NCBI GenBank assembly: GCA_028875575.1
Contig: JAPPDF010000100.1
Coordinates: 32,801 to 96,800 of the forward strand
Source: Acidobacteriota bacterium
GTDB taxonomy: Bacteria; Acidobacteriota; Terriglobia; Versatilivoradales; Versatilivoraceae
Reading direction: 5' to 3'
Length of the DNA stretch: 64,000 bases
Part shown: piece after piece, positions 1 to 64,000 of the stretch
Layout of the letters: the number at the start of each line of letters is the position of its first letter
Numbering within the stretch: position 1 is the stretch's first letter
The notes under the pieces: model-generated
What the model saw: only the letters and a program-made list of their open reading frames with translations
Database searches by the model: none
Told to the model about the DNA's origin: nothing
Position numbers and translations under genes: made by a program

Positions 1-138
1 GGAGGGGGAGTCGGTGAGACAAGGGCTCCGCCCGCAGTCGAACCGGTGGGGGGGCCAGTCTCCGGGGTTGGTAAGAGGCTCCTGTTTCACTCTCGAATGA
101 TTCCTCCCTTCGTCGCGGTTAGGGGGACTGTCCTCCTC
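1..138. other. Window start, no gene recognised
   Basis: These bases lie downstream of the stop codon of the first minus-strand gene. I see no tRNA, terminator or coding region that I can support here. Confidence 0.4.
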
Positions 139-1050
139 TCACCGCGCCGAGAGTTTTTCAAGAGTTTTCAACACGATCTGTCCCACCCGTTCCATGCTTC
201 GGGGACTGACCTTGTCCAGTGTGTCCTGCGGCGTGTGCCAGTAGCGGTTGTTCGGTCCGAATTCGAAATCGATCAGATCCACGGCCGGGATACCCACCTC
301 GGTAAATGGGATGTGGTCGTCCTGCACGGCCATCGGATTACCGGAAAGGTGTTGTCCATAGCCCAACTCGGTGGCGGAGTCTCGCACCAGGCCCATCAGC
401 CATGGGGTCGAGCTGAGGTCGTTCTCCAGCACCAGGTCCTTGTCGCCCACCATGTCCATCAGAATCATGGCCTTGATTCTGCCGGTCTGACCTCGGGCTC
501 TGAGACGCTCCACGAAATAGCGGCTCCCGTAAAGACTGTCGGTGCGCGACCAAGCCCTCTGGGCTTCTTCTCCGTCGAAAAAGACAAACCACAAGGAGAA
601 GCTCAGTTTCCGGCGCGAGAGCACCCTCGCCAGTTCCAGCAACAGTCCTACGCTGGAGCCTCCATCGTTGGCCCCCACAAAGACGCCGTTTGTCATCAAG
701 TGGGTGTCGTAATGGCTGGCCAGAATCACTACCTTCCCCTTTTCGACCGGAGAGCGGCCCATGATATTTTTCATGGGCAGGTTGCCATTGGGAGTCGAAG
801 CCAGGAAGTTCTGGTGTTCGACCTCCAGGGAGAGTCGGCGCAAAACGTCCGTAATGTACTGTTGGGCTTTCTTTATGCCGGGTGAAGCCGGAGGGCGGGG
901 ACCGAAGCTGACCAGGCGCTCCACATGGGTGAATGCCCGATCACCGCTCAAGGGGCGACTCTGTCCCGAAAGATTGACGGCGACAATGCCAACCAGGAGC
1001 AGACTGACAAGCCCTGTGGGAACCCCTGGGCATGGGTGGCGGTGGGTCAT
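139..1050 (-). CDS. Exported M28-family zinc peptidase, glutaminyl-cyclase-like
   Basis: The 303-residue product starts with a hydrophobic stretch (about residues 11-27) that looks like a signal peptide or anchor, so it probably acts in the periplasm or at the membrane. The co-catalytic zinc site of family M28 is visible in order: SHYDTH (His 113), GANDGGSSVG (Asp 129), FFDGEEA (Glu 161/162), MDMVGD (about 199) and a late DDHIPF. DDHIPF and the following WHTPQDTLDKVS resemble glutaminyl-peptide cyclotransferases more than typical aminopeptidases. The reaction is therefore either N-terminal aminopeptidase or pyroglutamate-forming cyclisation, and sequence alone does not decide. It is the last gene of a minus-strand run with aroK and an unknown exported protein, 14 bp behind the latter. 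Confidence 0.85.
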   Translation of the reverse strand: MTHRHPCPGVPTGLVSLLLVGIVAVNLSGQSRPLSGDRAFTHVERLVSFGPRPPASPGIKKAQQYITDVLRRLSLEVEHQNFLASTPNGNLPMKNIMGRSPVEKGKVVILASHYDTHLMTNGVFVGANDGGSSVGLLLELARVLSRRKLSFSLWFVFFDGEEAQRAWSRTDSLYGSRYFVERLRARGQTGRIKAMILMDMVGDKDLVLENDLSSTPWLMGLVRDSATELGYGQHLSGNPMAVQDDHIPFTEVGIPAVDLIDFEFGPNNRYWHTPQDTLDKVSPRSMERVGQIVLKTLEKLSAR

Positions 1051-1064
1051 GGAATACAGGCAGT

Positions 1065-1901
1065 CTATTCCCGGAAGACCTCAACTTCGGAATCCGGAAT
1101 GGTGAGTTTCTTGAGCTTCAGGTCACTGTCAAGCCAGAAATTGACTTTGAATTCTCCCGTGTCGACCAGGAAGCGGCGCAGCCAATGGGGTTGATCCTCG
1201 ATTTCGACTTCCTCCTTGCCCACTTCGGAAACGCTGATTCCTCCAGCCAGGAACTGTTGCGGAACGAATGCGGAGAACTCCTGAAGGCCGCCCCGGCAGA
1301 GGTCGTACCGCTTGGAGAGGATCAGATAGTGGTGAAAGACATTGTCGTCCAGGACGGTCACATCCTTTTTCAATTCGATTCTTTTCCGGTCTACACCTTC
1401 ATCCGAAATATAGGATACCCGGCTTCGATCCGGCAGAAACCTGACCTTGGCACTCATTCGATTGGGGCCCGCATCCTGCACTACTTCGTAATCCTCCGGT
1501 TCAAACAGGTCATTGAAACGCAAGGTGGACTGGATGCGGAAGGTCACCGGTTCAGCGGGCGGACGGTCGGGGGGTGGAAATTCCTCATAGTCTTCCTCGT
1601 CCAGATATTCCGGAGGTTCCACAGGGTCATCCCTGGTGATGGTGAGTTGGGTGCGGCTGCTGGCTTTAATTCGATTGGCGCTTCCCGAAATGTCGAAATC
1701 TTCGTGGCCGATTTCCTCTCCTGCGAAAAATATTCTGAAACGGCCGAGTTCGCGTCCGGAATATGTAATCGGTGGAGGCTCCTCGTCCTCCTCCAACTCC
1801 TCGCACTCCTGCTGGGCCTGCAGCGTGGGCGCAGCCGCCAGCAGGCGGCATGGATGCGGAAACAACAGCAATGCCAGCAGGATGATTAGCCTAACGCCCA
1901 T
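1065..1901 (-). CDS. Exported protein of unknown function
   Basis: The 278-residue product begins with a clear signal peptide (hydrophobic core LIILLALLLF, then an Ala-rich cleavage region near residue 25). Past it lies an acidic, proline-rich stretch, then a beta-rich region starting LGRFRIFFAGEEIGHEDFDI. A second Glu/Asp/Pro linker (about residues 94-116) splits it. The pattern is reminiscent of DUF3108-type exported proteins, but I do not recognise the family with confidence. Its start overlaps the end of aroK by 11 bp, which argues for translational coupling, and it is followed by the M28 peptidase. Function unknown. Confidence 0.7.
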   Translation of the reverse strand: MGVRLIILLALLLFPHPCRLLAAAPTLQAQQECEELEEDEEPPPITYSGRELGRFRIFFAGEEIGHEDFDISGSANRIKASSRTQLTITRDDPVEPPEYLDEEDYEEFPPPDRPPAEPVTFRIQSTLRFNDLFEPEDYEVVQDAGPNRMSAKVRFLPDRSRVSYISDEGVDRKRIELKKDVTVLDDNVFHHYLILSKRYDLCRGGLQEFSAFVPQQFLAGGISVSEVGKEEVEIEDQPHWLRRFLVDTGEFKVNFWLDSDLKLKKLTIPDSEVEVFRE

Positions 1902-2433
1902 GGTCAGGAGGGGTAGCAGTGTGTCTCGGTGAGGGCTGCAAACGGGTCTTTTCCAGGATGGCGCTCACTATTGTATCAGGGGGCAAGGAGGCGTCGACCT
2001 CAAAATCGCTCAACCGGTACAGGGGCAATCGGGAGGAGTAGAGCTCCTGGAGGGAAGCCGGATCCTTCAGGAGCGGTCGGGTGCCGTCCGGGGGGCATCG
2101 CTCCAGCACACTCTCCAGGGCCAGGTCGAGAAATACCGATAGTCCCAGCTTACTGATTTGGAGACGGTTCCCCGGGTCCACAAATGCACCGCCTCCCAGG
2201 GCTGCGACGCAGTTCTTCCACCGCCCCAGATTCCTCAAGGCATCGCTTTCCATCTGGCGGAAGAAGGGTTCGCCGTGCTGTGCAAAAATTCGGTGGATGG
2301 GACCACCGAAGGAGTCCTCGATCATGGAGTCCAGATCCAGGAAGGGCCATCCAAGGCGCTTGGCCAGCAACGGTCCGACAGTCGACTTCCCGGAGCCCAT
2401 GAAGCCGACCAGAAAGACACGGTCTCTTTCCAT
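1891..2433 (-). CDS. aroK: Shikimate kinase
   Basis: Phosphorylates shikimate at the 3-hydroxyl with ATP, the fifth step of the chorismate pathway, in the cytoplasm. The Walker A motif GFMGSGKST is at residues 10-18. It is followed by the shikimate-binding DLD, the lid-region arginine in FFRQMESDAL, the GGGA loop and the adenine-side RPLL region. I start it at the ATG at 2433 (MERDRVFLVG). An in-frame ATG at 2466 would add 11 residues, but those codons form a GC hairpin plus T-run that looks like a Rho-independent terminator. With the 2433 start the protein is 180 aa, normal for the family. It overlaps the downstream exported-protein gene by 11 bp. Confidence 0.93.
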   Translation of the reverse strand: MERDRVFLVGFMGSGKSTVGPLLAKRLGWPFLDLDSMIEDSFGGPIHRIFAQHGEPFFRQMESDALRNLGRWKNCVAALGGGAFVDPGNRLQISKLGLSVFLDLALESVLERCPPDGTRPLLKDPASLQELYSSRLPLYRLSDFEVDASLPPDTIVSAILEKTRLQPSPRHTATPPDHGR

Positions 2434-2436
2434 CTG

Positions 2437-2464
2437 CAAAAAAATAGCCCAAGTGGGCTTGGGC
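2437..2464 (-). terminator. Intrinsic terminator between the DUF4097 gene and aroK
   Basis: Read on the minus strand, a 7-bp perfect stem (2464-2458 with 2453-2447, loop of 4) is followed after two bases by seven T residues (2444-2438). It lies about 40 bp past the DUF4097 stop and just before the aroK start at 2433, so it should end the sigma/anti-sigma/DUF4097 transcript. The hairpin falls inside the longer possible reading frame of aroK, which is why the shorter start is preferred. Confidence 0.75.
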
Positions 2465-2505
2465 ATACCTTCAGTTGAAGCTCGGCAGGTTTGAAGAAAC
2501 CAGGG

Positions 2506-3372
2506 CTAGAACTCTTCCGAAGACTGGCGTTTGATCTGGATCGGGCCACTGAAGGTGGAGAGCTGCACGGTTGCCGCACCTTCGTTCAGGGTGCCCAAGA
2601 GCGAATGGCGGTCACGCCACAGCCGTCGGTGTTGCTTGGACTTGATGGGAAGGTTGGTCTTGATGCTCCCCTTAAACGTCCGGGCTTCCCACTCCACCGA
2701 GGCTTCCTCATCGCAGATGACCGAAATCTGACCGTCGGTACTGGAAAGATTGTAGGAGCCTCCACCCATGAAATCCCCTTTGTAGGTGATGTTGCCAAGG
2801 GTTGAGTTGGCCTTGACATTGTCGCTTTCCAACTGGTCCAGCACAATGTCTCCAGTCACCGTGGTGGCGTGAATGGTTCCCTTGGATTGGGTGACCTGCA
2901 CGGCCTTCCGTCCGAGCGAGGAGGCATTGACGTAACCCTCGACCCCGGCCACCTTGACCTCTGCCTCCACCACGTCCACGCTTACCTGGCCTCGAATGTT
3001 GTGTACCGTAACGACGCCCATGTTGGATCGAATCTCCAGGTTCGATTGTTCCGGAACGTAGAGCTCATAGTCCACCACCGTATTCTCGGCGGTGGCCAGC
3101 TCGTCCAGCACGTGACTGGTGATCCGCACCCGGTTAGGTCCGACTTCGGTATCGATTTCGACGTTCTCCGAACGCCTCATCCCAATCACCGTCACCACCT
3201 TGTTCTTGCCGCCCTCCACGGAGATCGAGCCGGAATAGTTCACAAGGATGATGGTGGGCGAGTCCCCGACGTTGAAGATCTTTTCCTCGCGATGGTCGTG
3301 CGGAGCTGAGGTCGCGGGAATTGCCAGCATCAGAGCAACTGGCAGGGTCAGGAGAGTTTGGCGATTGGTCAT
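2506..3372 (-). CDS. Exported DUF4097-type beta-helix protein
   Basis: The product of 288 residues has a signal peptide (TLLTLPVALMLAIPATSA). The rest is one long run of short beta strands with repeating phrases such as GSISVEGG, GVVTVHNIRG, GYVNASSLG, GDIVLDQLES and GPIQIKRQ. This is the pattern of DUF4097 putative adhesin domains, which fold as a right-handed beta-helix. The start at 3372 is chosen because it begins just before the signal peptide; an upstream ATG at 3396 is possible. It follows the anti-sigma gene closely. DUF4097 proteins often sit in ECF sigma/anti-sigma operons and are thought to act in envelope sensing or as secreted targets; the exact role here is unknown. Confidence 0.8.
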   Translation of the reverse strand: MTNRQTLLTLPVALMLAIPATSAPHDHREEKIFNVGDSPTIILVNYSGSISVEGGKNKVVTVIGMRRSENVEIDTEVGPNRVRITSHVLDELATAENTVVDYELYVPEQSNLEIRSNMGVVTVHNIRGQVSVDVVEAEVKVAGVEGYVNASSLGRKAVQVTQSKGTIHATTVTGDIVLDQLESDNVKANSTLGNITYKGDFMGGGSYNLSSTDGQISVICDEEASVEWEARTFKGSIKTNLPIKSKQHRRLWRDRHSLLGTLNEGAATVQLSTFSGPIQIKRQSSEEF

Positions 3373-3405
3373 GATCGTGGTTGCAAAACCTCTCATGTTC
3401 AGGAG

Positions 3406-4095
3406 TTATAACAATGAATCCGAGGTCACGATGGTCTGCATCAACTCGACTTTCTTTTGATAAGCGGCCAAGAGGTACCGGTGGGCCAGCGGATTTTCCG
3501 GGCTGTTTTTCACCGCCTCCTTGCACTCGTGCAGGTAATAATCCATGGTCGCCAGATTGTCGTGAAATACCTGTGCCAGGACCGGATCCAGGCTCTCCAG
3601 CTTCTCGCGGGAGCTTGCGCTGAGCGCCTCGATGGCGGCGCGGTAATTCGCCTCCGCCTTGCGGAGTTCCTCGAGAACGGCCTCCTGGTGGGAAGTCGAG
3701 ACCGCGGGAACCGGAACCACCGGCGAGCGGGTGGTCAAATCGAATACCAGCAGCGACCCGACCCCGAGAAACAAAGCCAATATAGCACCGCTCCAGGCGG
3801 GTTTCAAGTCAGGCAAGCGCTTGGGCAGAAGCGCGGCCCAGAAGGATTCTTTGGGCTTGGAGCGAATGAGCCCTTCGGCTTCGAGCTGGAATCGGAGGTT
3901 GGTCCAGAGATGCTCGGGCGGATCCAGGGGCTCCAACCCTTCCACGCCTGCGCGGATGGAATGGAGGTCCTTATGGAAAGCAGCGCAGAGGGGGCAGGAC
4001 TTGAGATGTTTCTCAACTGCCTCAGCCCGCGAGGGATCCAGTTCTCCATCCACCCACGACGAGACCTCTTCTAGCATGTCCGTACATTTGATCAT
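3406..4095 (-). CDS. Anti-sigma factor with zinc-finger (zf-HC2) domain
   Basis: The N-terminus carries the zinc-binding anti-sigma pattern: a Cys at residue 4 of MIKCTDM, then HLKSCPLC (His-x3-Cys-x2-Cys, residues 29-36). A single membrane segment (about residues 105-125, AILALFLGVGSLLVF) separates this cytoplasmic domain from a helical C-terminal domain outside. That layout fits a membrane-bound regulator that holds the ECF sigma encoded just upstream. I start at the ATG at 4095 rather than 4110 because the zinc-finger family normally begins right at this Met. A small inverted repeat (4135-4149) lies between the sigma stop and this start. Confidence 0.85.
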   Translation of the reverse strand: MIKCTDMLEEVSSWVDGELDPSRAEAVEKHLKSCPLCAAFHKDLHSIRAGVEGLEPLDPPEHLWTNLRFQLEAEGLIRSKPKESFWAALLPKRLPDLKPAWSGAILALFLGVGSLLVFDLTTRSPVVPVPAVSTSHQEAVLEELRKAEANYRAAIEALSASSREKLESLDPVLAQVFHDNLATMDYYLHECKEAVKNSPENPLAHRYLLAAYQKKVELMQTIVTSDSLL

Positions 4096-4166
4096 AAGGG
4101 CTATCCTCAACCAACCCGGGTGAACGTAAAGATTCCTACCGTTGGTAGGTTAGATACATAAAATCG

Positions 4167-4751
4167 CTATGGTGATGCCTTGAGTCCTCTTTTTTCCAAA
4201 TTCGGCTTCTTGTCCAGCAACAGGGACCTGAGCTTGAGGCGTGCCTTGAAGAGCTGGGACTTGGAATTTCCGACCGAATAACCCATCATCCGGGCAATTT
4301 CGTTGTGTTCATATCCTTCAATGTCGTGCAGGACGAAGACGGTCCGATACCCTTTGGGCAGTGCTGCTATCGCCTTTTCCAGCGTGATTCGGTCCACAAC
4401 GCCCAACAGGTCGATATCCTCGGTTCCATATTCCTTGGGAGGGAGATCCTGCCCGTCGTCGCGGTCCTGATCCAGCGAGACCTGGTCCAGCCCCTTCTTT
4501 CTGATGCGCATCAGAATGATATTGACTGTCAGGCGATGCATCCAGGTCGAGAACGCCGAGTCTCCCCGGAAGGTGCCGATCTTCCTGAAAAGCTGCATGA
4601 AGGCTTCCTGGCTCAGGTCCTCCGCCTCTGCCGGATCGCGGACCATTCTCAAGCAGAGCGAGTAGACCCGGCGCTTGTGCATGTTGTACAGCACCTCGAA
4701 CGCCTGTGGGTCCCCGGCGACGCATCCAGCGATGGCTTGAGCTTCGGTCAT
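4167..4751 (-). CDS. ECF-type RNA polymerase sigma factor (sigma-70 family, RpoE-like)
   Basis: The 194-residue protein has sigma region 2 (FEVLYNMHKRRVYSLCLRMV, then EAEDLSQEAFMQLFRKIGTF and FSTWMHRLTVNIIL) and region 4 (ALPKGYRTVFVLHDIEGYEH with the helix-turn-helix EIARMMGYSVGNSKSQLFKA). These bind the -10 and -35 elements. The start at 4751 (MTEAQAIAG) matches usual ECF length. An in-frame extension to 5063 is Cys/Pro-rich and looks non-coding. The gene heads a sigma, anti-sigma, DUF4097 operon, so the set is probably an envelope-signal regulon that controls itself. The trigger cannot be read from sequence. Confidence 0.92.
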   Translation of the reverse strand: MTEAQAIAGCVAGDPQAFEVLYNMHKRRVYSLCLRMVRDPAEAEDLSQEAFMQLFRKIGTFRGDSAFSTWMHRLTVNIILMRIRKKGLDQVSLDQDRDDGQDLPPKEYGTEDIDLLGVVDRITLEKAIAALPKGYRTVFVLHDIEGYEHNEIARMMGYSVGNSKSQLFKARLKLRSLLLDKKPNLEKRGLKASP

Positions 4752-4808
4752 CTGTAAGAACCTGCCGGCGCAGGGGCAGCCGCACCGTTGGCGAACAGGT
4801 CCGGACAC

Positions 4809-4824
4809 GCATCCGAACGGATGC
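4809..4824. promoter_or_regulatory. 16-bp palindrome upstream of the ECF sigma gene
   Basis: The sequence gcatccgaacggatgc has two perfect 7-bp arms around AA, 57 bp before the sigma start codon. It could be an operator for a dimeric regulator or a hairpin in the sigma leader. No promoter elements for the sigma gene could be assigned with confidence in this gap. Confidence 0.4.
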
Positions 4825-5088
4825 CAAAAGTTGTTATCTGCAAATGACTTATCACATCCACAAGAGTCAATGCGGTCCGCCTGAGGGTCGAAAATAGCGG
4901 ATGGTTGGGAAGGTGTCAACCTCTGAAAGGAGCTTGTCCACCTGTGGAAAGAGGGCCTGAACGGCAGTTCCGGGCAGTCGAGTCCGCATCCTGTGGCCGG
5001 AGCGGGATCGGCGGCGCAGCCAATTTCCGTTTGTGGGGAGCATGATCGGTTAAGCGTCGACACATCAACGGTTAAGCCGGTCAGTTTC

Positions 5089-5117
5089 TTGACTGGGGAG
5101 GGCTTTCTGTGTAGGGT
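5089..5117 (+). promoter_or_regulatory. Possible sigma-70 promoter for nrdR
   Basis: TTGACT (5089-5094) is separated by 17 bp from TAGGGT (5112-5117), which has TG just before it (extended -10 type). The -35 box is good and the -10 box poor. Two copies of cggttaagc lie immediately upstream (5046-5054 and 5069-5077, 23 bp apart). The 446-bp gap between the divergent sigma and nrdR genes otherwise shows nothing I can name. Confidence 0.35.
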
Positions 5118-5197
5118 TAGTCGCGACTTTTCTCGGAACCCGGGGTCGTGACTCCCCTTGTTGACCGTGATTGGCTGGTTTTTCCCGACCCAACGAT

Positions 5198-5662
5198 ATG
5201 AAGTGTCCCTATTGTAGTCACCTTGAAGACAAGGTCGTCGATTCCCGAGAGAGCAGGGAAGGTGAGGCTATCCGCCGCCGCCGCCAGTGCGCGGAGTGCG
5301 GGCGCAGATTCACCACCTACGAAAGGATCGACGAGATTCCCTATTTGCTGGTCAAGAAGGATGGGTCTCGGGAGAGGTTTGATCCGCAGAAGCTGATGGT
5401 GGGTCTATTGAAGGCCTGCGAGAAGCGTCCGGTGAGCATGAACCAACTGGAATCCATCGTGAATGAAGTCGAATCCTTTGTTCACGAGTCCGGCAACCGC
5501 GAGAGACAAACCGCTCAGATAGGCGAAATGCTGATGGAGAGATTGCGTCAACTCGACAAGGTGGCCTATGTGAGATATGCCTCGGTGTACCTGGATTTCA
5601 AGGACATCAAGGAGTTCATGGCAGAGCTTCGAGAACTGCTCAGAGTTGAGAGAACAGGCTGA
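5198..5662 (+). CDS. nrdR: Transcriptional repressor NrdR
   Basis: NrdR represses ribonucleotide reductase genes in response to ATP/dATP. The zinc ribbon is intact: MKCPYC at the N-terminus and CAECGRRFTTYE about 30 residues on. It is followed by the ATP-cone domain (LVKKDGSRERFDPQKLMVGLLKACEKRPV and onward). The start at 5198 gives MKCPYC and 154 aa, the standard form; an upstream in-frame ATG at 5171 would only add an untypical leader. The protein ends with the usual VAYVRYASVYLDFKDI region. No ribonucleotide reductase gene is in this window, so its targets lie elsewhere. Confidence 0.95.
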   Translation: MKCPYCSHLEDKVVDSRESREGEAIRRRRQCAECGRRFTTYERIDEIPYLLVKKDGSRERFDPQKLMVGLLKACEKRPVSMNQLESIVNEVESFVHESGNRERQTAQIGEMLMERLRQLDKVAYVRYASVYLDFKDIKEFMAELRELLRVERTG

Positions 5663-5828
5663 CCGGGTGCGGCAGCGTCGTGCCTGCACTCAAGGCGATG
5701 GATCCCTCCACAATGGCCACCGTGTTTCGCAATGCCCGAAGACTCCCACGGGGGGGCGCCCACATCGAGAGTTCCCCCATGCCAAGGAACTCCAGGGAAT
5801 GCCGGCAGTTCCGGAGGACGTAGGGATC

Positions 5829-6839
5829 ATGGCGGTCCGGTCCTCCGTTCAGGGTGAAACCAGGCTGATCGAACGCATACACCGCCTCGCCCGCCAAGTT
5901 CTCTCACCATCCGAAAACGTTTCCATCTCGTTTGGCGACGACGCTGCCGCCCTGGTCCCGTCCTCGGGGCATACGCTGCTGATTTCGACCGATGCCCTTG
6001 TAGAGGGCATTCACTTCGATCTGGACTACTTTCGACCGGAAGATCTGGGTTGGAAAGCCCTGGCCGTTAATCTCAGCGACATCGCCGCCATGGGAGGCAA
6101 GCCGTTGGGATTCACCACTTCATTGGCGTTTCCGGAAGAAAAGCCACCAAGCTTTGTGACCCGGATTTATGGGGGCATGTTGAAGCTGGCTGAACTCAGC
6201 GGGGCCGCGCTTCTGGGAGGCGACCTGTGTGCGTCTCCGAAAACCTTGTTTTTGGACGTGACCATTTTGGGAGAAGTGAAATCGGAGCAGGTTCGCACTC
6301 GAAAGAATGCTCGTCCTGGAGACAGCCTTTTTGTCACCGGGGAACTTGGGGCGTCGGCGATAGGACTGGAGTTGCTTCGGCGGGCTCCCCGGCGGGCCCG
6401 TTACTATCCGCACCTGGCGGGAAGACATCTGCGGCCGATACCCAGAAATCGCATGGGTTGCTGGCTGGCAGCCAACGGCTTTGCTTCCGCTCTTATCGAC
6501 TTGAGTGATGGGCTCTCTACCGACCTTCACCATCTTTGCCAAGCGAGTCGGGTGGGCGCCGTGATTGAAGCGGACCGCATACCCCTGCCTGGAATCAGCC
6601 CAAAAGTCGGTTCCTGGGTGGAACGGCCCCTGCTAGACTATGGGTTGAATGGTGGCGAGGATTACGAGCTCCTGTTCACGGTGCCACACGGGAGTCGGCA
6701 TCAGATTCCCGGCCGGTTGGACGGCCTTGGGATTCACGAAATCGGCCGTATTACCGATGAGCCCGGGGCGTGTTGGCTTCGAGAACGGGGATGCTTGAGA
6801 CCTCTTGCGTCCGGCGGATTCGACCATTTTCAAAAATAG
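5829..6839 (+). CDS. thiL: Thiamine-monophosphate kinase
   Basis: ThiL phosphorylates thiamine monophosphate to thiamine diphosphate, the active cofactor, using ATP. The 336-residue protein shows the family's order of motifs: SFGDDAAAL near residue 35, STDALVEGIHFD, the NLSDIAAMGGKPLG Mg/ATP region, GGDLCAS, the VTGELGASAIG segment, LIDLSDGLSTDL and a C-terminal GGEDYELLFTV. The ATG at 5829 has a good GGAGG site 8-10 bp upstream (ttccggaggacg), which decides the start within a longer open frame. It lies 166 bp past nrdR; that gap contains no recognised gene or TPP riboswitch. Confidence 0.95.
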   Translation: MAVRSSVQGETRLIERIHRLARQVLSPSENVSISFGDDAAALVPSSGHTLLISTDALVEGIHFDLDYFRPEDLGWKALAVNLSDIAAMGGKPLGFTTSLAFPEEKPPSFVTRIYGGMLKLAELSGAALLGGDLCASPKTLFLDVTILGEVKSEQVRTRKNARPGDSLFVTGELGASAIGLELLRRAPRRARYYPHLAGRHLRPIPRNRMGCWLAANGFASALIDLSDGLSTDLHHLCQASRVGAVIEADRIPLPGISPKVGSWVERPLLDYGLNGGEDYELLFTVPHGSRHQIPGRLDGLGIHEIGRITDEPGACWLRERGCLRPLASGGFDHFQK

Positions 6840-6884
6840 ATCCTTACTGTGTTCGGCAACCGGTCCACAATTCTTCCATCGTCG

Positions 6885-8354
6885 ATGCTCAGGGACGGAG
6901 TTCGCGTCTGCGGAGTGCTGATCCTGTTGCTGGCATCAGGTGGCCGGGGCCAGGCCCAAATACCTTCGATTCTGATTCAGCCCGATATTCGGGTGTTTAC
7001 CGTTCTGGGCGCACTGCGGGCCGCCGGATTCGATGAGGGCTCGCTCCTGCTTCATCCGGCAGGCCTCCCGATCGCCCGGGATTTTCGCGATCTTCCCACC
7101 GGACTGAAGGCACGGTTGAAGAATTTCTACGAGTCCCATCGCGGAGGAGACGATCCACGAAGGGAACTGACCAAATATATTTCGCTGGCGTTCGTCATCG
7201 ATGGCCCTCCCGACTTCAAGCCGCTTCTGGGGCCGGGTCGGATGCCTCCCGACGCCGGTTCCGTAGTCGAACTGACGAGTCTGCTGGGGGAGTTCTACGC
7301 CAAGGCAAGAGTTGAATCGGTCTGGAGCCGCTACAGGCATCTTCATGATCGCGCCGTCCTGGATTACCGCCCATTGATCAATCGAATGATCATGACCACG
7401 GAGGGATATCTCAGGATGCGGTCGGGCGTCTATCGAGGGCGGCAATTGGTGCTGGTGCCGGATTACCTGGTTCCCCCCAATACTTTCAATGCACGAACCT
7501 ATCAAAGCAGCTACTATTTTCTCTTCAGTCCATCCAAGTCCCCCAAGATTTCGGAAATCCGCCATCAGTTTCTGCACTTCCTGCTGGATCCCTTTGCCGC
7601 CAGGTATCCGCTGCCGGTTGAGCAGAGAAAGGTTCTGACCGAGATGATGCTGGACGGGAGCGAGCATCCGGAGAGCGCCGGACAAGGGGTGCAGGAGATG
7701 GTTACCGAAAGCCTCATCAAGGCAGTGGAGATGCGGCTCGATCGCTTGGCGGAGGAGGAGGCCAAAGCGTCCCTGAATGAGGCTGTTCGCTCGGGAGCCC
7801 TGCTGTGCCCCCATTTTTTCGCTGCCCTGCAACGGTTTGAGGAGGAGTTCGAAGGATTTCAACTGTATTACCGAACGCTACTCTCGGGGCTGGACGTTGC
7901 TGCGGTCTGGACAGCCCGGCAAGAAGCTGTCCGTTCAACGCCCGCGGAGACGGCGCCGTTGAGTCGGCTGACGGAAGTGGAGCGCCTGATTCGCCAGGCC
8001 AAGGCCAGCCTGGGAAGCGACGACTTGGAACGAGCCGCGGAGCTCTTCAATTTGGTGTTGGACCGGCACGACTCCCGTAACGGCGAGGCTTTGTACGGAT
8101 TGGGCATCGTGGCCGTCAGCCGCGGTGACAAGAATGAGGCCAGGGATTTTTTCGGCAGAACGGTGGCCTCGGATTCCTGTCCGGACTCGGTCAAGGTATG
8201 GGCCTATATCTATCTGGGACGACTTTTCGATCTGGACGACGACCGGGAGGAGGCAATATTGCAGTACCGGGCTGCCGTTGCCCTGGGCGACAATACACGG
8301 GGCGCCCAAGCCGTTGCTCGGAGCGGATTGCTGGAACCCTTCCAACCAAAGTGA
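6885..8354 (+). CDS. Exported TPR protein with a degenerate zincin-like motif
   Basis: The 489-residue product has an N-terminal signal peptide (CGVLILLLASGGRGQAQ). The middle part contains EIRHQFLHFLLDP, which looks like the HExxH of zinc peptidases with Glu replaced by Gln (His 227, Gln 228, His 231). It is preceded by a region of alternating strands and helices as in DUF4932-type proteins, but that assignment is only a resemblance. The last 130 residues hold two or three TPR-like helical pairs (ERAAELFNLVLDRHDSRNGE, then EALYGLGIVAVSRGDKNEAR). A GTG at 6849 is an alternative start. It lies between thiL and rnc, 18 bp before the latter. If the Gln is real the site is unlikely to be catalytic. 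Confidence 0.75.
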   Translation: MLRDGVRVCGVLILLLASGGRGQAQIPSILIQPDIRVFTVLGALRAAGFDEGSLLLHPAGLPIARDFRDLPTGLKARLKNFYESHRGGDDPRRELTKYISLAFVIDGPPDFKPLLGPGRMPPDAGSVVELTSLLGEFYAKARVESVWSRYRHLHDRAVLDYRPLINRMIMTTEGYLRMRSGVYRGRQLVLVPDYLVPPNTFNARTYQSSYYFLFSPSKSPKISEIRHQFLHFLLDPFAARYPLPVEQRKVLTEMMLDGSEHPESAGQGVQEMVTESLIKAVEMRLDRLAEEEAKASLNEAVRSGALLCPHFFAALQRFEEEFEGFQLYYRTLLSGLDVAAVWTARQEAVRSTPAETAPLSRLTEVERLIRQAKASLGSDDLERAAELFNLVLDRHDSRNGEALYGLGIVAVSRGDKNEARDFFGRTVASDSCPDSVKVWAYIYLGRLFDLDDDREEAILQYRAAVALGDNTRGAQAVARSGLLEPFQPK

Positions 8355-8372
8355 GGTAGAGTAATTCCGGCC

Positions 8373-9083
8373 ATGGAACACGGGCTCGAAAACCTGGAGG
8401 AGCGAATCGAGTACCTGTTCAAGGATCGGTCCCTGTTGGTCAGAGCCTTGACACACAGCTCCTATGCCAATGAATGCCGGGTCGAGCAGGGAGACAACGA
8501 GCAGTTGGAGTTCCTGGGAGATACGATCATAGGCTTCGTGGTTGGCGAATATCTGCTCGTGAATCACCCCGATTTCTCCGAGGGTCGACTTTCCAAGCTC
8601 AGAGCCCAACTGGTCAGTTCCAGCAGTCTGTTTCGCATGGCCTCCGGCCTCGAGCTGGGCCGATTCCTGAGATTGGGAAAGGGCGCAGAGAAAGGCGGCG
8701 CCCGCAAGAAACAGGCTGTGCTGGTGGACGCGACCGAGGCCTTGGTGGCGGCGGTGTATCTGGATGGCGGGATGGACGCAGCCCGCCGGTTTGTACTGAA
8801 GCAGTTGGAAGAGGATTTGGGGGACATCCGATCGGGGCGCTTCGTTTCCTGCGATTACAAGTCCAGGCTGCAGGAGAGGTTGCACTCGCTCCGTGAGGCG
8901 CCGCCCGAATACTCGATCATCGAAGAGTCCGGTCCCAGTCATCGACGACAGTTTTCCGTACGATTGACCATCGGGGGTGAGCCGACGGCTCAAGGTCAAG
9001 GCAGGACCAAGAAAAGCGCCGAGCAGGACGCGGCCCGCCAGGCCCTGGAGAGAGTAGAGCGACAGCTATCGTGGAAAACGTGA
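8373..9083 (+). CDS. rnc: Ribonuclease III
   Basis: RNase III cleaves double-stranded RNA during rRNA maturation and mRNA turnover. The 236-residue protein has the signature NEQLEFLGDTIIGFVVGEYL (about residues 39-58) with the catalytic Glu and Asp, the second acidic site DATEALVAAVYLDGG, and a C-terminal double-stranded-RNA-binding domain (DYKSRLQERLHSL to AEQDAARQALERV). Length is typical. The ATG at 8373 is preceded by a GAGG-type site. The 3' end overlaps the signal peptidase gene by 13 bp, so the two are probably translated together. Confidence 0.96.
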   Translation: MEHGLENLEERIEYLFKDRSLLVRALTHSSYANECRVEQGDNEQLEFLGDTIIGFVVGEYLLVNHPDFSEGRLSKLRAQLVSSSSLFRMASGLELGRFLRLGKGAEKGGARKKQAVLVDATEALVAAVYLDGGMDAARRFVLKQLEEDLGDIRSGRFVSCDYKSRLQERLHSLREAPPEYSIIEESGPSHRRQFSVRLTIGGEPTAQGQGRTKKSAEQDAARQALERVERQLSWKT

Positions 9084-9868
9084 TTTCAAATAACGCCGAT
9101 CGCCCACCCAGGCAATCGACCCTGCGCGAATACTTCGAAAGTTTCGTGGTGACCATCGTTCTGGCGCTGTTCGGAACGACGTTCGTGGTCCAGGCATTCA
9201 AGATTCCCACGCCCTCCATGGAGGACAATCTGCTGGTTGGGGACCACCTTCTGGTCAACAAGTTCGTCTATGGCCATCCGGGGGGATGGCTGAAGCTGCT
9301 ACTTCCGTTCCAGCAGGTGAAGCACGGCGATGTCATTGTATTCCGCTACCCGGAAGATCCCTCCAAGCATTACGTCAAGCGGGCCATCGGGCTGCCGGGA
9401 GATCGCATCCGTATGGAAAACCAGCGGTTGTACCGGAACGGCGAGCACGTGGCCGAGCCCTATGTGTTCCATAAGCGTCCGGGACGCAACAACGTGGAAA
9501 TCAGGGACACCTTTCCGCTTAGCGAGGACCAGATCAATCGCTTCGCCGACTACAATCAGGCCCGCGATATTCACCTGGCCTACCGGTATTTCAAGGAATT
9601 TACCGATGGCCAGGACGTCGTGGTCCCGCCCGGACGGTACTTTGCCATGGGTGACAACCGGGACAATAGTGCCGACAGTCGATATTGGGGATTCGTTCCT
9701 CGAAAAAACATCGTGGGCAGAGCATTCATCATCTATTGGTCGTTCGAGACGGGGCCCAGGCAACACCTGCAGGATTCGCTTTCGGACCGAACCGGTCGGT
9801 TCGCGGATGTCCTGTTGAACTTTTTTCGCAAGACCCGTTGGGATCGGACATTCAAGCTGGTGGGATGA
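9071..9868 (+). CDS. lepB: Signal peptidase I
   Basis: Membrane protease that removes signal peptides from exported proteins. One N-terminal membrane segment (about residues 24-41) precedes the catalytic serine in PTPSMEDNLLVGD (Ser 49). The general-base lysine is in YVKRAIGLPGD (Lys 103), and the GDNRDNSADSR box follows. The start is a GTG that lies within the end of rnc (13-bp overlap). At 265 aa it is of usual size, with a roughly 35-residue insert between the lysine and GDNRDNS boxes. The next gene begins inside its stop codon (ATGA). Confidence 0.95.
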   Translation: MENVISNNADRPPRQSTLREYFESFVVTIVLALFGTTFVVQAFKIPTPSMEDNLLVGDHLLVNKFVYGHPGGWLKLLLPFQQVKHGDVIVFRYPEDPSKHYVKRAIGLPGDRIRMENQRLYRNGEHVAEPYVFHKRPGRNNVEIRDTFPLSEDQINRFADYNQARDIHLAYRYFKEFTDGQDVVVPPGRYFAMGDNRDNSADSRYWGFVPRKNIVGRAFIIYWSFETGPRQHLQDSLSDRTGRFADVLLNFFRKTRWDRTFKLVG

Positions 9869-10512
9869 GAACGGGGAGCAGCAGGAACCGCATGGGGAGA
9901 AGAACGGCTCTTTATTTGTTGGGTCTCCTTCTGTTGGGGGCGGGCGCCTGGCGGTTCCTACGCGCACCCTCGGAAGCATCCGGACCAGCCCCGGCGGCCA
10001 ATCGGACCGCGGCCCAGGCATTTGCCAAAAAGCTGGCGGCCATCGCCCTTCCGCCGGCGGGTTCCACCGCAGGGCAGGCCGAGTTCACCGAGGCCGAGAT
10101 CGATGCCTTCCTTCAACACGAGATTTCACGGCATTACCCCAAGGGAGTGAGACGGATCCATTTCCGCTTTCAGCCGAACCAGCTATCCGCCCGGGCCCTG
10201 GTGGACTTCGATGAAATGCAGGCCGACTCCGCCGCCGCCCGCAAGTCATTGGTGTGGGCACTGCTTCAGGGAGAACACTGGGTGGAGGTGTCCGGCAAGC
10301 TGACAGGTGAGAACGGGCTGGGCCGATACGATGTTCTGGGAATCCGGATCGATGACCAGGAGATCCCCAGGGTCTTGATCGATTTGCTGCTGGATCACTA
10401 TGTGCTTCCCAAGTATCCCCGAGCAGGGCCCAACACCGATTTCGATCTCCCCTTCAATATACAAAGCATCGAGTTGATGCCGGGCAAGGTCTTCGTCCGC
10501 TATGGCGCCTGA
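9865..10512 (+). CDS. Small membrane-anchored protein of unknown function
   Basis: The 215-residue product has an N-terminal membrane segment (ALYLLGLLLLGAGAWRFL), a Pro/Ala linker, and a C-terminal domain of alternating strands and helices with no motif I recognise. I start it at the ATG at 9865, which overlaps the lepB stop as ATGA; a second ATG at 9892 would give a shorter anchor. It is the last gene of the rnc-lepB unit and faces the dGTPase gene. Function unknown; the position suggests an envelope role, but that is only inference. Confidence 0.7.
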   Translation: MRTGSSRNRMGRRTALYLLGLLLLGAGAWRFLRAPSEASGPAPAANRTAAQAFAKKLAAIALPPAGSTAGQAEFTEAEIDAFLQHEISRHYPKGVRRIHFRFQPNQLSARALVDFDEMQADSAAARKSLVWALLQGEHWVEVSGKLTGENGLGRYDVLGIRIDDQEIPRVLIDLLLDHYVLPKYPRAGPNTDFDLPFNIQSIELMPGKVFVRYGA

Positions 10513-10543
10513 TGGCCGCCCGGATCGTGCAGGACAATCCCTT

Positions 10544-10562
10544 CCGGGAGATTGTCTCCCGG
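10544..10562. terminator. Hairpin in the convergent gap between two operons
   Basis: A perfect 8-bp stem (ccgggaga with tctcccgg, loop ttg) sits in the 93-bp gap where the lepB operon and the dGTPase operon converge. There is no T-run on either side, so it may slow or end transcription from both sides only with help. Confidence 0.35.
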
Positions 10563-10605
10563 CAATGGACACTCACTCCGCCAGTGACTGCCAATCGCTG
10601 CTCGA

Positions 10606-11655
10606 TCAATGGGTCGGCCGAGCGCTCCAACCTCTTGGCAGGAACAGGCTGTCATAAAGTTTCAGAGCAAAGCGATCGGTCATCCCCGCCACAAAATCGA
10701 CCGTGGCCAGTTCGACTCCCTCTTCAGGACGCCGGAAACTGTTGGGAATGCAGTCGGGACGGGCCAACAGATGGTGGTAGATATCGCTCAGGAGCTTCTT
10801 GGCCTTGAGTAATTCTTCCTTGGGAATGCTGCGCGCGTAGACTGTCCGATAGAGAAAGTGCCTCATTTCCATCATCGCCTGCAGGACCGGGGGGCTCATG
10901 CAAATAATTTGAAGATTGGTTGCCAGGCTGGAGCCGATCACGTCCCGGACCAGGGTGTCGATTCGCAGCGAGTGGCTTTTGCCCAAGGCAGTCGTCAACT
11001 CCCTGGGGATGTCGGACTCTCGAATCAGCCCCGACCGCAGAGCATCATCCAGGTCGTGGTTCACGTAGGCGATCACGTCGGAAACTCTGACGACCTGACC
11101 CTCCAGGGTTGAGGGGCGTCCCTTGTCCTGGCTGGTGAATACCGCGCCCGCGCCCTTGGAGTGCTTGAGGATTCCGTCCCTCACTTCCCAGCAAAGGTTC
11201 AACCCCCGTCCCTCCTGCTCCAACCTGTCGACAACCCTCAGGCTCTGGCGGTAGTGGCGAAAGCCGCCGGGAGCAAGTTCATCCAATATGGCTTCACCGG
11301 CATGCCCGAAGGGAGTATGACCCAGGTCATGCCCCAGCGCTATCGCCTCGGTGAGGTCCTCGTTCAGTCGCAGAGCCCGGCTGACGGTTCTGGCGATTTG
11401 GGCGACTTCGAGTGTATGGGTGAGGCGGGTCCTGTAGTGGTCACCCTCGGGCGAAAGGAACACCTGGGTCTTGTGTTTCAAGCGGCGAAATGCCTTGGAA
11501 TGGAGGATGCGGTCGCGGTCGCGCTGAAAGGCGGTTCGGATGGCGCAGGCAGACTCTTGCTTCCGGCGGCCTCGAGTCCGGATGCTGAGGGTTGCTTGAG
11601 GGGCCAGGGTTTGGGCCTCGTGCTCCTCCGCCCGTTGACGAAGGGTCTCAACCAT
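10606..11655 (-). CDS. dgt: dGTP triphosphohydrolase-like HD-domain protein
   Basis: Hydrolyses dGTP or other dNTPs to the nucleoside and triphosphate. The 349-residue protein has the HD-domain metal ligands in order: RTRLTHTLEVAQIA (His), IALGHDLGHTPFGHAGE (His-Asp, then the second HTPFGH box) and a later SDVIAYVNHDLDD (Asp). The N-terminal QRDRDRILHSKAFRRLKHKTQVF is the typical dGTPase leader. It matches the short bacterial dGTPase-like class (about 340-380 aa). Its start shares one base with the stop of the upstream TPR gene (ATGA), so the two form an operon. Confidence 0.92.
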   Translation of the reverse strand: MVETLRQRAEEHEAQTLAPQATLSIRTRGRRKQESACAIRTAFQRDRDRILHSKAFRRLKHKTQVFLSPEGDHYRTRLTHTLEVAQIARTVSRALRLNEDLTEAIALGHDLGHTPFGHAGEAILDELAPGGFRHYRQSLRVVDRLEQEGRGLNLCWEVRDGILKHSKGAGAVFTSQDKGRPSTLEGQVVRVSDVIAYVNHDLDDALRSGLIRESDIPRELTTALGKSHSLRIDTLVRDVIGSSLATNLQIICMSPPVLQAMMEMRHFLYRTVYARSIPKEELLKAKKLLSDIYHHLLARPDCIPNSFRRPEEGVELATVDFVAGMTDRFALKLYDSLFLPRGWSARPTH

Positions 11656-12446
11656 CAGGGATCAATTTTCCTTAACCGCTGCTCGGCTTCGGTAGAGGCA
11701 GGTGAAGTGGGGAATTCGTCGATGACCTTTTGGTACATTTCGGCGGCCTGCTCCTTCTGGTTCTGTCGCTCGTAAAGGAGGGCCGCCTGCATTGCCAGGG
11801 TCTCTCCGGGCGTTGTCAAGGCATTGCGTTCAACCAACTGCTGATAGACCTCGGTTGCCTTGGCCAGGTCTGCGGTGTCCTCGTAAATGCTTCCCAGGGC
11901 TGCCAGCGCCAATGCGCCGAAGTCCGACTGCTCCCGGCTCAGAGGTTCAAGCAGAGACACGGCCTCCGAGCTCCTGTCGAGGCGGTGGAGACAAAGGCCC
12001 GAGTAATACGTGGCGATCTTGCCGGCCGCCCTGGAGTCGTGCCGGGAGATGACTTCCTGAAGCTCCGACAGGGCCTGTTCATATTTCTGTGTGGCGGTCT
12101 CAAAGAAAACCGGAGCCCTCAATGCGGACGACTCGGTCTTGCCCACGGTTGCATGGTAGGTCGCCAGGGCTCGGGCCAACTCCTCTTTGGAATGCTCCTC
12201 CTGCTTGGCCGAATAGTAGTAGTAGCCTGCCACCAGAGCGGCTACGACTCCGACGGCCGACAGACCGCGCAGGATTTCGGAACGATTGTTGGCGAAGAAG
12301 TGGCGGGTCTCATCCACCAACATCATGAAGCGGTCTTCCTTCAGGATTTCATGCCGGGTCAGTCGGGCCAAGAGATTCTCCCAGAGTTGTTGAATTTCAG
12401 TAGCGGCGGAATTGTCGCCCCAGGTGCGGAGAACCGCCGGAAGCAA
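11655..12446 (-). CDS. TPR membrane protein (YfgM-like)
   Basis: About 55 cytoplasmic residues are followed by one membrane segment (GVVAALVAGYYYYSA) and then TPR-like helical repeats. The repeats include ALSELQEVISRHDSRAAGK, AVSLLEPLSREQSDFGALA, ATEVYQQLVERNAL and a last repeat ending QKVIDEFPTSP. This is the layout of YfgM-type ancillary proteins that bind secretion or folding factors outside the membrane, but the function here is inferred from layout only. The start is uncertain: the frame opens with a TTG at 12446, and a GGAGGA lies 15 bp before it. An ATG inside (MMLVDETRHFF) would remove 41 residues but keep the anchor. Confidence 0.75.
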   Translation of the reverse strand: MLPAVLRTWGDNSAATEIQQLWENLLARLTRHEILKEDRFMMLVDETRHFFANNRSEILRGLSAVGVVAALVAGYYYYSAKQEEHSKEELARALATYHATVGKTESSALRAPVFFETATQKYEQALSELQEVISRHDSRAAGKIATYYSGLCLHRLDRSSEAVSLLEPLSREQSDFGALALAALGSIYEDTADLAKATEVYQQLVERNALTTPGETLAMQAALLYERQNQKEQAAEMYQKVIDEFPTSPASTEAEQRLRKIDP

Positions 12447-12512
12447 CCAATGCTAGCAGCGTCCTCCAGCACTGTCAATTTCGGGTGTGACCTGGTGAAA
12501 AATGCTGTGTAA

Positions 12513-12560
12513 CCACAAAAAGCACAAAAGGCACCATTGGTGTTTTTGTGCCTTTTGTGG
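12513..12560. repeat. Imperfect inverted repeat of CACAAAA-type
   Basis: Two arms of 23-24 bases (ccacaaaaagcacaaaagg... and its near complement) meet with almost no loop and differ at only a few places. It sits in the 357-bp gap between the divergent TPR and DinB genes. The A/T-rich CACAAAA repetition differs from the GC-rich coding DNA around it and resembles small dispersed repeats. The rest of this gap shows nothing else I can name. Confidence 0.6.
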
Positions 12561-12803
12561 CCATTCCCGGCAAACGCTCCGCTGCCGAATTGTGCAAAAG
12601 GCTCGGTTCTTCTTTTCCAGTGATCGGTCGTTTTTCCTTCAAAAATGCTCCGGTCCGGGCGGAGGCGAGGCCAAGTGTTGCTCCATTCCTGCCCACCGTC
12701 CTGTGGCGGTGTCCCGGCAGGCCGCTTTGGGTTTACAACATCGACAAAACGTCATTAAATGGGGGAGCCAATCCGGCAGCGAGAGTGAAGGGAGGCTGCG
12801 ACC

Positions 12804-13301
12804 ATGGGAATAGAGGATCTGACGGAGTTGTACGCCTACAACGGGTGGGCCAACGGGCGGGTGAGGAATTCCATTCGGGACTTGGATCCGGAAGTCTTCA
12901 AACGCGACCTGGGCGCCAGTTTCGGTTCCCTGCAGGGGACCGTGGCTCATCTGGTGTCGGCCCAGTGGAACTGGTTGAGACGTTGGAAGGGCCAGTCGGC
13001 CAGCCGGCCCCTGCCCTCCGAAGCCTTTGCGAGTCCCGAAGAAGCCAACCGTCGCTGGGTAGAAGTCGATCGCGCCCTTGCCGCCTTCGTCGATGAACTG
13101 GACGTCGCCGGTTTGCAGCAATCCATCGCCTTGACCACCCCCCAGGGGAGCAGGTATTCGAGTCGGCTCTGGCGGGCCATGCTGCACGTCGTCAACCACT
13201 CCAGCTATCACCGTGGACAGATTGCCGCCATGCTCCGGCAGGTCGGCGCCACTCCGCAGGGGACGGATCTGATGCTCTATTACCGAGAGCAGCCGAGGTA
13301 A
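12804..13301 (+). CDS. DinB-family protein
   Basis: The 165-residue protein is a four-helix-bundle protein of the DinB/YfiT type, whose members bind a divalent metal with three histidines and often act as thiol transferases or detoxification enzymes. The first His lies in GTVAHLVSAQWNWL (about residue 50) and the other two in HVVNHSSYHRGQ near residues 125-132. The early YNGWANGRV is also typical. The ATG at 12804 has a GGGAGG site 8 bp upstream. It stands 79 bp before fabH and is probably a single gene. Substrate unknown. Confidence 0.88.
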   Translation: MGIEDLTELYAYNGWANGRVRNSIRDLDPEVFKRDLGASFGSLQGTVAHLVSAQWNWLRRWKGQSASRPLPSEAFASPEEANRRWVEVDRALAAFVDELDVAGLQQSIALTTPQGSRYSSRLWRAMLHVVNHSSYHRGQIAAMLRQVGATPQGTDLMLYYREQPR

Positions 13302-13380
13302 CTCCGGCAAGCCTGAAGAGTCGTTGACGTAGAAACCGGTTCTCGGGCCGATCTTCGCAGGTGTGAGCAAGCCCAACGCC

Positions 13381-14376
13381 ATGTTTAACGCCAGAATCCT
13401 GGGTACCGGAAGCTACCTGCCCGAAAAGATTGTCACCAACGCCGATCTGGAAGAGGTGATGGACACCTCGGACGAATGGATCCGGCAGCGGACGGGAATC
13501 CGCGAACGGCGTTTCGTGGAGCCGGGAGTCGGTCCCACCGACCTGGGTTTGCAGGCCGCCCACCGGGCCCTGCAGTCTGCCGGGCTGACGCCCGACCAGA
13601 TCGACTTCATCATCTTCGCCACCTTGAGTCCCGAGTACAACTTTCCGGGTTGCGGCTGCCTGCTGCAGGAAAAGCTGGGCCTTGACACGGTGGGAGCCCT
13701 GGATGTCCGCAATCAGTGCACGGGTTTCGTCTACAGTCTCTCCATCGCCGACCAGTTCGTCAGGACCGGCACCTATCGCCACATCCTGGTGGTCGGCGCC
13801 GAGGTCCATTCTTCCGGACTCGAGATGAATACCCACGGCCGGGATGTTGGAGTCATCTTCGGTGACGGCGCCGGGGCCGTCGTGGTGGGCCGCTCGGAGA
13901 ACGGAAACCGGCGAATCCTTTCCAGCCCACTGCACGCCCAGGGGAAATATGCCCGGAAACTGTGGTTGGAGGCGCCGACCTCGCTGGAACACCCTCGGTT
14001 GACGGAGGAGATGCTGAGAGAGGGCCGCCACTTTCCGCACATGGACGGCCGCTACGTCTTCAAACATGCGGTCGACCGCCTTCAGGAAAGCGTCCGGGAA
14101 GCCCTGGCCGATAACCACCTGGAAATTGAGGATGTCGGCCTCCTGGTCCTGCATCAGGCCAATTTGCGAATTTCGGAAGCGGTGGTGCGCTCCCTGAAAA
14201 TCCCGCCGGAACGAGTGTTCAGCAACATTCAACGGTACGGCAACACCACGGCGGCATCCATTCCCATCGCGCTGGACGAAGCCGTCCGAGCGGGCAGGGT
14301 CCAGCCCGGAGACGTGGTTGTGCTGGCCGCTTTCGGCTCCGGATTTACCTGGGGCGCCTCCATCCTGCGTTGGTAG
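13381..14376 (+). CDS. fabH: 3-oxoacyl-[acyl-carrier-protein] synthase III
   Basis: Starts fatty-acid synthesis by condensing an acyl-CoA with malonyl-ACP. The active-site Cys is in RNQCTGFVY, His in LVLHQANLRI and Asn in QRYGNTTAASIP, the full Cys-His-Asn triad. The protein opens with ILGTGSYLPEKIVTN and DEWIRQRTGI, as FabH does. I choose the ATG at 13381 (331 aa); a GTG at 13363 would add six residues. No acpP, fabD or fabG is nearby, so it is a stand-alone copy. It could serve a branched-chain or special primer, or be a FabH-like paralogue. Confidence 0.92.
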   Translation: MFNARILGTGSYLPEKIVTNADLEEVMDTSDEWIRQRTGIRERRFVEPGVGPTDLGLQAAHRALQSAGLTPDQIDFIIFATLSPEYNFPGCGCLLQEKLGLDTVGALDVRNQCTGFVYSLSIADQFVRTGTYRHILVVGAEVHSSGLEMNTHGRDVGVIFGDGAGAVVVGRSENGNRRILSSPLHAQGKYARKLWLEAPTSLEHPRLTEEMLREGRHFPHMDGRYVFKHAVDRLQESVREALADNHLEIEDVGLLVLHQANLRISEAVVRSLKIPPERVFSNIQRYGNTTAASIPIALDEAVRAGRVQPGDVVVLAAFGSGFTWGASILRW

Positions 14377-14399
14377 AATATCAGGAAGTCGGGTAAGAA

Positions 14400-15398
14400 A
14401 TGGCCCATCGCTTCTGCATGGTCGGCCTGGTCTGCCTGGGGGCAACCATTGCCCTGGCGCAGACAGAGCCGGCGCCTTCCATCAGCCTCCTTTTCGCGTC
14501 ACTGGAAGAAGGCCGAGAAATCCTACGGACCCGGGATGGCTTTATCCGACGCCTGAGCCCGTTCGATCGGGCCGCTCGGCTGAAGACCGACCGGGAAGTG
14601 TCCGAGACCGAGTTTCTGAACTTTGTCGCCGGCAAGGTCGTCGAATGGGACAGCGCGGACAGGCAAAGAGTCGAGCAGGCCTTCGATCGTATTCGCCCCG
14701 CGCTGGGTGAATATTCCCTGAATTGGCCGGAGACCGTTCATTTCGTCCATACCACTGGAGAGGAGGAAGGAGGAGCAGCCTATACCCGGGGTCAGGCCGT
14801 CGTGCTGCCCCGTACCAGGCTCGACCAGTCTCCGGAAGAGCTCGCCCAACTGGTTGCCCATGAGCTGTTCCACGTCCTGTCCCGCCACGACCGGGACATC
14901 AGGGATCGGTTGTACCGGGTGATCGGATTCGAACGCTGTCCCGAGGTCGAGTTGCCGAAGCCCCTCGCCCGGCGCAGGATCACCAACCCTGATGCTCCCG
15001 TCAACGCCCATCGCATCCGCGTGCAGCATGAGGGGCGGCAGTTCTGGGCAGTCCCGGTACTCTACTCCAGGAGCGAGCGCTACGACCCCCTTCAGGGAGG
15101 CAGCTTCTTCAGGTATCTGCAGTTTCGCCTTCTGCTGAAAGCCGTGGAAGACGAGGCCGCCACTGCTTCCGCTCCGGCCGGCTCAAAGCCCAAGCTGGTC
15201 GAGGTCAAGGAAGTGTCGGGGTTCTTCGAGCAGATCGGCAGGAACAGCTCCTACATCATCCATCCCGAAGAAATCCTGGCGGTCAACTTCGCCTTGATCG
15301 TGACGGGAGAGACCGGGTTCCCGTCGCCCGAGGTGGCTGAAGGCATCCGGTCCGTTCTGAGAGCCGGGGGCGACTCGGCCGGCCCGGATGGGCAGTAA
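14400..15398 (+). CDS. Exported putative zinc metallopeptidase (HExxH)
   Basis: The 332-residue protein has a signal peptide (VGLVCLGATIALA) and a single HELFH motif at residues 154-158, inside AQLVAHELFHVLSRHD. That is the zinc-binding and catalytic pattern of gluzincin-type peptidases. A third zinc ligand is not obvious; Glu residues follow about 20-30 positions on. I do not recognise a named family. It begins 23 bp after fabH and ends before a repeat-bearing gap. Peptidase activity outside the cytoplasm is a reasonable inference; the substrate is unknown. Confidence 0.7.
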   Translation: MAHRFCMVGLVCLGATIALAQTEPAPSISLLFASLEEGREILRTRDGFIRRLSPFDRAARLKTDREVSETEFLNFVAGKVVEWDSADRQRVEQAFDRIRPALGEYSLNWPETVHFVHTTGEEEGGAAYTRGQAVVLPRTRLDQSPEELAQLVAHELFHVLSRHDRDIRDRLYRVIGFERCPEVELPKPLARRRITNPDAPVNAHRIRVQHEGRQFWAVPVLYSRSERYDPLQGGSFFRYLQFRLLLKAVEDEAATASAPAGSKPKLVEVKEVSGFFEQIGRNSSYIIHPEEILAVNFALIVTGETGFPSPEVAEGIRSVLRAGGDSAGPDGQ

Positions 15399-15547
15399 CG
15401 GCCGCCATCTTCCTGTCTTCATGGTGGCGACCGCGTGTCGGGACCGCGTTTACAAATCGGTGGCGGCATGCTAATCTCCACGCCGTCCCGGGATGAGGAT
15501 CGCTGAATCCGTTCCGAACCGGGGCCATTTACGGGGGCTGCTTCACC

Positions 15548-15796
15548 TAGCCCGCATTTCTCACCAGGGGGCATGATCATGGCGCAGGAATTTTCCCTTC
15601 AGCGCGTGCTCGCGACCGAAGAGCGTAGCGGTTTCTACGGTCGAGGGAGCCTGTGCGCGCTGAAGGGAAAAGGACAAGCCAGGGCATGCCCAGCGCCGTC
15701 TGTGATGCGCAAGCCCTTGACATTGAGCCAATCAAGGTGCTGAAGATAATCTACTTCTTGTAATGCCTCCAGCGGCCTGGTGAGAAATGCGGGCTA
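15548..15796. repeat. 249-bp nested inverted-repeat element (MITE-like)
   Basis: The ends are perfect 21-bp inverted repeats (15548-15568 and 15776-15796). Inside lies a second perfect 16-bp inverted pair (15591-15606 and 15656-15671), and around its centre a third short pair (15613-15618 and 15638-15643). The bases acc flank both ends and could be a 3-bp target duplication. There is no room for a transposase, so this would be a non-autonomous element or a folded RNA/DNA structure. Its right end is 15 bp from tRNA-Leu. A TTGACA at 15717-15722 lies inside it, but no -10 box at a suitable distance was found. Confidence 0.8.
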
Positions 15797-15811
15797 ACCT
15801 CACCCCACTCT

Positions 15812-15900
15812 GCCGGAGTGGCGGAATTGGCAGACGCACTAGACTCAAAATCTAGCGTGGGTTACCCCACGTGGGGGTTCAAGTCCCCCCTCCGGCACCA
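15812..15900 (+). tRNA. tRNA-Leu(CAA)
   Basis: The acceptor stem gccggag pairs with ctccggc, and the discriminator A is followed by an encoded CCA. The anticodon stem ctaga/tctag holds the loop ctcaaaa, giving anticodon CAA, which reads UUG. A long variable arm (gtgggttaccccac) is present as expected for tRNA-Leu, and the T arm is gggggttcaagtccccc. Confidence 0.95.
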
Positions 15901-15912
15901 GGTCTCCCGCCC

Positions 15913-16389
15913 GTGACCTACTACTCCAAGCACTACTCCAAAAAGGATGGGTGGCTGGTCGCAGTAGTGGCAGTCGGTCTTCTATTTCCATTCTTGCTGG
16001 GTATCTACCTGTGGATCGAAAAGGATTGGAGTCCCAGTCTGCTCAACGTATTCATAGGATCATTTTTAATAATTGGGATCTTTTTTGGCCTGCTCTACCC
16101 GCTCTACTACGAAATCAAACACACCACCCTCACCATTCGCTCGGGTCTTACGCGGAAGAAAATACCCATCTCATCCATTCGGCGAGTATCTCCCTCCAGT
16201 GATTGGAATAGCGCCCCGGCCTGGTCTCTGGACAGGCTGAGGATCGATTGGGAGTCGGCAGAACCCGCCTGCGCAACCCTCGTCTCACCCGAAGACAAAA
16301 TGAAGTTTCTGCAGGACCTCAGCCAGGCCGATCCGAAACTCGAGGTCCGAGGCGATACCTTGCTTCGGAGCGGGGAAGGCCGACACTAA
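15913..16389 (+). CDS. Membrane protein with a PH-like domain
   Basis: The 158-residue protein has two membrane helices (about residues 14-34, WLVAVVAVGLLFPFLLGIYL, and 46-65, FIGSFLIIGIFFGLLYPLYY). A cytoplasmic region follows: HTTLTIRSGLTRKKIPISSI, then RRVSPSSDWNSAPAW, LDRLRIDW and a final SPEDKMKFLQDL. This is the pattern of bacterial PH-like (bPH) membrane proteins. The GTG at 15913 is chosen because the frame upstream runs into tRNA-Leu, which begins 101 bp before it. It stands alone between the tRNA and a 508-bp gap. Function unknown. Confidence 0.75.
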   Translation: MTYYSKHYSKKDGWLVAVVAVGLLFPFLLGIYLWIEKDWSPSLLNVFIGSFLIIGIFFGLLYPLYYEIKHTTLTIRSGLTRKKIPISSIRRVSPSSDWNSAPAWSLDRLRIDWESAEPACATLVSPEDKMKFLQDLSQADPKLEVRGDTLLRSGEGRH

Positions 16390-16897
16390 GGCCTCACCAC
16401 AAATTCACTCCGATTCGTGGTGTCCGAGTCGACTCGTCCCCGCCCCCGGGTGCCCTCCAAGCTGTTTATCAACGGCTAGTTCGCTACCAATGACTCCAGG
16501 TCGGTCGTGCTTGGCAGCAACGCCACCGAGCTTGTGGCAGTGCTGTAGGCAGCCTGGCAAGGATGCCGTCCCCACTGCCGACCTCCATTCCTTCCGCATT
16601 ATTCAACCGGTGACTGGATAACGGCGCTGTCACTGTCGGAAATCCCTGACAGGCACCTCCGAGCTGCCTGTTGGAAGGTCATTGTTTTAAGCCATCTATT
16701 ATCAGAGATTTACAGGATTTTTCGTCGGTCTTCCAACTTGGCATGGCACGTGCATCAGGGAAGTGTAGTTCGACTGAAACTCCGCTACGGATTCACTTGA
16801 CCTTATTCCGACGGAGTTGATTCCAGGCACCTGCAGGATCGACGGAGCCGGGCAATTCCTGAAACGACCTGTCCAGCAAGTGGGAAAGGAGGATGTC
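16390..16897. other. 508-bp gap, one candidate promoter only
   Basis: Apart from the possible sigma-54 site listed separately, I find no reading frame, RNA or repeat in this stretch that I can support. Confidence 0.4.
16739..16754 (+). promoter_or_regulatory. Candidate sigma-54 (RpoN) promoter
   Basis: The bases TGGCATGGCACGTGCA match the -24/-12 consensus TGGCACG-N4-TTGCA at 10 of 12 defined positions, with the required 10 bp between the GG and GC elements. Transcription would start near 16765, about 130 bp before the first gene of a three-gene exported/beta-barrel cluster. No enhancer site was identified, and a chance match is possible. Confidence 0.45.
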
Positions 16898-17479
16898 ATG
16901 ACCCATGCCAATGTCATTGGTGGAACGCATTCGAAGATGGCCAGAGCGGTAGGGGTGTCGCTGGTGCTGGTCCTGTTGATGACGAGCAACGCCCCTGAGG
17001 CGGCTGCCGGATTCCGGGTGAAGCGGGACTGGACCAGGGTGCAGATCGTCACACCCGGGACACGCACCACCGTGCTGCTCTACAAGGACCGGGCCCCGCG
17101 AGGGAAGAGGAAGATCAAGGGCGTCTTCCACTCGGCTCGGAGCGATTCCGTCACCTTGCTGCTGCCGCGCGGTAAAACCCGCACGCTCCGCAAGCAGGAT
17201 GTGCGCAGGGTGCTGGTCCGGCGGCCCTTCAGGAAGCGCTACCAGGGATGGATCGCCGCGGGCGGCAGCAGCGCCTATACAGTGCCCATGGTGTTGCGTC
17301 CGGGCTCAGATCTCACTCCCAAGGGCACGTTGCTTGTGGCTGCCCTGTTCATCGCTGCGCCCACGGCCTTCGCATTTCTGGTGGCGCCCAGGATGGGGGG
17401 TATCTACAACGTGCCTCGCAACCACCGGAAGCGTCAAGAGAGTGGTTCCCAATCAGCGCCCAACCGCACAGGCTATTGA
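16898..17479 (+). CDS. Exported basic protein of unknown function
   Basis: The 193-residue protein has a signal peptide (SLVLVLLMTSNAPEAAA) and then a strongly basic region rich in Arg and Lys. The sequence VFHSARSDSVTLLL followed by RKQDVRRVLVRRP resembles a small SH3- or LSm-like beta barrel. Near the C-terminus is a hydrophobic stretch (LLVAALFIAAPTAFAFLV). The ATG at 16898 has an ideal AAAGGAGG site, which settles the start within a longer frame. Two related beta-barrel-like genes follow on the same strand. I do not recognise the family. Confidence 0.7.
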   Translation: MTHANVIGGTHSKMARAVGVSLVLVLLMTSNAPEAAAGFRVKRDWTRVQIVTPGTRTTVLLYKDRAPRGKRKIKGVFHSARSDSVTLLLPRGKTRTLRKQDVRRVLVRRPFRKRYQGWIAAGGSSAYTVPMVLRPGSDLTPKGTLLVAALFIAAPTAFAFLVAPRMGGIYNVPRNHRKRQESGSQSAPNRTGY

Positions 17480-17624
17480 TGCGAGCTGCTGAACAGACCT
17501 GGCAGATGGCTGCCGTGGGAGCTGGCCGGTCGTTTTACCGGGTAGCAGAGGCCTTGTTGGCCGGATGCGGAGAGGGTTTTCCCGAAAGGCCATCCAGTCT
17601 GATCCATCGGGGAGGGGGGATACC

Positions 17625-18149
17625 ATGACCAACACCAAAACAGGCAATGGGAGCCGGTTGAAGCTGGCCAAAGCCGCAGGAGTTCTCTTTCTGGTGGTTC
17701 TTGCGAACCTGCACCTGGAGGCACAGTCTCGCCCGGCGGAACTCCGCTTTCACCTGGGACGCGCCGCCTTCCCTAAGGCCTCCGAGCATCTCTCGGCCGG
17801 AGCTTCCTACCGCCACTACTTTGGAAAGCGCGGCTGGGCCCTCGAGCCGGAATACTCGTTCATGACCGTCATGAGCGAGAGATACCACCGGGACGACATG
17901 CTGATCCTGAACGTGGTCAAGGATCTCACCAGGCCGTCAAGGCGTTGGTCGCTCGACATGATCATGGGAGGGGGGATCTACTTCCATCGTACGAAAAGGC
18001 GTTTTTGGAAGGGACCGGGCGGGTTGGGATGGGGCATGGGACTCAAGATCTGGGGCAATGATCGCTTCTATATTTCTCCCCAATTCCGCATCGGGCATTC
18101 GCCGAGCTTTCGCTTCTCCGTCAATCTGGGGTTTGCGCCCCGTCGTTAG
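17625..18149 (+). CDS. Small outer-membrane beta-barrel-like protein
   Basis: The 174-residue protein has a signal peptide (AGVLFLVVLANLHLEAQ). It then has alternating hydrophobic/polar strands ending in FRFSVNLGFAPRR, as in small eight-strand barrels of the OmpA/OmpX/OmpW fold class. The ATG at 17625 follows a G-rich site. Its C-terminal strand pair (FYISPQFRIG ... FSVNLGFA) closely parallels that of the next gene (LFLAPEVRIG ... STVSVGFA). The two are therefore related and probably arose by duplication. Role unknown. Confidence 0.72.
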   Translation: MTNTKTGNGSRLKLAKAAGVLFLVVLANLHLEAQSRPAELRFHLGRAAFPKASEHLSAGASYRHYFGKRGWALEPEYSFMTVMSERYHRDDMLILNVVKDLTRPSRRWSLDMIMGGGIYFHRTKRRFWKGPGGLGWGMGLKIWGNDRFYISPQFRIGHSPSFRFSVNLGFAPRR

Positions 18150-18165
18150 ATTTCCTGGAGGTGTC

Positions 18166-18711
18166 ATGCGTCTATCAAAGCTGCTACTCGTGGGAATGGT
18201 CGCAACTCTTGTCCTGCTCGTCCAGCCTGTCTCTGCACAGCCGAACCGAGTCGACCTGCGGGCTCACTGGGGCTACATGTACCGCTTGGACGACACGCCG
18301 CCGGAAGCCTGGGCCGGAGGCGGATCGGTGACTGCCGCGGTCGGTCCGAGGCTTCGGGTCGGCCTCGAGGTTCTGCATGCCAATCTGTTCGGCAAATACG
18401 ACTTGTACAAGCAACGCGCCAGGCTCTTCCACCCCATGGTGGAGTACGAGTTCTTGTCGAATTCGCGTTTCAAACCCTTCATGGTCATCGGCGTCGGATA
18501 CACCCAGTACCGGTCGTGGCTGGCTGACCCCAGGGCCCATTTCGATCCCTCACTTCCCAAGCGCCATTGGGAAACGCAGGGACGCATTCACTATACGGCC
18601 GGCCTGGGCGCCCGCCTGTTCCTGACCAGGCGCCTGTTCCTGGCCCCGGAAGTCCGCATCGGCCTGGTCCCGGTGCTGCGATCGACGGTGTCTGTGGGGT
18701 TCGCCTTCTGA
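18166..18711 (+). CDS. Small outer-membrane beta-barrel-like protein, relative of the previous gene
   Basis: The 181-residue protein starts with a signal peptide (LLLVGMVATLVLLVQPVSAQ). Beta strands follow (VDLRAHWGYMYRL, PRLRVGLEVLHAN, FKPFMVIGVGYTQYR), and the last residues are SVGFAF, with the terminal Phe typical of outer-membrane barrels recognised by BamA. The ATG at 18166 has a good CTGGAGG site and lies 16 bp after the previous stop, so the two are co-transcribed. Its 3' end faces the DUF1501 gene 20 bp away. Confidence 0.75.
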   Translation: MRLSKLLLVGMVATLVLLVQPVSAQPNRVDLRAHWGYMYRLDDTPPEAWAGGGSVTAAVGPRLRVGLEVLHANLFGKYDLYKQRARLFHPMVEYEFLSNSRFKPFMVIGVGYTQYRSWLADPRAHFDPSLPKRHWETQGRIHYTAGLGARLFLTRRLFLAPEVRIGLVPVLRSTVSVGFAF

Positions 18712-18731
18712 GGCGGCACGGCGCGGGCACT

Positions 18732-20165
18732 TCAGGTCAGCACTTCCTGGATCACCCGGCCGTGGACGTCGGTCAGACGGAAGTCTCGGCCGCTGTAGCG
18801 GTAGGTCAGCTTTTCGTGGTCGAGGCCGAGCAGGTGCAGGACGGTGGCGTGCAGGTCGTGGACGTGGACCTTGTTCTCCACGGCCTTGAAGCCGAAGTCG
18901 TCGGTGCTCCCATAGGTCGTTCCGCCGCGCACGCCCGCGCCCGCCAGCCAGACCGAGAAGCCCCAATGGTTGTGGTCGCGGCCGTTCTGGACCACGCTGC
19001 CTCCGCTGGTCTCCACCACCGGGGTGCGGCCGAATTCGCTGCCGCAGATCACCAGCGTGTCTTCGAACAGGCCCCGGTCCTTCAGATCCTGCAGCAGGTT
19101 CGCCATGGCCGGATCGGCCTCCCGGGCCAGCCGTTGATGGGCCATGATGTCGTAGTGGCTGTCCCAGGGCTGGCCGGTGCCGAAATAGACCTGGACCACC
19201 CGAACACCTCTTTCCACCAGCCGCAGGGCCATGAGGCAGCCCTGGGCGAAATCGCTCTGCCCGTAGCGCTCCAGCGTGGCCGGATTCTCCTTGGAGAGGT
19301 CGAAGACCTCCGGGGCCTCCACCTGCATGCGGTAGGCGATTTCCATGGAGTGGATGCTGCCCTCCAACTGGGGATCGGCCGGGCGCTGCCGCCGGTGAAA
19401 ATGGTTGAGCCGGTGCAGCAGGTCCAGTTGGCGGCGCTGCTCCATCCGGGTCAGGTGGGAGTTTCGTATGTCATGGATGAGCTTGTCCGGGGTCGTTTGA
19501 TCGTTGGGGATGCGGGTTCCCTGGTAGACCGCCGGCAGGAAGGCCGAGTTCCAGAGGGGAACGCCCCCGGTGGGAGGACCTCCGGAGGGGCAGAGCACCA
19601 TGAAGCCCGGAAGATTGCGGTTTTCGGTGCCCAGTCCGTAGGTGATCCAGGAACCCAGGGAGGGCCGTCCCGGTTGCAGGTGGCCGCAGTTCATCAGGAA
19701 CATTCCGGGAGGATGGTTGGGAACCTCGGTGTGCATGGACCGGATCACACTGATGTCGTCGATGTGCCTGGCCGTTTCGGAGAAAAGCTCGCTGACTTCA
19801 ATCCCGCTCTGCCCGTATCTCTTGAACCGGAAGGGCGAGCGCATCAGGTTGCCGGTCTTGCGCTCGGTCTTGACGTACCCCCCCGGCATGGGCTGGCCGT
19901 GATGTCTGGTCAACTGAGGCTTGGGGTCGAAGGTGTCGACCTGCGAGAGTCCTCCGTTCATGAAGAGAAAGATGACCCGCTTGGCTCTGGCGGGAAAGTG
20001 GGTTGCCTTGACCGCCAGGGGATCGGCGGAAACGCTCGGCACAGAGGCGTGCAGCCGGGAGTTTCCGAGCAGACTGGCATAGCCGTAGAGGCCGAAGCCG
20101 CCGCCCATCATTCGGAGCAGATCGCGCCGACTCACCGCGAGTTGGGAGGTCTTGGGGATAGTCAT
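18732..20165 (-). CDS. Tat-exported DUF1501 protein
   Basis: The 477-residue protein opens with a twin-arginine signal (AVSRRDLLRMMGGGFGLYGY) and belongs to DUF1501, a family of the alkaline-phosphatase/sulfatase fold. Recognisable parts are VIFLFMNGGLSQVDTFDPKP, RSMHTEVPNHPPGMFLMNCG, VYFGTGQPWDSHYD, VICGSEFGRTPVVE and DHNHWGFSVWLAG. The ATG at 20165 is the only one placed just before the Tat motif; the frame upstream overlaps its partner gene and is not coding. It starts 14 bp after the DUF1549/DUF1553 gene, the usual pairing. The substrate is unknown; many such pairs are thought to act on complex polysaccharides. Confidence 0.9.
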   Translation of the reverse strand: MTIPKTSQLAVSRRDLLRMMGGGFGLYGYASLLGNSRLHASVPSVSADPLAVKATHFPARAKRVIFLFMNGGLSQVDTFDPKPQLTRHHGQPMPGGYVKTERKTGNLMRSPFRFKRYGQSGIEVSELFSETARHIDDISVIRSMHTEVPNHPPGMFLMNCGHLQPGRPSLGSWITYGLGTENRNLPGFMVLCPSGGPPTGGVPLWNSAFLPAVYQGTRIPNDQTTPDKLIHDIRNSHLTRMEQRRQLDLLHRLNHFHRRQRPADPQLEGSIHSMEIAYRMQVEAPEVFDLSKENPATLERYGQSDFAQGCLMALRLVERGVRVVQVYFGTGQPWDSHYDIMAHQRLAREADPAMANLLQDLKDRGLFEDTLVICGSEFGRTPVVETSGGSVVQNGRDHNHWGFSVWLAGAGVRGGTTYGSTDDFGFKAVENKVHVHDLHATVLHLLGLDHEKLTYRYSGRDFRLTDVHGRVIQEVLT

Positions 20166-20179
20166 GGAGTTTCCCTCAA

Positions 20180-23020
20180 TCAGTCCACGAACAAAAACTC
20201 GTTCGAGCTCAACAGGGTCTGCAGATATTGCCTCAACGGGTCGGTGGGTGAATGGTTCCGGACCTCGACCGAATCCATGAAGTTCAGAGCCAGTTGGCGT
20301 TCCTCCTGGGTGGCTTGGCGGCCGAAGATCAGTCGGTAGAACCGGTCGACCGTGCGGCCGTCCAGCCGGTTTCCCTTCCCGTGGACTCGATCCGCCAGAA
20401 TTCCGGCCTGCTCCCAGACCAGCTTGCTGTTGAGGAAGAAGAGCTTCTGCGAGGGCACGTTGGTGACGGCCCGCTGCTGGCTGCTCAAGCCGGGGTCGGG
20501 AAAGTCGAAAAGGGCCAGCATGCTGTCCAGCTTGGAACGATTCACTTGCCCGTAGACGCTCCGGCGTCGCGCATCCTTGGACAGATCCACCGAAGCTCCA
20601 CCGATGTCGGGACTCAGTGTTCCCGCGATTGCCAGGATGGAATCCCGTAGAGCCTCGGCGTCCAGCCGCCGCCGGTTGGCTCGCCACAGCAGCCGGTTTT
20701 CAGGGTCCTTGACAGCCGCCGCCTCCCGGTGGAGGCTGCTTTGCCGGTAGGTGGCCGACAGTAGAATCTCGCGGTGCAGGGCCTTGACCGAGTAGTTGCC
20801 CTGGATGAAACGGTGGGTCAGGTATTCCAGCAGCTCCGGATGAGTGGGTGGCGTGCCCAGCCGGCCGAAATTGCCGGGGGTTCGGACGATGCCCTGTCCG
20901 AAGTGGTTCTGCCAGAGGCGATTGACCATGACCCGAGCCGACAGGGGATGGGCGGCTATGGCCTCGGCCAGTTGCAGGCGACCGCTTCCCTGGTCAAGAG
21001 GTTGAGGCCTTCCGTCGCCGAGCACGGTCAGGAAGCGGCGCGGGGTGGTATCGCCCAGGTCGTAGGGATTGCCCCGGACGTGGATGCGGGAATCACCGGG
21101 ACGGGCAGAGTCGGCCATCCCGTGGATATAGGCATAGGCAGAGGGGCTGCCGCTCTTCAACCCCTCCAGCCTGGAGCGCAATGTCGTCAGATAGGTCTTC
21201 CATTCGCCCTTCAGGTAACTTTCCAGTTTTTTGTCCTGCAGTCGGAACAGGCCGTACTCCTCCTTCATGAAGCTGTTGGTCAGGTCGGTCGCCCCGAACA
21301 AATCCAGCCAGAGAATGTACCTTTCACGGACGATGGGTTCGAGCGTCAGCTCGCAGATGTGGCAGAAATCTTCGACCATAAACCCGTTGGGAAGGTAGAC
21401 GGCCGTCTCGGGGTCCACTTTCGGCTTGTTGGACTCCAGGATGATGTGATTCTTCTCATCGGCTTCCTTCTTCTCGGCGAAGACGGCCAGGGCCAGCGCC
21501 TGAAAGTCCTCGGCGATCCTCGTGGCTTCCGCCGGGGTTCCACCGCGGGCCCTCAGGTCGTCCCAGGCCTGCAGGTAGGGGTGCTGCCTTTCCTCGGAGG
21601 TCAGGTAAGCGAACCAGGCTTCCAGCAACTCGGGGTCGATTTTCTTGGCTTGGGCCAATTCGGCGCGGGAGAGGTCCGGATCCTGCAGCGATTTCCAGGT
21701 CGCCAGCAGATATCGCGAGGTCTTCCAGGCCAGCATTTCGCTGAGCTGGATGGACTGCTCATCGAGAAATTTCTTGATCGAGTCCTCCAGCGCCTTCACC
21801 TTCTTGTCGTGCTCCCGGTAAGCCTCGACGGTCTCCTCGGGCGCCAGCGGATACTCCCGGTAGACCGTGCTGGCCATGATCCCGTCCAATGCCCAGTAAT
21901 CCTTGAAGGCGATGGGGTCGTACTTGTGGTCGTGGCAGCGGGCGCAGCCCACCGTCAGACCCAGGAATCCACGCGAGATGGCGTCGATGCGGTCGAAGCG
22001 TTCGTCGGCCCGGGCCTGGGGAGCCTGCACGGCGCCGTAATACCAGACTCCCAGGCTGAGGAATCCTGTCCCGGCCAGCAGCCCGTCCCTGTCCTCCCGC
22101 TGCATCAGGTCTCCGGCGATCTGAGCCTTGACGAAAAGGTCGTAGGGCATGTCCCGGTTGAAGGCCTGGATCACCCAGTCGCGGTAGCGCCAGGCGTTGG
22201 GATATCGAGAATTTCCCGCGGGGCCGTAGAGGTCATCCTCTGCATAGCGTGCCACGTCCAGCCAGTAGCGCCCCCATCGTTCCCCGTAGTGGGGGGATTC
22301 CAGCAAGCGATCCACCAGCCTGGACCAGGCCTGCGGGGACCGATCCTGCAAGAAGGCATCCACCTCCGCCGGGGTGGGAGGCAAGCCGATAAGGTTGTAG
22401 CTCAGCCGCCGGATCAGCTCTCGACGGCCGGCCTCAGGAGACGGTTTGAGGCCCGCGTCTTCCAGGCCGGCCAGGACGAAGCGATCGATGGCCGTGCGGG
22501 CCCAGCGCATGTCCTGGACCGCGGGCAGGGCAGGGGAGCGAACCGGAAGAAAAGCCCAGTATTGCCGGTCCTTTTCCGTGATTTCGAACTCCCGGTCATC
22601 GGAAACGGGCGGAACCTCGACCGGGGTCCGGGGCCAGGGCGCACCCATCTCGACCCAGCGAATGAGGTCGGCGATCTGCTGCTGAGGGAGTTTCTCTCCC
22701 AGCGGCATTTGCAGGCGGGAGTGGGTATGATCCACGGCCTGGATCAGGAGGCTCTCCGCCGGTTTTCCGGGGACGACGGCGGGCCCCAGGGTTCCCCCCT
22801 GGATCAGAGCCTGCCGGGAGTTCACCTTGAGTCCGCTGCTGGCCGTTTCGCTGTGGCAGCTATAGCACTTCTCCACCAGCAGAGGGCGTATGCGGAGCTC
22901 AAAGAAGTCTTCCGAGTCGGCTACGGCACCGGCGCCGGGGGCGGCGGCGCCCAGGGCCAGAAACGCAAGCATCAGGCCCAGGCGACTCACCCGTTCGCAA
23001 ACCGGCCGCTTGGGTTCCAT
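20180..23020 (-). CDS. Cytochrome-type DUF1549/DUF1553 protein (PSCyt1)
   Basis: The 946-residue exported protein has a signal peptide (LGLMLAFLALGAAAPGAGA). A haem-binding CYSCH follows (about residue 57, in LLVEKCYSCHSE), the PSCyt1 type common in Planctomycetota and Acidobacteriota. Next are DUF1549 (DRFVLAGLEDAGLKPSPEAG to GERWGRYWLDVARYAEDD) and a central region with a second CxxCH (GCARCHDHKYDPI). DUF1553 closes the protein (LAEAIAAHPLSARVMVNRLW to LLSSNEFLFVD). I start at the ATG at 23020; another in-frame ATG at 23125 is possible. It is transcribed ahead of the DUF1501 gene. A redox or oxidative step on a polymer outside the cell is plausible but unproven. Confidence 0.9.
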   Translation of the reverse strand: MEPKRPVCERVSRLGLMLAFLALGAAAPGAGAVADSEDFFELRIRPLLVEKCYSCHSETASSGLKVNSRQALIQGGTLGPAVVPGKPAESLLIQAVDHTHSRLQMPLGEKLPQQQIADLIRWVEMGAPWPRTPVEVPPVSDDREFEITEKDRQYWAFLPVRSPALPAVQDMRWARTAIDRFVLAGLEDAGLKPSPEAGRRELIRRLSYNLIGLPPTPAEVDAFLQDRSPQAWSRLVDRLLESPHYGERWGRYWLDVARYAEDDLYGPAGNSRYPNAWRYRDWVIQAFNRDMPYDLFVKAQIAGDLMQREDRDGLLAGTGFLSLGVWYYGAVQAPQARADERFDRIDAISRGFLGLTVGCARCHDHKYDPIAFKDYWALDGIMASTVYREYPLAPEETVEAYREHDKKVKALEDSIKKFLDEQSIQLSEMLAWKTSRYLLATWKSLQDPDLSRAELAQAKKIDPELLEAWFAYLTSEERQHPYLQAWDDLRARGGTPAEATRIAEDFQALALAVFAEKKEADEKNHIILESNKPKVDPETAVYLPNGFMVEDFCHICELTLEPIVRERYILWLDLFGATDLTNSFMKEEYGLFRLQDKKLESYLKGEWKTYLTTLRSRLEGLKSGSPSAYAYIHGMADSARPGDSRIHVRGNPYDLGDTTPRRFLTVLGDGRPQPLDQGSGRLQLAEAIAAHPLSARVMVNRLWQNHFGQGIVRTPGNFGRLGTPPTHPELLEYLTHRFIQGNYSVKALHREILLSATYRQSSLHREAAAVKDPENRLLWRANRRRLDAEALRDSILAIAGTLSPDIGGASVDLSKDARRRSVYGQVNRSKLDSMLALFDFPDPGLSSQQRAVTNVPSQKLFFLNSKLVWEQAGILADRVHGKGNRLDGRTVDRFYRLIFGRQATQEERQLALNFMDSVEVRNHSPTDPLRQYLQTLLSSNEFLFVD

Positions 23021-23335
23021 CAACCCATTCCCCGGACAAGGCCTCGGCAACGTGCGATTCAACCCTGTGCCCAGGGCCTGCAATAATCCAAGGCGTTGGA
23101 TGGTAATCATGAGGCAGGAATGCATCCCCTGAGGGCGATTGGTGCGGCTAAAGGCTTATGATAGCATTATTTGCTCGCGCCGGCGGGCTGTTCCGGCGGA
23201 AGAATCCACCCCTCTCCGATCCGGCCGGCTCGTGAGTCTTTCCGCTGAAAGTGCGGCTGCCATCTTCCGTGGCCGGTTTCGCCCACTCAAGGGCGTCCAT
23301 GTTCCAATAAACCACCCCCAAAGGAGGCTGTGGTT
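23021..23335. other. 315-bp divergent gap, nothing assigned
   Basis: This gap separates the minus-strand DUF1549/DUF1553 gene from the plus-strand sialidase-like gene. It must hold promoters for both, but I could not assign boxes with confidence. Only the AAAGGAGG ribosome site before 23336 is clear. Confidence 0.4.
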
Positions 23336-24403
23336 ATGCCAAGTATCGAGATCCTAGACTCCGGCATCATCGACAACCGGGATTCATCATTTCCCACCCT
23401 GGTCCGACTGGACAACGGGGATATCCTGGCCGGCTTTACGGTCGGCGGAGGGCCGAGCGTCACCGGAGGAACCGACCTGGCTCGCTCCACCGACAACGGC
23501 AGGTCCTGGAGCCTGCAGGGGACGATCCTGGAGCCCGGCGACAATCCACGCACCACCAATTCGCTGCGCTTGAGCCGTACTCCGCAGGGCATGGTGATCG
23601 CCTATGGCACGCGGGCCTATCCGCCGGAAGAGAAGAAGCAGTTCGGAAGCGCCACCCGAAAAGACCCCATCCTTTGTCTCTCACGAGACCAGGGCAAGAC
23701 CTGGACCGACCCCCAACTGCTGCCGGCCTCCATTCCCGGCCCTTTTGAAATTGCCAGCCCCATCATCGTCACCAGGAACGGCAACTGGCTGGCGCCGGCT
23801 GCGACCCTCACTGAGCAGGAGCGGCTCGGAGAACGGCTGGTGATGTTCATCTCCGAGGATGAGGGAAAGACCTGGCCCCGCACCTCGGTGGCGATGAAGG
23901 ATCCGGAAGGAGTCAAGGGATTTTTCGAGCAGAAGCTGACCCGGCTCGACGGGGACCGGGTGATGGCGGTGTCCTGGACGCTGCGCATGGGCGACTACTC
24001 CGACTTCGAGGACCATTTCGTCATATCCGACGACGGCGGGGAAACCTGGGGGCCGTTGCGGTCCACGGGGATCCGGGGGCAGACCATGACCCCCATCTGG
24101 CTGGGCGAAGACCGCTTGCTGGTTCTCTACAACCGGCGATACGGAAAGCAGGGCGTTATCGCCTGCCTGGTGCGTTTCACCGACGACTCCTGGACGCTGG
24201 ACTGTGAAGAAACTCTCTGGGACGCGCAGGCTTCCCGGGAAGCCCCGCAGGAAGCCGACGGAATCAACGAGCTGGAGACCTTCGCCTTCGGCTTGCCCTC
24301 GGCCATCGCGCTGGACCGGGAGACCCTGCTCTGCGTCCATTGGTGCATGGAACAGGAAAAGTTCGGCATTCGCTGGACCCGGGTCCGGGTCGGCTGGGAT
24401 TGA
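23336..24403 (+). CDS. BNR-repeat sialidase-like protein
   Basis: The 355-residue protein folds as a six-bladed propeller. Four Asp-boxes (S-x-D-x-G-x-T/S-W) are visible: STDNGRSWS, SRDQGKTWT, SEDEGKTWP and SDDGGETWG. No signal peptide is seen, so it may be cytoplasmic. Catalytic residues of true sialidases (Arg triad, Tyr, Glu) were not all identified, so exo-alpha-sialidase activity is not certain; many family members act on other sugars. AAAGGAGG lies about 9 bp before the ATG at 23336 and favours it over a GTG at 23330. The homoserine-dehydrogenase-like gene follows after a repeat-bearing gap. Confidence 0.88.
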   Translation: MPSIEILDSGIIDNRDSSFPTLVRLDNGDILAGFTVGGGPSVTGGTDLARSTDNGRSWSLQGTILEPGDNPRTTNSLRLSRTPQGMVIAYGTRAYPPEEKKQFGSATRKDPILCLSRDQGKTWTDPQLLPASIPGPFEIASPIIVTRNGNWLAPAATLTEQERLGERLVMFISEDEGKTWPRTSVAMKDPEGVKGFFEQKLTRLDGDRVMAVSWTLRMGDYSDFEDHFVISDDGGETWGPLRSTGIRGQTMTPIWLGEDRLLVLYNRRYGKQGVIACLVRFTDDSWTLDCEETLWDAQASREAPQEADGINELETFAFGLPSAIALDRETLLCVHWCMEQEKFGIRWTRVRVGWD

Positions 24404-24430
24404 GCCGGGCATTGCGATTTCGGGCCGAAG

Positions 24431-24620
24431 GCAAAAGAGATATCCACGAAGGACCACGAAGAACGGCGAAGGGCCACGAAGTAATGATGGATGAATTGTT
24501 GATCGCTGAATGTCGATTGGGGAGTTACACGGACTGAATGCGCCTCAGATCCAACAATCGCAATTTGCCTTACGTGGATTGACGGGACCACCCGGGAGCG
24601 CGGGCGTCCCGCCCGCATGC
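24431..24620. repeat. Partial copy of the dispersed CCACGAAG / GGGCGTCCCGCCC element
   Basis: The left part (24431-24482) repeats ccacgaag three times. The right part (24587-24620) is a single arm, cacccgggagcgcgggcg and onward, identical over about 30 bases to the arms at 44702 and 49649. The arm contains a gcgggc/gcccgc hairpin followed by seven T residues, so it may also end transcription of the sialidase-like gene. The remainder of the 332-bp gap is featureless. Confidence 0.7.
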
Positions 24621-24735
24621 TCTTTTTTTAGCCGCCTCTGAACTTCGCTGCGAGCCACCCTGTCGGCTGACGGAACCGTACCGATTCACGATACCTGACT
24701 CACTCGTCAATGTCGTATCGACTCAAGAGATCCGA

Positions 24736-26088
24736 ATGAGACGTTCCTTGTTGCAGGAATTGGCTGCACGGGCCGAGGCGGGCACACCGCTCCGGGTCGG
24801 AGTGATCGGGGCGGGGAAGTTCGCCACCATGTTCTTCAGCCAGGCCCGCCGCCTGAACGGGCTGCACTTGGCGGGAGTGGTGGATCTCGCGAGGGACAAG
24901 GCGAGTCAGGCCCTTCGGCGGGCCGGTTGGCCTGCCGAGCAATTGGGGGCCAGAAACCTGCAGGAGGCGATGAAAGCGGGGACGACCTGGCTTTCGGAAG
25001 ACTCCGAGGTGCTGTTGTCGGCTGAGGGCGTGGATGTCATCGTGGAAAGCACGGGCGATCCGGTCGCGGGAATCCGGCACGCCCTTGGAGCCATCGAGCA
25101 CGGCAAGCACCTGGTCATGGTCAACGTGGAAGCCGACGTGGTGGCCGGCCCCCTATTGGCCCAACGGGCTCGGCGGGCCGGCGTCGTCTACAGCCTGGCT
25201 TACGGCGACCAGCCGGCGCTGATCTGCGAATTGGTGGATTGGGCCCGGTGCAGCGGCTTCGAGGTGGTGTGCGCGGGCAAGGGGACCAAGTATCTGCCAC
25301 AATTTCACGCCTCCACCCCGGACACCGTATGGGAACACTATGGATTCAGCCAGGACAAGGTGGCGGGTGGCGAGCTCAATCCGAGAATGTTCAACTCCTT
25401 TCTGGATGGCACCAAGTCGGCGATCGAAATGGCTGCCGTGGCCAACGCCACCGGGCTTCGCCCCCAGGCGGAAGGCCTGAATTTCCCCCCTTGCGGGCAG
25501 GATCGGCTTGCGGAGGTTTGCCGCCCGCGCTCCAGCGGGGGGTGTCTGTCTCGCGCGGGAACCGTCGAGATCGTCTCCAGCCTGGAAAGAGATGGCCGTC
25601 CCGTGTCCGGAGACCTGCGCTGGGGTGTCTACGTCACCTTTGAGGCGCCCAACGACTATGTCAAGGAATGCTTTACCGAATATGGTCTACAGACCGATGC
25701 CAGCAGCAGATACGCGGCCCTCTACCGGCCGGTTCACCTGGTGGGAATGGAGCTTTCGGTCAGTGTGCTCAAGGCTGGACTGGCCGGAGAAGCAACCGGA
25801 TGCCCTAGCGCACTTGTCGGGGATGTGGTGGCCACTGCCAAGCGGGATCTCTCGGCCGGCGAGGTACTCGACGGAGAGGGTGGCTATACCGTTTACGGCA
25901 GGCTGCAACCCTCGGCCGCGGCCGCACCATTTGGAGGCCTTCCCATCGGCCTGGCCCACAAAGTGACCCTCCTCAACGACATTCCCGCCGGCAGCCCCAT
26001 CGGCTGGTCCGACGTGCGCTACGACCCGGCCAATCCCGCCGTCCTCATCCGCAGGGAAATGGAAAGGACGTTTCCCGCGGCGGACTGA
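24736..26088 (+). CDS. NAD(P)-dependent oxidoreductase with C-terminal SAF domain (homoserine-dehydrogenase-like)
   Basis: The 450-residue protein has a Rossmann nucleotide site (RVGVIGAGKFATMFF, about residues 19-33), VVDLARDK at the end of strand two and VIVESTGDPVAGIRHA. Further on come LVMVNVEADVVAGP and a catalytic-type region YGDQPALICELVDWAR. The C-terminus (ATAKRDLSAGEVLDGEGGYT to VTLLNDIPAGSPI) is a SAF domain as in antifreeze-like and UxaA/SAF proteins. This two-domain form is the predicted homoserine dehydrogenase group (COG4091), whose true substrate is not established; it is not the threonine-pathway enzyme by context. It stands alone on this strand. Confidence 0.82.
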   Translation: MRRSLLQELAARAEAGTPLRVGVIGAGKFATMFFSQARRLNGLHLAGVVDLARDKASQALRRAGWPAEQLGARNLQEAMKAGTTWLSEDSEVLLSAEGVDVIVESTGDPVAGIRHALGAIEHGKHLVMVNVEADVVAGPLLAQRARRAGVVYSLAYGDQPALICELVDWARCSGFEVVCAGKGTKYLPQFHASTPDTVWEHYGFSQDKVAGGELNPRMFNSFLDGTKSAIEMAAVANATGLRPQAEGLNFPPCGQDRLAEVCRPRSSGGCLSRAGTVEIVSSLERDGRPVSGDLRWGVYVTFEAPNDYVKECFTEYGLQTDASSRYAALYRPVHLVGMELSVSVLKAGLAGEATGCPSALVGDVVATAKRDLSAGEVLDGEGGYTVYGRLQPSAAAAPFGGLPIGLAHKVTLLNDIPAGSPIGWSDVRYDPANPAVLIRREMERTFPAAD

Positions 26089-26092
26089 ACTC

Positions 26093-26140
26093 CAAAAGAC
26101 AAGAAGATACCCACGAAAAACCACGAAGACACGCCGGGGA
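26093..26140. repeat. Fragment of the CCACGAAG repeat
   Basis: The stretch ccaaaagacaagaagatacc, then cacgaaaaaccacgaagaca, matches the left end of the element at 24431, 44588 and 49526. No right arm follows. It lies directly after the oxidoreductase stop. Confidence 0.55.
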
Positions 26141-26196
26141 ATAATGGAGAAATGAGTTTCTTCGCCACCCGGCCGTGTCCCTCAAGCTCCAGGCGC

Positions 26197-26829
26197 CTAC
26201 AGCGTATTCAGGTGGAGGCCGGTGGCCGCGTCTACAAACACCGTGCGTTTGGCGGAGCCGCGGGTTTCGCCCCAGATTACGCGCCAGACGGGGTGGGTGT
26301 ATCGGGGAGTGGATTCCAGCAGGAAGTGGATGGGGAGATCGGGGTTTTTCTTGAGAAAGGCCGCGCTCTTTTCCGCCGCCTTGTCGTAGGCCTTGGTCGA
26401 GTCGATCTTGAAGAGCTGAATGATGAAGGGTCGGGCCTGTCCTCTTCCCGACCAGGCTTCCGGTATGCCGGCTCGGACCCCCTTGCGGATGCTGGTGCCG
26501 GATTTGACCACCGAGTAGGTGTAGGTGACGGACTTTCGCTTTTGGGGGGACACGAAGGTGGCCTGCCATACGGCGTACCTTCCGGCCTTGCCGGGGACCT
26601 CCTTGAGATCGAAGCTCGACAGGCGCAGCGGCAGCGAATCGGCGGACCAGTGCCGGGCTTGAACGTAGAGCCGGTGGAAGGCCGTATGGGCCGCGACCGG
26701 CGAGGGAGGCTTGGGCGGTTCGGGATCAGGCTCCGGCTCGGGAGCCGGCGCGCAGGAGACGGTCAGCAGGCCGAACAGCATCACGGCCAGGGCAGGGAGA
26801 ATCAGGGCGTGGGCTTTCTTGTCTTTCAC
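26197..26829 (-). CDS. Putative lipoprotein of unknown function
   Basis: The 210-residue protein has a lipoprotein signal (hydrophobic core ALILPALAVMLFG, lipobox LTVSC with Cys 26). A Pro/Glu linker (APAPEPEPDPEPPKPPSP) follows, and then a mixed alpha/beta domain ending THPVWRVIWGETRGSAKRT and a final VDAATGLHL. That last pattern resembles PepSY-type domains. The product would sit in a membrane facing the periplasm. It is 114 bp downstream of the TonB receptor gene on the same strand. Function unknown. Confidence 0.7.
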   Translation of the reverse strand: MKDKKAHALILPALAVMLFGLLTVSCAPAPEPEPDPEPPKPPSPVAAHTAFHRLYVQARHWSADSLPLRLSSFDLKEVPGKAGRYAVWQATFVSPQKRKSVTYTYSVVKSGTSIRKGVRAGIPEAWSGRGQARPFIIQLFKIDSTKAYDKAAEKSAAFLKKNPDLPIHFLLESTPRYTHPVWRVIWGETRGSAKRTVFVDAATGLHLNTL

Positions 26830-26943
26830 TGGATTCCGGGGGGGCTGAGATGGGAACCGTAGCGCCCTCTGCTGGCGCCGTCAAAGCCTACAGCTTACCG
26901 AATGACCCGCCGGAAAACCAGCCCTTGACTTCAGGTGGGCGGC

Positions 26944-29319
26944 TCAGAAGCCAAGCCGAATGCGGCCGCTCCACATGCGAGGGTGGCCGAAGTGGGTCCC
27001 GCTGAAGGGGTTGCCGAAATTGTAGGCGAAGCGCCGGTTGCCCAGGTTGCGGACATCGAACTGGGTCCGGAGGGTGATGCGCCGGTCTGAGAAGAAATCT
27101 TTCCCCAGTGAGAAGTCGAACAGGGCCCTGGGCTTGACGCGCGCGCGGTCGAAGTCGACCAGCTCGGCCCCCGGCCGCTCCATCAGCTCGTCCAACTCGT
27201 CCAGTTCCACTTCCAGGGGCGGCCCGCTTTCGTAACGTCCTGACAGCCCGACCCAGAATCCGGAGGGATGCTCGTAGATCATCCCGAACCCGCCGGTATT
27301 TCTTTGATCGTGGTCGGGATTGAACTTGGTCCCGGGCCCGATCTCGATCACTTCTTCCTCCAGGAACAGTCCTCCGTTGATCGGTCCCACCTGAAAGACA
27401 CGCGCGTTGGAATAGCTCAGGTATCCGGACCAACCCCTTCGCTCCGGAAAATCGATGCGGGCCTCCAGTCCCTGGGCCTTCCCCTTGGCCACCGAGTTGG
27501 GAAAGATGACGGTTGTTCCCAGAAACACGTTGGGATCGGCATAGTTTCTCACCAGTCTCCACCAGTAGGCGGCATTGAGTTGAAACCAGTCGCCGAAGGG
27601 CTGGCCGAATCCTGCCTCGAACGCGTGCTGCCTCTCCGGCGCCACCCGCGCGCCGCCCATGCCTTCCGGCGTTGCGAAGGGAGAGAGTCGCCGGGCCTGC
27701 TCGGAGGAGGAGAGCAGCAGATTCTCGATCTGAGGCGGCATGAACAGCCGGTTGTAGGAAGCCCGCAGGACGGTTTGGCTGTAGGGCACCAGAAAGGCGG
27801 CGCCGGCACGCGGGCTGACCTGGGTGGCGGAAACCATGACGGCGGTGTGGTCGAGGCGGACGCCCGCGTTGATGGTCAGGTTCCCTCCCAGCGAAAAGGT
27901 GTCTTGCAGAAAAACGGACCCCTGTCCCCGCACCGCCTCTTCCTGGAAGAGAAAGGGATTCTCGCGATCGAACTCGAGCGCCAGATCGCTCAAGTCCACT
28001 TCTTCGCCGAATTCCTCGTCGGTCACGAAAAAGGAGAAGAACTCGCGTGGGGTGACCCGTTGGGCGTCGGCCCCCGCCTTGAGGGTGTGCCCCCCGACCC
28101 AGTGAGTCAGATTCACCAGAATACCCGAGCGCAGGTGGCGGCGAAGCTGGGAGGCCGAGACCGGCAGGTCGTTGGCGCTCGGGATCAGCTCGGACCGGAA
28201 GTAACGGCGATACCCCCCCAGGTTGGTGGTTGTATAAGGCGACCAGTTTCGTTGCCAGACAAACGACTGGTGGTTGTCGTCCAGTTGCTGGCGCTGGCGC
28301 TGTCCGGCCTGCTCCTGTGCCTGGGTGTTGGTGACCCTGAAGCGGCTTCCGTGGCCCGACAGGTTTGCGACCAGGATGTCGCGGGCCGAGGGATGCCAGT
28401 CGATGCGGGAGTCGAATCGCTGAGCCCATCCCCGGTTGTTGAAGTTGCCGGGGTCCACCGGATCGAGGTAGCGCCGACCGGACCCGGCCACGGAGTGAGC
28501 CAGGAAAAAGCCCAGTTGGCTGCCGAGACCTCCGGCCAGGGTGTAGCCGGCCTGGCCGCTCTGAAAGTTGCCGCCGGCCAGAGTGACCGAACCGCCCAGG
28601 GGCCGGTCGATCCCCGACTTGGGGGTGAGGTGGACTACCGCCCCGGAGGCATTTCCGTACTCCACCGGCAAATGGCCGTTGATGACCTGCAGGGACTGGA
28701 TCATCTCCGTCTGGGGCGAGCCGGCAAACAGGCGGTCGGTGCGGTCGGTCAACGGGATCCCGTCGATCAGAAACAGGAATCCGTCGTCCACCCCCCTCAC
28801 GTGCAGCAGGCCGTTGTCTTCACTGATCCACCCGGCAACCGTGGCGATGACCTCCTGCAGTCCCGCTGAGGGCTGGGCTCCCGGTTGCCGCTCGATGAAG
28901 GACTGGTCCAGGTCGGTTTCCAGGCCCTGCGTGTCGGATTCCACCAGCGCCTCCACCCGGATAGTCTCGGTGGGTGTGGTCAGGCTGAGCGTAACCTCAA
29001 CCTGGACGGTGAGATTGGAACGGACACGCACCGGGCCGTTCCAGGGCTGAAATCCGGCGGCCTCGACTCGCAGCAGGTAGGGGTCGAAGGGGAGGTTGTT
29101 GAAGTGAAAGGCGCCCCCGGGACCAGTGGAGGTCTGGCGTTGAAACCCGGTGGTGCGGTTGCTGAGCCGGAGCAGGGCCCCGGAGACGGTTGCTCCGGTC
29201 GGGTCGAGAACCGTTCCCCGTACGGTGCCGACCCGGATCTGGGCGGCCAGGGACGGGCCCAGCATGAGGACAACCAATACCATCATTGCTATAGGGGAAA
29301 TTATTCTCGGCCGAACCAT
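26944..29319 (-). CDS. TonB-dependent receptor with carboxypeptidase-regulatory-like domain
   Basis: The 791-residue outer-membrane protein has a signal peptide (MMVLVVLMLGPSLAAQ). A carboxypeptidase-regulatory-like domain follows (TVRGTVLDPTGATVSGALLR, about residues 33-110), then a plug domain (DGFLFLIDGIPLTDRTD, IQSLQVINGHLPVEYGNAS). The rest is a 22-strand-type barrel ending in RIRLGF, with terminal Phe. It imports an unknown ligand using TonB energy. A second receptor gene lies 52 bp upstream on the same strand, so both may share a transcript. Nothing in the sequence shows the ligand. Confidence 0.93.
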   Translation of the reverse strand: MVRPRIISPIAMMVLVVLMLGPSLAAQIRVGTVRGTVLDPTGATVSGALLRLSNRTTGFQRQTSTGPGGAFHFNNLPFDPYLLRVEAAGFQPWNGPVRVRSNLTVQVEVTLSLTTPTETIRVEALVESDTQGLETDLDQSFIERQPGAQPSAGLQEVIATVAGWISEDNGLLHVRGVDDGFLFLIDGIPLTDRTDRLFAGSPQTEMIQSLQVINGHLPVEYGNASGAVVHLTPKSGIDRPLGGSVTLAGGNFQSGQAGYTLAGGLGSQLGFFLAHSVAGSGRRYLDPVDPGNFNNRGWAQRFDSRIDWHPSARDILVANLSGHGSRFRVTNTQAQEQAGQRQRQQLDDNHQSFVWQRNWSPYTTTNLGGYRRYFRSELIPSANDLPVSASQLRRHLRSGILVNLTHWVGGHTLKAGADAQRVTPREFFSFFVTDEEFGEEVDLSDLALEFDRENPFLFQEEAVRGQGSVFLQDTFSLGGNLTINAGVRLDHTAVMVSATQVSPRAGAAFLVPYSQTVLRASYNRLFMPPQIENLLLSSSEQARRLSPFATPEGMGGARVAPERQHAFEAGFGQPFGDWFQLNAAYWWRLVRNYADPNVFLGTTVIFPNSVAKGKAQGLEARIDFPERRGWSGYLSYSNARVFQVGPINGGLFLEEEVIEIGPGTKFNPDHDQRNTGGFGMIYEHPSGFWVGLSGRYESGPPLEVELDELDELMERPGAELVDFDRARVKPRALFDFSLGKDFFSDRRITLRTQFDVRNLGNRRFAYNFGNPFSGTHFGHPRMWSGRIRLGF

Positions 29320-29371
29320 GGCGACCTCTCGGTAACGCGGGAACCGCCAACCGGAACCCCTGCCCGGACAC

Positions 29372-31711
29372 TTACCATTTTTTGGTCACACCCACAAAGA
29401 TATTGCGTCCCATCTCCGGAACTCTTTCACGGGTGAAGGGATTCAGGGAATTCAGGTGTTCGAAGTAGAACTTGTCGCCGAGGTTCTCTACCCCCGCTTC
29501 CAGGGAGAGGCGCTTGGGGAGCTGCATCCCCCCTCGCAGGCTGAGGGTGGTGAATCCGGGGGAGGGCGTCTCCAGCCGGGAGGCCGCCACCCGGTCCTGA
29601 GGTCCGACGTTGCGCATTTCGAATTCTCCAAAGAAGGGAGCCGAGCGGCCCGTGTAACGCAGCCGGGAACGAACTTCAAAGGGCGGAATGCCGAGGACGG
29701 GCTCATTGACGCCAATGGCTGCCAGGGATTGCTCGATGTCGTCGGCCAGGGTGTAAGCGCCTTGAATTCCGAACTCCAATCCGTCCGTTAGGGGGGCGCG
29801 AAAGGACACGTCCAAGCCCCTGAAGTCGGCATGGTCACCATTGAGATAGCGAAAGACCTGCGGCGGGCTCAGGGGCAGTCGCTTGCGGATGCCGAGAGCC
29901 GGAGCCACCGTGATGAAATCCTGGATTCGACGATAGAATCCACCTCCTCGCAGGCGCATTCCCGCCCAACGGAGCTCCAGTCCCAGATCCGCCTGGGTGC
30001 TGGTTTCCGGTCCGATGCCGGGGGCCCCCATGAATTCGGCCGCCACCTGAAACTTGGTGCTGGGGAAGCGGTCGGAGTAGCGCTCCAGCACATTGGCCGT
30101 GCGTACCACCCGGCCCAATCCTCCCGATACCGTCGCCGCATTTGTCAGATTTCTCCGGGCGGTGAGGCTCCAACTGGTGTTGAACTCCTTCCGGTGCATG
30201 GCCCCCGAGGTGTTGGCCCTGAAAAAATCCGACGGCTGGGCGGCCTCGGCCTGGACGGCATCGAATCGAAGGGCTGCCGCCATGCCCCAGTTCTCGCCAA
30301 TCTTGGCGGAGGTGAGGTAGAACCCCTGATCGCGGATACGCGCGTCCGGCCAGACACTGTCCCGAAACAGGAGCCGGTCGTTGCTGCGCCGGGAGATGAA
30401 TCGGGTCGCCTGCTGGGCCAGGTCGTAGAAGTCGAAGCCGGTTTGAATGGCCCATCCGGAACGGGGCTGGAAGCTGATCCGTCCCGCCCCTCCCAGGGTG
30501 TCCGATTCCGTTGGCAGCGAGACCGCCAGCCCGAAGGGAGGCACTCTCCCGGGGCTGTCCATGGCTGTAGGCTTGCCGTCGTTGTTCATGCGGTGGCTCT
30601 TTTTGCTCAGGTAGAGCCTGAAGGCAACGCTCTGAACGGCGGCGGCGGGTTCCTTCAGGTAGTAGGCGCCGTTCCAGGACCGAGTGATGAAGTGGTTGGC
30701 GTCGAGCAGCCGGCCGGGGTAGTCCAGGTCCTGTTGGGTGTCGAGGCCCGAGTCGAGGGTGAGTTCCTGGTTGGAGGTCAGGTTCAACCGCAGTTTTCCG
30801 CCTAACTGGTATTCTCCGAACCGGCCCGGAATGGTTGGGGCGGCGACTCCTCGGGCTCCGGCGCGGTAGTCGTCCCCCTTGCCACCGGAGGCTCTCACGC
30901 TGATGCCGGCTCTCCGCCCGGCGGCGAAGAATCGGGTATGGCCCCAGCGGTTGGCGCCGTTCAAGGAATACCCGGAGGAGACGGAACCGCCGAAAGCCAT
31001 CTTGTCGTGCACGGGCACGGGATCGGTCTTCACCAGGACGGCGGCCAGGCCGCCGGCGCACTCGCTCAGAGCGTAAGGGCCCTTGATCACCTCCAGGCTG
31101 CTGACCTGGTCCGGATCGACATGGCTGATCTCGGAATCCATCCTGGCAGGTCCCGCGGCGAAGGCCCGGGATCCGTCAACCACCATGGCCACCTGGTATT
31201 CCCGCAATCCCTGGACCACCGGTTCCAGGTTGGTTCCGCCCCGTCGAATGGCCAGGACGCCGGGCACTTCCTTGAGTCGTTCGGCCAGATCCCGAGGCGG
31301 GCCTGACTGCAGTCGGCCGGCCGGGACTTCCTCGATGGCGATTTGAGCCGGCGCAGTGGCCGCCACCTCGATTTCAGTGGCCACCGAACTCAGCTGCAAC
31401 TCAACCGTCAGCTCGGCAGCCTCGCCCGCCGGGAGCGCCAGTTCTCTCCGGTGCGGAGCGAAGCCTGGAGCCGCAACCGATAGGAGATAAGACCCGCTGG
31501 GGACATTGAAGTTCACGTTTCCGGCGGCCGGGGTGTGCCCGGTGGCTGTCTGATGGCCTGAGGGCAATGCCAGCGAGACGGTGGCCCCGGAGATGGGCAG
31601 GCCGGAGGGGTCCCGCACCCGAACGGTGATCGATTCCTCCTGCGAAAAGAGGTTCCCACACAACAGCGTAAGGATACCCAGCAGGGACAGCCAGGGTGTA
31701 CTGGTCTTCAT
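29372..31711 (-). CDS. TonB-dependent receptor, possibly metal (copper)-type
   Basis: The 779-residue protein has a signal peptide (LLGILTLLCGNLFSQ), a short carboxypeptidase-like domain (SGLPISGATVSLALPSG), a plug (LAERLKEVPGVLAIRRGGTN, ISHVDPDQVSSLEVIKGPYA) and a barrel. The barrel ends in VGVTKKW. Phrases such as LDTQQDLDYPGRLLDANHF and SKKSHRMNNDG resemble the OprC/NosA copper-receptor group, where aligned Asp/Met/His-rich segments occur. The small Cys-rich exported protein encoded just upstream points the same way. Copper is inference; other metals or organic ligands are not excluded. A 52-bp gap links it to the other receptor. Confidence 0.88.
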   Translation of the reverse strand: MKTSTPWLSLLGILTLLCGNLFSQEESITVRVRDPSGLPISGATVSLALPSGHQTATGHTPAAGNVNFNVPSGSYLLSVAAPGFAPHRRELALPAGEAAELTVELQLSSVATEIEVAATAPAQIAIEEVPAGRLQSGPPRDLAERLKEVPGVLAIRRGGTNLEPVVQGLREYQVAMVVDGSRAFAAGPARMDSEISHVDPDQVSSLEVIKGPYALSECAGGLAAVLVKTDPVPVHDKMAFGGSVSSGYSLNGANRWGHTRFFAAGRRAGISVRASGGKGDDYRAGARGVAAPTIPGRFGEYQLGGKLRLNLTSNQELTLDSGLDTQQDLDYPGRLLDANHFITRSWNGAYYLKEPAAAVQSVAFRLYLSKKSHRMNNDGKPTAMDSPGRVPPFGLAVSLPTESDTLGGAGRISFQPRSGWAIQTGFDFYDLAQQATRFISRRSNDRLLFRDSVWPDARIRDQGFYLTSAKIGENWGMAAALRFDAVQAEAAQPSDFFRANTSGAMHRKEFNTSWSLTARRNLTNAATVSGGLGRVVRTANVLERYSDRFPSTKFQVAAEFMGAPGIGPETSTQADLGLELRWAGMRLRGGGFYRRIQDFITVAPALGIRKRLPLSPPQVFRYLNGDHADFRGLDVSFRAPLTDGLEFGIQGAYTLADDIEQSLAAIGVNEPVLGIPPFEVRSRLRYTGRSAPFFGEFEMRNVGPQDRVAASRLETPSPGFTTLSLRGGMQLPKRLSLEAGVENLGDKFYFEHLNSLNPFTRERVPEMGRNIFVGVTKKW

Positions 31712-31878
31712 CTGATCCTCCGCGGTGGACCAAGCAAGTGCTGGAAGGTCTGGTATGGGACGATCCGGTGTCTGCGTGCGCCTGACAGCGCGAGGCAGCG
31801 TCCTTCGCCGTCCGAAGCCGAATGCGGACGCACTGGGACCTCTTCAGGCGCAGAAACCGGGCCGAAGATGGGGGTAGG

Positions 31879-32325
31879 TCAGGAAAATCGCGGCGGGTGA
31901 AACGGGGAGGGATGGTGTCCCCGAGGAAGTCGAGGTTTCTGCAGAGGGATGCGGTTGCCGGCGGCCCTGGTGAGAACGGAGAAAACAGCCTTCTCCTGGG
32001 CCGGCCAGCCGCTCTGTTCACGTACCGTCAGGAAGCCGGCCTCCGGTCGTTGACATCCTGCCGACCAGGCGCACGACTTTCCCGGAAACTCCATGTTGGG
32101 GAGGGAAGGAAGGTGGCACCGATTCGTCCTGACCGGCCGGGCCTGGCGGGATTTCTCGGGGCAGCAGCAGCGTTTTTGTCCGATGGCGCACTGGCTGGGG
32201 TGCGAGGCCGAGGCGGTGCCGGGCCCCGTTACCGGCTGCAAGAGCCAATAAACGGGTAACGTGCCTGGACCCAACGACACCAGGGCCACAAAAACCGCCA
32301 CTTTTTCCCAAACGGGTCTACTCAT
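31879..32325 (-). CDS. Small cysteine-rich membrane/exported protein
   Basis: The 148-residue frame starts with one hydrophobic segment (VAVFVALVSLGPGTLPVYWLL). It then has seven cysteines (46, 53-55, 70, 85, 91), with CCC in QKRCCCPEK, and a His/Pro-rich tail (RGHHPSPFHPPRF). Clustered Cys and His suggest metal binding, as in small exported copper-related proteins often found beside TonB receptors. I take the ATG at 32325. An overlapping frame on the plus strand (31822-32259) is less protein-like. It lies 167 bp ahead of the possible metal receptor on the same strand. The call rests on pattern only. Confidence 0.5.
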   Translation of the reverse strand: MSRPVWEKVAVFVALVSLGPGTLPVYWLLQPVTGPGTASASHPSQCAIGQKRCCCPEKSRQARPVRTNRCHLPSLPNMEFPGKSCAWSAGCQRPEAGFLTVREQSGWPAQEKAVFSVLTRAAGNRIPLQKPRLPRGHHPSPFHPPRFS

Positions 32326-32411
32326 GTCCAGGGCAGGGAACTGGGTTCGAATGGAAAAGCGCTCGGATGCCTCTCGGTGGTGTCTGCGAAAGGGTGGAAG
32401 CCACCGGCACA

Positions 32412-32930
32412 TCAGCTCGTGGGCTTGTAGCGTTCCACCTTTTCGAAGGCGTCGGCAATGATGCGGGTGTCGAGACTGTCGACGGCGAAGGCTCCCGCCT
32501 GGGAGAGGTAGCGCCAGGTGACGTCGAAATCCTGTTGGCTGAGGACCGGGTAGTTCCGCTCCAGGCCGTCGAAAAAGGCGGTGAAGGCAACGCTCACGAA
32601 GAAATCCACGGCCGCCACCCGGCTGCTCTCCAGCTTGACGGCATTCCAGACATAACCGCTGGAGCTGTTGGCGTCCGTTTCCTCGGAGATGGGTTCGAGA
32701 TCCTCGACCTTGACGCTGTAGCCGTCGAGTTGAGCGCCTTCCTTGAGACCGTAGGTTTTCCAGCAGTGCCCGCAGGCTGACCGTCCCTTGCCCAGAACGA
32801 AATCCCAGACGGGTGCCACCTTCATCGCCGAACCGCAGGCCGGGCACTGGCATTCCTTGACGAAGTCCGACAACGCCGACAATATCCCATCTCCGCGATC
32901 TGGCATGGTAGCTAGCCCCTTTTCAGTCAA
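32412..32930 (-). CDS. Zinc-ribbon protein of unknown function
   Basis: The 172-residue protein has two Cys pairs near the N-terminus, ECQCPACGSAM (about residues 27-37) and SACGHCWKTYG (about 51-61), a four-Cys zinc-ribbon pattern. The remaining 110 residues are acidic and alpha/beta, with no motif I know (YSVKVEDLEPISEETDA, SQQDFDVTWRYLSQAGAF). A shorter start at 32906 is possible. It begins 61 bp after murA on the same strand and may be the last gene of the murein operon or independent. Function unknown. Confidence 0.72.
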   Translation of the reverse strand: MTEKGLATMPDRGDGILSALSDFVKECQCPACGSAMKVAPVWDFVLGKGRSACGHCWKTYGLKEGAQLDGYSVKVEDLEPISEETDANSSSGYVWNAVKLESSRVAAVDFFVSVAFTAFFDGLERNYPVLSQQDFDVTWRYLSQAGAFAVDSLDTRIIADAFEKVERYKPTS

Positions 32931-32991
32931 GTTACCGAAGAAACCCTCGGATTATACCGCAGTTATCCAATCCGTAAGGGCCGATTGGCAA

Positions 32992-34260
32992 TCAATCGGC
33001 GATGCGCTCAATCCTTGCTCCCAGTGCCTTCAGCTTCTTCTCAATGGATTCGTAGCCGCGATCCAGGTGGTACACCCGTTGAACCAGTGTCTCTCCGCTG
33101 GCAACCAGGCCTGCCAGGATCAGGGAGGCGCTGGCTCTCAGATCGGAGGCCAGCACCTTGGCCCCGGTCAGATCCCGGCGTCCCGAGATCACGGCCCGGT
33201 TGCCTTCGATCCTGATGCCGGCCCCCATCCGAACCAACTCGCTGGCATGCAGGAAGCGACTCTCGAATATGGTCTCGGTGATGATGGAAGACCCGTAAGC
33301 CTGTGTCATCAGCGCCATGTACTGCGCCTGCATGTCGGTCGCGAAGCCCGGATACTCCATGGTCGTGACATCCCTGGCCTGAAGCCGGCTGGGGGCCGTC
33401 ACCCGGCAGGCGTCGGGGCCGCTGGGTTCGATGGCCATTCCGGCTTCTTCCAGTTTCTCGATTACGGCCGTCAGGTGCTCGGGACGACAATGGACCAGTT
33501 CCACGGAGCCTCCGGTAATGGCGCCGGCCACCATGAAGGTCCCCGCCTCGATGCGGTCGGGAATGATGGTGTGGTCGGCTCCGCCCAGCTCGGACCTGCC
33601 CTGAATTCGAATGGTGCTGCTGCCGTCACCCTCGATCCGGGCCCCCATGGAGCGCAACAGGTCGGCCAGATCGGTCACCTCGGGTTCGCGGGCGGCGTTG
33701 TGCAGGATGGTCTCGCCTTTGGCCAGGCAGGCAGCCATCATCAGGTTTTCGGTCCCGGTGACGGTGATCCGGTCGAAGACCACCGTTTCTCCGGTCAGGC
33801 GGGGCGCCTTGGCCTCGACGTAGCCGTGCTCGATCTTCAGGCTGGCGCCGAGTTTCTTCAACCCCTTGATGTGGAGGTCGATGGGGCGGGCCCCGATGGC
33901 GCAACCTCCGGGCAGGGACACCCGGGCCCGCCCGAATCGGGCCAGCAGAGGTCCCAGAACCAGGACCGAAGAACGCATGGTCTTGACCATCTCGTAGGGG
34001 GCGACGCAAGAGATGGAATTGCCGGTGACCAGCTCACAGCCGTGGCCCTTCCGCGGGCTGTTCAAACAGACCCGGCAGCCCATTTCCTGAAGCAGGCGGC
34101 CGGTGGTTTGAATGTCTCGAACCCTGGGTAAATTGCGCAGCTTGACGGGCTCCCCTGTCAGCAGGGTCGCCGCCATGGCCGGCAGGGCCGCGTTCTTGGC
34201 TCCGCTGACGGTGACCCTGCCCCGCAGCGCGGTGCCCCCTTTGATCAGGATCCTATCCAA
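32992..34260 (-). CDS. murA: UDP-N-acetylglucosamine 1-carboxyvinyltransferase
   Basis: MurA transfers enolpyruvate from PEP to UDP-GlcNAc, the first committed step of peptidoglycan synthesis, in the cytoplasm. The 422-residue protein shows the Lys of VSGAKNAALPAM (Lys 22) and the catalytic Cys in SLPGGCAIGARPIDLH (Cys 120, the fosfomycin-sensitive form). The two-lobed inside-out barrel repeats are visible, as is the late TMEYPGFATDMQAQ. Its start overlaps the end of nagA by 8 bp, placing it third in an operon with the GH3-serine hydrolase and nagA. That ties synthesis to recycling of GlcNAc. Confidence 0.97.
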   Translation of the reverse strand: MDRILIKGGTALRGRVTVSGAKNAALPAMAATLLTGEPVKLRNLPRVRDIQTTGRLLQEMGCRVCLNSPRKGHGCELVTGNSISCVAPYEMVKTMRSSVLVLGPLLARFGRARVSLPGGCAIGARPIDLHIKGLKKLGASLKIEHGYVEAKAPRLTGETVVFDRITVTGTENLMMAACLAKGETILHNAAREPEVTDLADLLRSMGARIEGDGSSTIRIQGRSELGGADHTIIPDRIEAGTFMVAGAITGGSVELVHCRPEHLTAVIEKLEEAGMAIEPSGPDACRVTAPSRLQARDVTTMEYPGFATDMQAQYMALMTQAYGSSIITETIFESRFLHASELVRMGAGIRIEGNRAVISGRRDLTGAKVLASDLRASASLILAGLVASGETLVQRVYHLDRGYESIEKKLKALGARIERIAD

Positions 34261-35422
34261 CGGTGTGGCTCACCTCCCCTTGGACGATGGTGGTATGAAC
34301 CCCGAGACTCTCGTCCAGAAGCACCATGTCGGCGTCTTTGCCTGCGGCCAGGCTTCCCTTGCTGTCGGCGATTCCCAGGGATTGGGCCGGATTGCGGGTC
34401 AGCATGCCGAGCACGGTTTGCACCGGCAGGCGGCTCCACCGGACCAGGTTCCGCAGGGCTTGATCCTGGGTCAGAATGCTGCCCGCCAGCGTGCCGTCCG
34501 GCGTTCGACACACACCGTCCGAAAGGGTAATTTCACCATCGGCCAGGCGATACTGTCCCTCGGGCATGCCGGTGGGGCTGACGGCGTCGCTGATCAAGAG
34601 AATTTTCCCGGCTCCCTTGCACTGAAGGCAAAGTTCGACGGCAGTCGGCGAAACATGTACCCCATCGGCAATCAGCTCTGCCCAGACTTGCGGGGCGGTC
34701 AGGACGGCGCCGAGTATTCCCGGATCGCGATGGCTGAAGCTCCTCATGGCATTGAAGAGATGGGTGGCATTGGCGGCCCCCAGATCGATGGCCGCCAGGG
34801 TTTCTTCCAGGGTGGCGTTGGAATGGCCCAGAGAGACGACGACTCCTCTGGAACGGGCAAACTCGATCAGTTCCAGGCTCCCCTCGACTTCCGGAGCCAG
34901 CGTCATCAGCTTGACCTGACGGCCGGAGCGGGCCAGCAACTGCTCGAAGATGAGGGCCGATGGGCGACGAATGTGCTCGGCGGGATGGGCACCCCGCTTT
35001 TCAGGGTTGATGAAGGGGCCTTCCAGGTGGAGTCCCAGCATGCGGGCGCCCGGCAGGGGTTGATTCACCTGGCGTCCCAGGGCTTCCACGGCTCGCAGGG
35101 TCGCGATGGGTGAGGCCGTCATGGTCGTGGCCAGAAAGGAGGTGGTGCCGTGGGCGGCCAGGAAGCCGGAAATCACCTCCAGAGCCTCGCCGGTGCCCTC
35201 CATCACATCCCGCCCCAGAGCACCGTGGATGTGGACATCGATGAAACCCGGAGCCAGCAGTTGTCGGGGGTGGTTCATGACCTCGAATTCGTCCCCGGAA
35301 AACCGCACCGCCGCCCGGCTTCCGACTTCCAGGATCCTGGAGCCTTCGACCAGAACCACTCCGTCCAGAATCACCCGGTCGGGAGTCATGACCCTGCCGG
35401 CGGTCACTGCCAGTCGCTTCAT
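34253..35422 (-). CDS. nagA: N-acetylglucosamine-6-phosphate deacetylase
   Basis: Removes acetate from GlcNAc-6-phosphate to give glucosamine-6-phosphate, feeding amino-sugar recycling. The 389-residue amidohydrolase has the metal-binding DVHIHGALGRD (about residues 58-68), the HLEGPFINPEKRGAHP segment, VSLGHSNATLEE, ATHLFNAMRSFSHRDPG and the catalytic Asp in LISDAVSPTGMPEG. The ATG at 35422 has a strong GGGAGGGA site and overlaps the stop of the GH3 gene (ATGA). It overlaps murA by 8 bp downstream. Confidence 0.96.
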   Translation of the reverse strand: MKRLAVTAGRVMTPDRVILDGVVLVEGSRILEVGSRAAVRFSGDEFEVMNHPRQLLAPGFIDVHIHGALGRDVMEGTGEALEVISGFLAAHGTTSFLATTMTASPIATLRAVEALGRQVNQPLPGARMLGLHLEGPFINPEKRGAHPAEHIRRPSALIFEQLLARSGRQVKLMTLAPEVEGSLELIEFARSRGVVVSLGHSNATLEETLAAIDLGAANATHLFNAMRSFSHRDPGILGAVLTAPQVWAELIADGVHVSPTAVELCLQCKGAGKILLISDAVSPTGMPEGQYRLADGEITLSDGVCRTPDGTLAGSILTQDQALRNLVRWSRLPVQTVLGMLTRNPAQSLGIADSKGSLAAGKDADMVLLDESLGVHTTIVQGEVSHTVG

Positions 35423-38253
35423 GTCCCGTCCCTCCCTGCGTCTTCCGCCTGCATTATCTCCCATTGGTCCACCGCCTCGGCCACGGTGTCGGCAACTTCA
35501 CGGCGGGCCGACTGGATGGCGGTGTTGTTCCGGGTGGGATGCACCCGGTTGGTCAGGAAAACGATGAAGAGCCGGCGCCGGGGGTCGATCCACAACGAGG
35601 TTCCGGTAAATCCCGTATGGCCATAAGACTGCCGCGACAGCTTGTCGCCGGCGGAACTGTTGGGGGAAGGGGTATCCCAACCCAGGGCACGGCTGCTGTC
35701 GCGCGGGTCGGCTTGAGGTTGTGTGAAGATTTCCAGGGTGTTCCGCTTCAGGATGCGGCGATGGTTGTAGACGCCGCCGTTGAGCAGAGACTGGCAAAAC
35801 ACTGCCAGGTCCCCCGCCGTGCCGAAAAGACCGGCGTGGGCAGCCACTCCTCCCATGGCACAGGCGTTTTCATCATGAACCTCGCCCCTCAGCAAGCGCT
35901 TTCTCCACGGGTCCATTTCCGTAGGGGCAACGCGAGGCCTCCAGTCGGAAGGGGGGAGAAAACAGGTCCGGCGCATGCCCAGGGGACGAAAGATCTGATC
36001 CTGGGCCAGCTTGTCGAGGCTGTCTCCACAAGCTCTTTCCACCACCGCCCCCAGCAGAATGAAGCCCAGGTCGCTGTAGAGGCTCCGGCTGCCGGTTGGG
36101 TACTCCAGAGGAGTTTCCAGGATCCGTCGCAGGATATCTTCCTTGCCGCCGGCATGTTTGTAGAGAGGCACATGGGCCGGTAGCCCGGAGGAGTGCGACA
36201 GCAGATGCTTGAGGGCGACCTGCCGTTTGTTGCCGGCCCGAAACTCCGGAAAGAAGCGTTCGAGCCGGTCGTCCAGGTCGATGATCCCGCGTTCAATGGC
36301 CTGCATGACCAGGGTGGTGGTGCAAACCACCTTGGTCAGCGACGCCAGGTCATAGACGGAGTTCGAGTTTGCCGCAGGACTGGTGGAAGTGTAGTCCAGC
36401 CTGCCGTAACCTCGGCAAACCAGCAGCTTTTCGCGGTAGCCTACGGCCAATGAAGCTCCAGGAAAGGCTTGAAGGTCGATGAAGCGCCGGACAAGCCGCT
36501 GCAGTTCGGTTCGCAAGGTCCGGATACCCCTTTGGGGCGGGTTGGACGCATCCGCACGGGCCTTTTCCAGGACCATCGGTAAGGCGTCGCGCTGGAGGCC
36601 GGTGTCCCGTTCGGCTGTGCCCGGAATCGACACGGGCAGCCGGCCGGCCAGGCGAATCTCTCCGAAGAGAGCCTTGACTGCCGCCCTCTGAGAAGTGGAA
36701 ACGTGGCTGAAGGTGCAGAGATAGGTGGGGAAAAAGGAGAGTTGCCGAATCAGGTAAGGGTCGCCCAGGGAAATCAGGAGCGTGGAGGGCTTGACCCGGA
36801 CCAGCCCCCCCAACCAATCCGCCAGGAGCGGCGACAACCCCAGCCGGCCGGTCCCGGTCACCAGCGGAACATGCAGGGCCACCATGCAGAGATCCGCTTT
36901 GCCGGCCCTGTTCCTGACCTGGTCCAGCAGCGAGCGAGCCGCATCGGAGGAGAGACGATCCACTTCCAGCGAATCGAGTCGCGTCCTGAGGCAACCCTCC
37001 AGATCGGCGGCAGCGCCCGGGGATGGCCTGGTGGAAACGACGATCAGGTGTCCCGAGCGGATCCCCCGGACATCCAGCGGCACTTGAGAAGGATCGTCCT
37101 TCACCAGGGTGACCGAGGCATCGGCCAGGTCCTGGACTTGCTGCCGCAGGGCGGGAGCATTGATTCTTCGAGCGAGCTGCCGCAGGTCGGTTCGCTTCCG
37201 CCGGCTCAGCCCCAGCCAGGCCTTGGCTTGCAGGATGCGCTCAACCGAGCGGTCGACCCGAGCCTCGGATAGGCGACCCGTCTTTACTGCCTCCAGCAAC
37301 GCGCCGAAGACGACCTGGGCGTCGGGTGGATCCAGCAGGACATCCACACCGGCCTCCAGGGCCTGAACGGCCGCTTCGCCGCTCCAGTAGCCTCGAGTCA
37401 GTCCCTTCATCTTCATGGAGTCGGAAACCACCAGACCCTGAAATCCCAACTCGTTCCTCAAGACCTGTTCCAGTATCGCCGCTGAAAGCGTGGCCGGACG
37501 GCGAAGGTCCGACTCCAGGGCCGGGACGGCGATGTGAGCCGTCATGACCGTCATCACGCCGGCCCCTATCGCCTCCCGAAAGGGCGCCCACTCGATGCGC
37601 TCCAGCCGCGGACGTTGAGCGGTAATCACCGGTAGGGACAGATGGGAATCCACCTCGGTGTCGCCATGGCCGGGAAAGTGTTTGGCCGTCGCCAGAACGC
37701 CGGCCCGCTGGGCTCCGGCCACGAACGCCGCGCCCAGCCGACCCACCATTTGCGGGTCCTCTCCATAGGCACGGATGTTGATGACCGGATTGGCAGGATT
37801 GTTGTTGACATCCACCACCGGGGCAAAAATCCAGTTGACCCCCAGGGCTCGAGCTTCCCGGGCGGTGATGCGTCCCTGCCGGTAGGCCCATTGCTCCGAT
37901 CGGGTGGCTCCCACGGCCATGTTCCAGGGCAGGGGAAGGGTGTTGCGAATGCGGAAGGCGGCCCCCCGTTCGAAGTCGGATCCGATCAGCAGGGGAATGG
38001 GTGCCTGGGACTGCAGTCGGTTGATGAGGACGGCTGACTCGTAGATGTCTCCCTCGAAGAGAATGAAACCGCCTACCCGGCCTTGTCGGGCCTGGCGCTG
38101 CAGCCGTTTGTATTCGTCGCCGGCTTCGTTGAGGTGAGTTCCGCGGATGGCCGGCATGATCAGTTGGCCGATCTTGGCGTCCAGGCCGAGTCGGTTCAGT
38201 GTGTCACTAACCCATTTCTTATCAATTCCATTAGGTGTGACAGGTGAGGACAT
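35419..38253 (-). CDS. GH3 beta-N-acetylhexosaminidase (NagZ-like) fused to a serine hydrolase
   Basis: The 944-residue protein joins two enzymes. Residues 15-350 are a NagZ-type GH3 domain with KHFPGHGDTEVDSH (191-204, the His-Asp acid/base) and the nucleophile Asp 278 in VVSDSMKMKG. After a linker with a partial GH3 C-terminal domain, residues 590-944 are a beta-lactamase/DD-peptidase-type serine hydrolase: SLTK at 638-641, YSDLGF and HTGFTG. No signal peptide is seen at the N-terminus. Such fusions are known in Bacteroidetes and Acidobacteriota and fit cleavage of GlcNAc-anhydroMurNAc plus peptide or ester hydrolysis. It heads an overlapping operon with nagA and murA, which supports a murein-recycling role. 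Confidence 0.92.
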   Translation of the reverse strand: MSSPVTPNGIDKKWVSDTLNRLGLDAKIGQLIMPAIRGTHLNEAGDEYKRLQRQARQGRVGGFILFEGDIYESAVLINRLQSQAPIPLLIGSDFERGAAFRIRNTLPLPWNMAVGATRSEQWAYRQGRITAREARALGVNWIFAPVVDVNNNPANPVINIRAYGEDPQMVGRLGAAFVAGAQRAGVLATAKHFPGHGDTEVDSHLSLPVITAQRPRLERIEWAPFREAIGAGVMTVMTAHIAVPALESDLRRPATLSAAILEQVLRNELGFQGLVVSDSMKMKGLTRGYWSGEAAVQALEAGVDVLLDPPDAQVVFGALLEAVKTGRLSEARVDRSVERILQAKAWLGLSRRKRTDLRQLARRINAPALRQQVQDLADASVTLVKDDPSQVPLDVRGIRSGHLIVVSTRPSPGAAADLEGCLRTRLDSLEVDRLSSDAARSLLDQVRNRAGKADLCMVALHVPLVTGTGRLGLSPLLADWLGGLVRVKPSTLLISLGDPYLIRQLSFFPTYLCTFSHVSTSQRAAVKALFGEIRLAGRLPVSIPGTAERDTGLQRDALPMVLEKARADASNPPQRGIRTLRTELQRLVRRFIDLQAFPGASLAVGYREKLLVCRGYGRLDYTSTSPAANSNSVYDLASLTKVVCTTTLVMQAIERGIIDLDDRLERFFPEFRAGNKRQVALKHLLSHSSGLPAHVPLYKHAGGKEDILRRILETPLEYPTGSRSLYSDLGFILLGAVVERACGDSLDKLAQDQIFRPLGMRRTCFLPPSDWRPRVAPTEMDPWRKRLLRGEVHDENACAMGGVAAHAGLFGTAGDLAVFCQSLLNGGVYNHRRILKRNTLEIFTQPQADPRDSSRALGWDTPSPNSSAGDKLSRQSYGHTGFTGTSLWIDPRRRLFIVFLTNRVHPTRNNTAIQSARREVADTVAEAVDQWEIMQAEDAGRDGT

Positions 38254-38366
38254 GGACGAAGTCTTTACGACTGATTGGGCAGGAGAGCCTTCCTCACCGT
38301 CAAAATTCGGCCTGAAGCGGATCAGAAGCCGGAGAGGCTTGCGGACTCATCCCGTCGTGCAGCGCT

Positions 38367-38481
38367 GGGGAGGTTGTTGAATTACTGGAAAAACTTTTGA
38401 AGAACTCGTAGGAGACGATTTTAAAAAGGGCAATTCACGAACTGCCGATCGAAGTCTTTCCAGTAATTCAACAACCTCCCC
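38367..38481. repeat. 115-bp inverted-repeat hairpin element
   Basis: Two 30-base arms (38367-38396 and 38452-38481) are complementary at 29 of 30 positions, around a 55-base A/T-rich centre. It lies 114 bp upstream of the GH3 gene start. It is long enough to fold as a stable cruciform or RNA hairpin and has the look of a small non-autonomous mobile element, though no target duplication was recognised. Confidence 0.75.
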
Positions 38482-38610
38482 TACTCCCCGAAATTTTGCA
38501 AAAGGCTGGGCAGGAAAATCTAATGTGTTTGTTTTCAACGAAGTGACGTTCAGGCGCAGAACTTTTCGCTCGACGAGCGGATTTATTTTGTAAATGCGGT
38601 ATTAAACCTC

Positions 38611-38638
38611 TTGACATGCGGTAAATACATGTTATTCT
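38611..38638 (+). promoter_or_regulatory. Sigma-70 promoter for a candidate non-coding RNA
   Basis: A perfect TTGACA (38611-38616) is followed by a 16-bp spacer and TATTCT (38633-38638), with TG one base before the -10 box (extended -10). It is the best sigma-70 promoter I found in the window. No protein gene on the plus strand follows for more than 2 kb. Confidence 0.6.
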
Positions 38639-38644
38639 TCCTAT

Positions 38645-38860
38645 CCCACAGCCGCTTGAACGAGGGAGCCTCCCAGGAGCTGTTCACCCTGGAACGTAGT
38701 CCAAGAGAGAGTGGCTGTGGGACAAAGGGTGCCACCGAAGCTGCCCTTTGATGGCCGGAGCGGTTGATCGCGATAAGCTGCGGAGCCGAGCTCGTTGGCC
38801 GGAATTCTAGTGCAAAGGTGGCATTTGGGCAATGCTCAGGGTTGCAGGTGCCCAAGTGCC
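38645..38860 (+). ncRNA. Candidate structured non-coding RNA
   Basis: Starting just after the promoter, three helices can be drawn. A 10-bp closing stem pairs tcccacagcc (38644-38653) with ggctgtggga (38713-38722) and encloses ccagg/cctgg (38673-38677 with 38688-38692). Right behind it is a 7-bp hairpin, caaaggg (38723-38729) with ccctttg (38744-38750). A later 7-bp hairpin pairs ttgggca (38825-38831) with tgcccaa (38849-38855). I do not recognise tmRNA, RNase P RNA, 6S, SRP RNA or a known riboswitch. The 3' end is unknown; no clear T-run terminator was found. Confidence 0.4.
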
Positions 38861-39043
38861 GGCATGGAGGGACCGGAATTGGGAGGCCGGGAGAGGTGGA
38901 AAGCCTGTCAGCTTGCTGGGTCAGGCAATGCCTCTCCAGGCGCTCGAAGGTGTGGACGGGCAGGGGTGGAGAGGGAGACACGCTTGCCTGTCCGCTATCC
39001 CCCTCTCAGCGCGCGGGGAGGGGGTGCTTCAGCGGGATTTCTG

Positions 39044-40438
39044 CTAACTCTTCTTTCCTTGCCAGGGACCCGTGATGGCCAGGGTGATGCCCGGATTCTG
39101 GATGTTGGCGAAGAGGGTGGTTCCGTCGGGTGAAAAGGTCGAACCGGCAAACTCGGAGTTGTTGAATACGTTGCGGCCGAGCTTGTAGAGATCGCCCCTC
39201 GGCGTCACCCCGACCAGGAATTGCTCGCCCGATCCATCCTCGCACAAAACCAGGTCCCCCCAGGGCGCAACCGTGAGGTTGTCGGCGTTCTCGACCAAAT
39301 TGCCGTCGTTGGGCTCAATGAAGAGTTCCAGCTTGCCGGGGCTGTTTTTCTCGCCGGGTTTTCCTTCCTCGGAACTGGGGGCGTATCGCCACACCTGCCC
39401 CTTCTGGTTCAGACCGCCGTTGGTGCAGACGAAATAGATCCATCCCTTGTCCCACCACATGCCTTCGCCCCGGGCGAAGCGGGCCGCGCCCAGGTCTTCG
39501 AAACCCCGATAGCGCAGATCGTCGTTGGGGGACTCCACGTCATCGATTTCAGCCCACTCCACCTCGAACACATGACCCGGCAGCACCTTGCGCGCGTTCC
39601 AGTTGCGGGTGTCGAGACCGGGTTTCCCCTTCACTTTCAATACCTGTAGACGTCCGCCGGCTGTCAGTTCACCGGGTTTGTTCGGGATGAAGCGGTACAG
39701 GAGCCCGTCACCCCGGTCCTCGGTTTCATAGACGATCCCGGAATTGGGATCGACGGCGACGGCTTCATGCACGAAGCGTCCCATGGCTTTCAGGGGAACT
39801 GCGGGAGTCAACCCGACTTCGCTGGTGGCCGGCACTTCGAAGTTGTAGCCGTGGTCCCTGGCGTAGAGTCCTTCCTCCCTCTGAATCGTCTCCTCGCAGG
39901 TGATCCAGCTTCCCCAGGGAGTCGGCCCCCCCGCGCAGTTGCGAACCGTTCCGCCCAGGCTCAGGAAGTGCTTTTCCAGGCGCATCTGGCGAGTGTTGTA
40001 GACCACGGTGGTGGTTCCTCCCAGGCAGGGCCTCCTCCCTTGACCGGCGTCGTACAGTTTCTGCCGGTCTGCGGCCTTGAGCAACTGGTTGATGGGGCCA
40101 AAGGCTCCGATGGTCTGATGATCGATGCCCAGCTCGTGATTCCGGACCAGAATCGTGCTCCCTGACGGACCCGGAAAGGCAGCCATCCCGTCATGCAGAC
40201 CCGGCACTCTGTAGCCGTCGTCCATCAACTCTCCCACCTCGGAAAGGATCCGATAGGTGAAGCCCGCGGGGAGTTCGATCACTCCCTCCGGGTCGGGCTG
40301 CAGATCTCCATAACCCGCGGGAGCCGTGGGTTTGGGAAGGGGCTTCGAAAACCCCTTGCCGGTAAGAGAACGAAGCCCCAGAAAGCCCATGGTGCAGGCC
40401 CCGGACGCTTTCAGAAACGATCGTCGTGAGGAATTCAT
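39044..40438 (-). CDS. PhoX-like (DUF839) exported phosphatase
   Basis: The 464-residue protein opens with a Tat signal (MNSSRRSFLKASGACTMGFL), and the rest matches the PhoX/DUF839 beta-propeller phosphatases that use Fe3+ and Ca2+. Seen motifs are LVRNHELG (about residue 100), GGTTTVVYN, GTVRNCAGGPTPWGSWITCEE (the Cys of this loop binds iron in PhoX), GRFVHEAVAVDPNSGIVYETED and NLTVAPWGDLVLCEDG. I chose the ATG at 40438, just before the Tat motif. PhoX normally releases phosphate from organic esters outside the cytoplasm. No PHO-box was confirmed in the upstream gap. Confidence 0.9.
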   Translation of the reverse strand: MNSSRRSFLKASGACTMGFLGLRSLTGKGFSKPLPKPTAPAGYGDLQPDPEGVIELPAGFTYRILSEVGELMDDGYRVPGLHDGMAAFPGPSGSTILVRNHELGIDHQTIGAFGPINQLLKAADRQKLYDAGQGRRPCLGGTTTVVYNTRQMRLEKHFLSLGGTVRNCAGGPTPWGSWITCEETIQREEGLYARDHGYNFEVPATSEVGLTPAVPLKAMGRFVHEAVAVDPNSGIVYETEDRGDGLLYRFIPNKPGELTAGGRLQVLKVKGKPGLDTRNWNARKVLPGHVFEVEWAEIDDVESPNDDLRYRGFEDLGAARFARGEGMWWDKGWIYFVCTNGGLNQKGQVWRYAPSSEEGKPGEKNSPGKLELFIEPNDGNLVENADNLTVAPWGDLVLCEDGSGEQFLVGVTPRGDLYKLGRNVFNNSEFAGSTFSPDGTTLFANIQNPGITLAITGPWQGKKS

Positions 40439-40827
40439 TTCGGTCTGCCTTTCTGGGGGCGGCTCGGCGAAGGTCGATGGGACTCGCCGGTTCAAGACCC
40501 AGGGCGATTGGGCGCTACCCTCATGGATGTAAATGTAAGTCAATTCTGCGGTGGACCTTTATCTTAGCAAGAACCGCTGTGTCATCGGTGTAAATTTATG
40601 GTGAAGGGACACTCGGCAACTGTGGTATTTTGGGTCGGCATTTTCGGGGACGCCGGCTCCATCGGGTCCCGGGCGGCAAATTCCGGTCGGGCGGCATGGG
40701 ATGGAACCGGTCTGATTGCAAGTCCTTTGACCCGCATCTATTGAGGCCTCCCCAACCCTCCGCGGGACGCGCATGTCCCGACGAGCCATGAAGCGGGTCG
40801 GAACCCGCGAGCCCCGGATTTCTATCC
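40439..40827. other. 389-bp divergent gap, nothing assigned
   Basis: This stretch separates the divergent PhoX and M20 genes. Part of it (40520-40640) is A/T-rich, as expected for promoters, but I could not assign -35/-10 pairs or a phosphate-control site convincingly. Confidence 0.4.
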
Positions 40828-41964
40828 ATGAGCACGCTTCTCTCCTACTTTCGCGATCTGGAGCCGCAGATGGTCCAGTGGCTGATGGACCTGATCAACA
40901 CCGATTCACCCTCGGACAACAAGCCGGCTCTGGATCGGCTGGCCCGCCACATGGGAGATCGGTTCGGCAGCTACGGCGCCGCGGTGGAACTGGTCCCCAA
41001 CCCGGAGGCGGGAGACCACCTGCTGGCCAGATTTTCGGGTCCCGATGCCCAAGGAAAGCCCCTGCTGTTGCTGGGACACCTGGACACGGTTTGGGGTATG
41101 GGAGAGGCCAAGCGCCGTCCGGCCAGGCTGGAAGACGGAAAGATCTTCGGGCCCGCCTCCTTTGACATGCGCGGCGGCACCACCCTGATGCTGTCGCTGG
41201 CTCACTATCTGTCGAGCGGCCAGGGGAAGTTGAAGCGGCCCTTGACCATCCTGCTCGACTCCGACGAGGAAGTCGGCACACGGACGGCTCGATCCTTGAT
41301 CGAAAAGGAGGCCTGGGGTTGCCAGGCCGTTCTGGTATTGGAGCCCTGCCTGCCGGGAGGCGCCGTCAAGACCGCCCGCAAAGGGGTTGGCACCTTTGTG
41401 ATTTCAGCCGGCGGCGTGGCCGCCCACTCCGGGGTGGACTACCAGAAGGGGGTGAGCGCCATCCAGGAGCTGGCCTACCAGGTGCTGGAGCTCTACAAGT
41501 TGAACGACCTGGAATTGGGGACCACGGTCAATCCGGGCGTGTTCCGTGGGGGTTCCCGCTCCAACGTGATCGCCGACCAGGCCGAGTTGGAGGTGGACGT
41601 GCGGGTAGCCACCATGGCCGAGGGAGAGCGAATCACGGCCTGCATCCACGGGCTCCAGCCCCGGGTCGAGGGTAGTCGGCTTAGCGTGAGGGGAAACATG
41701 AATCGGCCACCCCTGGAGCGCAACGATCAGATGGTTCAACTGTACCGGGAGGCACGTCAGTTGGCTGCCGAGCTGGGCATCGACCTGCAAGAGGGTTCGA
41801 CCGGTGGAGGCAGCGACGGTTGCTTCACCGCGGCCCTGGGCGTCCCGACCCTGGATGGCCTGGGACCCGACGGCGCCGGTCCTCACGCCTTGCACGAACA
41901 TGTGCTGGTGGAAAGCCTGGCTCCTCGAGCCGCGTTGCTGACCCAACTGGCCTTGAATCTATGA
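40828..41964 (+). CDS. M20-family metallopeptidase, carboxypeptidase G2-like
   Basis: The 378-residue cytoplasmic hydrolase has the two-zinc site of M20: LLGHLDTVWGMGE (about residues 71-83), the shared Asp in SFDMRGG, DSDEEVGT with the catalytic Glu, LVLEPCLPGG and a late His in GAGPHALHEH. The middle GGVAAHSGVDYQKGVSA is the dimerisation domain. It most resembles CPG2-type enzymes that release a terminal amino acid from an N-acyl group. The stop overlaps the start of the enolase-family gene (ATGA), so the two are translationally coupled. This suggests that they act on one substrate, such as an N-succinyl or N-acyl amino acid. Confidence 0.9.
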   Translation: MSTLLSYFRDLEPQMVQWLMDLINTDSPSDNKPALDRLARHMGDRFGSYGAAVELVPNPEAGDHLLARFSGPDAQGKPLLLLGHLDTVWGMGEAKRRPARLEDGKIFGPASFDMRGGTTLMLSLAHYLSSGQGKLKRPLTILLDSDEEVGTRTARSLIEKEAWGCQAVLVLEPCLPGGAVKTARKGVGTFVISAGGVAAHSGVDYQKGVSAIQELAYQVLELYKLNDLELGTTVNPGVFRGGSRSNVIADQAELEVDVRVATMAEGERITACIHGLQPRVEGSRLSVRGNMNRPPLERNDQMVQLYREARQLAAELGIDLQEGSTGGGSDGCFTAALGVPTLDGLGPDGAGPHALHEHVLVESLAPRAALLTQLALNL

Positions 41965-43070
41965 AGATCGAACAGATTGAGCTCCGTGAAGTGCAGATGC
42001 CGCTGATCTCCTTTTTCGAGACCAGCTTCGGCCGGACCACCCTGCGGCGGGTGATTCTGGTTCGAGTCTTTGGGGAAGGCCTGGTCGGCTACGGAGAATC
42101 CACCGCTCCCGAGGGCCCGTTCTACAATCACGAATCCACTGCTACCGCCTGGCACGTGCTCCAGGATTTCGTGGTCCCCAGGGTCTTTGCCGCGAAGATC
42201 TCCCATCCGCGGGAGGTGGCCCCGCTGCTCAGACCCATCCGAGGCCACAATATGGCCAAAGCCGCGGTGGAGACGGCCATCTGGGATCTTTATGCCCGCC
42301 TGCAGGGTAAGCCCCTGCACCAACTGCTTGGGGGACAGCACAAGACCCTGGATTGCGGAGTCTCCATCGGCATCCAGGAGAGCCCTGCCAAACTGCTCGA
42401 CAAGATCGAAAAGGAGCTGCTGGCGGGCTACCAGCGAATCAAGATGAAGATCAAGCCCGGGTGGGACGTGGCCGTGGTGAGGGAAGTCCGAAGGCGCTTC
42501 CCCGAGATCCTGCTGATGTGCGATGCCAACTCCGCCTACAGCCTGGCCGATCTGGATCGCCTGAAGGCCCTGGATGATTTCGACCTGTTGATGATCGAGC
42601 AGCCCCTTGCCTGGAACGACATCCTGGACCACGTCCAACTCCAGAAGGTCCTGCGCACGCCCATCTGTCTGGACGAATCCATCCTGGACGGCGAGGACGC
42701 CCGCAAGGCCATCGACGCCGGGGCCTGCCGGATCGTCAACATCAAGCTGGGAAGAGTCGGCGGCTACACCGAAGCCCTCCGGGTTCACGACGTTTGCCAG
42801 GATCGCCGCATTCCCGTCTGGTGCGGGGGAATGCTGGAAACGGGAATCGGCCGAGCCCACAACGTGGCCCTCTCCACCCTGGCGAATTTCAGGTTGCCGG
42901 GAGATGTTTCCGCCAGCAAGCGCTACTTTCGGAAGGACCTGATTGAGCCGGAAGTGGAGGTAGACCCGCAGGGCAGGATCCACGTGCTGCCGGATGCGGG
43001 TATCGGCTTCCGGCCCCACCTGGAGCGCATCGATCAGGTGACGGTGAGAACCCGGTCGCTGCGGCCCTGA
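41961..43070 (+). CDS. Enolase-superfamily protein, o-succinylbenzoate synthase / N-succinylamino acid racemase type
   Basis: The 369-residue protein has the MLE-subgroup layout. The capping N-domain MKIEQIELREVQMPL is followed by KMKIKPG (both active-site Lys), metal ligands in LLMCDANSAY, LMIEQPL and CLDESI, the second Lys in IVNIKLGRVGG and a C-terminal WCGGMLETGIGRAHN. The last motif is typical of OSBS/NSAR proteins. No other menaquinone genes are nearby and it is coupled to an M20 hydrolase, so racemisation of N-acyl (often N-succinyl) amino acids is more likely than menaquinone synthesis. The ATG at 41961 overlaps the M20 stop. Confidence 0.88.
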   Translation: MKIEQIELREVQMPLISFFETSFGRTTLRRVILVRVFGEGLVGYGESTAPEGPFYNHESTATAWHVLQDFVVPRVFAAKISHPREVAPLLRPIRGHNMAKAAVETAIWDLYARLQGKPLHQLLGGQHKTLDCGVSIGIQESPAKLLDKIEKELLAGYQRIKMKIKPGWDVAVVREVRRRFPEILLMCDANSAYSLADLDRLKALDDFDLLMIEQPLAWNDILDHVQLQKVLRTPICLDESILDGEDARKAIDAGACRIVNIKLGRVGGYTEALRVHDVCQDRRIPVWCGGMLETGIGRAHNVALSTLANFRLPGDVSASKRYFRKDLIEPEVEVDPQGRIHVLPDAGIGFRPHLERIDQVTVRTRSLRP

Positions 43071-43167
43071 AGTCTGGTTGGTAGGCTTGCCCGGCCGGGT
43101 CCCATCGGATCTTGCTAACTACTCTCATTGGAAAGGGAAGTGGTTTGGGGAAGGGTGCTTTTAATTC

Positions 43168-43225
43168 GCCGCCTACGCGGCTAAGGTGGCGCCGAGTCGA
43201 TACGACCCCGGGCTCCCGCCCGGGG
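43168..43225. repeat. Two small GC hairpins in the gap before the GT9 gene
   Basis: The hairpins are gccgc-ctac-gcggc (43168-43181) and the perfect 8-bp pair ccccgggc-tccc-gcccgggg (43206-43225). The rest of the 375-bp gap (43071-43445) has a weak hairpin followed by six T at 43337-43355, which could end the upstream operon. No gene is seen. Confidence 0.5.
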
Positions 43226-43445
43226 CTACCCTGAGTCGCAGCTACGCTGCTCTATAAGGAAGGCCTCTTTCAAGCGTTTCCTCGGTCTACCTACGCCAAC
43301 CGCGGTTACACCGCTCTCCACCTAACTACAACACTGCCTGGGGACAGGGTTTTTTAATTGAACTCTGCCGGGCGGCAGCGCGTAGTTTCCAGCAATGTGC
43401 GCTGGGTTCCACTGCAGGTGAACCGGCCTCTTGATTTCGACTGGT

Positions 43446-44528
43446 TCAATGCACCCGCTTCAGCAATCGCTGCAAGGCTTCCTTCACCTGTTGGGGGGTA
43501 ATGCTCAGAATACACTGGGGTTTTCCGAATACATGACAGCGGTAGCCGGGGCAGGGATTGCAGTCGAAGGGATTCTGCACGATTTCATGGACGGCTTGCC
43601 AGGGGCGCCACAGGTGTGAATCGGAGGACCCGAAGAGCACCAGCACGGGGACTCCCAGGGCCGCCGCCATGTGAGTGGGCCCGCTGTCGTTTCCCACAAA
43701 CAGACTGGCCTGACCCAAGACTCCGGTCAATTCGGAGATCGTAAGGCCCCATATCGAAGCAGGCCGGTTCCGGCAGAGGCCGGCCACCCTCCTGATCTTG
43801 GGTTTCTCCTCCCGGGTGCCGACCAGCAACGTGGCATATCCGTGCTCCTGCAGGAAGTCTGAGATCTCGGCAAAACCGGAATCCGTCCACTCCTTGGTAT
43901 GGAAGCGGGAGCTGGGCTGAATCACGCACACTGGTCGAGAGGGCTCGAGACCGGCATCCCTAAGACGGGCCTCCAGCACGGACCGGAGGCCCGGGTCCGG
44001 GACGAGGCGAGCCGGAGGATCGGGACCTTTCTGCAGGCCCAGTCGATAGAGCCATTCCAATTGAAATCTGGCCGAGTGCCAACGGACCCCGGGGGGCGGC
44101 GACGGCAACTCCGTGCGAACGTTGTAGCAGAAGGAATTGCGATAGCCCTGCAGGCCGATGCGAAAGCGGGCCCCGCTCAGGCCTGTGAGCCAGGCGCTGG
44201 TGGTGCCTCCGTGCAGGTTGATGCAGCAGTCGAAGCGCATTCGGCGGATCTGCCGCAGCGTCTGCCAGCGAGCCCTGGCGGTGGACCGCTGCTTGGTCCG
44301 GTGGACCTGCAGAGGGAAGACCGATTCCAGATCGGGATTACGATACAGAGCTTCATCGAAGGGTTCTTCCACCAGCGCCGAGAGACGCAGGTCCGGCCTC
44401 CAGGCCTTGAGGGCGGCATAGAGAGGGGTGGACAGAACGGTGTCGCCCAGGGAGCGAAGCCGGATGAACAGAATCCTCGAACCCGGTGAAAGGCTGGTTA
44501 ATAGTCCTGCTGGAGGCGTCATTTCCAC
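43446..44528 (-). CDS. GT9 glycosyltransferase (ADP-heptose transferase-like)
   Basis: The 360-residue protein is a GT9-family transferase as in LPS heptosyltransferases: ILFIRLRSLGDTVLSTPLY at the N-terminus (about residues 19-37), CCINLHGGTTSAWLTG, the C-terminal nucleotide-sugar site TGVLGQASLFVGNDSGPTHM and ALGVPVLVLFG. A Cys-rich tail (CNPCPGYRCHVFG) is also family-like. It would extend lipopolysaccharide or another surface glycan from the cytoplasmic side. No other LPS gene is in the window, so the exact sugar and acceptor are unknown. Confidence 0.9.
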   Translation of the reverse strand: MEMTPPAGLLTSLSPGSRILFIRLRSLGDTVLSTPLYAALKAWRPDLRLSALVEEPFDEALYRNPDLESVFPLQVHRTKQRSTARARWQTLRQIRRMRFDCCINLHGGTTSAWLTGLSGARFRIGLQGYRNSFCYNVRTELPSPPPGVRWHSARFQLEWLYRLGLQKGPDPPARLVPDPGLRSVLEARLRDAGLEPSRPVCVIQPSSRFHTKEWTDSGFAEISDFLQEHGYATLLVGTREEKPKIRRVAGLCRNRPASIWGLTISELTGVLGQASLFVGNDSGPTHMAAALGVPVLVLFGSSDSHLWRPWQAVHEIVQNPFDCNPCPGYRCHVFGKPQCILSITPQQVKEALQRLLKRVH

Positions 44529-44587
44529 AGAGTGGAGGGTGAAGAGCTATTGGGTCAACACGTTAAGCATCATACCTGAAACAAGCG

Positions 44588-44918
44588 AAAAAAGAGTGAT
44601 CCACGAAGGGCCGCCAAACGTGACGATTCTGCCTCATCGGCAGGGCTGTGCCCCAGCGAGCCGGCGTGCGCGCCATTGAGAAGCAAGAGTGATGGGAGAC
44701 GGCCCACCCGGGAGCGCGGGCGTCCCGCCCGCATGCACTCCCGTTGCGTGCCGCTCAGTTTCCCTGCGATGCCGCACGCTGCCACCCTGCCGGCGGGAAC
44801 GGCAGGGGCTCGGCCGAAGCAGAGCCCTGACGCCGTTGCCGGTTGAGCCGGGAGGATGGGATGGGCGAGGCTGTGCCAAGACTTGTGCGGGCGGGACGCC
44901 CGCGTTCCCGGGTGGGGC
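44588..44918. repeat. Dispersed inverted-repeat element, copy 1
   Basis: About 330 bp that begin with an A-run and gatccacgaagggcc. They contain an inner pair of about 33-base inverted repeats (44702-44734 and 44885-44918) differing at one base and one insertion. The whole length aligns by eye with the element at 49526-49863, including the internal cggcagggctg and gccggcgggaacggca. No reading frame is credible inside. It fills most of the 475-bp gap between the GT9 gene and the M20 gene. Confidence 0.8.
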
Positions 44919-45003
44919 TAACCACTATCCACTCTCCACTATCCACTGAAAACGGTGGTAGACTAACCGGACCCATCGGGATTCCCTGAAACAGGAGGAC
45001 GGA

Positions 45004-46335
45004 GTGGCAACCAAGGCCGAAAAGCGCATGGTTCTGGACGTCATTGACGGCATGCAGGAGGAAATCGTGACAGCCGTCAGTGAGCTGGTTCAGATTCGCA
45101 GCATCAATCCGGGTTACCCCGGGACCGATTACGAGGCCGAAGTCGGGGGCGAAACCCAAGCCAACCAGTACCTGGCCGGACACTACCAACAGCTCGGAGT
45201 GGAAGTCGACCTTTGGGAGGTCGAGCCGAAACGGGCCAATCTGGCCGGTGTCTGGAAGGGAACCGGCGGGGGCAAGTCGCTGCTCTTCAATGGACATATC
45301 GATACGGTTCCCACCGGCCTGCCCGAGACCTGGAAGTCCGGAGATCCCCTGAGCGGCAAGGTCGAGGGAGGGCGGATCTACGGCCGGGGATCCTGCGACA
45401 TGAAGGGTCCTCTGGTCTCTCAGATGATGGCGATCAAGGCGATCCAGTCGGCGGGGCTCGAGCTCAAGGGGGAACTGACTCTCTCCGCCACTGCGGGCGA
45501 GGAGAATATGGACAGCGCCACCATCGGAGCCGGCGATCTGCCCAAGCGGGGCTATCGGGCCGACGCCGCCGTGGTCTCGGAACCCTCGGCGCCACCGTAC
45601 CCCCTGGCAGTGGTGCCGGTCTCACCCGGCTTGTGGTGGGTCAGTGTGACCGTCGAGGGGAAGGCCAGCCATGCCTCCACCCGCGGAGAGACCTTTCGGG
45701 CCGGCGGCCTGGGAGCCGAGGTGGCTGTCAATGCCATCGACAAGGGCGTTTACCTGGTCAACATGATCCGCAAGCTGGAGGACGAGTGGGGACTGACCAA
45801 GAAACATCCACTCTTCAAGCCCGGCCACTTCACCATGCTGCCGGGCGTCATCACGGGTGCCCCTCACGGCGTTCAGGTACCCTTCTTCATATCGGATTTC
45901 TGCACGATCGAGTATTGCCTGTGGTATCACCCCGAGGATTCTCCCGAGGCGGTCCGGCAGGAGTTCGAGGAATATCTCAGCCATGCCTGCCAGTTGGACG
46001 AATGGCTCCGGCTCCATCCGCCCAAAGTGGAATGGAAGGTCAACTGGCCGGCCTATTCGGTGGATCCCGACCATGCGATCTGCCAGGCCATGGCCGCTGC
46101 CCACGGGGAAGCCGCGCAGGGATCACGATTCGACGTGCCGGCCCGGTTCGCCGGTTTCTACGCGGTGTGCGACGCCGCCTTTCTCAACCGGCAGGAGATT
46201 CCAAGCATTGTCTACGGGCCCGGCAGCATCCTGGTCGCACACGCTGCCGACGAGTATGTCGAGATCGACGAGCTCATGGTGGCCACCAAGGCCTATGCCT
46301 TGCTGGCCATGGATTGGTGTGAAGTGAGTGCGTAG
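45004..46335 (+). CDS. M20-family metallo-hydrolase (ArgE/DapE-type)
   Basis: The 443-residue cytoplasmic enzyme has the two-zinc site: LFNGHIDTVPTG (about residue 100), YGRGSCDMKGP with the bridging Asp, TAGEENMDSAT carrying the catalytic Glu, VVSEPSAPPYP, and a late His in SILVAHAADEYVEIDEL. The insertion ASHASTRGETFRAGG is the usual dimerisation domain. It is the acetylornithine-deacetylase/DapE type, longer than ArgE. The GTG start at 45004 has an AGGAGG site 5-6 bp upstream. It begins an operon with two GcvP-like genes (53 bp and 34 bp gaps). That suggests it delivers a free amino acid from an N-acyl or peptide-like substrate to them; this link is inference. Confidence 0.88.
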   Translation: MATKAEKRMVLDVIDGMQEEIVTAVSELVQIRSINPGYPGTDYEAEVGGETQANQYLAGHYQQLGVEVDLWEVEPKRANLAGVWKGTGGGKSLLFNGHIDTVPTGLPETWKSGDPLSGKVEGGRIYGRGSCDMKGPLVSQMMAIKAIQSAGLELKGELTLSATAGEENMDSATIGAGDLPKRGYRADAAVVSEPSAPPYPLAVVPVSPGLWWVSVTVEGKASHASTRGETFRAGGLGAEVAVNAIDKGVYLVNMIRKLEDEWGLTKKHPLFKPGHFTMLPGVITGAPHGVQVPFFISDFCTIEYCLWYHPEDSPEAVRQEFEEYLSHACQLDEWLRLHPPKVEWKVNWPAYSVDPDHAICQAMAAAHGEAAQGSRFDVPARFAGFYAVCDAAFLNRQEIPSIVYGPGSILVAHAADEYVEIDELMVATKAYALLAMDWCEVSA

Positions 46336-46388
46336 AACTGCCGGCGCTGTCCGGAATCTTGCGGTCAGCCCGGTCCAAGGGAGCGCCA

Positions 46389-47798
46389 ATGAGCAACGAC
46401 CCCGTTGTTTACCCCTATATTCCCAACTCGGTCCCTGAGATCAAGGCGCGGATGCTGGAGGAGATCGGCGCCGGCAGTATCGAGGAGCTGTACGCCGAGA
46501 TCCCGAGCCATTTGCGGTTCAAGGGCCCCCTGAACCTGCCTGAACCCATACTGGACGAAGCTTCCATCAAGAGGCACGTGGAGCAGTTGCTGCGGAAAAA
46601 CCGGAACTGTTCGGAGTACCTCAGTTTCCTGGGAGCCGGCTGTGCTCAGCACTACGTTCCGGCGGTGTGCGATGAGATCAACAACCGCGCCGAGTTCCTC
46701 ACGGCTTACGTGGGGGAGTCCTATGCCGATCACGGCAAGTGGCAGGCGTTCTTCGAGTACGCCAGCCTGATGGGAGACCTGCTGGAGATGGATGTCCTGA
46801 GCTGTCCCCTCTATGACGGACCTCAGGCAGCCGCCACCTCTCTGCGCATGGCCTCCCGCATCACCGGGCGCCCTCGGGTCCTGCTGCCCAGATCCATGGG
46901 CGAAGAGACCCTGTCCATCATCAGGAACTATCTCAAGGGGGGCGGGGACTCCGCGCTCGAAGTGAGTCTCATCCAGTTGGACCCGGCGACCGGCCTGGTG
47001 GATATCCGCGACCTGAGATCCAAGCTGTCGGACCACACGGCGGCGGTGGCGATCGAAAATCCCGGATACCTGGGTGTGATCGAGACCCGGGCCGAGGAGA
47101 TCGGCCGCATGGTCAAAGCCCACGGCGCCGAATTGGTGGTCTACACCGATCCCATCTCCCTGGGCGTGATGGCCCCTCCCGCAAACTACGGCGCCACCTT
47201 CGCCTGCGGAGATTTTCATCCCCTGGGCATGCATCTGCTCTGCGGCGGTGGGCAGGGAGGCTTCATCGCCACCCATGACGACATGAGATATGTCGCCGAA
47301 TTCAAGGACCTGATGTTCGGTCTTACCGAAACCGTTCGCGAAGGGGAGTATGGCTTTGGCGAGGTGCTATTCGAGAGGACCTCCTACGGTTCCCGCGAAA
47401 AGGGCAAGGAGTATACCGGCACCACCACCGGGTTGTGGGCCATCACGGCGGGAGTCTATCTGGCTCTGTTGGGTCCCAGGGGGATGCAGGAGCTGGGTCA
47501 GGTCATCATGCAGAGGGCCCAGTATGCCGCCAAGCGCATCGCGGGGATCCAAGGCGTCAAGGTGCTCTTTCCCACACCCTTCTTCAAGGAATTCGTCGTG
47601 AGTTTTGGAGACACCGGGCAAAGCGTGGAGCAGGTCAACAAGTCCCTGCTGGAGCACCGGATCCTTGGCGGCAGGGACCTCTCCGGGGAATTCCCGGAAT
47701 TGGGGCAAAGCGCTCTCTACTGCGTCACCGAAATCATGACCAAGGAGGACATCGACCGGCTGGTCACGGCCCTGGAGGCTGTTGCAGGGCAAGGCTGA
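46389..47798 (+). CDS. Divergent GcvPA-like PLP-fold subunit (not typical glycine dehydrogenase)
   Basis: The 469-residue protein aligns end to end with glycine decarboxylase subunit 1: SIEELYAEIPSHLRF, FLGAGCAQHYVPAV (80-93), LYDGPQAAA (141-149), a final GVKVLFPTPFFKEFVV. Signature parts of true GcvPA are changed. The YTPYQPEVSQG segment is AYVGESYADHGK (106-117), the glycine-rich GDGQSLG loop is CGDFHPLGMHLLCGGGQGG, and the REQHIRREKATSNICT segment is RTSYGSREKGKEYTGTTT (330-347). In two-subunit P proteins this subunit has no PLP lysine, and none is expected here. It is probably a partner for the next gene but with a different substrate or reaction. Glycine cleavage should not be assumed. 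Confidence 0.85.
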   Translation: MSNDPVVYPYIPNSVPEIKARMLEEIGAGSIEELYAEIPSHLRFKGPLNLPEPILDEASIKRHVEQLLRKNRNCSEYLSFLGAGCAQHYVPAVCDEINNRAEFLTAYVGESYADHGKWQAFFEYASLMGDLLEMDVLSCPLYDGPQAAATSLRMASRITGRPRVLLPRSMGEETLSIIRNYLKGGGDSALEVSLIQLDPATGLVDIRDLRSKLSDHTAAVAIENPGYLGVIETRAEEIGRMVKAHGAELVVYTDPISLGVMAPPANYGATFACGDFHPLGMHLLCGGGQGGFIATHDDMRYVAEFKDLMFGLTETVREGEYGFGEVLFERTSYGSREKGKEYTGTTTGLWAITAGVYLALLGPRGMQELGQVIMQRAQYAAKRIAGIQGVKVLFPTPFFKEFVVSFGDTGQSVEQVNKSLLEHRILGGRDLSGEFPELGQSALYCVTEIMTKEDIDRLVTALEAVAGQG

Positions 47799-47832
47799 GC
47801 ATCACCGACCGGTTGTCCCGGGAGACGATTCA

Positions 47833-49410
47833 ATGGGCAGGAACCAATCGACGCTGTTGCGCAAGTTCCATCAGGCGAGGTGGGATGAGGAGATCATCTG
47901 CGAGATGAGCGTCCCGGGCGAGCGCGGAATCCTCGTCCCCAGGGTTGAACGGGAAATAGAGGCCGAGATCGGAGACGGGGTTTCCAGGATCCCGGCAAAC
48001 CTCAGGAGAGAAAAGCCGGCCGCACTGCCCGAAGTCAGCCAGGTTCGCACCCTGCGACACTTCCTGCGACTTTCCCAGGAGACCATGGGCGCGGACATGA
48101 CCGTCGATGCCAGCGAGGGGACCTGTACCATGAAGTACAGCCCCAAGGTTCACGAACAACTGGTGGGGAACCCGGGCCTCAGGGATATTCATCCCCTTCA
48201 GGACGAGGACACCATGCAGGGCATTCTGGAGGTTTACTTCCGGTTGGAAGAGTTCCTCAAGGAGATATCGGGTCTGGACCATTTCAGTTTCCAACCGGGC
48301 GGCGGCGCCCAGGGTGTCTACGCCAATGCCTGCATGGTTCGGGCCTGGCACGAGGCCAGGGGGGATGAGAAGAGATCGGAGATTATTACCACGTTGTTCT
48401 CTCACCCCTGCGACGCCGCCAGTCCGGCCACCGCCGGATACAAGGTGATCACCCTCATGCCCGACCAACGCGGATATCCCGACCTGGAAGCCATGAAGGC
48501 GGCTCTGTCCGAGCGTACGGCCGGGATTTTCGTTACCAACCCGGAGGACACCGGAATTTACAACCCCAGGATCGATGAATACGTCAAGGCGGCCCACCGG
48601 GTGGGAGCCCTCTGCGCCTACGACCAGGCCAACGCCAACGGAATCCTGGGCATTACCCGAGCCAGGGAAGCCGGGTTCGATCTCTGCCACTTCAATATCC
48701 ACAAGACCTTTTCCTCTCCCCACGCCTGCATGGGACATTCCACCGGGGCCGTCGGAGTGGTCGGGGAATTGGGTCGGTTTCTGCCGGTCCCCCGGGTGAC
48801 ATTCGACGGAACCGGATACCATCTGGAATACGATCGGCCCGACAGTATCGGCAGGGTGCGCTGCTTTTTCGGAAACGCGCCCACGATTCTGCGGGCCTAC
48901 GCCTGGATCATGCAGCACGGCGCCGACGGGTTGCGGGAAGTCGCCGAGTGCTCGGTGCTCAACAACAACTACCTGCTCAAGAAGCTGAGTGAAATTCCGG
49001 GGGTGGTCATTCAGTATGCTCAGGGAAAACGCCGGCTGGAGCAGGTTCGCTACTCCTGGGACAAGCTGAAGCAGGACACCGGCGTCGGCACCGAAGACGT
49101 GATGCGAAGAATGGCCGACTTCGGTCTGCAGCACTACTGGATGAGCCATCCTCCCTGGATCGTGCCGGAGCCGTTTACCCTGGAACCCTGCGAGTCCTAT
49201 TCCAAGGACGATCTCGACGAGTACATCGCCGTACTGCGGCAGATTTCCCGGGAGGCCTACCAGGATCCCCAATTCGTCAAGAACGCTCCCCACAACTCCG
49301 TAGTCCACAAAGTTCCCTCGCCCGGCATCGACGAACCCGAGAGAATCGCCGTCACCTGGCGCCAGTACCAGAGGAAAAAGCGCACCGCTACCGCCGACCC
49401 CCAGGTGTAA
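47833..49410 (+). CDS. Divergent GcvPB-like PLP enzyme subunit (not typical glycine dehydrogenase)
   Basis: The 525-residue protein is GcvPB-like and keeps the PLP lysine (Lys 291 in NIHKTFSSPH) and GTCTMKYSP (96-104). Other conserved places of glycine decarboxylase differ. The AHGTNPASA box is SHPCDAASPATA (190-201), YYDGANLNAI is AYDQANANGI (262-271), and the glycine-rich HGGGGPGSGP after the lysine is HACMGHSTGAV. These positions line the cofactor and the lipoyl arm in P proteins. With the subunit-1 relative just upstream it should form a PLP enzyme of unknown reaction. The ATG at 47833 is chosen as the one just before the family's first helix. No gcvT or gcvH is nearby. Confidence 0.86.
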   Translation: MGRNQSTLLRKFHQARWDEEIICEMSVPGERGILVPRVEREIEAEIGDGVSRIPANLRREKPAALPEVSQVRTLRHFLRLSQETMGADMTVDASEGTCTMKYSPKVHEQLVGNPGLRDIHPLQDEDTMQGILEVYFRLEEFLKEISGLDHFSFQPGGGAQGVYANACMVRAWHEARGDEKRSEIITTLFSHPCDAASPATAGYKVITLMPDQRGYPDLEAMKAALSERTAGIFVTNPEDTGIYNPRIDEYVKAAHRVGALCAYDQANANGILGITRAREAGFDLCHFNIHKTFSSPHACMGHSTGAVGVVGELGRFLPVPRVTFDGTGYHLEYDRPDSIGRVRCFFGNAPTILRAYAWIMQHGADGLREVAECSVLNNNYLLKKLSEIPGVVIQYAQGKRRLEQVRYSWDKLKQDTGVGTEDVMRRMADFGLQHYWMSHPPWIVPEPFTLEPCESYSKDDLDEYIAVLRQISREAYQDPQFVKNAPHNSVVHKVPSPGIDEPERIAVTWRQYQRKKRTATADPQV

Positions 49411-49525
49411 TCGGCGGTTCAGGATGTTTGCAAACCCCTCGCAATTCTCAATGCGATCAGGGGCACCCGAGCCTGTGCGTTCCAGGCGCAAACCAGGTCG
49501 GCACAGCAGATAACTGACCTGGACC

Positions 49526-49863
49526 AAAAAAAGGGATCCGCGAGGAGCTACCAAGGACCACGAAGCGAGATGTCTCTGCCGCATGGGCAGGGCTGCGGCC
49601 CGGCAAGCCAGCGCGTGCCCCCTCGAGGAGCAGGAGTGATGGGAGGAGGCCCACCCGGGAGCGCGGGCGTCCCGCCCGCATGCACTCCCGTTGCCTGCCA
49701 CTCAGTTTCTCTGCAAGGGGCACCCGTCTACCCTGCCGGCGGGAACGGCATGGGCTGGGCCGAAGCAGAGTCCCGGCGCCGTTGCCGGTCGACCCGAGTG
49801 GAGCCGGAAGTCGAGGCTGTGCCAGGACTTGTGCGGGCGGGACGCCCGCGCTCCCGGGTGGGC
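49526..49863. repeat. Dispersed inverted-repeat element, copy 2
   Basis: About 340 bp parallel to copy 1. It begins with an A-run and ggatccgcgagg and contains ccacgaag. Its inner inverted repeats (49649-49681 and 49831-49863) match at 32 of 33 positions. It ends at the ggtgggc of the right arm. The two copies bracket the M20/GcvP-like operon. The rest of the 677-bp gap (to 50087) is an A/T-rich stretch with no gene I can support. Confidence 0.8.
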
Positions 49864-50087
49864 TTCATTCCGTGACGTCGTCGCAGTTAAGGTGGTCCAT
49901 CAGATTGTGTTTCAATTCGTGGTGCGTCTCCAACACCATCGGCAGTCGCTTCCTCGTGTGAGCTGACCGGCAGGGCAGGGACGGAACTTATATGTAAACC
50001 ATTACTATTCAGCATTTAGGACGTTGATTTATAGATAGGTTGTATGAGTTTTTTAGAGGTGGTAAGAGCCATGTGCGGTGATCGCCG

Positions 50088-51206
50088 ATGAAGAGCGTGG
50101 GCCTGATTGTCAATCCCGTCGCCGGGATGGGAGGCAAGGTGGGGCTCAAGGGCAGCGATGGCCCTGAAGTCCTGCGCCTGGCCCGAGAGCTGGGCGCGAC
50201 TCCTGAATCTCCACAGCGGGGCGGCCAGGCGCTGGCCGCCCTTTCCGAATCGAGGGATGCGCTGCAATGGATCACCTGTCCGGGGGAAATGGGAGAGGAC
50301 ATCTGTCGTCGTGCCGGACTCGATCCCCTGATCCTGAGTTCCACACAGGGACGGGAAACCACCTGGGAAGACACGGAACGGGCCGCCGGGCAGTTGTTGG
50401 ACAGAGAGGTGGACCTGCTGCTGTTCGCGGGTGGGGACGGCACCGCCCGGAATGTCTGCAGGGCCGTTGGCAGCCGCCTGGTGGCCCTGGGAATTCCAGC
50501 CGGAGTCAAGATCCATTCGGCGGTCTACGCCGTCACACCCAGGGACGCCGGGGAAGTGGCCCGCCGGTTTCTGGAGGGCGGGTTGAGGCGTGTTCGAGAG
50601 GGTGAGGTCATGGACATTGACGAGGAGTCCTATCGTCATGGCGTTGTCGAAGCCAGGCTCTACGGCTATCTGCGGGTCCCCGTGGAAGACCGCTATGTCC
50701 AAAGGATGAAGGCGGGAGGAGCGGTGTCGGAGGCTCAGGAGCTGGCCGGGATGGCGGAGGAGGTCGTCGGTTGCATGCAGGAATCGGAGGTTTTTGTGAT
50801 CGGACCCGGGACGACCACTCGAGCCATAACGGAGAGACTGGGCCTGCCCGGCACGCTGCTGGGGGTGGACGTCGTCTGCAACCGCCGCCTGGTGGCCCGG
50901 GATGTCTCCGAGCGGCGGCTGCTGGAGCTGACCGCGGGGCGTCGGGTCAGAATCGTGATTACCGTCATAGGAGGGCAAGGCTATATTCTGGGGCGGGGAA
51001 ATCAGCAAATCGGTCCGACCCTGCTCAGGCAGGTGGGCAGGCAAGGCCTGTTGGTGGTTGCTACCAAGGAGAAGCTGGCTTCCCTGGGGGGGAGACCGCT
51101 ATTGGTTGACACCGGTGACGAAGCTCTGAATCGGGAGTTGAGCGGTTACCTCCGCGTCACCACGGGATATGAGGACTACGTCATCTACAAGGTAGGCCAT
51201 GGATAG
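50088..51206 (+). CDS. ATP-NAD kinase family protein (AcoX-like)
   Basis: The 372-residue protein has the NAD-kinase fold markers: VNPVAGMGGKVGLKGSDG at the N-terminus (about residues 8-25), LLLFAGGDGTARNV with the GGDGT nucleotide site, and PAGVKIHSAVYAVTPRDAG. The middle FVIGPGTTTRAI is typical of the AcoX-like group (COG3199). True NAD kinases are about 280-300 aa and this group is longer. Its substrate is not certain; NAD or another nucleotide/diacylglycerol-like ligand is possible. It lies 677 bp downstream of the GcvP-like operon, with a repeat between, and 197 bp before rimO. Confidence 0.82.
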   Translation: MKSVGLIVNPVAGMGGKVGLKGSDGPEVLRLARELGATPESPQRGGQALAALSESRDALQWITCPGEMGEDICRRAGLDPLILSSTQGRETTWEDTERAAGQLLDREVDLLLFAGGDGTARNVCRAVGSRLVALGIPAGVKIHSAVYAVTPRDAGEVARRFLEGGLRRVREGEVMDIDEESYRHGVVEARLYGYLRVPVEDRYVQRMKAGGAVSEAQELAGMAEEVVGCMQESEVFVIGPGTTTRAITERLGLPGTLLGVDVVCNRRLVARDVSERRLLELTAGRRVRIVITVIGGQGYILGRGNQQIGPTLLRQVGRQGLLVVATKEKLASLGGRPLLVDTGDEALNRELSGYLRVTTGYEDYVIYKVGHG

Positions 51207-51403
51207 TCCGTCGATAACCCACCGGCCCATGGAGAGTCGGTGGGCGGAGGCCCCTTGCCGATTTGGCGGTAAGTGCTAGAATGGCAGGCGGCTTCGGGAT
51301 CACCGCGGCCCATGCAGGGTCCCCGGGCCGCCTCACGGAATCTGTCGGCTCCCGGCAGTCTCGGCCGGGTCATTCCCGCCAAACTCGTTCCCAGAGTTCT
51401 ACG

Positions 51404-52726
51404 ATGAAGAAGATAGGCCTGGTTAGCCTGGGCTGCGAAAAAAACCTGGTCGACAGCGAGATCATGCTGGGGCTGCTGCGCCGAAGAGGGTACGAGATCA
51501 CGGCCCAGGCCGAACGGGCGGACGTGATCGTAGTCAACACTTGCGGCTTCATCGACAAGGCCAAGCAGGAGAGCGTGGACACCATCCTGGAGATGGCGGA
51601 ATTCAAGAACAGCGGCCAGTGTTCGCGCCTGGTGGTTACCGGCTGCCTGGTGGAACGCTACAGGGAGGAGATCCAAACGGAGATTCCCGAGGTGGACGCA
51701 GTTCTGGGAACGACCCAGTTGGAGTCCATTATCGACCTCTGCGAAGGACGAATCCCGCCCACAATCGATAACCGGTACTACCTGTACGACGAAAACACGC
51801 CCCGGCTGCTGACGACTCCCGGCTATACGGCCTACATCAAAGTCGCCGAGGGTTGTGATCGCCCCTGTTCCTTTTGCGTCATCCCCAGAATTCGCGGAGC
51901 CCATCGCAGCCGCCCGATGGCTTCCATCCTGAAGGAAGCCCGATTTCTGGCTGACGGCGGGGTCAAGGAGATCGTGCTGATCTCTCAGGAGACTACCCAT
52001 TACGGGATCGACCTGGGTATGAAGCAGGGGCTGTCCCGGCTGCTGAGGGAACTGACCAAGGTGGAAGGGATCCACTGGATTCGCTTCCTTTACGCGTTCC
52101 CCTCGCAGCTCGGAGAGGATGTGCTGGCGGCCATGCGGGAGGAGGAAAAGATCTGCCGGTACCTGGACATGCCGCTCCAGCACGCCAGCGAGAGGGTTTT
52201 GAGATCGATGAAGCGGGGGGGCAACAGTTCCAGCCTGTCCCGGCTCCTGGATCGGGTTCGGGAAAGGGTTCCGGGAATTACCTTGCGGACCTCCATGATC
52301 GTGGGTTACCCCGGTGAGACCGAAGAGGAATTTGCCGAGTTGTGCCGCTTCGTGGAGACGATCCAGTTCGATCGACTGGGTGCTTTCACCTATTCGGACG
52401 AGGAAGAGGCCGGCAGCTATCACCTGGATGGAAAGGTGCCGCCGGCACTGATCGAAAAACGCCGCAGGCGGTTGATGGGAATCCAGGCCAAGATCTCCCG
52501 GCGGAAGAACCGGAGCATGGTGGGGAAGCGTCAACCCGTGCTCGTCGAAGGGAAGTCGGCCGAGAGCGACCTCCTCTGGCAAGGCCGGCTGGAGTCTCAA
52601 GCCCCCAGAATCGATGGCGTGGTTTTGATCAATGACCTGGAGGCTGCACCGCCCGATTCGGGAGAGTTTGGCAACGTTGAAATTACCCAGGCCATGAACT
52701 ATGATCTGGTGGGCCGATTGGTATAA
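51404..52726 (+). CDS. rimO: Ribosomal protein S12 methylthiotransferase RimO
   Basis: RimO adds a methylthio group to an Asp of ribosomal protein S12 using SAM. The 440-residue protein has the N-terminal MTTase Cys set (SLGCEKNLVDSE at residue 11, NTCGFID, VTGCLVERY), the radical-SAM cluster CDRPCSFCVIP and a C-terminal TRAM-like domain (VGKRQPVLVEG to MNYDLVGRLV). The LGCEKN start is the RimO rather than MiaB form. The ATG at 51404 fits the family; a frame reaching to 51263 is not typical. Confidence 0.95.
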   Translation: MKKIGLVSLGCEKNLVDSEIMLGLLRRRGYEITAQAERADVIVVNTCGFIDKAKQESVDTILEMAEFKNSGQCSRLVVTGCLVERYREEIQTEIPEVDAVLGTTQLESIIDLCEGRIPPTIDNRYYLYDENTPRLLTTPGYTAYIKVAEGCDRPCSFCVIPRIRGAHRSRPMASILKEARFLADGGVKEIVLISQETTHYGIDLGMKQGLSRLLRELTKVEGIHWIRFLYAFPSQLGEDVLAAMREEEKICRYLDMPLQHASERVLRSMKRGGNSSSLSRLLDRVRERVPGITLRTSMIVGYPGETEEEFAELCRFVETIQFDRLGAFTYSDEEEAGSYHLDGKVPPALIEKRRRRLMGIQAKISRRKNRSMVGKRQPVLVEGKSAESDLLWQGRLESQAPRIDGVVLINDLEAAPPDSGEFGNVEITQAMNYDLVGRLV

Positions 52727-52791
52727 CTCGTGGTGCATTGCCAGTGTCGGGCACGGGCGGGTGCTCCCTTTTGCCTCGGGAGGTGTGCGCG

Positions 52792-52971
52792 ATGACGAAG
52801 TGCCCCATGTGCAAGAGGCCGGTTCGGTGGAAAGGGAACGCCTACCGACCCTTTTGCAGTGAGCGTTGCCAAACGCGTGACTTGGGAAACTGGGCAACGA
52901 ACCGCTACACGGTTCCGGTGGAGAATACGCCCGAAATCGACGAAGCTGAAGAAGCACCGGCCGAAGAATAA
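52792..52971 (+). CDS. yacG: DNA gyrase inhibitor YacG (zinc-binding)
   Basis: The 59-residue protein has the four-Cys zinc site CPMCKRPVRW and RPFCSERCQTRDLGNW, followed by an acidic tail (EIDEAEEAPAEE). This is the YacG family, whose E. coli member binds and inhibits gyrase. The ATG at 52792 is the one right before MTKCPMC. Its stop is directly followed by the start of pgpA, so the two are coupled. Inhibition of gyrase is inferred from the family. Confidence 0.9.
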   Translation: MTKCPMCKRPVRWKGNAYRPFCSERCQTRDLGNWATNRYTVPVENTPEIDEAEEAPAEE

Positions 52972-53490
52972 ATGGGGGCTCCGACAGTCACCAGACCATC
53001 AGGCATCAAGGACCGATTGGCGCTGGTCATTGCCACCGGATTCGGTGTCGGCTATTGTCCGATAGCACCGGGCACGGTCGGTTCCTTTGTCGGCATTCTA
53101 CTGATCCTGCTCCTCTCCCGTTGGCAGCTCCTGGGGGGACAACGGGTCTTCGTCAATTGGCTGGTGGTGGCGGTTATTGGCGCCGTAGGCATCTGGGCGG
53201 GTTCCCGGGCGGAAGCAGTCCTGGGCAAGCGGGATCCACCTCAAGTCGTCATCGATGAGATCGTGGGTCAGTTATTGACGTTCGGCCTGATCTTCAGGAA
53301 CCCCCGGCTCACCCTGCTATTACTCGGTTTTTTGTTCTTTCGCTTCTTCGACATCGCCAAGCCCTTCCCGATAAGGTCCCTGGAGAGAGTTCCCCTGGGA
53401 TTCGGAATCGTCCTCGACGATTTGGCCGCCGGTTTTTACGCCTCCTTGTTGCTGGTGCTGATTGATCGCTATTGGCTCTCGCTGGCATAA
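52972..53490 (+). CDS. pgpA: Phosphatidylglycerophosphatase A
   Basis: Removes a phosphate from phosphatidylglycerophosphate in the membrane, the last step of phosphatidylglycerol synthesis. The 172-residue protein has several membrane helices and the PgpA markers GTVGSFVGILLILLL, VIDEIVGQLLTF (acidic residues bind metal), FFRFFDIAKPFPIRSLE and IVLDDLAAGFYA. It starts right at the yacG stop. Confidence 0.94.
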   Translation: MGAPTVTRPSGIKDRLALVIATGFGVGYCPIAPGTVGSFVGILLILLLSRWQLLGGQRVFVNWLVVAVIGAVGIWAGSRAEAVLGKRDPPQVVIDEIVGQLLTFGLIFRNPRLTLLLLGFLFFRFFDIAKPFPIRSLERVPLGFGIVLDDLAAGFYASLLLVLIDRYWLSLA

Positions 53491-53507
53491 TCCTTTCGAT
53501 CTGACCC

Positions 53508-54515
53508 ATGATTAGAATTCTGGATCTGCTACCTGCAGCAGCCCTTCCCGGAGGGGAAATATTTGTTCGCTGCAGTGGCTTGGAATTGAAGTCCTACTTG
53601 CGGCCCGATGTGAGGATCCAGCGGTCGTCCGGCCACCTGGTTTCGGCAGCCTCCGATCTGATTGTGGCGCAGGTCCCATCGGATGCCCGCAGCGGGGAAT
53701 TGTGGATTGCCATTGACGGACAGGAAAGCAATCACGTCGCCTGTGAAGTGGCCGATCCGGTGACTGACAATTTGCACCCGGTGGCCAATCCGGTCCTGGA
53801 TTCGGGTGGCAACCTCTTTTCCACCCTGAGCGGTCGCAAGGGTGAGAAGGTTCCCAACTCCATCTTCAGGATCAGCCGGACCGGGGTTGTCGAACCCCTG
53901 GGCGCCGAGATCGTCAATCCGACCGGCCTGGCTCTCAACAGCAGGGACGAGCTGTTTGTTTCCAGCCGCCATGACGGGAATATCTTCAGAGTTTCCAGTC
54001 AGGGAGAGACCTCGATCTATGCCAAGGGAATGGGGGTAGCCACCGATATCGTCTTTGATCGCGAAGACAACCTTTACGTCGGCGACCGCAGCGGCACCAT
54101 CTTCAAGATCGACAGAAAGCGTGAGATCTTCGTTTTTGCAACTCTCGAGCCCAGTGTGTCGGCCTATCACCTCGCCTTCGATCACGCCGGCAGCCTCTTT
54201 GTGACGGGACCGACCGCTTCTACCTGCGACCATGTCTACAAGGTCACCTCCAGCGGCGAGGTTGAGGTGTTCTTTACCGGATTGGGCAGGCCTCAGGGAA
54301 TGGCCTTTGACGCGGAGGGCAACCTCTACGTGGCGGCCTCGATGGCAGGCCGGCGGGGTGTGGTGAGGATCAATCCCGATGCAGAGGCCAGGCTGGCCAT
54401 CAGCGGCTCCAACCTCATCGGCTTGACATTCGGATATGGGCAGGACATGTATCTTGCCACCACCAGTTCCATCTATCGAATTCACGTCGGAGTCGAGGGT
54501 AAGCCTCTGCCCTGA
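53508..54515 (+). CDS. TIG/IPT-like plus NHL-type beta-propeller protein
   Basis: The 335-residue protein has no signal peptide that I can see. The first 80 residues (LPGGEIFVRCSGLELKSYLR to ARSGELWIAIDGQESN) resemble a TIG/IPT domain. The rest is a propeller of repeated NHL/SMP-30-type units: NPTGLALNSRDELFVSSRHD, VATDIVFDREDNLYVGDRSG, AYHLAFDHAGSLFVTGPT and RPQGMAFDAEGNLYVAAS. The gene starts 17 bp after pgpA and ends 65 bp before cinA, so it may be co-transcribed. Its role is unknown; similar proteins bind ligands or act in extracellular sugar metabolism. Confidence 0.82.
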   Translation: MIRILDLLPAAALPGGEIFVRCSGLELKSYLRPDVRIQRSSGHLVSAASDLIVAQVPSDARSGELWIAIDGQESNHVACEVADPVTDNLHPVANPVLDSGGNLFSTLSGRKGEKVPNSIFRISRTGVVEPLGAEIVNPTGLALNSRDELFVSSRHDGNIFRVSSQGETSIYAKGMGVATDIVFDREDNLYVGDRSGTIFKIDRKREIFVFATLEPSVSAYHLAFDHAGSLFVTGPTASTCDHVYKVTSSGEVEVFFTGLGRPQGMAFDAEGNLYVAASMAGRRGVVRINPDAEARLAISGSNLIGLTFGYGQDMYLATTSSIYRIHVGVEGKPLP

Positions 54516-54580
54516 CACGGGCGAGGTGTATTCGGCAACCCCCTGCTCCCCTCTTGGCCGCCCGATCCCTCCCCCGTCCT

Positions 54581-55816
54581 ATGGAAACCGCCGAAATCAT
54601 CGCTATTGGGTCGGAGCTGCTGACTCCACACCGGGTGGACTCCAATTCCCTCTACCTGACCCGACAACTCAACTCCATCGGCATTGAAGTGGATCTCAAG
54701 GTGGTTGCCGGAGACCAGGAAACCCGCTTGGAGCAGGTGGTGAGGTCGGCGGTGGAGCGGTCTCCGCTGGTGATTGCGACCGGTGGACTGGGACCGACGG
54801 AAGACGACATTACCAGGAAGGTGTTCGCTCGCGTGCTGCGAAGGCAGATGGTGCTGCAGCATGACATTCTTCAGACCATCCGGGATCGCTTCCGGGGCAG
54901 GGGGCTGGAGATGCCGGGCAACAATGCCCGCCAGGCCTTGGTTCCCGTGGGGGCTCGGATCCTCGATAACCGGCTGGGGACGGCTCCGGGCCTCTGGCTG
55001 GAAAAAGGGGAGGTGGTCATCGTTCTGCTCCCGGGAGTGCCTTCGGAAATGAAGGCGATCTTTGAAGAGTCCTGCCTGCCGTTGCTCAGCCAGCGGTCGA
55101 AAGGATTTCATCTGTTTACGCGGGTGTTGAGATCGACCGGAATGACGGAGTCCCAACTCGACGAACAGATCGCTCCGATCTATACGGCCTACAAGAATCC
55201 GGTGACCACCATTTTGTCCGGCAAGGGAGAAATACAGATTCACCTGACCGGCCGCGCAAAGTCGCTGCAGGAAGCCGAGGCCCTGGTAGACAAAGTGGCC
55301 GATCCGATCCAGGTAACGTTGGGAGACGTCATCTTTTCCACGGGCGACCAGGGCCTGGAACAGGTCGTGGGTGAGTGCCTTCTCAGGAAGGAGGAGACGC
55401 TGGCCGTGGCTGAGAGCTGCACCGGTGGGCTGATTGCCGAGAGAATCACACGGGTTCCCGGCAGCTCCAGGTATTTTATGGGCGGGGTCACCTGTTACAG
55501 CAACCAATCCAAAGTGGAGTTTACCGGCATGCCGCCACTGCTGTTGGAGATGAGCGGCGCCGTCAGCGCAGAGGTGGCCAAGAGTTTGGCAGAGGGCATT
55601 CGTGAACGGATGGGAGCCAGCATCGGTATTGGAGTGACGGGTGTGGCCGGCCCTTCCGGCGGCAGCGAGGAAAAACCGGTAGGACTGGTCCATCTGGCCC
55701 TGGCCATGGGAAACCAGGTTGAGCATCGGGAGTTTCGATTCAGCGGTGATCGAGAGAGGATCCGTTTCTGGGCCTCCCAGACGGCTCTGGACATGGTGCG
55801 GCGCAGGTTGCTGTGA
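54581..55816 (+). CDS. cinA: CinA-family protein
   Basis: The 411-residue protein has the N-terminal MoCF-type domain (AEIIAIGSELLTPHRVDSNS, VIATGGLGPTEDDITRKV, ILLPGVPSEMKAIFEE) and the C-terminal amidase-type domain (VAESCTGGLIAERITRVPGS, GVTGVAGPSGGSEEKPVG). In other bacteria CinA acts as an NMN deamidase/ADP-ribose pyrophosphatase and affects competence; which applies here is unknown. The ATG at 54581 is preferred over an upstream TTG. It precedes gpsA by 93 bp. Confidence 0.93.
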   Translation: METAEIIAIGSELLTPHRVDSNSLYLTRQLNSIGIEVDLKVVAGDQETRLEQVVRSAVERSPLVIATGGLGPTEDDITRKVFARVLRRQMVLQHDILQTIRDRFRGRGLEMPGNNARQALVPVGARILDNRLGTAPGLWLEKGEVVIVLLPGVPSEMKAIFEESCLPLLSQRSKGFHLFTRVLRSTGMTESQLDEQIAPIYTAYKNPVTTILSGKGEIQIHLTGRAKSLQEAEALVDKVADPIQVTLGDVIFSTGDQGLEQVVGECLLRKEETLAVAESCTGGLIAERITRVPGSSRYFMGGVTCYSNQSKVEFTGMPPLLLEMSGAVSAEVAKSLAEGIRERMGASIGIGVTGVAGPSGGSEEKPVGLVHLALAMGNQVEHREFRFSGDRERIRFWASQTALDMVRRRLL

Positions 55817-55909
55817 CCGCCACGAACTCCGGGGCGGTATAGTCCGGCAACCGGGAAGTGCTGCCCGAGCGTGGTCTGCAGTGTTGAACGGCAAGCAGAG
55901 GCCAGAACC

Positions 55910-56908
55910 ATGAAACGGGTGGCGATCATAGGCGGAGGAGGTTGGGGGACGGCTCTTTCCATTGCTCTATCCGGAATGGGACACCGGATTCGACTCTGGG
56001 TCTATGAGTCGGAGTTGGTGTCCGCCATCAACGAGAGGCGGTGCAACCCTCTCTACCTCAGCGGTTTTTCGATCCCGGACCCGGTGGTCGCCACCGATTC
56101 TCTCGACTTTGGCCTGGAAGGGGCCGAAATCGTGGTGACGGCCCTCCCGGCCAACTGTTGCCGCCGGATCTACCAGGAGATGCTTCCATACCTGCGTCCC
56201 GAGGTGATCCTGGTGAGCGCCACCAAGGGGCTTGAAAGCACCAGCCTGCAGCGCATGTCGGAGGTGATGGAGGCTGTTGTCTCAACCCGTTTTCGGCCGC
56301 GAATGGCGGCGATCTCCGGTCCCACCTTCGCCAGGGAGGTAGCTCGGGGCGATCCGACGGCCATCGTGGTGGCGGGACCCGATCCAACCGTCAACCGGGT
56401 CGTGCAAACCGAATTCTCCGGTCCCTCGCTTCGTTTCTACACCAATACCGATATCATCGGCGTCGAGCTGGGTGGGGCGGTCAAGAACGTGATCGCCATC
56501 GCCGCAGGAGTATGTGCCGGTATGGGATTGGGTTGCAATGCGGTCGCGGCGGTGGTGACACGCGGTTTGGTGGAAATGACGCGGTTGGTTGTGGCCTGCG
56601 GCGGTCGAAGTGAGACCATGGCCGGACTTGCCGGCCTGGGGGACCTGGTACTGACCTGCCATGGCGAGCTCAGTCGCAATCGCCGCGTCGGCTTCCAATT
56701 GGGAAAGGGACACGAGTTGGCCGATATCACGGCGGGAATGAGGACGGTGGCGGAAGGAATTCCAGCGACCGGGGCCACCTTGGAGCTGGCAGCCCGTTAC
56801 GGATTGGAAATGCCCATAACCGAGCAGGTGAACCTGATGCTTCACCACCGAAAGAATCCGGGGGAGGCCGTGAGAGACTTGATGGGAAGACGGCTGAAGG
56901 AGGAATGA
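55910..56908 (+). CDS. gpsA: Glycerol-3-phosphate dehydrogenase [NAD(P)+]
   Basis: Makes sn-glycerol-3-phosphate from dihydroxyacetone phosphate for phospholipids. The 332-residue protein has the Rossmann motif IIGGGGWGTALSIAL (about residues 6-20), NPLYLSGFSIP, VSATKGLE, ISGPTFAREVARGDPTAIV and the catalytic Lys in GGAVKNVIAIAAGVCAG. A late GMRTVAEGIPATG is also typical. The stop faces the NUDIX gene only 20 bp away, with no terminator hairpin seen. Confidence 0.96.
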   Translation: MKRVAIIGGGGWGTALSIALSGMGHRIRLWVYESELVSAINERRCNPLYLSGFSIPDPVVATDSLDFGLEGAEIVVTALPANCCRRIYQEMLPYLRPEVILVSATKGLESTSLQRMSEVMEAVVSTRFRPRMAAISGPTFAREVARGDPTAIVVAGPDPTVNRVVQTEFSGPSLRFYTNTDIIGVELGGAVKNVIAIAAGVCAGMGLGCNAVAAVVTRGLVEMTRLVVACGGRSETMAGLAGLGDLVLTCHGELSRNRRVGFQLGKGHELADITAGMRTVAEGIPATGATLELAARYGLEMPITEQVNLMLHHRKNPGEAVRDLMGRRLKEE

Positions 56909-56928
56909 GGCCGGCCGGAACTGCAGCC

Positions 56929-57507
56929 TCAACTTCGAGACGGGGACTCATCGATGAGATGCAGGAAGTCGCGGATGATCCGGGCCGTCAGCCCCCAGAC
57001 GTCTCGACCTTGAAAATCGTAGTGGTAGACCAGGATGTCCCGGCCCAGTCGCCGAAGGGTCTCGGTTCTGCACAAGCCGGGATCGCGAAAGAGGCTCCAG
57101 GGGACCTCCAGGATTTCTTCGACCTCTTCCGGGTTGGGGTTCAGCTCCAGCGGTGGCGAGACCCAGCCGGCAAATGGAGTGACAATCAGGTCGGTGGAGG
57201 ACAGGTAGTCGTCGAACTGTCCCAGGATCCGAATTTGCGACTCCGGCAACCCGATTTCCTCTCGTGTTTCTCTCAGCGCCGTCTGAACCAGGGGCTCCTC
57301 CTCCGAGTCCCGCATTCCTCCAGGAAAGGAGATCTGCCCCTTGTGGGTTTCCACCGTTTCAGTCCGCTGTGTAAGCAGGAAATGCAAGGTGTCTTCCTGT
57401 TTCAGGATCGGTATCAGCACTGCCGCTCGCCCGGAATGGCGCCCGCTAAGCTTGTGAGGCACCCTGGCAGCCAGTTGAGAGGCAATTTGGACCGCTGTTC
57501 GCGCCAT
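56929..57507 (-). CDS. NUDIX hydrolase, CoA-pyrophosphatase type
   Basis: The 192-residue protein has the NUDIX box within ISFPGGMRDSEEEPLV and TALRETREEIGL (about residues 55-82), preceded by AAVLIPILKQEDTLHFLLTQ. That layout is typical of the CoA-diphosphatase (NudL-type) subfamily, which hydrolyses CoA and derivatives to phosphopantetheine and 3',5'-ADP. Substrate assignment rests on similarity. It faces gpsA, 20 bp away, and is otherwise alone. Confidence 0.85.
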   Translation of the reverse strand: MARTAVQIASQLAARVPHKLSGRHSGRAAVLIPILKQEDTLHFLLTQRTETVETHKGQISFPGGMRDSEEEPLVQTALRETREEIGLPESQIRILGQFDDYLSSTDLIVTPFAGWVSPPLELNPNPEEVEEILEVPWSLFRDPGLCRTETLRRLGRDILVYHYDFQGRDVWGLTARIIRDFLHLIDESPSRS

Positions 57508-57582
57508 ATGCTGAAAAACGTTGCCGGAGAGAAACTGATATGCGGGCCAGCATCTTAATGAATGGCCGCAAGCCGGTCAACT

Positions 57583-57625
57583 TGAGGATGCCGGGGGGCG
57601 GGACGGTGAGGATGCCGGGGGGCGG
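57583..57625 (+). repeat. Two-copy tandem repeat
   Basis: The unit tgaggatgccggggggcgg occurs twice with a 24-bp period (57583-57601 and 57607-57625), in a short gap of about 200 bp between the NUDIX and MOSC genes. A frame through it would give RMPGGG repeats, but I do not think it is coding. Confidence 0.6.
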
Positions 57626-57714
57626 CAGAAATCGGGCCGACCTTAAAGATTCCGGCTACAAGCGCGGCCTGGAACAGGACGGATTCCGAGGCTCGTCAGG
57701 GGGTGAGAACTACA

Positions 57715-58164
57715 ATGGTCAAAGCGTCTGAGACGGGTTCCTCCACAGGAATGATTGTGAGCATCCAGAGGTTTCCCGGGTCGCGCCGGCCCATGCAGTC
57801 GGTCAATCCGGCCAGGCTCATTAAGGATTTCGGTATGGAGAAAGATCATCACGCAAGGACAGGGAGCGAACGCCAGCTCCTCCTCATCGAAGAGGAGACC
57901 CTGCAATCCATGAACCTGCCCATCGGTGAAGTCAGGGAGAACCTGACCACTCGCGGAATCGTCCTGACCGGCCTCGAAAACGGAAGCATCCTCCAGATCG
58001 GGTCGGAGGTGCGGCTGCGGATCACCAAGCCCTGCCTGCCATGCAGCCGCATGGACGAGATTCGGGCCGGTCTGCAGCGGGAGCTGGAGGGACGCCGGGG
58101 CGTGCTCGCAAGGGTCGAATCCGGTGGCTCCATCTCGGTGGGGGATCCGATCCGGACTCTGTGA
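57715..58164 (+). CDS. MOSC-domain protein
   Basis: The 149-residue protein is a short MOSC domain, the C-terminal fold of molybdenum-cofactor sulfurases and YiiM-type proteins. Visible are DFGMEKDHHARTGSERQLLL (about residues 38-57), NLTTRGIVLTGLENGSILQI and the Cys in ITKPCLPCSRMDEI. It probably handles sulfur transfer to molybdenum cofactor or a similar thiol step. The ATG at 57715 is taken; a GTG at 57703 gives four more residues. It is alone on this strand and followed by tRNA-Ser after 141 bp. Confidence 0.85.
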   Translation: MVKASETGSSTGMIVSIQRFPGSRRPMQSVNPARLIKDFGMEKDHHARTGSERQLLLIEEETLQSMNLPIGEVRENLTTRGIVLTGLENGSILQIGSEVRLRITKPCLPCSRMDEIRAGLQRELEGRRGVLARVESGGSISVGDPIRTL

Positions 58165-58305
58165 TGGAGGCACGAGGCTGGCATCAGCCTGCGAATTGTT
58201 GCAATCCTTCGCTTCGCAGCGACACCGTAGCGCCGCCGGACCAGGAATTCGAAGTCCTCTGGACGAGCCCACCTGATTTCATTACAATCGGGCCCAATTG
58301 AAAGG

Positions 58306-58395
58306 GGAGAGATGGCCGAGTGGCTGAAGGCGCACGCTTGGAAAGCGTGTTTAGGGGAAACTCTAACGCGGGTTCGAATCCCGCTCTCTCCGCCA
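58306..58395 (+). tRNA. tRNA-Ser(GGA)
   Basis: The acceptor stem ggagaga pairs with tctctcc, and discriminator G is followed by an encoded CCA. The anticodon arm cacgc-ttggaaa-gcgtg gives anticodon GGA, which reads UCC/UCU. A long variable arm (tttaggggaaactctaa) is typical of tRNA-Ser, and the T arm is cgggttcgaatcccg. Confidence 0.96.
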
Positions 58396-58434
58396 GACCT
58401 TACCGCTTTGCCGTGACGAGCGAGGACAGCAACC

Positions 58435-58659
58435 GTGCCCATCTATGAATACGAGTGTGTAGATTGCGGTCTTCAATTCGAAAAAATTGTCTGCCGGACG
58501 TCCGCCACCCCCACCTGCGATTCCTGCGGGAGTACCCGGGTGGAGAAACGCTACTCCGCCTTCGCGGTTGGAGCAGGCAACTCCGCTGGGTCGGAAGCAG
58601 CGTCGGGCTGCACGACCTGTGGCGCTGAACGCCCGGGCATGTGCCAGCAGATGAATTGA
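58435..58659 (+). CDS. FmdB-family zinc-ribbon protein
   Basis: The 74-residue protein begins MPIYEYECVDCGLQFEKI, followed by CDSCGSTRVEKRYSAF, the N-terminal zinc-ribbon of FmdB-type regulators. A Gly/Ser-rich link and two further Cys (CTTCGAERPGMC) close it. Function in bacteria is not well defined; regulation is often assumed. The start is a GTG at 58435 that fits the conserved MPIYEY. The gene lies 40 bp after tRNA-Ser. Confidence 0.9.
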   Translation: MPIYEYECVDCGLQFEKIVCRTSATPTCDSCGSTRVEKRYSAFAVGAGNSAGSEAASGCTTCGAERPGMCQQMN

Positions 58660-58743
58660 GCCGGACCGGCAAGATCGGATTCAGGGGCGGTCAGGCCGGA
58701 AGTCCGACCGCATTTCCGAGAAACAATCGAAGGAGATAGACTT

Positions 58744-59637
58744 CTGCACCGTTGGCCCTCCATCGCGACTGCCCTGGTCCTGTTGCTTGGGTGGATTCCA
58801 GTGGGTCAGTCGGCCGATGCGCCGGTTCTGGTGGAGATTCCCTCCAAGGCGTTGGTGCCGGGAGACCTTCTGCAGGTTCGATTGCACGCCCAGAGTCCCA
58901 TTAGCCGGATCGAGTGTTCCTTTATCGAACAACAGGTGATGTTCTACCCCCTTGGGGACGGGAGACGCTGGGAGGCTCTTGCCGGAGTTGATCTGGAAGT
59001 CAAGCCGGGCCTTCATTCCTTGTCCGGAACGGTTTGGACGTCGGACGGGCGGTCCAAGCCGATCCGAAAGAGCCTCAGGGTTCTGCCCAAGAAATTTCCA
59101 ACGCAGCGTATACGAGTCCGGCAGAAGTACGTCACCCTCAACCCGAAGGACTCGGAGAGGGCTGCGCGGGAGCACCGGCAGTTGACCGAAATCTGGCAGT
59201 CGGCCACGGCTCGAAGGATGTGGACGGAGCCCTTTATCCGGCCGGTTGCGAGCAAGCTGACCAGTGGTTTTGGCAGACGCAGAATCGTCAACGGAGAACC
59301 TCGCAGCCCGCATTCGGGAGTCGACCTGAAAGCCACCACCGGAACTCCGATCCGGGCTACCAATGCGGGCAGGGTGGTGATGGCCAAGGATCTGTTTTTT
59401 GCCGGCAAGACCATCATTCTGGACCATGGGCTGGGGCTCTATACCGTCTATGCCCACTGTTCGAGGATGCGGACCAAGACGGGAGACCAGGTGGCGCAGG
59501 GCCAAGTCATCGGGGAGGTCGGCGCCACCGGTCGGGTGACCGGCCCCCACCTGCACTGGGGCTGTCGCATCAACGGTGCACGTGTCAATCCACTCAACCT
59601 CACTACATTGACGTCCGACTCCGATGCCGGACCGTAG
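58744..59637 (+). CDS. M23-family peptidoglycan endopeptidase, exported; probable CTG start
   Basis: The C-terminal 120 residues are an M23 (LytM-type) domain: TSGFGRRRIVNG, zinc ligands in PHSGVDLKATTGTPIRA and GPHLHWGCRING, and the YTVYAHCSRM strand. It would cut peptide cross-links in murein. The N-terminal domain is beta-rich. The first regular start codon in frame is a TTG at 58783, which would cut the signal peptide. A CTG at 58744 lies 8 bp behind a strong AAGGAGA and gives a full signal peptide (IATALVLLLGWIPVGQSADA). I therefore prefer CTG; the TTG remains possible. With CTG the protein is 297 aa. Confidence 0.85.
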   Translation: MHRWPSIATALVLLLGWIPVGQSADAPVLVEIPSKALVPGDLLQVRLHAQSPISRIECSFIEQQVMFYPLGDGRRWEALAGVDLEVKPGLHSLSGTVWTSDGRSKPIRKSLRVLPKKFPTQRIRVRQKYVTLNPKDSERAAREHRQLTEIWQSATARRMWTEPFIRPVASKLTSGFGRRRIVNGEPRSPHSGVDLKATTGTPIRATNAGRVVMAKDLFFAGKTIILDHGLGLYTVYAHCSRMRTKTGDQVAQGQVIGEVGATGRVTGPHLHWGCRINGARVNPLNLTTLTSDSDAGP

Positions 59638-59768
59638 CCGGGTTCGGTGCTCGCCACCACGCGCCTCCAAAGACGAGTCGCGCCGCACCAACCACAAGAG
59701 CGGCGTGCCGCCGCTCTCCATCGACGAGGGACGGCCAGGGCGTTGACCTGCCGATTTGACTCAGGACC

Positions 59769-60584
59769 ATGCAGTGGCGACCCACAATCGGGAGCAACCC
59801 TGTCATCACTCTGACTACCGACTTCGGGGTGGGGGACCCCTACGTCGGCATGATGAAAGCCGTTATTCTCTCGATTGCTCCGGACGTCAGGATTGTGGAC
59901 CTGACCCACGGCATCCGTTCCCACGATGTCACGGAAGCGGCCCTGGTGATCGGGTCCAGCTACGCTTATTTTCCGGGTGGCGCCATACACCTGGTGGTGG
60001 TCGACCCGGGAGTCGGCAGCCGCAGGCGCCCGCTGCTGGTCGCCACCGAGCATGCCTATTTTGTGGCTCCCGACAACGGTGTGCTCAGCGAGATCTATAC
60101 CGGCTCCACCCGGGTCGCCTGCCTGGAGTTGACGGCCGCGCGGTTCTTCCGCCACCCGGTCAGCAACACCTTTCACGGGCGCGATGTTTTCGCTCCGGTC
60201 GCGGCCTGGCTCAGTCGAGGGGTTGAACCCGAGCAATTCGGCAGCTTGGTCGATAACAGGGTTACCCTTCGCCTGCCGGAGGTGCGGATATCGGGGCGGA
60301 ACGGTTTGGCGGGAACGGTACTGCGTGTCGACAAATTCGGAAACCTGATCACCAATCTCCGGGCCGAGAATTATCGGGAGCGCTTACAAGCGGGAAAATT
60401 CGTGCTGAGCATTGGCGGACACCGAGTCGACCGCCTGTGTCGGTCCTACCGCGAGTCCAAGGGCCCCGAGCCGTTCGTGATCTGGGGCAGTCTGGGTCTG
60501 TTGGAGATATCCTGCAACCAGGCATCTGCAAGCAAGCGCCTGGAAGCGGGCGTCCACGACGGATTTGAATTGCGCTTTGAGTGA
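59769..60584 (+). CDS. SAM hydroxide adenosyltransferase (DUF62)
   Basis: The 271-residue protein is a DUF62-type enzyme that uses water or hydroxide to split S-adenosylmethionine into adenosine and methionine; it is related to the chlorinase/fluorinase. Seen are ITLTTDFGVGDPYVGMMKAV (about residues 13-32), VVDPGVGSRRRPL, VAPDNGVLS, TFHGRDVFAPVAAWLS and DKFGNLITNL. The Asp-Arg-His set of hydroxide enzymes is likely intact, which argues against a halogenase. The physiological role is not settled. Confidence 0.9.
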   Translation: MQWRPTIGSNPVITLTTDFGVGDPYVGMMKAVILSIAPDVRIVDLTHGIRSHDVTEAALVIGSSYAYFPGGAIHLVVVDPGVGSRRRPLLVATEHAYFVAPDNGVLSEIYTGSTRVACLELTAARFFRHPVSNTFHGRDVFAPVAAWLSRGVEPEQFGSLVDNRVTLRLPEVRISGRNGLAGTVLRVDKFGNLITNLRAENYRERLQAGKFVLSIGGHRVDRLCRSYRESKGPEPFVIWGSLGLLEISCNQASASKRLEAGVHDGFELRFE

Positions 60585-60622
60585 AGTGCAGAACTTTTTT
60601 CCGGCGAGCAGGGACGACTCTC

Positions 60623-61465
60623 ATGCAACCAACACCGGCAACCGAAGGGCTGAAGAACTTGCTGACTCAGCCCGAGGTCAAGTTGGACCTGGCAGCCGCG
60701 GCTTTGCAAATTGCCTCGGAAGAATATCCCGATCTCGTCCTGGCAGACTACCTGACGCGCTTGGACCGGCTGGCCGAGAGAGCCGCGGGCCAGCTTTCCC
60801 TTTCGGTGGAACCGGATGTCATCGACAGCCTGGATGGCATCAACCGGACCTTGTATCGCGAGGAAGGGTTTTCCGGAAATTCCGACGTCTACTATGACCC
60901 CCGCAACAGTTTCCTGAATGAGGTTCTCGACCGTCGCACCGGAATTCCCATTACCCTGTCCATCATCTACATGGAGGTGGGGCGGCGGCTCGGACTGGAT
61001 ATTCGTGGCGTCGGCCTGCCCGGCCATTTTCTTGTGAAGTGCGTGGCGGCCAGCGGCGAGTGGCTGATCGATCCTTTCTTCGGAGGAAAGACGGTCACCG
61101 AAGCGGAGTGCCGCCATCGCCTCACACGACTGCATGGAGAGAAGTTTTCCTTTCAACGCTCCTTTCTGGATTGCGTCACCAAGCGTCAGATTCTGGGGCG
61201 TCTCCTGGCCAACCTGAAGATGATCTACCTGGTCCAGAGGGATTTCGGAAGAGCCCTCAACGTGATCGATAAGATCATTCTCATCTTTCCGGATGCAGCC
61301 GGAGAGATCCGGGACCGTGGCTCCGTCTCCTTTCGGCTGCAACATTTTTCCGCGGCAATTCGGGACTGGAATCGCTATCTGGCCATGAAGCCCCAGGCGT
61401 CAGACCTCCAGGAGGTGAAGCAGAACCTGAAGGTGGCTGCAACCCAAATCGGTCTGCGCAATTGA
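60623..61465 (+). CDS. SirB1-family transglutaminase-like / TPR protein
   Basis: The 280-residue protein has the SirB1 N-terminal transglutaminase-like domain: RNSFLNEVLDRRTGIPITLS (about residues 93-112), then IYMEVGRRLGLDIRGVGLPG, HFLVKC, the position of a catalytic-type Cys, and LIDPFFGGKTVT. The C-terminal part has two TPR-like repeats (RALNVIDKIILIFPDAAGEI, HFSAAIRDWNRYLAMKPQ). Function is unknown. The ATG at 60623 is taken; a GTG at 60581 overlaps the preceding stop. It converges on the UxaA-type gene. Confidence 0.88.
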   Translation: MQPTPATEGLKNLLTQPEVKLDLAAAALQIASEEYPDLVLADYLTRLDRLAERAAGQLSLSVEPDVIDSLDGINRTLYREEGFSGNSDVYYDPRNSFLNEVLDRRTGIPITLSIIYMEVGRRLGLDIRGVGLPGHFLVKCVAASGEWLIDPFFGGKTVTEAECRHRLTRLHGEKFSFQRSFLDCVTKRQILGRLLANLKMIYLVQRDFGRALNVIDKIILIFPDAAGEIRDRGSVSFRLQHFSAAIRDWNRYLAMKPQASDLQEVKQNLKVAATQIGLRN

Positions 61466-61587
61466 AGGGAAGGGGCCGAGGGGAAGTGGTGGGTCGGGAA
61501 GGGGCCGACCGCCCTTGAGACTCGGCCAGGACGTGTGTGGCAATAACCAAACGGCTGGGAAGCGTACGGGAGTGACCGCACGTCCGT

Positions 61588-63144
61588 TCACAACATCGGA
61601 CCGGCCCGCCAGAGGGCGAACTCGCGGTGTCCGGTGACCTCGTTCTTGGCGTGTTCGCCAGAGGCTGTGGCAAGGATGGTGTCGAAAATATTCTGGCCAA
61701 CCTCGTCCAGGGATTGAGTCCCATCGATAATCGTGCCGGCATTGATATCCATGTTCTCTTCAAGATGGTGGAACATGCGGCTGTTGGTCGCGATCTTGAG
61801 GACCGGGACGATGGGATTGCCGGTGGGAGTCCCCCGCCCGGTGGTGAAACAGACGACGTTGGCGCCGCTGGACACCAACCCGGATACCGACGGGGTGTCG
61901 AAACCGGGTGAGTCCATGATCACAAAGCCGGATCGATTGATTCTTTCGGCGTAGTCGAAGACCCCTTGCAGTGGAGTGCTCCCTGCCTTGCGAATGGCCC
62001 CCAGCGATTTCTCTACAATGTTGGATATTCCGCCTGCGATGTTGCCCGGTGAAGGATTCTCATCCAATTCTCCTCCCAGGGCGGCCGCATAGGCCTTGTA
62101 GCGTTCCAGAATGCGCCACAGGCCCTCGGCGGCCTGGCTGGAGGCCGCACCCCTCATCAGCAGATGTTCCGCGCCGTAGATCTCCGGGGTCTCAGGCAAC
62201 ACGGTCGTGCCGCCGCAACTCACGATCAGGTCGCTGGCCCGTCCCAGCGCCGGATTGGCTGAGATGCCCGAGTAGGCATCCGACCCCCCGCACTGCAGGC
62301 CCAGCAGCAGGTGTTTGGCGGACACGCTGGTGCGTCTGCATTTTCGGGCCTGTTCCACCAGTTCCTCAACGATTTGAATGCCCTGCTTCACGGTTGGGGT
62401 GGTGCCTCCGGCTCCCTGGATGGTCAGATAGCGCACCCGCCCCCGGGTATGGGTCTGCAACTGGAGGGGAAGGCTGGAGTGGCACCCCTGCACGCATTCC
62501 ACGTTGCTTTCCTCGCACCCAAGACCCACAACCAGGACAGCCGCAACGTTGGGGTGGTACATGATCCCGTTGTAGACCCGCATCAGTTGGGCAATGTCCT
62601 CGCCCTTCTCGCCGCCGCATCCCTCCTGGTGAGTGATGGGTATGACCCCGTCGAAATTGGGATCGTCCTGAAACTGTTGCTCGAAGTGCCTGGCGATGAG
62701 CTGGCTCGGATGGCTGGAGCAGATCACGGTTGAGAGCACCACCACGTAGTTACGGGTGCCGACGCCCCCCCATTCTCTCTGGTAGCCTTGAAAGCGTGGA
62801 ACCTCGCCGGAAGGGCGAAACCGGACCGGTTTGGGATCGATTCCGGTCGGCTTCCGCCGGCCCTTGGTGTCCGGAACCATATTGTGATTGTGGACTGTGC
62901 CACCTTGGGGAATGGGACAGGTTGCCAGGCCGATGACTTCCCCGTAACGGAGGACGGTCTCGCCGGAGGCGATCCCTCGCAATGCGATCTTGTGGCCCGG
63001 CTGCACCGTCTGGGTGACCATCACACGGGTGCCGTTGGAGCTCAACAGAGTACCCTGGCCGATGGTGGCCTTGGCCACGGCCACGTTGTCATCGGGATGA
63101 ACAAGGATGGCTTTATCCGACAGTCTGGCTTCGCTCATGGACAT
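61588..63144 (-). CDS. UxaA-family dehydratase (altronate/galactarate type)
   Basis: The 518-residue protein has an N-terminal SAF domain (AILVHPDDNVAVAKATIGQG, NGTRVMVTQTVQPGHKIALR). It is followed by the UxaA/GarD C-terminal region: GYQREWGGVGTRNYVVVLST, HQEGCGGEKGEDIAQLMRVY, VVGLGCEESN, GLQCGGSDAYSGISANPALG and a final INAGTIIDGTQSLDEVG. These enzymes dehydrate sugar acids to 2-keto-3-deoxy acids using iron. Altronate is one candidate; the acid cannot be decided from sequence. It may be transcribed with the phytanoyl-CoA dioxygenase-like gene 204 bp upstream. Confidence 0.9.
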   Translation of the reverse strand: MSMSEARLSDKAILVHPDDNVAVAKATIGQGTLLSSNGTRVMVTQTVQPGHKIALRGIASGETVLRYGEVIGLATCPIPQGGTVHNHNMVPDTKGRRKPTGIDPKPVRFRPSGEVPRFQGYQREWGGVGTRNYVVVLSTVICSSHPSQLIARHFEQQFQDDPNFDGVIPITHQEGCGGEKGEDIAQLMRVYNGIMYHPNVAAVLVVGLGCEESNVECVQGCHSSLPLQLQTHTRGRVRYLTIQGAGGTTPTVKQGIQIVEELVEQARKCRRTSVSAKHLLLGLQCGGSDAYSGISANPALGRASDLIVSCGGTTVLPETPEIYGAEHLLMRGAASSQAAEGLWRILERYKAYAAALGGELDENPSPGNIAGGISNIVEKSLGAIRKAGSTPLQGVFDYAERINRSGFVIMDSPGFDTPSVSGLVSSGANVVCFTTGRGTPTGNPIVPVLKIATNSRMFHHLEENMDINAGTIIDGTQSLDEVGQNIFDTILATASGEHAKNEVTGHREFALWRAGPML

Positions 63145-63348
63145 GGACCCTTATTGGCTAAGACCTTCAGGTGCCTGTAGGCATGGGATTGCAGACAGAG
63201 GAGTTATCCGGTTCGAGGGTCCAATGCCACGCCCTGATCCGGAGGGCCATCATACCAGATGGTCTCTGGCACACGGGAGTGAAATCGCGTGCCTGTGAGG
63301 CAGGACAGAGGCACTGCAGGAATCCTTGAGGTCGCCGAGCGCTTCACT

Positions 63349-64000
63349 TCACCCGGCGGACCCCGACCCGCCAACGGAATACCTGAGCAATCCCTTGACC
63401 TCTTCGGGCAAGCGCTCGAATACCGAAGCCGGCAGGGAAGGCACCTCGGCATTGACGCCGCCGGTGGCGTCCACGATATCCTCGCGATCGATGGTCCCGG
63501 GCCGGAGAGGGTCCAGGTTCAACCACCAGGGGGCATAGCGCACGATCACCGCAACCCGGTCCCGATCGGTTCGATTGGTGGCCACGGCATGCCAGAGGCG
63601 CGCGTCGCAGACGGCAACGGTTCCGGCCGATCCCAGCAGGCGACGCTCGTCGGGGTGAGGGGCGTCGGGGTCGACGGGGCCCCCTTTCATGGGGTGGTTG
63701 GGCTTGCGGTGGCTGCCGGGGACTACAATGGTAGCCCCGTTCTCCTCGGTAAAATCGGTCAGCATCCAGAAAGTCACCAGGTGCATGAGCAGATCGGGGT
63801 AGGGGGCCGGAATGCAGGCAGCGCTTTTCTGGTTGTAGGGCCAGTCGGCGTGGAATGACCCGCGGGGGATTCCCGGGCCATTGACCGAGCCGGTCAGCAT
63901 GGAAATGCGAACATGGGAGCCCAGCAGAGACTGGGCCAGCCCCAGCACCCGTGGATGGGCCAGAAAGGGCGCCAGGGCCTGGTTCACTCTCAAGAATCCG
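63349..64000 (-). CDS. Phytanoyl-CoA dioxygenase-family protein (truncated at the window end)
   Basis: The C-terminal 217 or so residues of an Fe(II)/2-oxoglutarate oxygenase are present; the reading frame remains open to the window edge, so the true start lies beyond base 64000. Metal ligands are seen in FHADWPYNQ (His-x-Asp) and, distally, LWHAVATNRTDRDRVAVIV (His, with the Arg that binds 2-oxoglutarate). HLVTFWMLTDFTEENGATIV and VPGSHRKPNHP are typical of the family. The substrate is unknown; such enzymes hydroxylate many small molecules. It is followed by the UxaA-type gene on the same strand. Confidence 0.88.
   Translation of the reverse strand, partial: GFLRVNQALAPFLAHPRVLGLAQSLLGSHVRISMLTGSVNGPGIPRGSFHADWPYNQKSAACIPAPYPDLLMHLVTFWMLTDFTEENGATIVVPGSHRKPNHPMKGGPVDPDAPHPDERRLLGSAGTVAVCDARLWHAVATNRTDRDRVAVIVRYAPWWLNLDPLRPGTIDREDIVDATGGVNAEVPSLPASVFERLPEEVKGLLRYSVGGSGSAG

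Follow-up and report, generated by a model that had tools for sequence, protein, structure and literature searches.

A conserved promoter and structured core point to a probable stand-alone RNA gene confined, as far as seen, to one genus of Acidobacteriota

The question raised by this locus is whether a strong promoter that points into DNA with no protein gene drives a new RNA, as a sequence-only reading of the region had proposed. The stretch analysed here (the window) comprises 64,000 nucleotides of a 4.5-Mb acidobacterial genome (G000:C100:32801-96800), and the candidate locus occupies a gap of about 790 bp between two minus-strand genes:

35419-38253, minus strand: GH3/beta-lactamase fusion gene, divergent from the candidate RNA
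39044-40543, minus strand: phoX, convergent, i.e. facing the candidate RNA

Comparison across the genus suggests that the central claim stands: a promoter with a conserved core downstream of it is present in seven of seven genomes, and this locus would very probably be an RNA gene of about 280-390 bases matching no known family. The best-supported reading of the sequence evidence, which we consider probable, is a stand-alone structured noncoding RNA gene that is restricted to the genus as far as seen. The anatomy proposed earlier was not supported, the conserved structure lying at 38757-39031, and the stretch first delimited (38611-38860) was too short, as conservation extends from the promoter as far as about position 39031. 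A DNA search recovered the locus in 7/7 genus genomes but in 0 of the 94 others, with an identical gene order across the genus wherever the contig extends far enough.

The region can be divided into the following parts:

38513..38592, plus strand: upstream conserved DNA
38594..38623, plus strand: operator-like direct repeat
38611..38638, plus strand: sigma-70-type promoter, TTGACA-16-TATTCT, with TG preceding the -10 element
38645..38756, plus strand: variable 5' leader
38757..39031, plus strand: conserved structured RNA core of about 275 nt

The promoter is as originally described and is kept throughout the seven genus genomes, with a -10 element of the form TAnTCT. It had been called the best in the window, which is too strong, a simple score placing it among the top three. 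It does lie in an A/T-rich patch (59% A+T inside a 39% A+T window), and transcription is expected to start near position 38645. Two copies of ATGCGGTA, at 38594-38601 and 38616-38623, stand 22 bp apart, the second within the promoter spacer. Segment identities were computed over five genomes, and that of the direct repeat plus promoter is 0.84. The TGCGGTA motif is retained across the genus with few changes: copy 2 reads TACGGTA in homologue L007, and L002 differs at the base that precedes copy 2. A regulator, possibly a dedicated transcription factor, may bind this repeat. The paired motif has a single occurrence in the genome and, because it is found nowhere else, no regulon could be built around it. 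Immediately upstream, the DNA at 38513..38592 reaches a mean pairwise identity of 0.75, against about 0.6 in the preceding intergenic DNA, and is a possible regulatory region. Further towards the fusion gene, a long inverted repeat (GTTGTTGAATTACTGGAA ... TTCCAGTAATTCAACAAC, 38367-38489) lies ahead of the promoter; it was seen only in the window species and L002, and resembles a small hairpin insertion.

Behind the promoter, the leader carries two of the helices that had originally been proposed, a 10-bp closing stem (38644-38653 with 38713-38722) and a 7-bp hairpin (38723-38729 with 38744-38750). Both are perfect in the window, but the stem is broken at several pairs in relatives, and the hairpin evolves at the background rate with no covariation. 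The leader as a whole shows background conservation and no covariation, with an identity of 0.66 and 36% gaps over 38644-38752 in the five genomes. The covariation check suggested for this 5' segment went against it, giving 0 pairs changed on both sides and a score below that of 500/500 shuffles. Folding of 38643-38860 beats 200/200 shuffles (z = -3.1). In L007 the leader segment is absent, yet the promoter and core are kept, so the closing stem and first hairpin are dispensable.

Conservation rises in the core. Identity over the five genomes is 0.79-0.85 at 38753-38945 and 0.95-0.96 at 38946-39031. Flanking intergenic DNA gives about 0.6 by comparison, and the third codon positions of the neighbouring genes 0.71-0.80. 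Ranked among all windows of equal length in the surrounding alignment, which is mostly coding, the last 86 nt (38946-39031, spanning helices H3 and H4 below) are in the top 0.35%. With gaps counted as mismatches, the whole core is not exceptional compared with coding DNA, 80% of windows scoring as high; the significance of its conservation is that it concerns noncoding DNA.

The two ends of the core, GGAGC (38757-38761) and the 3'-terminal GCUUC, are complementary, and between them lie the third stem of the earlier reading (H1), three larger helices and a conserved segment:

38801..38818, plus strand: highly conserved segment GGAATTCTAGTGCAAAGG, mostly unpaired in the consensus fold
38820..38860, plus strand: H1, the third stem first proposed
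38883..38945, plus strand: H2, a long arm
38952..38995, plus strand: H3, a hairpin with the invariant loop GAGAGGGAGA
38999..39024, plus strand: H4, a 9-bp G+C-rich hairpin

H1, unlike the two leader helices, is borne out by the homologues: its arms (38820-38831 with 38849-38860) are conserved, 96% of cells are paired and one pair is compensated, having changed on both sides; L006 carries a 15-nt duplication in its loop. All cells of H2 are paired and two of its pairs vary, on one side only, while L003 and L004 have lost the outer part of this arm (23 nt) and retain its base. In H3, 98% of cells are paired. H4 is unchanged in every genome and is present as a single copy at the locus in the genus. 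An alternative pairing (I7) would join the H3 loop GAGAGGGAGA to the 5' arm of H4, which is complementary to it; this pairing is invariant, so that covariation cannot judge it. H4 is followed by no strong U-run terminator; it may be a terminator whose U tract is weak, or the partner of the H3 loop.

The structure as drawn combines the GGAGC/GCUUC closing helix, two small hairpins and H1-H4. It leaves 96.7% of cells paired, compared with 42-51% when it is slid along the alignment, counts biased in favour of the drawn structure, which was itself built from these sequences. Covariation is thin, only three pairs having changed on both sides among seven related sequences that stand for about four lineages; one is a G-C to A-U change in the closing helix. 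That closure is putative, the closing pairs given by RNAalifold differing between the seven-sequence and the six-sequence alignments. On the plus strand, RNAalifold yields -96.2 kcal/mol, compared with -72.0 +/- 5.0 for column shuffles (about 4.8 sd), and on the minus strand -63.4, compared with -54.6 +/- 4.5 (about 2 sd). The variable helix pairs contain 24 G-U cells vs 4 A-C cells, an excess that favours the plus strand, subject to the same bias as the counts of paired cells. Folded singly, the cores give z-scores from -0.5 (L004) to -4.9 (L005); L003 and L004 alone fold no better than shuffles (z about -0.6).

Four other explanations can be set against an RNA gene. The conserved 3' half could be the 3' UTR or terminator of the convergent phoX, or a two-way terminator, with the promoter unrelated to it. 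The end of the core and the phoX stop codon are indeed about 12 bp apart, and the locus has the same distribution as phoX across the family, phoX being present in 7/7 genomes of the genus and 0/5 other searched genomes of the family. However, the folding signal and the G-U asymmetry favour the opposite strand, the conservation, at roughly 275 nt, far exceeds the size of a terminator and takes in a plus-strand promoter directed at the core, and no T run follows H4 on the minus strand; we therefore hold this explanation to be unlikely. A transcript acting mainly in cis, antisense or convergent to the end of phoX, would fit the convergent arrangement, which is maintained in the genus, and the missing strong terminator after H4. 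It would leave the conserved folding of the core unexplained, and the bases from the core end to the phoX stop, where identity is 0.62, are not conserved, which makes such a role quite unlikely.

A DNA-level or mobile element, such as a palindromic repeat or insertion remnant, is suggested by a distant acidobacterium (G173; L073, L075-L077) in which a GC-rich double hairpin resembling H3/H4 recurs about 11 times as a dispersed repeat; its H4-like palindrome, CCCCCTCTCCGC..GCGGAGAGGGGG, has 11 exact pattern matches. In the genus, by contrast, the element is single-copy and fixed in place, a conserved promoter lies ahead of it, and the core pattern had no match in viral contigs, all of which speaks against this very unlikely explanation. 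The H4 palindrome itself occurs once in G000, G001, G003 and G006, and once together with one unlike copy in G004. Least probable of all is a small protein gene. Several frames are open over the core owing to its high G+C content, and three genomes carry AAAGGAGG with TTG after it, but four of the seven have an altered AAAGGAGG. Indels (23, 15 and 1 nt), which fall within hairpins, shift the frames between species and disrupt all of them. The absence of a protein gene noted earlier is upheld: the open frames gave no match to Pfam or any other protein family, and none stays intact across species.

The stand-alone RNA gene could still belong to a described class. The earlier failure to match it to a known RNA is supported by Rfam, where the window and six homologues gave no relevant match even at E = 10. 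It is likewise not tmRNA, RNase P RNA or 6S RNA, each of which was found elsewhere in the genome and gave no match at the locus: tmRNA (RF00023) at C37:89858-90216, the single match to class A RNase P RNA (RF00010) at C43:10902-11273, and 6S RNA (RF00013) at C28:25312-25487. ARAGORN detected no tmRNA within the window and no tRNA at the locus. A riboswitch or cis-acting leader was set aside, the next downstream gene of annotated size, phoX, being on the opposite strand, as was a REP-like dispersed palindromic repeat, of which the genus genomes lack the many copies. The CsrB/CsrC/Rsm RNAs are of similar size, and the window species has an excess of GGA (17 vs 10.6 +/- 2.6 expected), weak in L005 and L006; a CsrB-like titrating RNA is nevertheless unlikely because CsrA (PF02599) is missing from 7/7 genomes of the genus.

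Broader resemblances are of a general kind. Like the orphan structured RNAs brought out by comparative genomics (104 candidates, PMC2864571), the candidate is conserved, folded and intergenic; set against them, it matches no Rfam model, is seen in one genus only and always lies between the same two flanking genes. The 6S RNA and mycobacterial Ms1 (PMC4191392) are also stand-alone structured RNAs of a few hundred bases, a comparison that concerns how such RNAs work and does not imply polymerase binding; the genome has a separate 6S RNA, and the candidate gives no match to the 6S model. The large GOLLD, ROOL and OLE RNAs (PMC12286853) are also multi-helix and stand-alone, a general resemblance only, the candidate being shorter and having no Rfam match.

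Relatives beyond the genus were also sought. In samples of the class and phylum, with strict filters applied to the larger searches, covariance models R1 and R2 retrieved no convincing one; their matches there were weak, the strongest inspected being the GC-rich H3/H4 palindrome. When named genomes were scanned with the core pattern, six records matched, each carrying the label Acidobacteriota, Acidobacteria or Terriglobia; Candidatus Versatilivorator vitaminiformans was among them. Isolate names hint at a possible association with marine sponges. Our search of the published literature found nothing on this RNA.

If the locus is a stand-alone RNA gene, the conserved promoter and direct repeat would drive plus-strand transcription through a variable leader into the core of about 275 nt, whose helices, strand asymmetry and placement of indels agree with a folded RNA. 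A transcription factor bound to both copies of TGCGGTA, which are spaced by two helical turns, might switch the gene. The folded RNA, with a 3' end predicted near H4 and the subsequent GCUUC, would act in trans, which we infer to be the likeliest mechanism, as a regulator or scaffold working via a protein partner or via base pairing, for instance through the conserved segment at 38801-38818, a candidate contact site. A more specific proposal is a new genus-specific class of trans-acting structured RNA in which the H3 loop GAGAGGGAGA and the 5' arm of H4 (CCCUCUC) pair as a switchable pseudoknot, expression being controlled by a dedicated TGCGGTA-binding factor; we regard this combination as unlikely. 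To our knowledge, few regulatory RNAs have been described in Acidobacteria, and a gene that keeps its position throughout the genus but was not found beyond it could point to a regulatory step particular to this lineage. It is also a clean, testable candidate: the promoter, the operator-like repeat and the core are all defined, as is the deletion that has naturally removed the leader in one species.

Elsewhere in the window, an Acido-Lenti-1 RNA (RF01687) scoring above the gathering threshold was detected at 43206-43251; of the other genomes compared, only the closest aligned across the gap in which it lies. A dispersed 314-bp repeat is present as two copies (44603-44916 and 49550-49862) that are 83% identical. 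Shorter sequences related to it occur at 24585-24623 and in other members of the genus.
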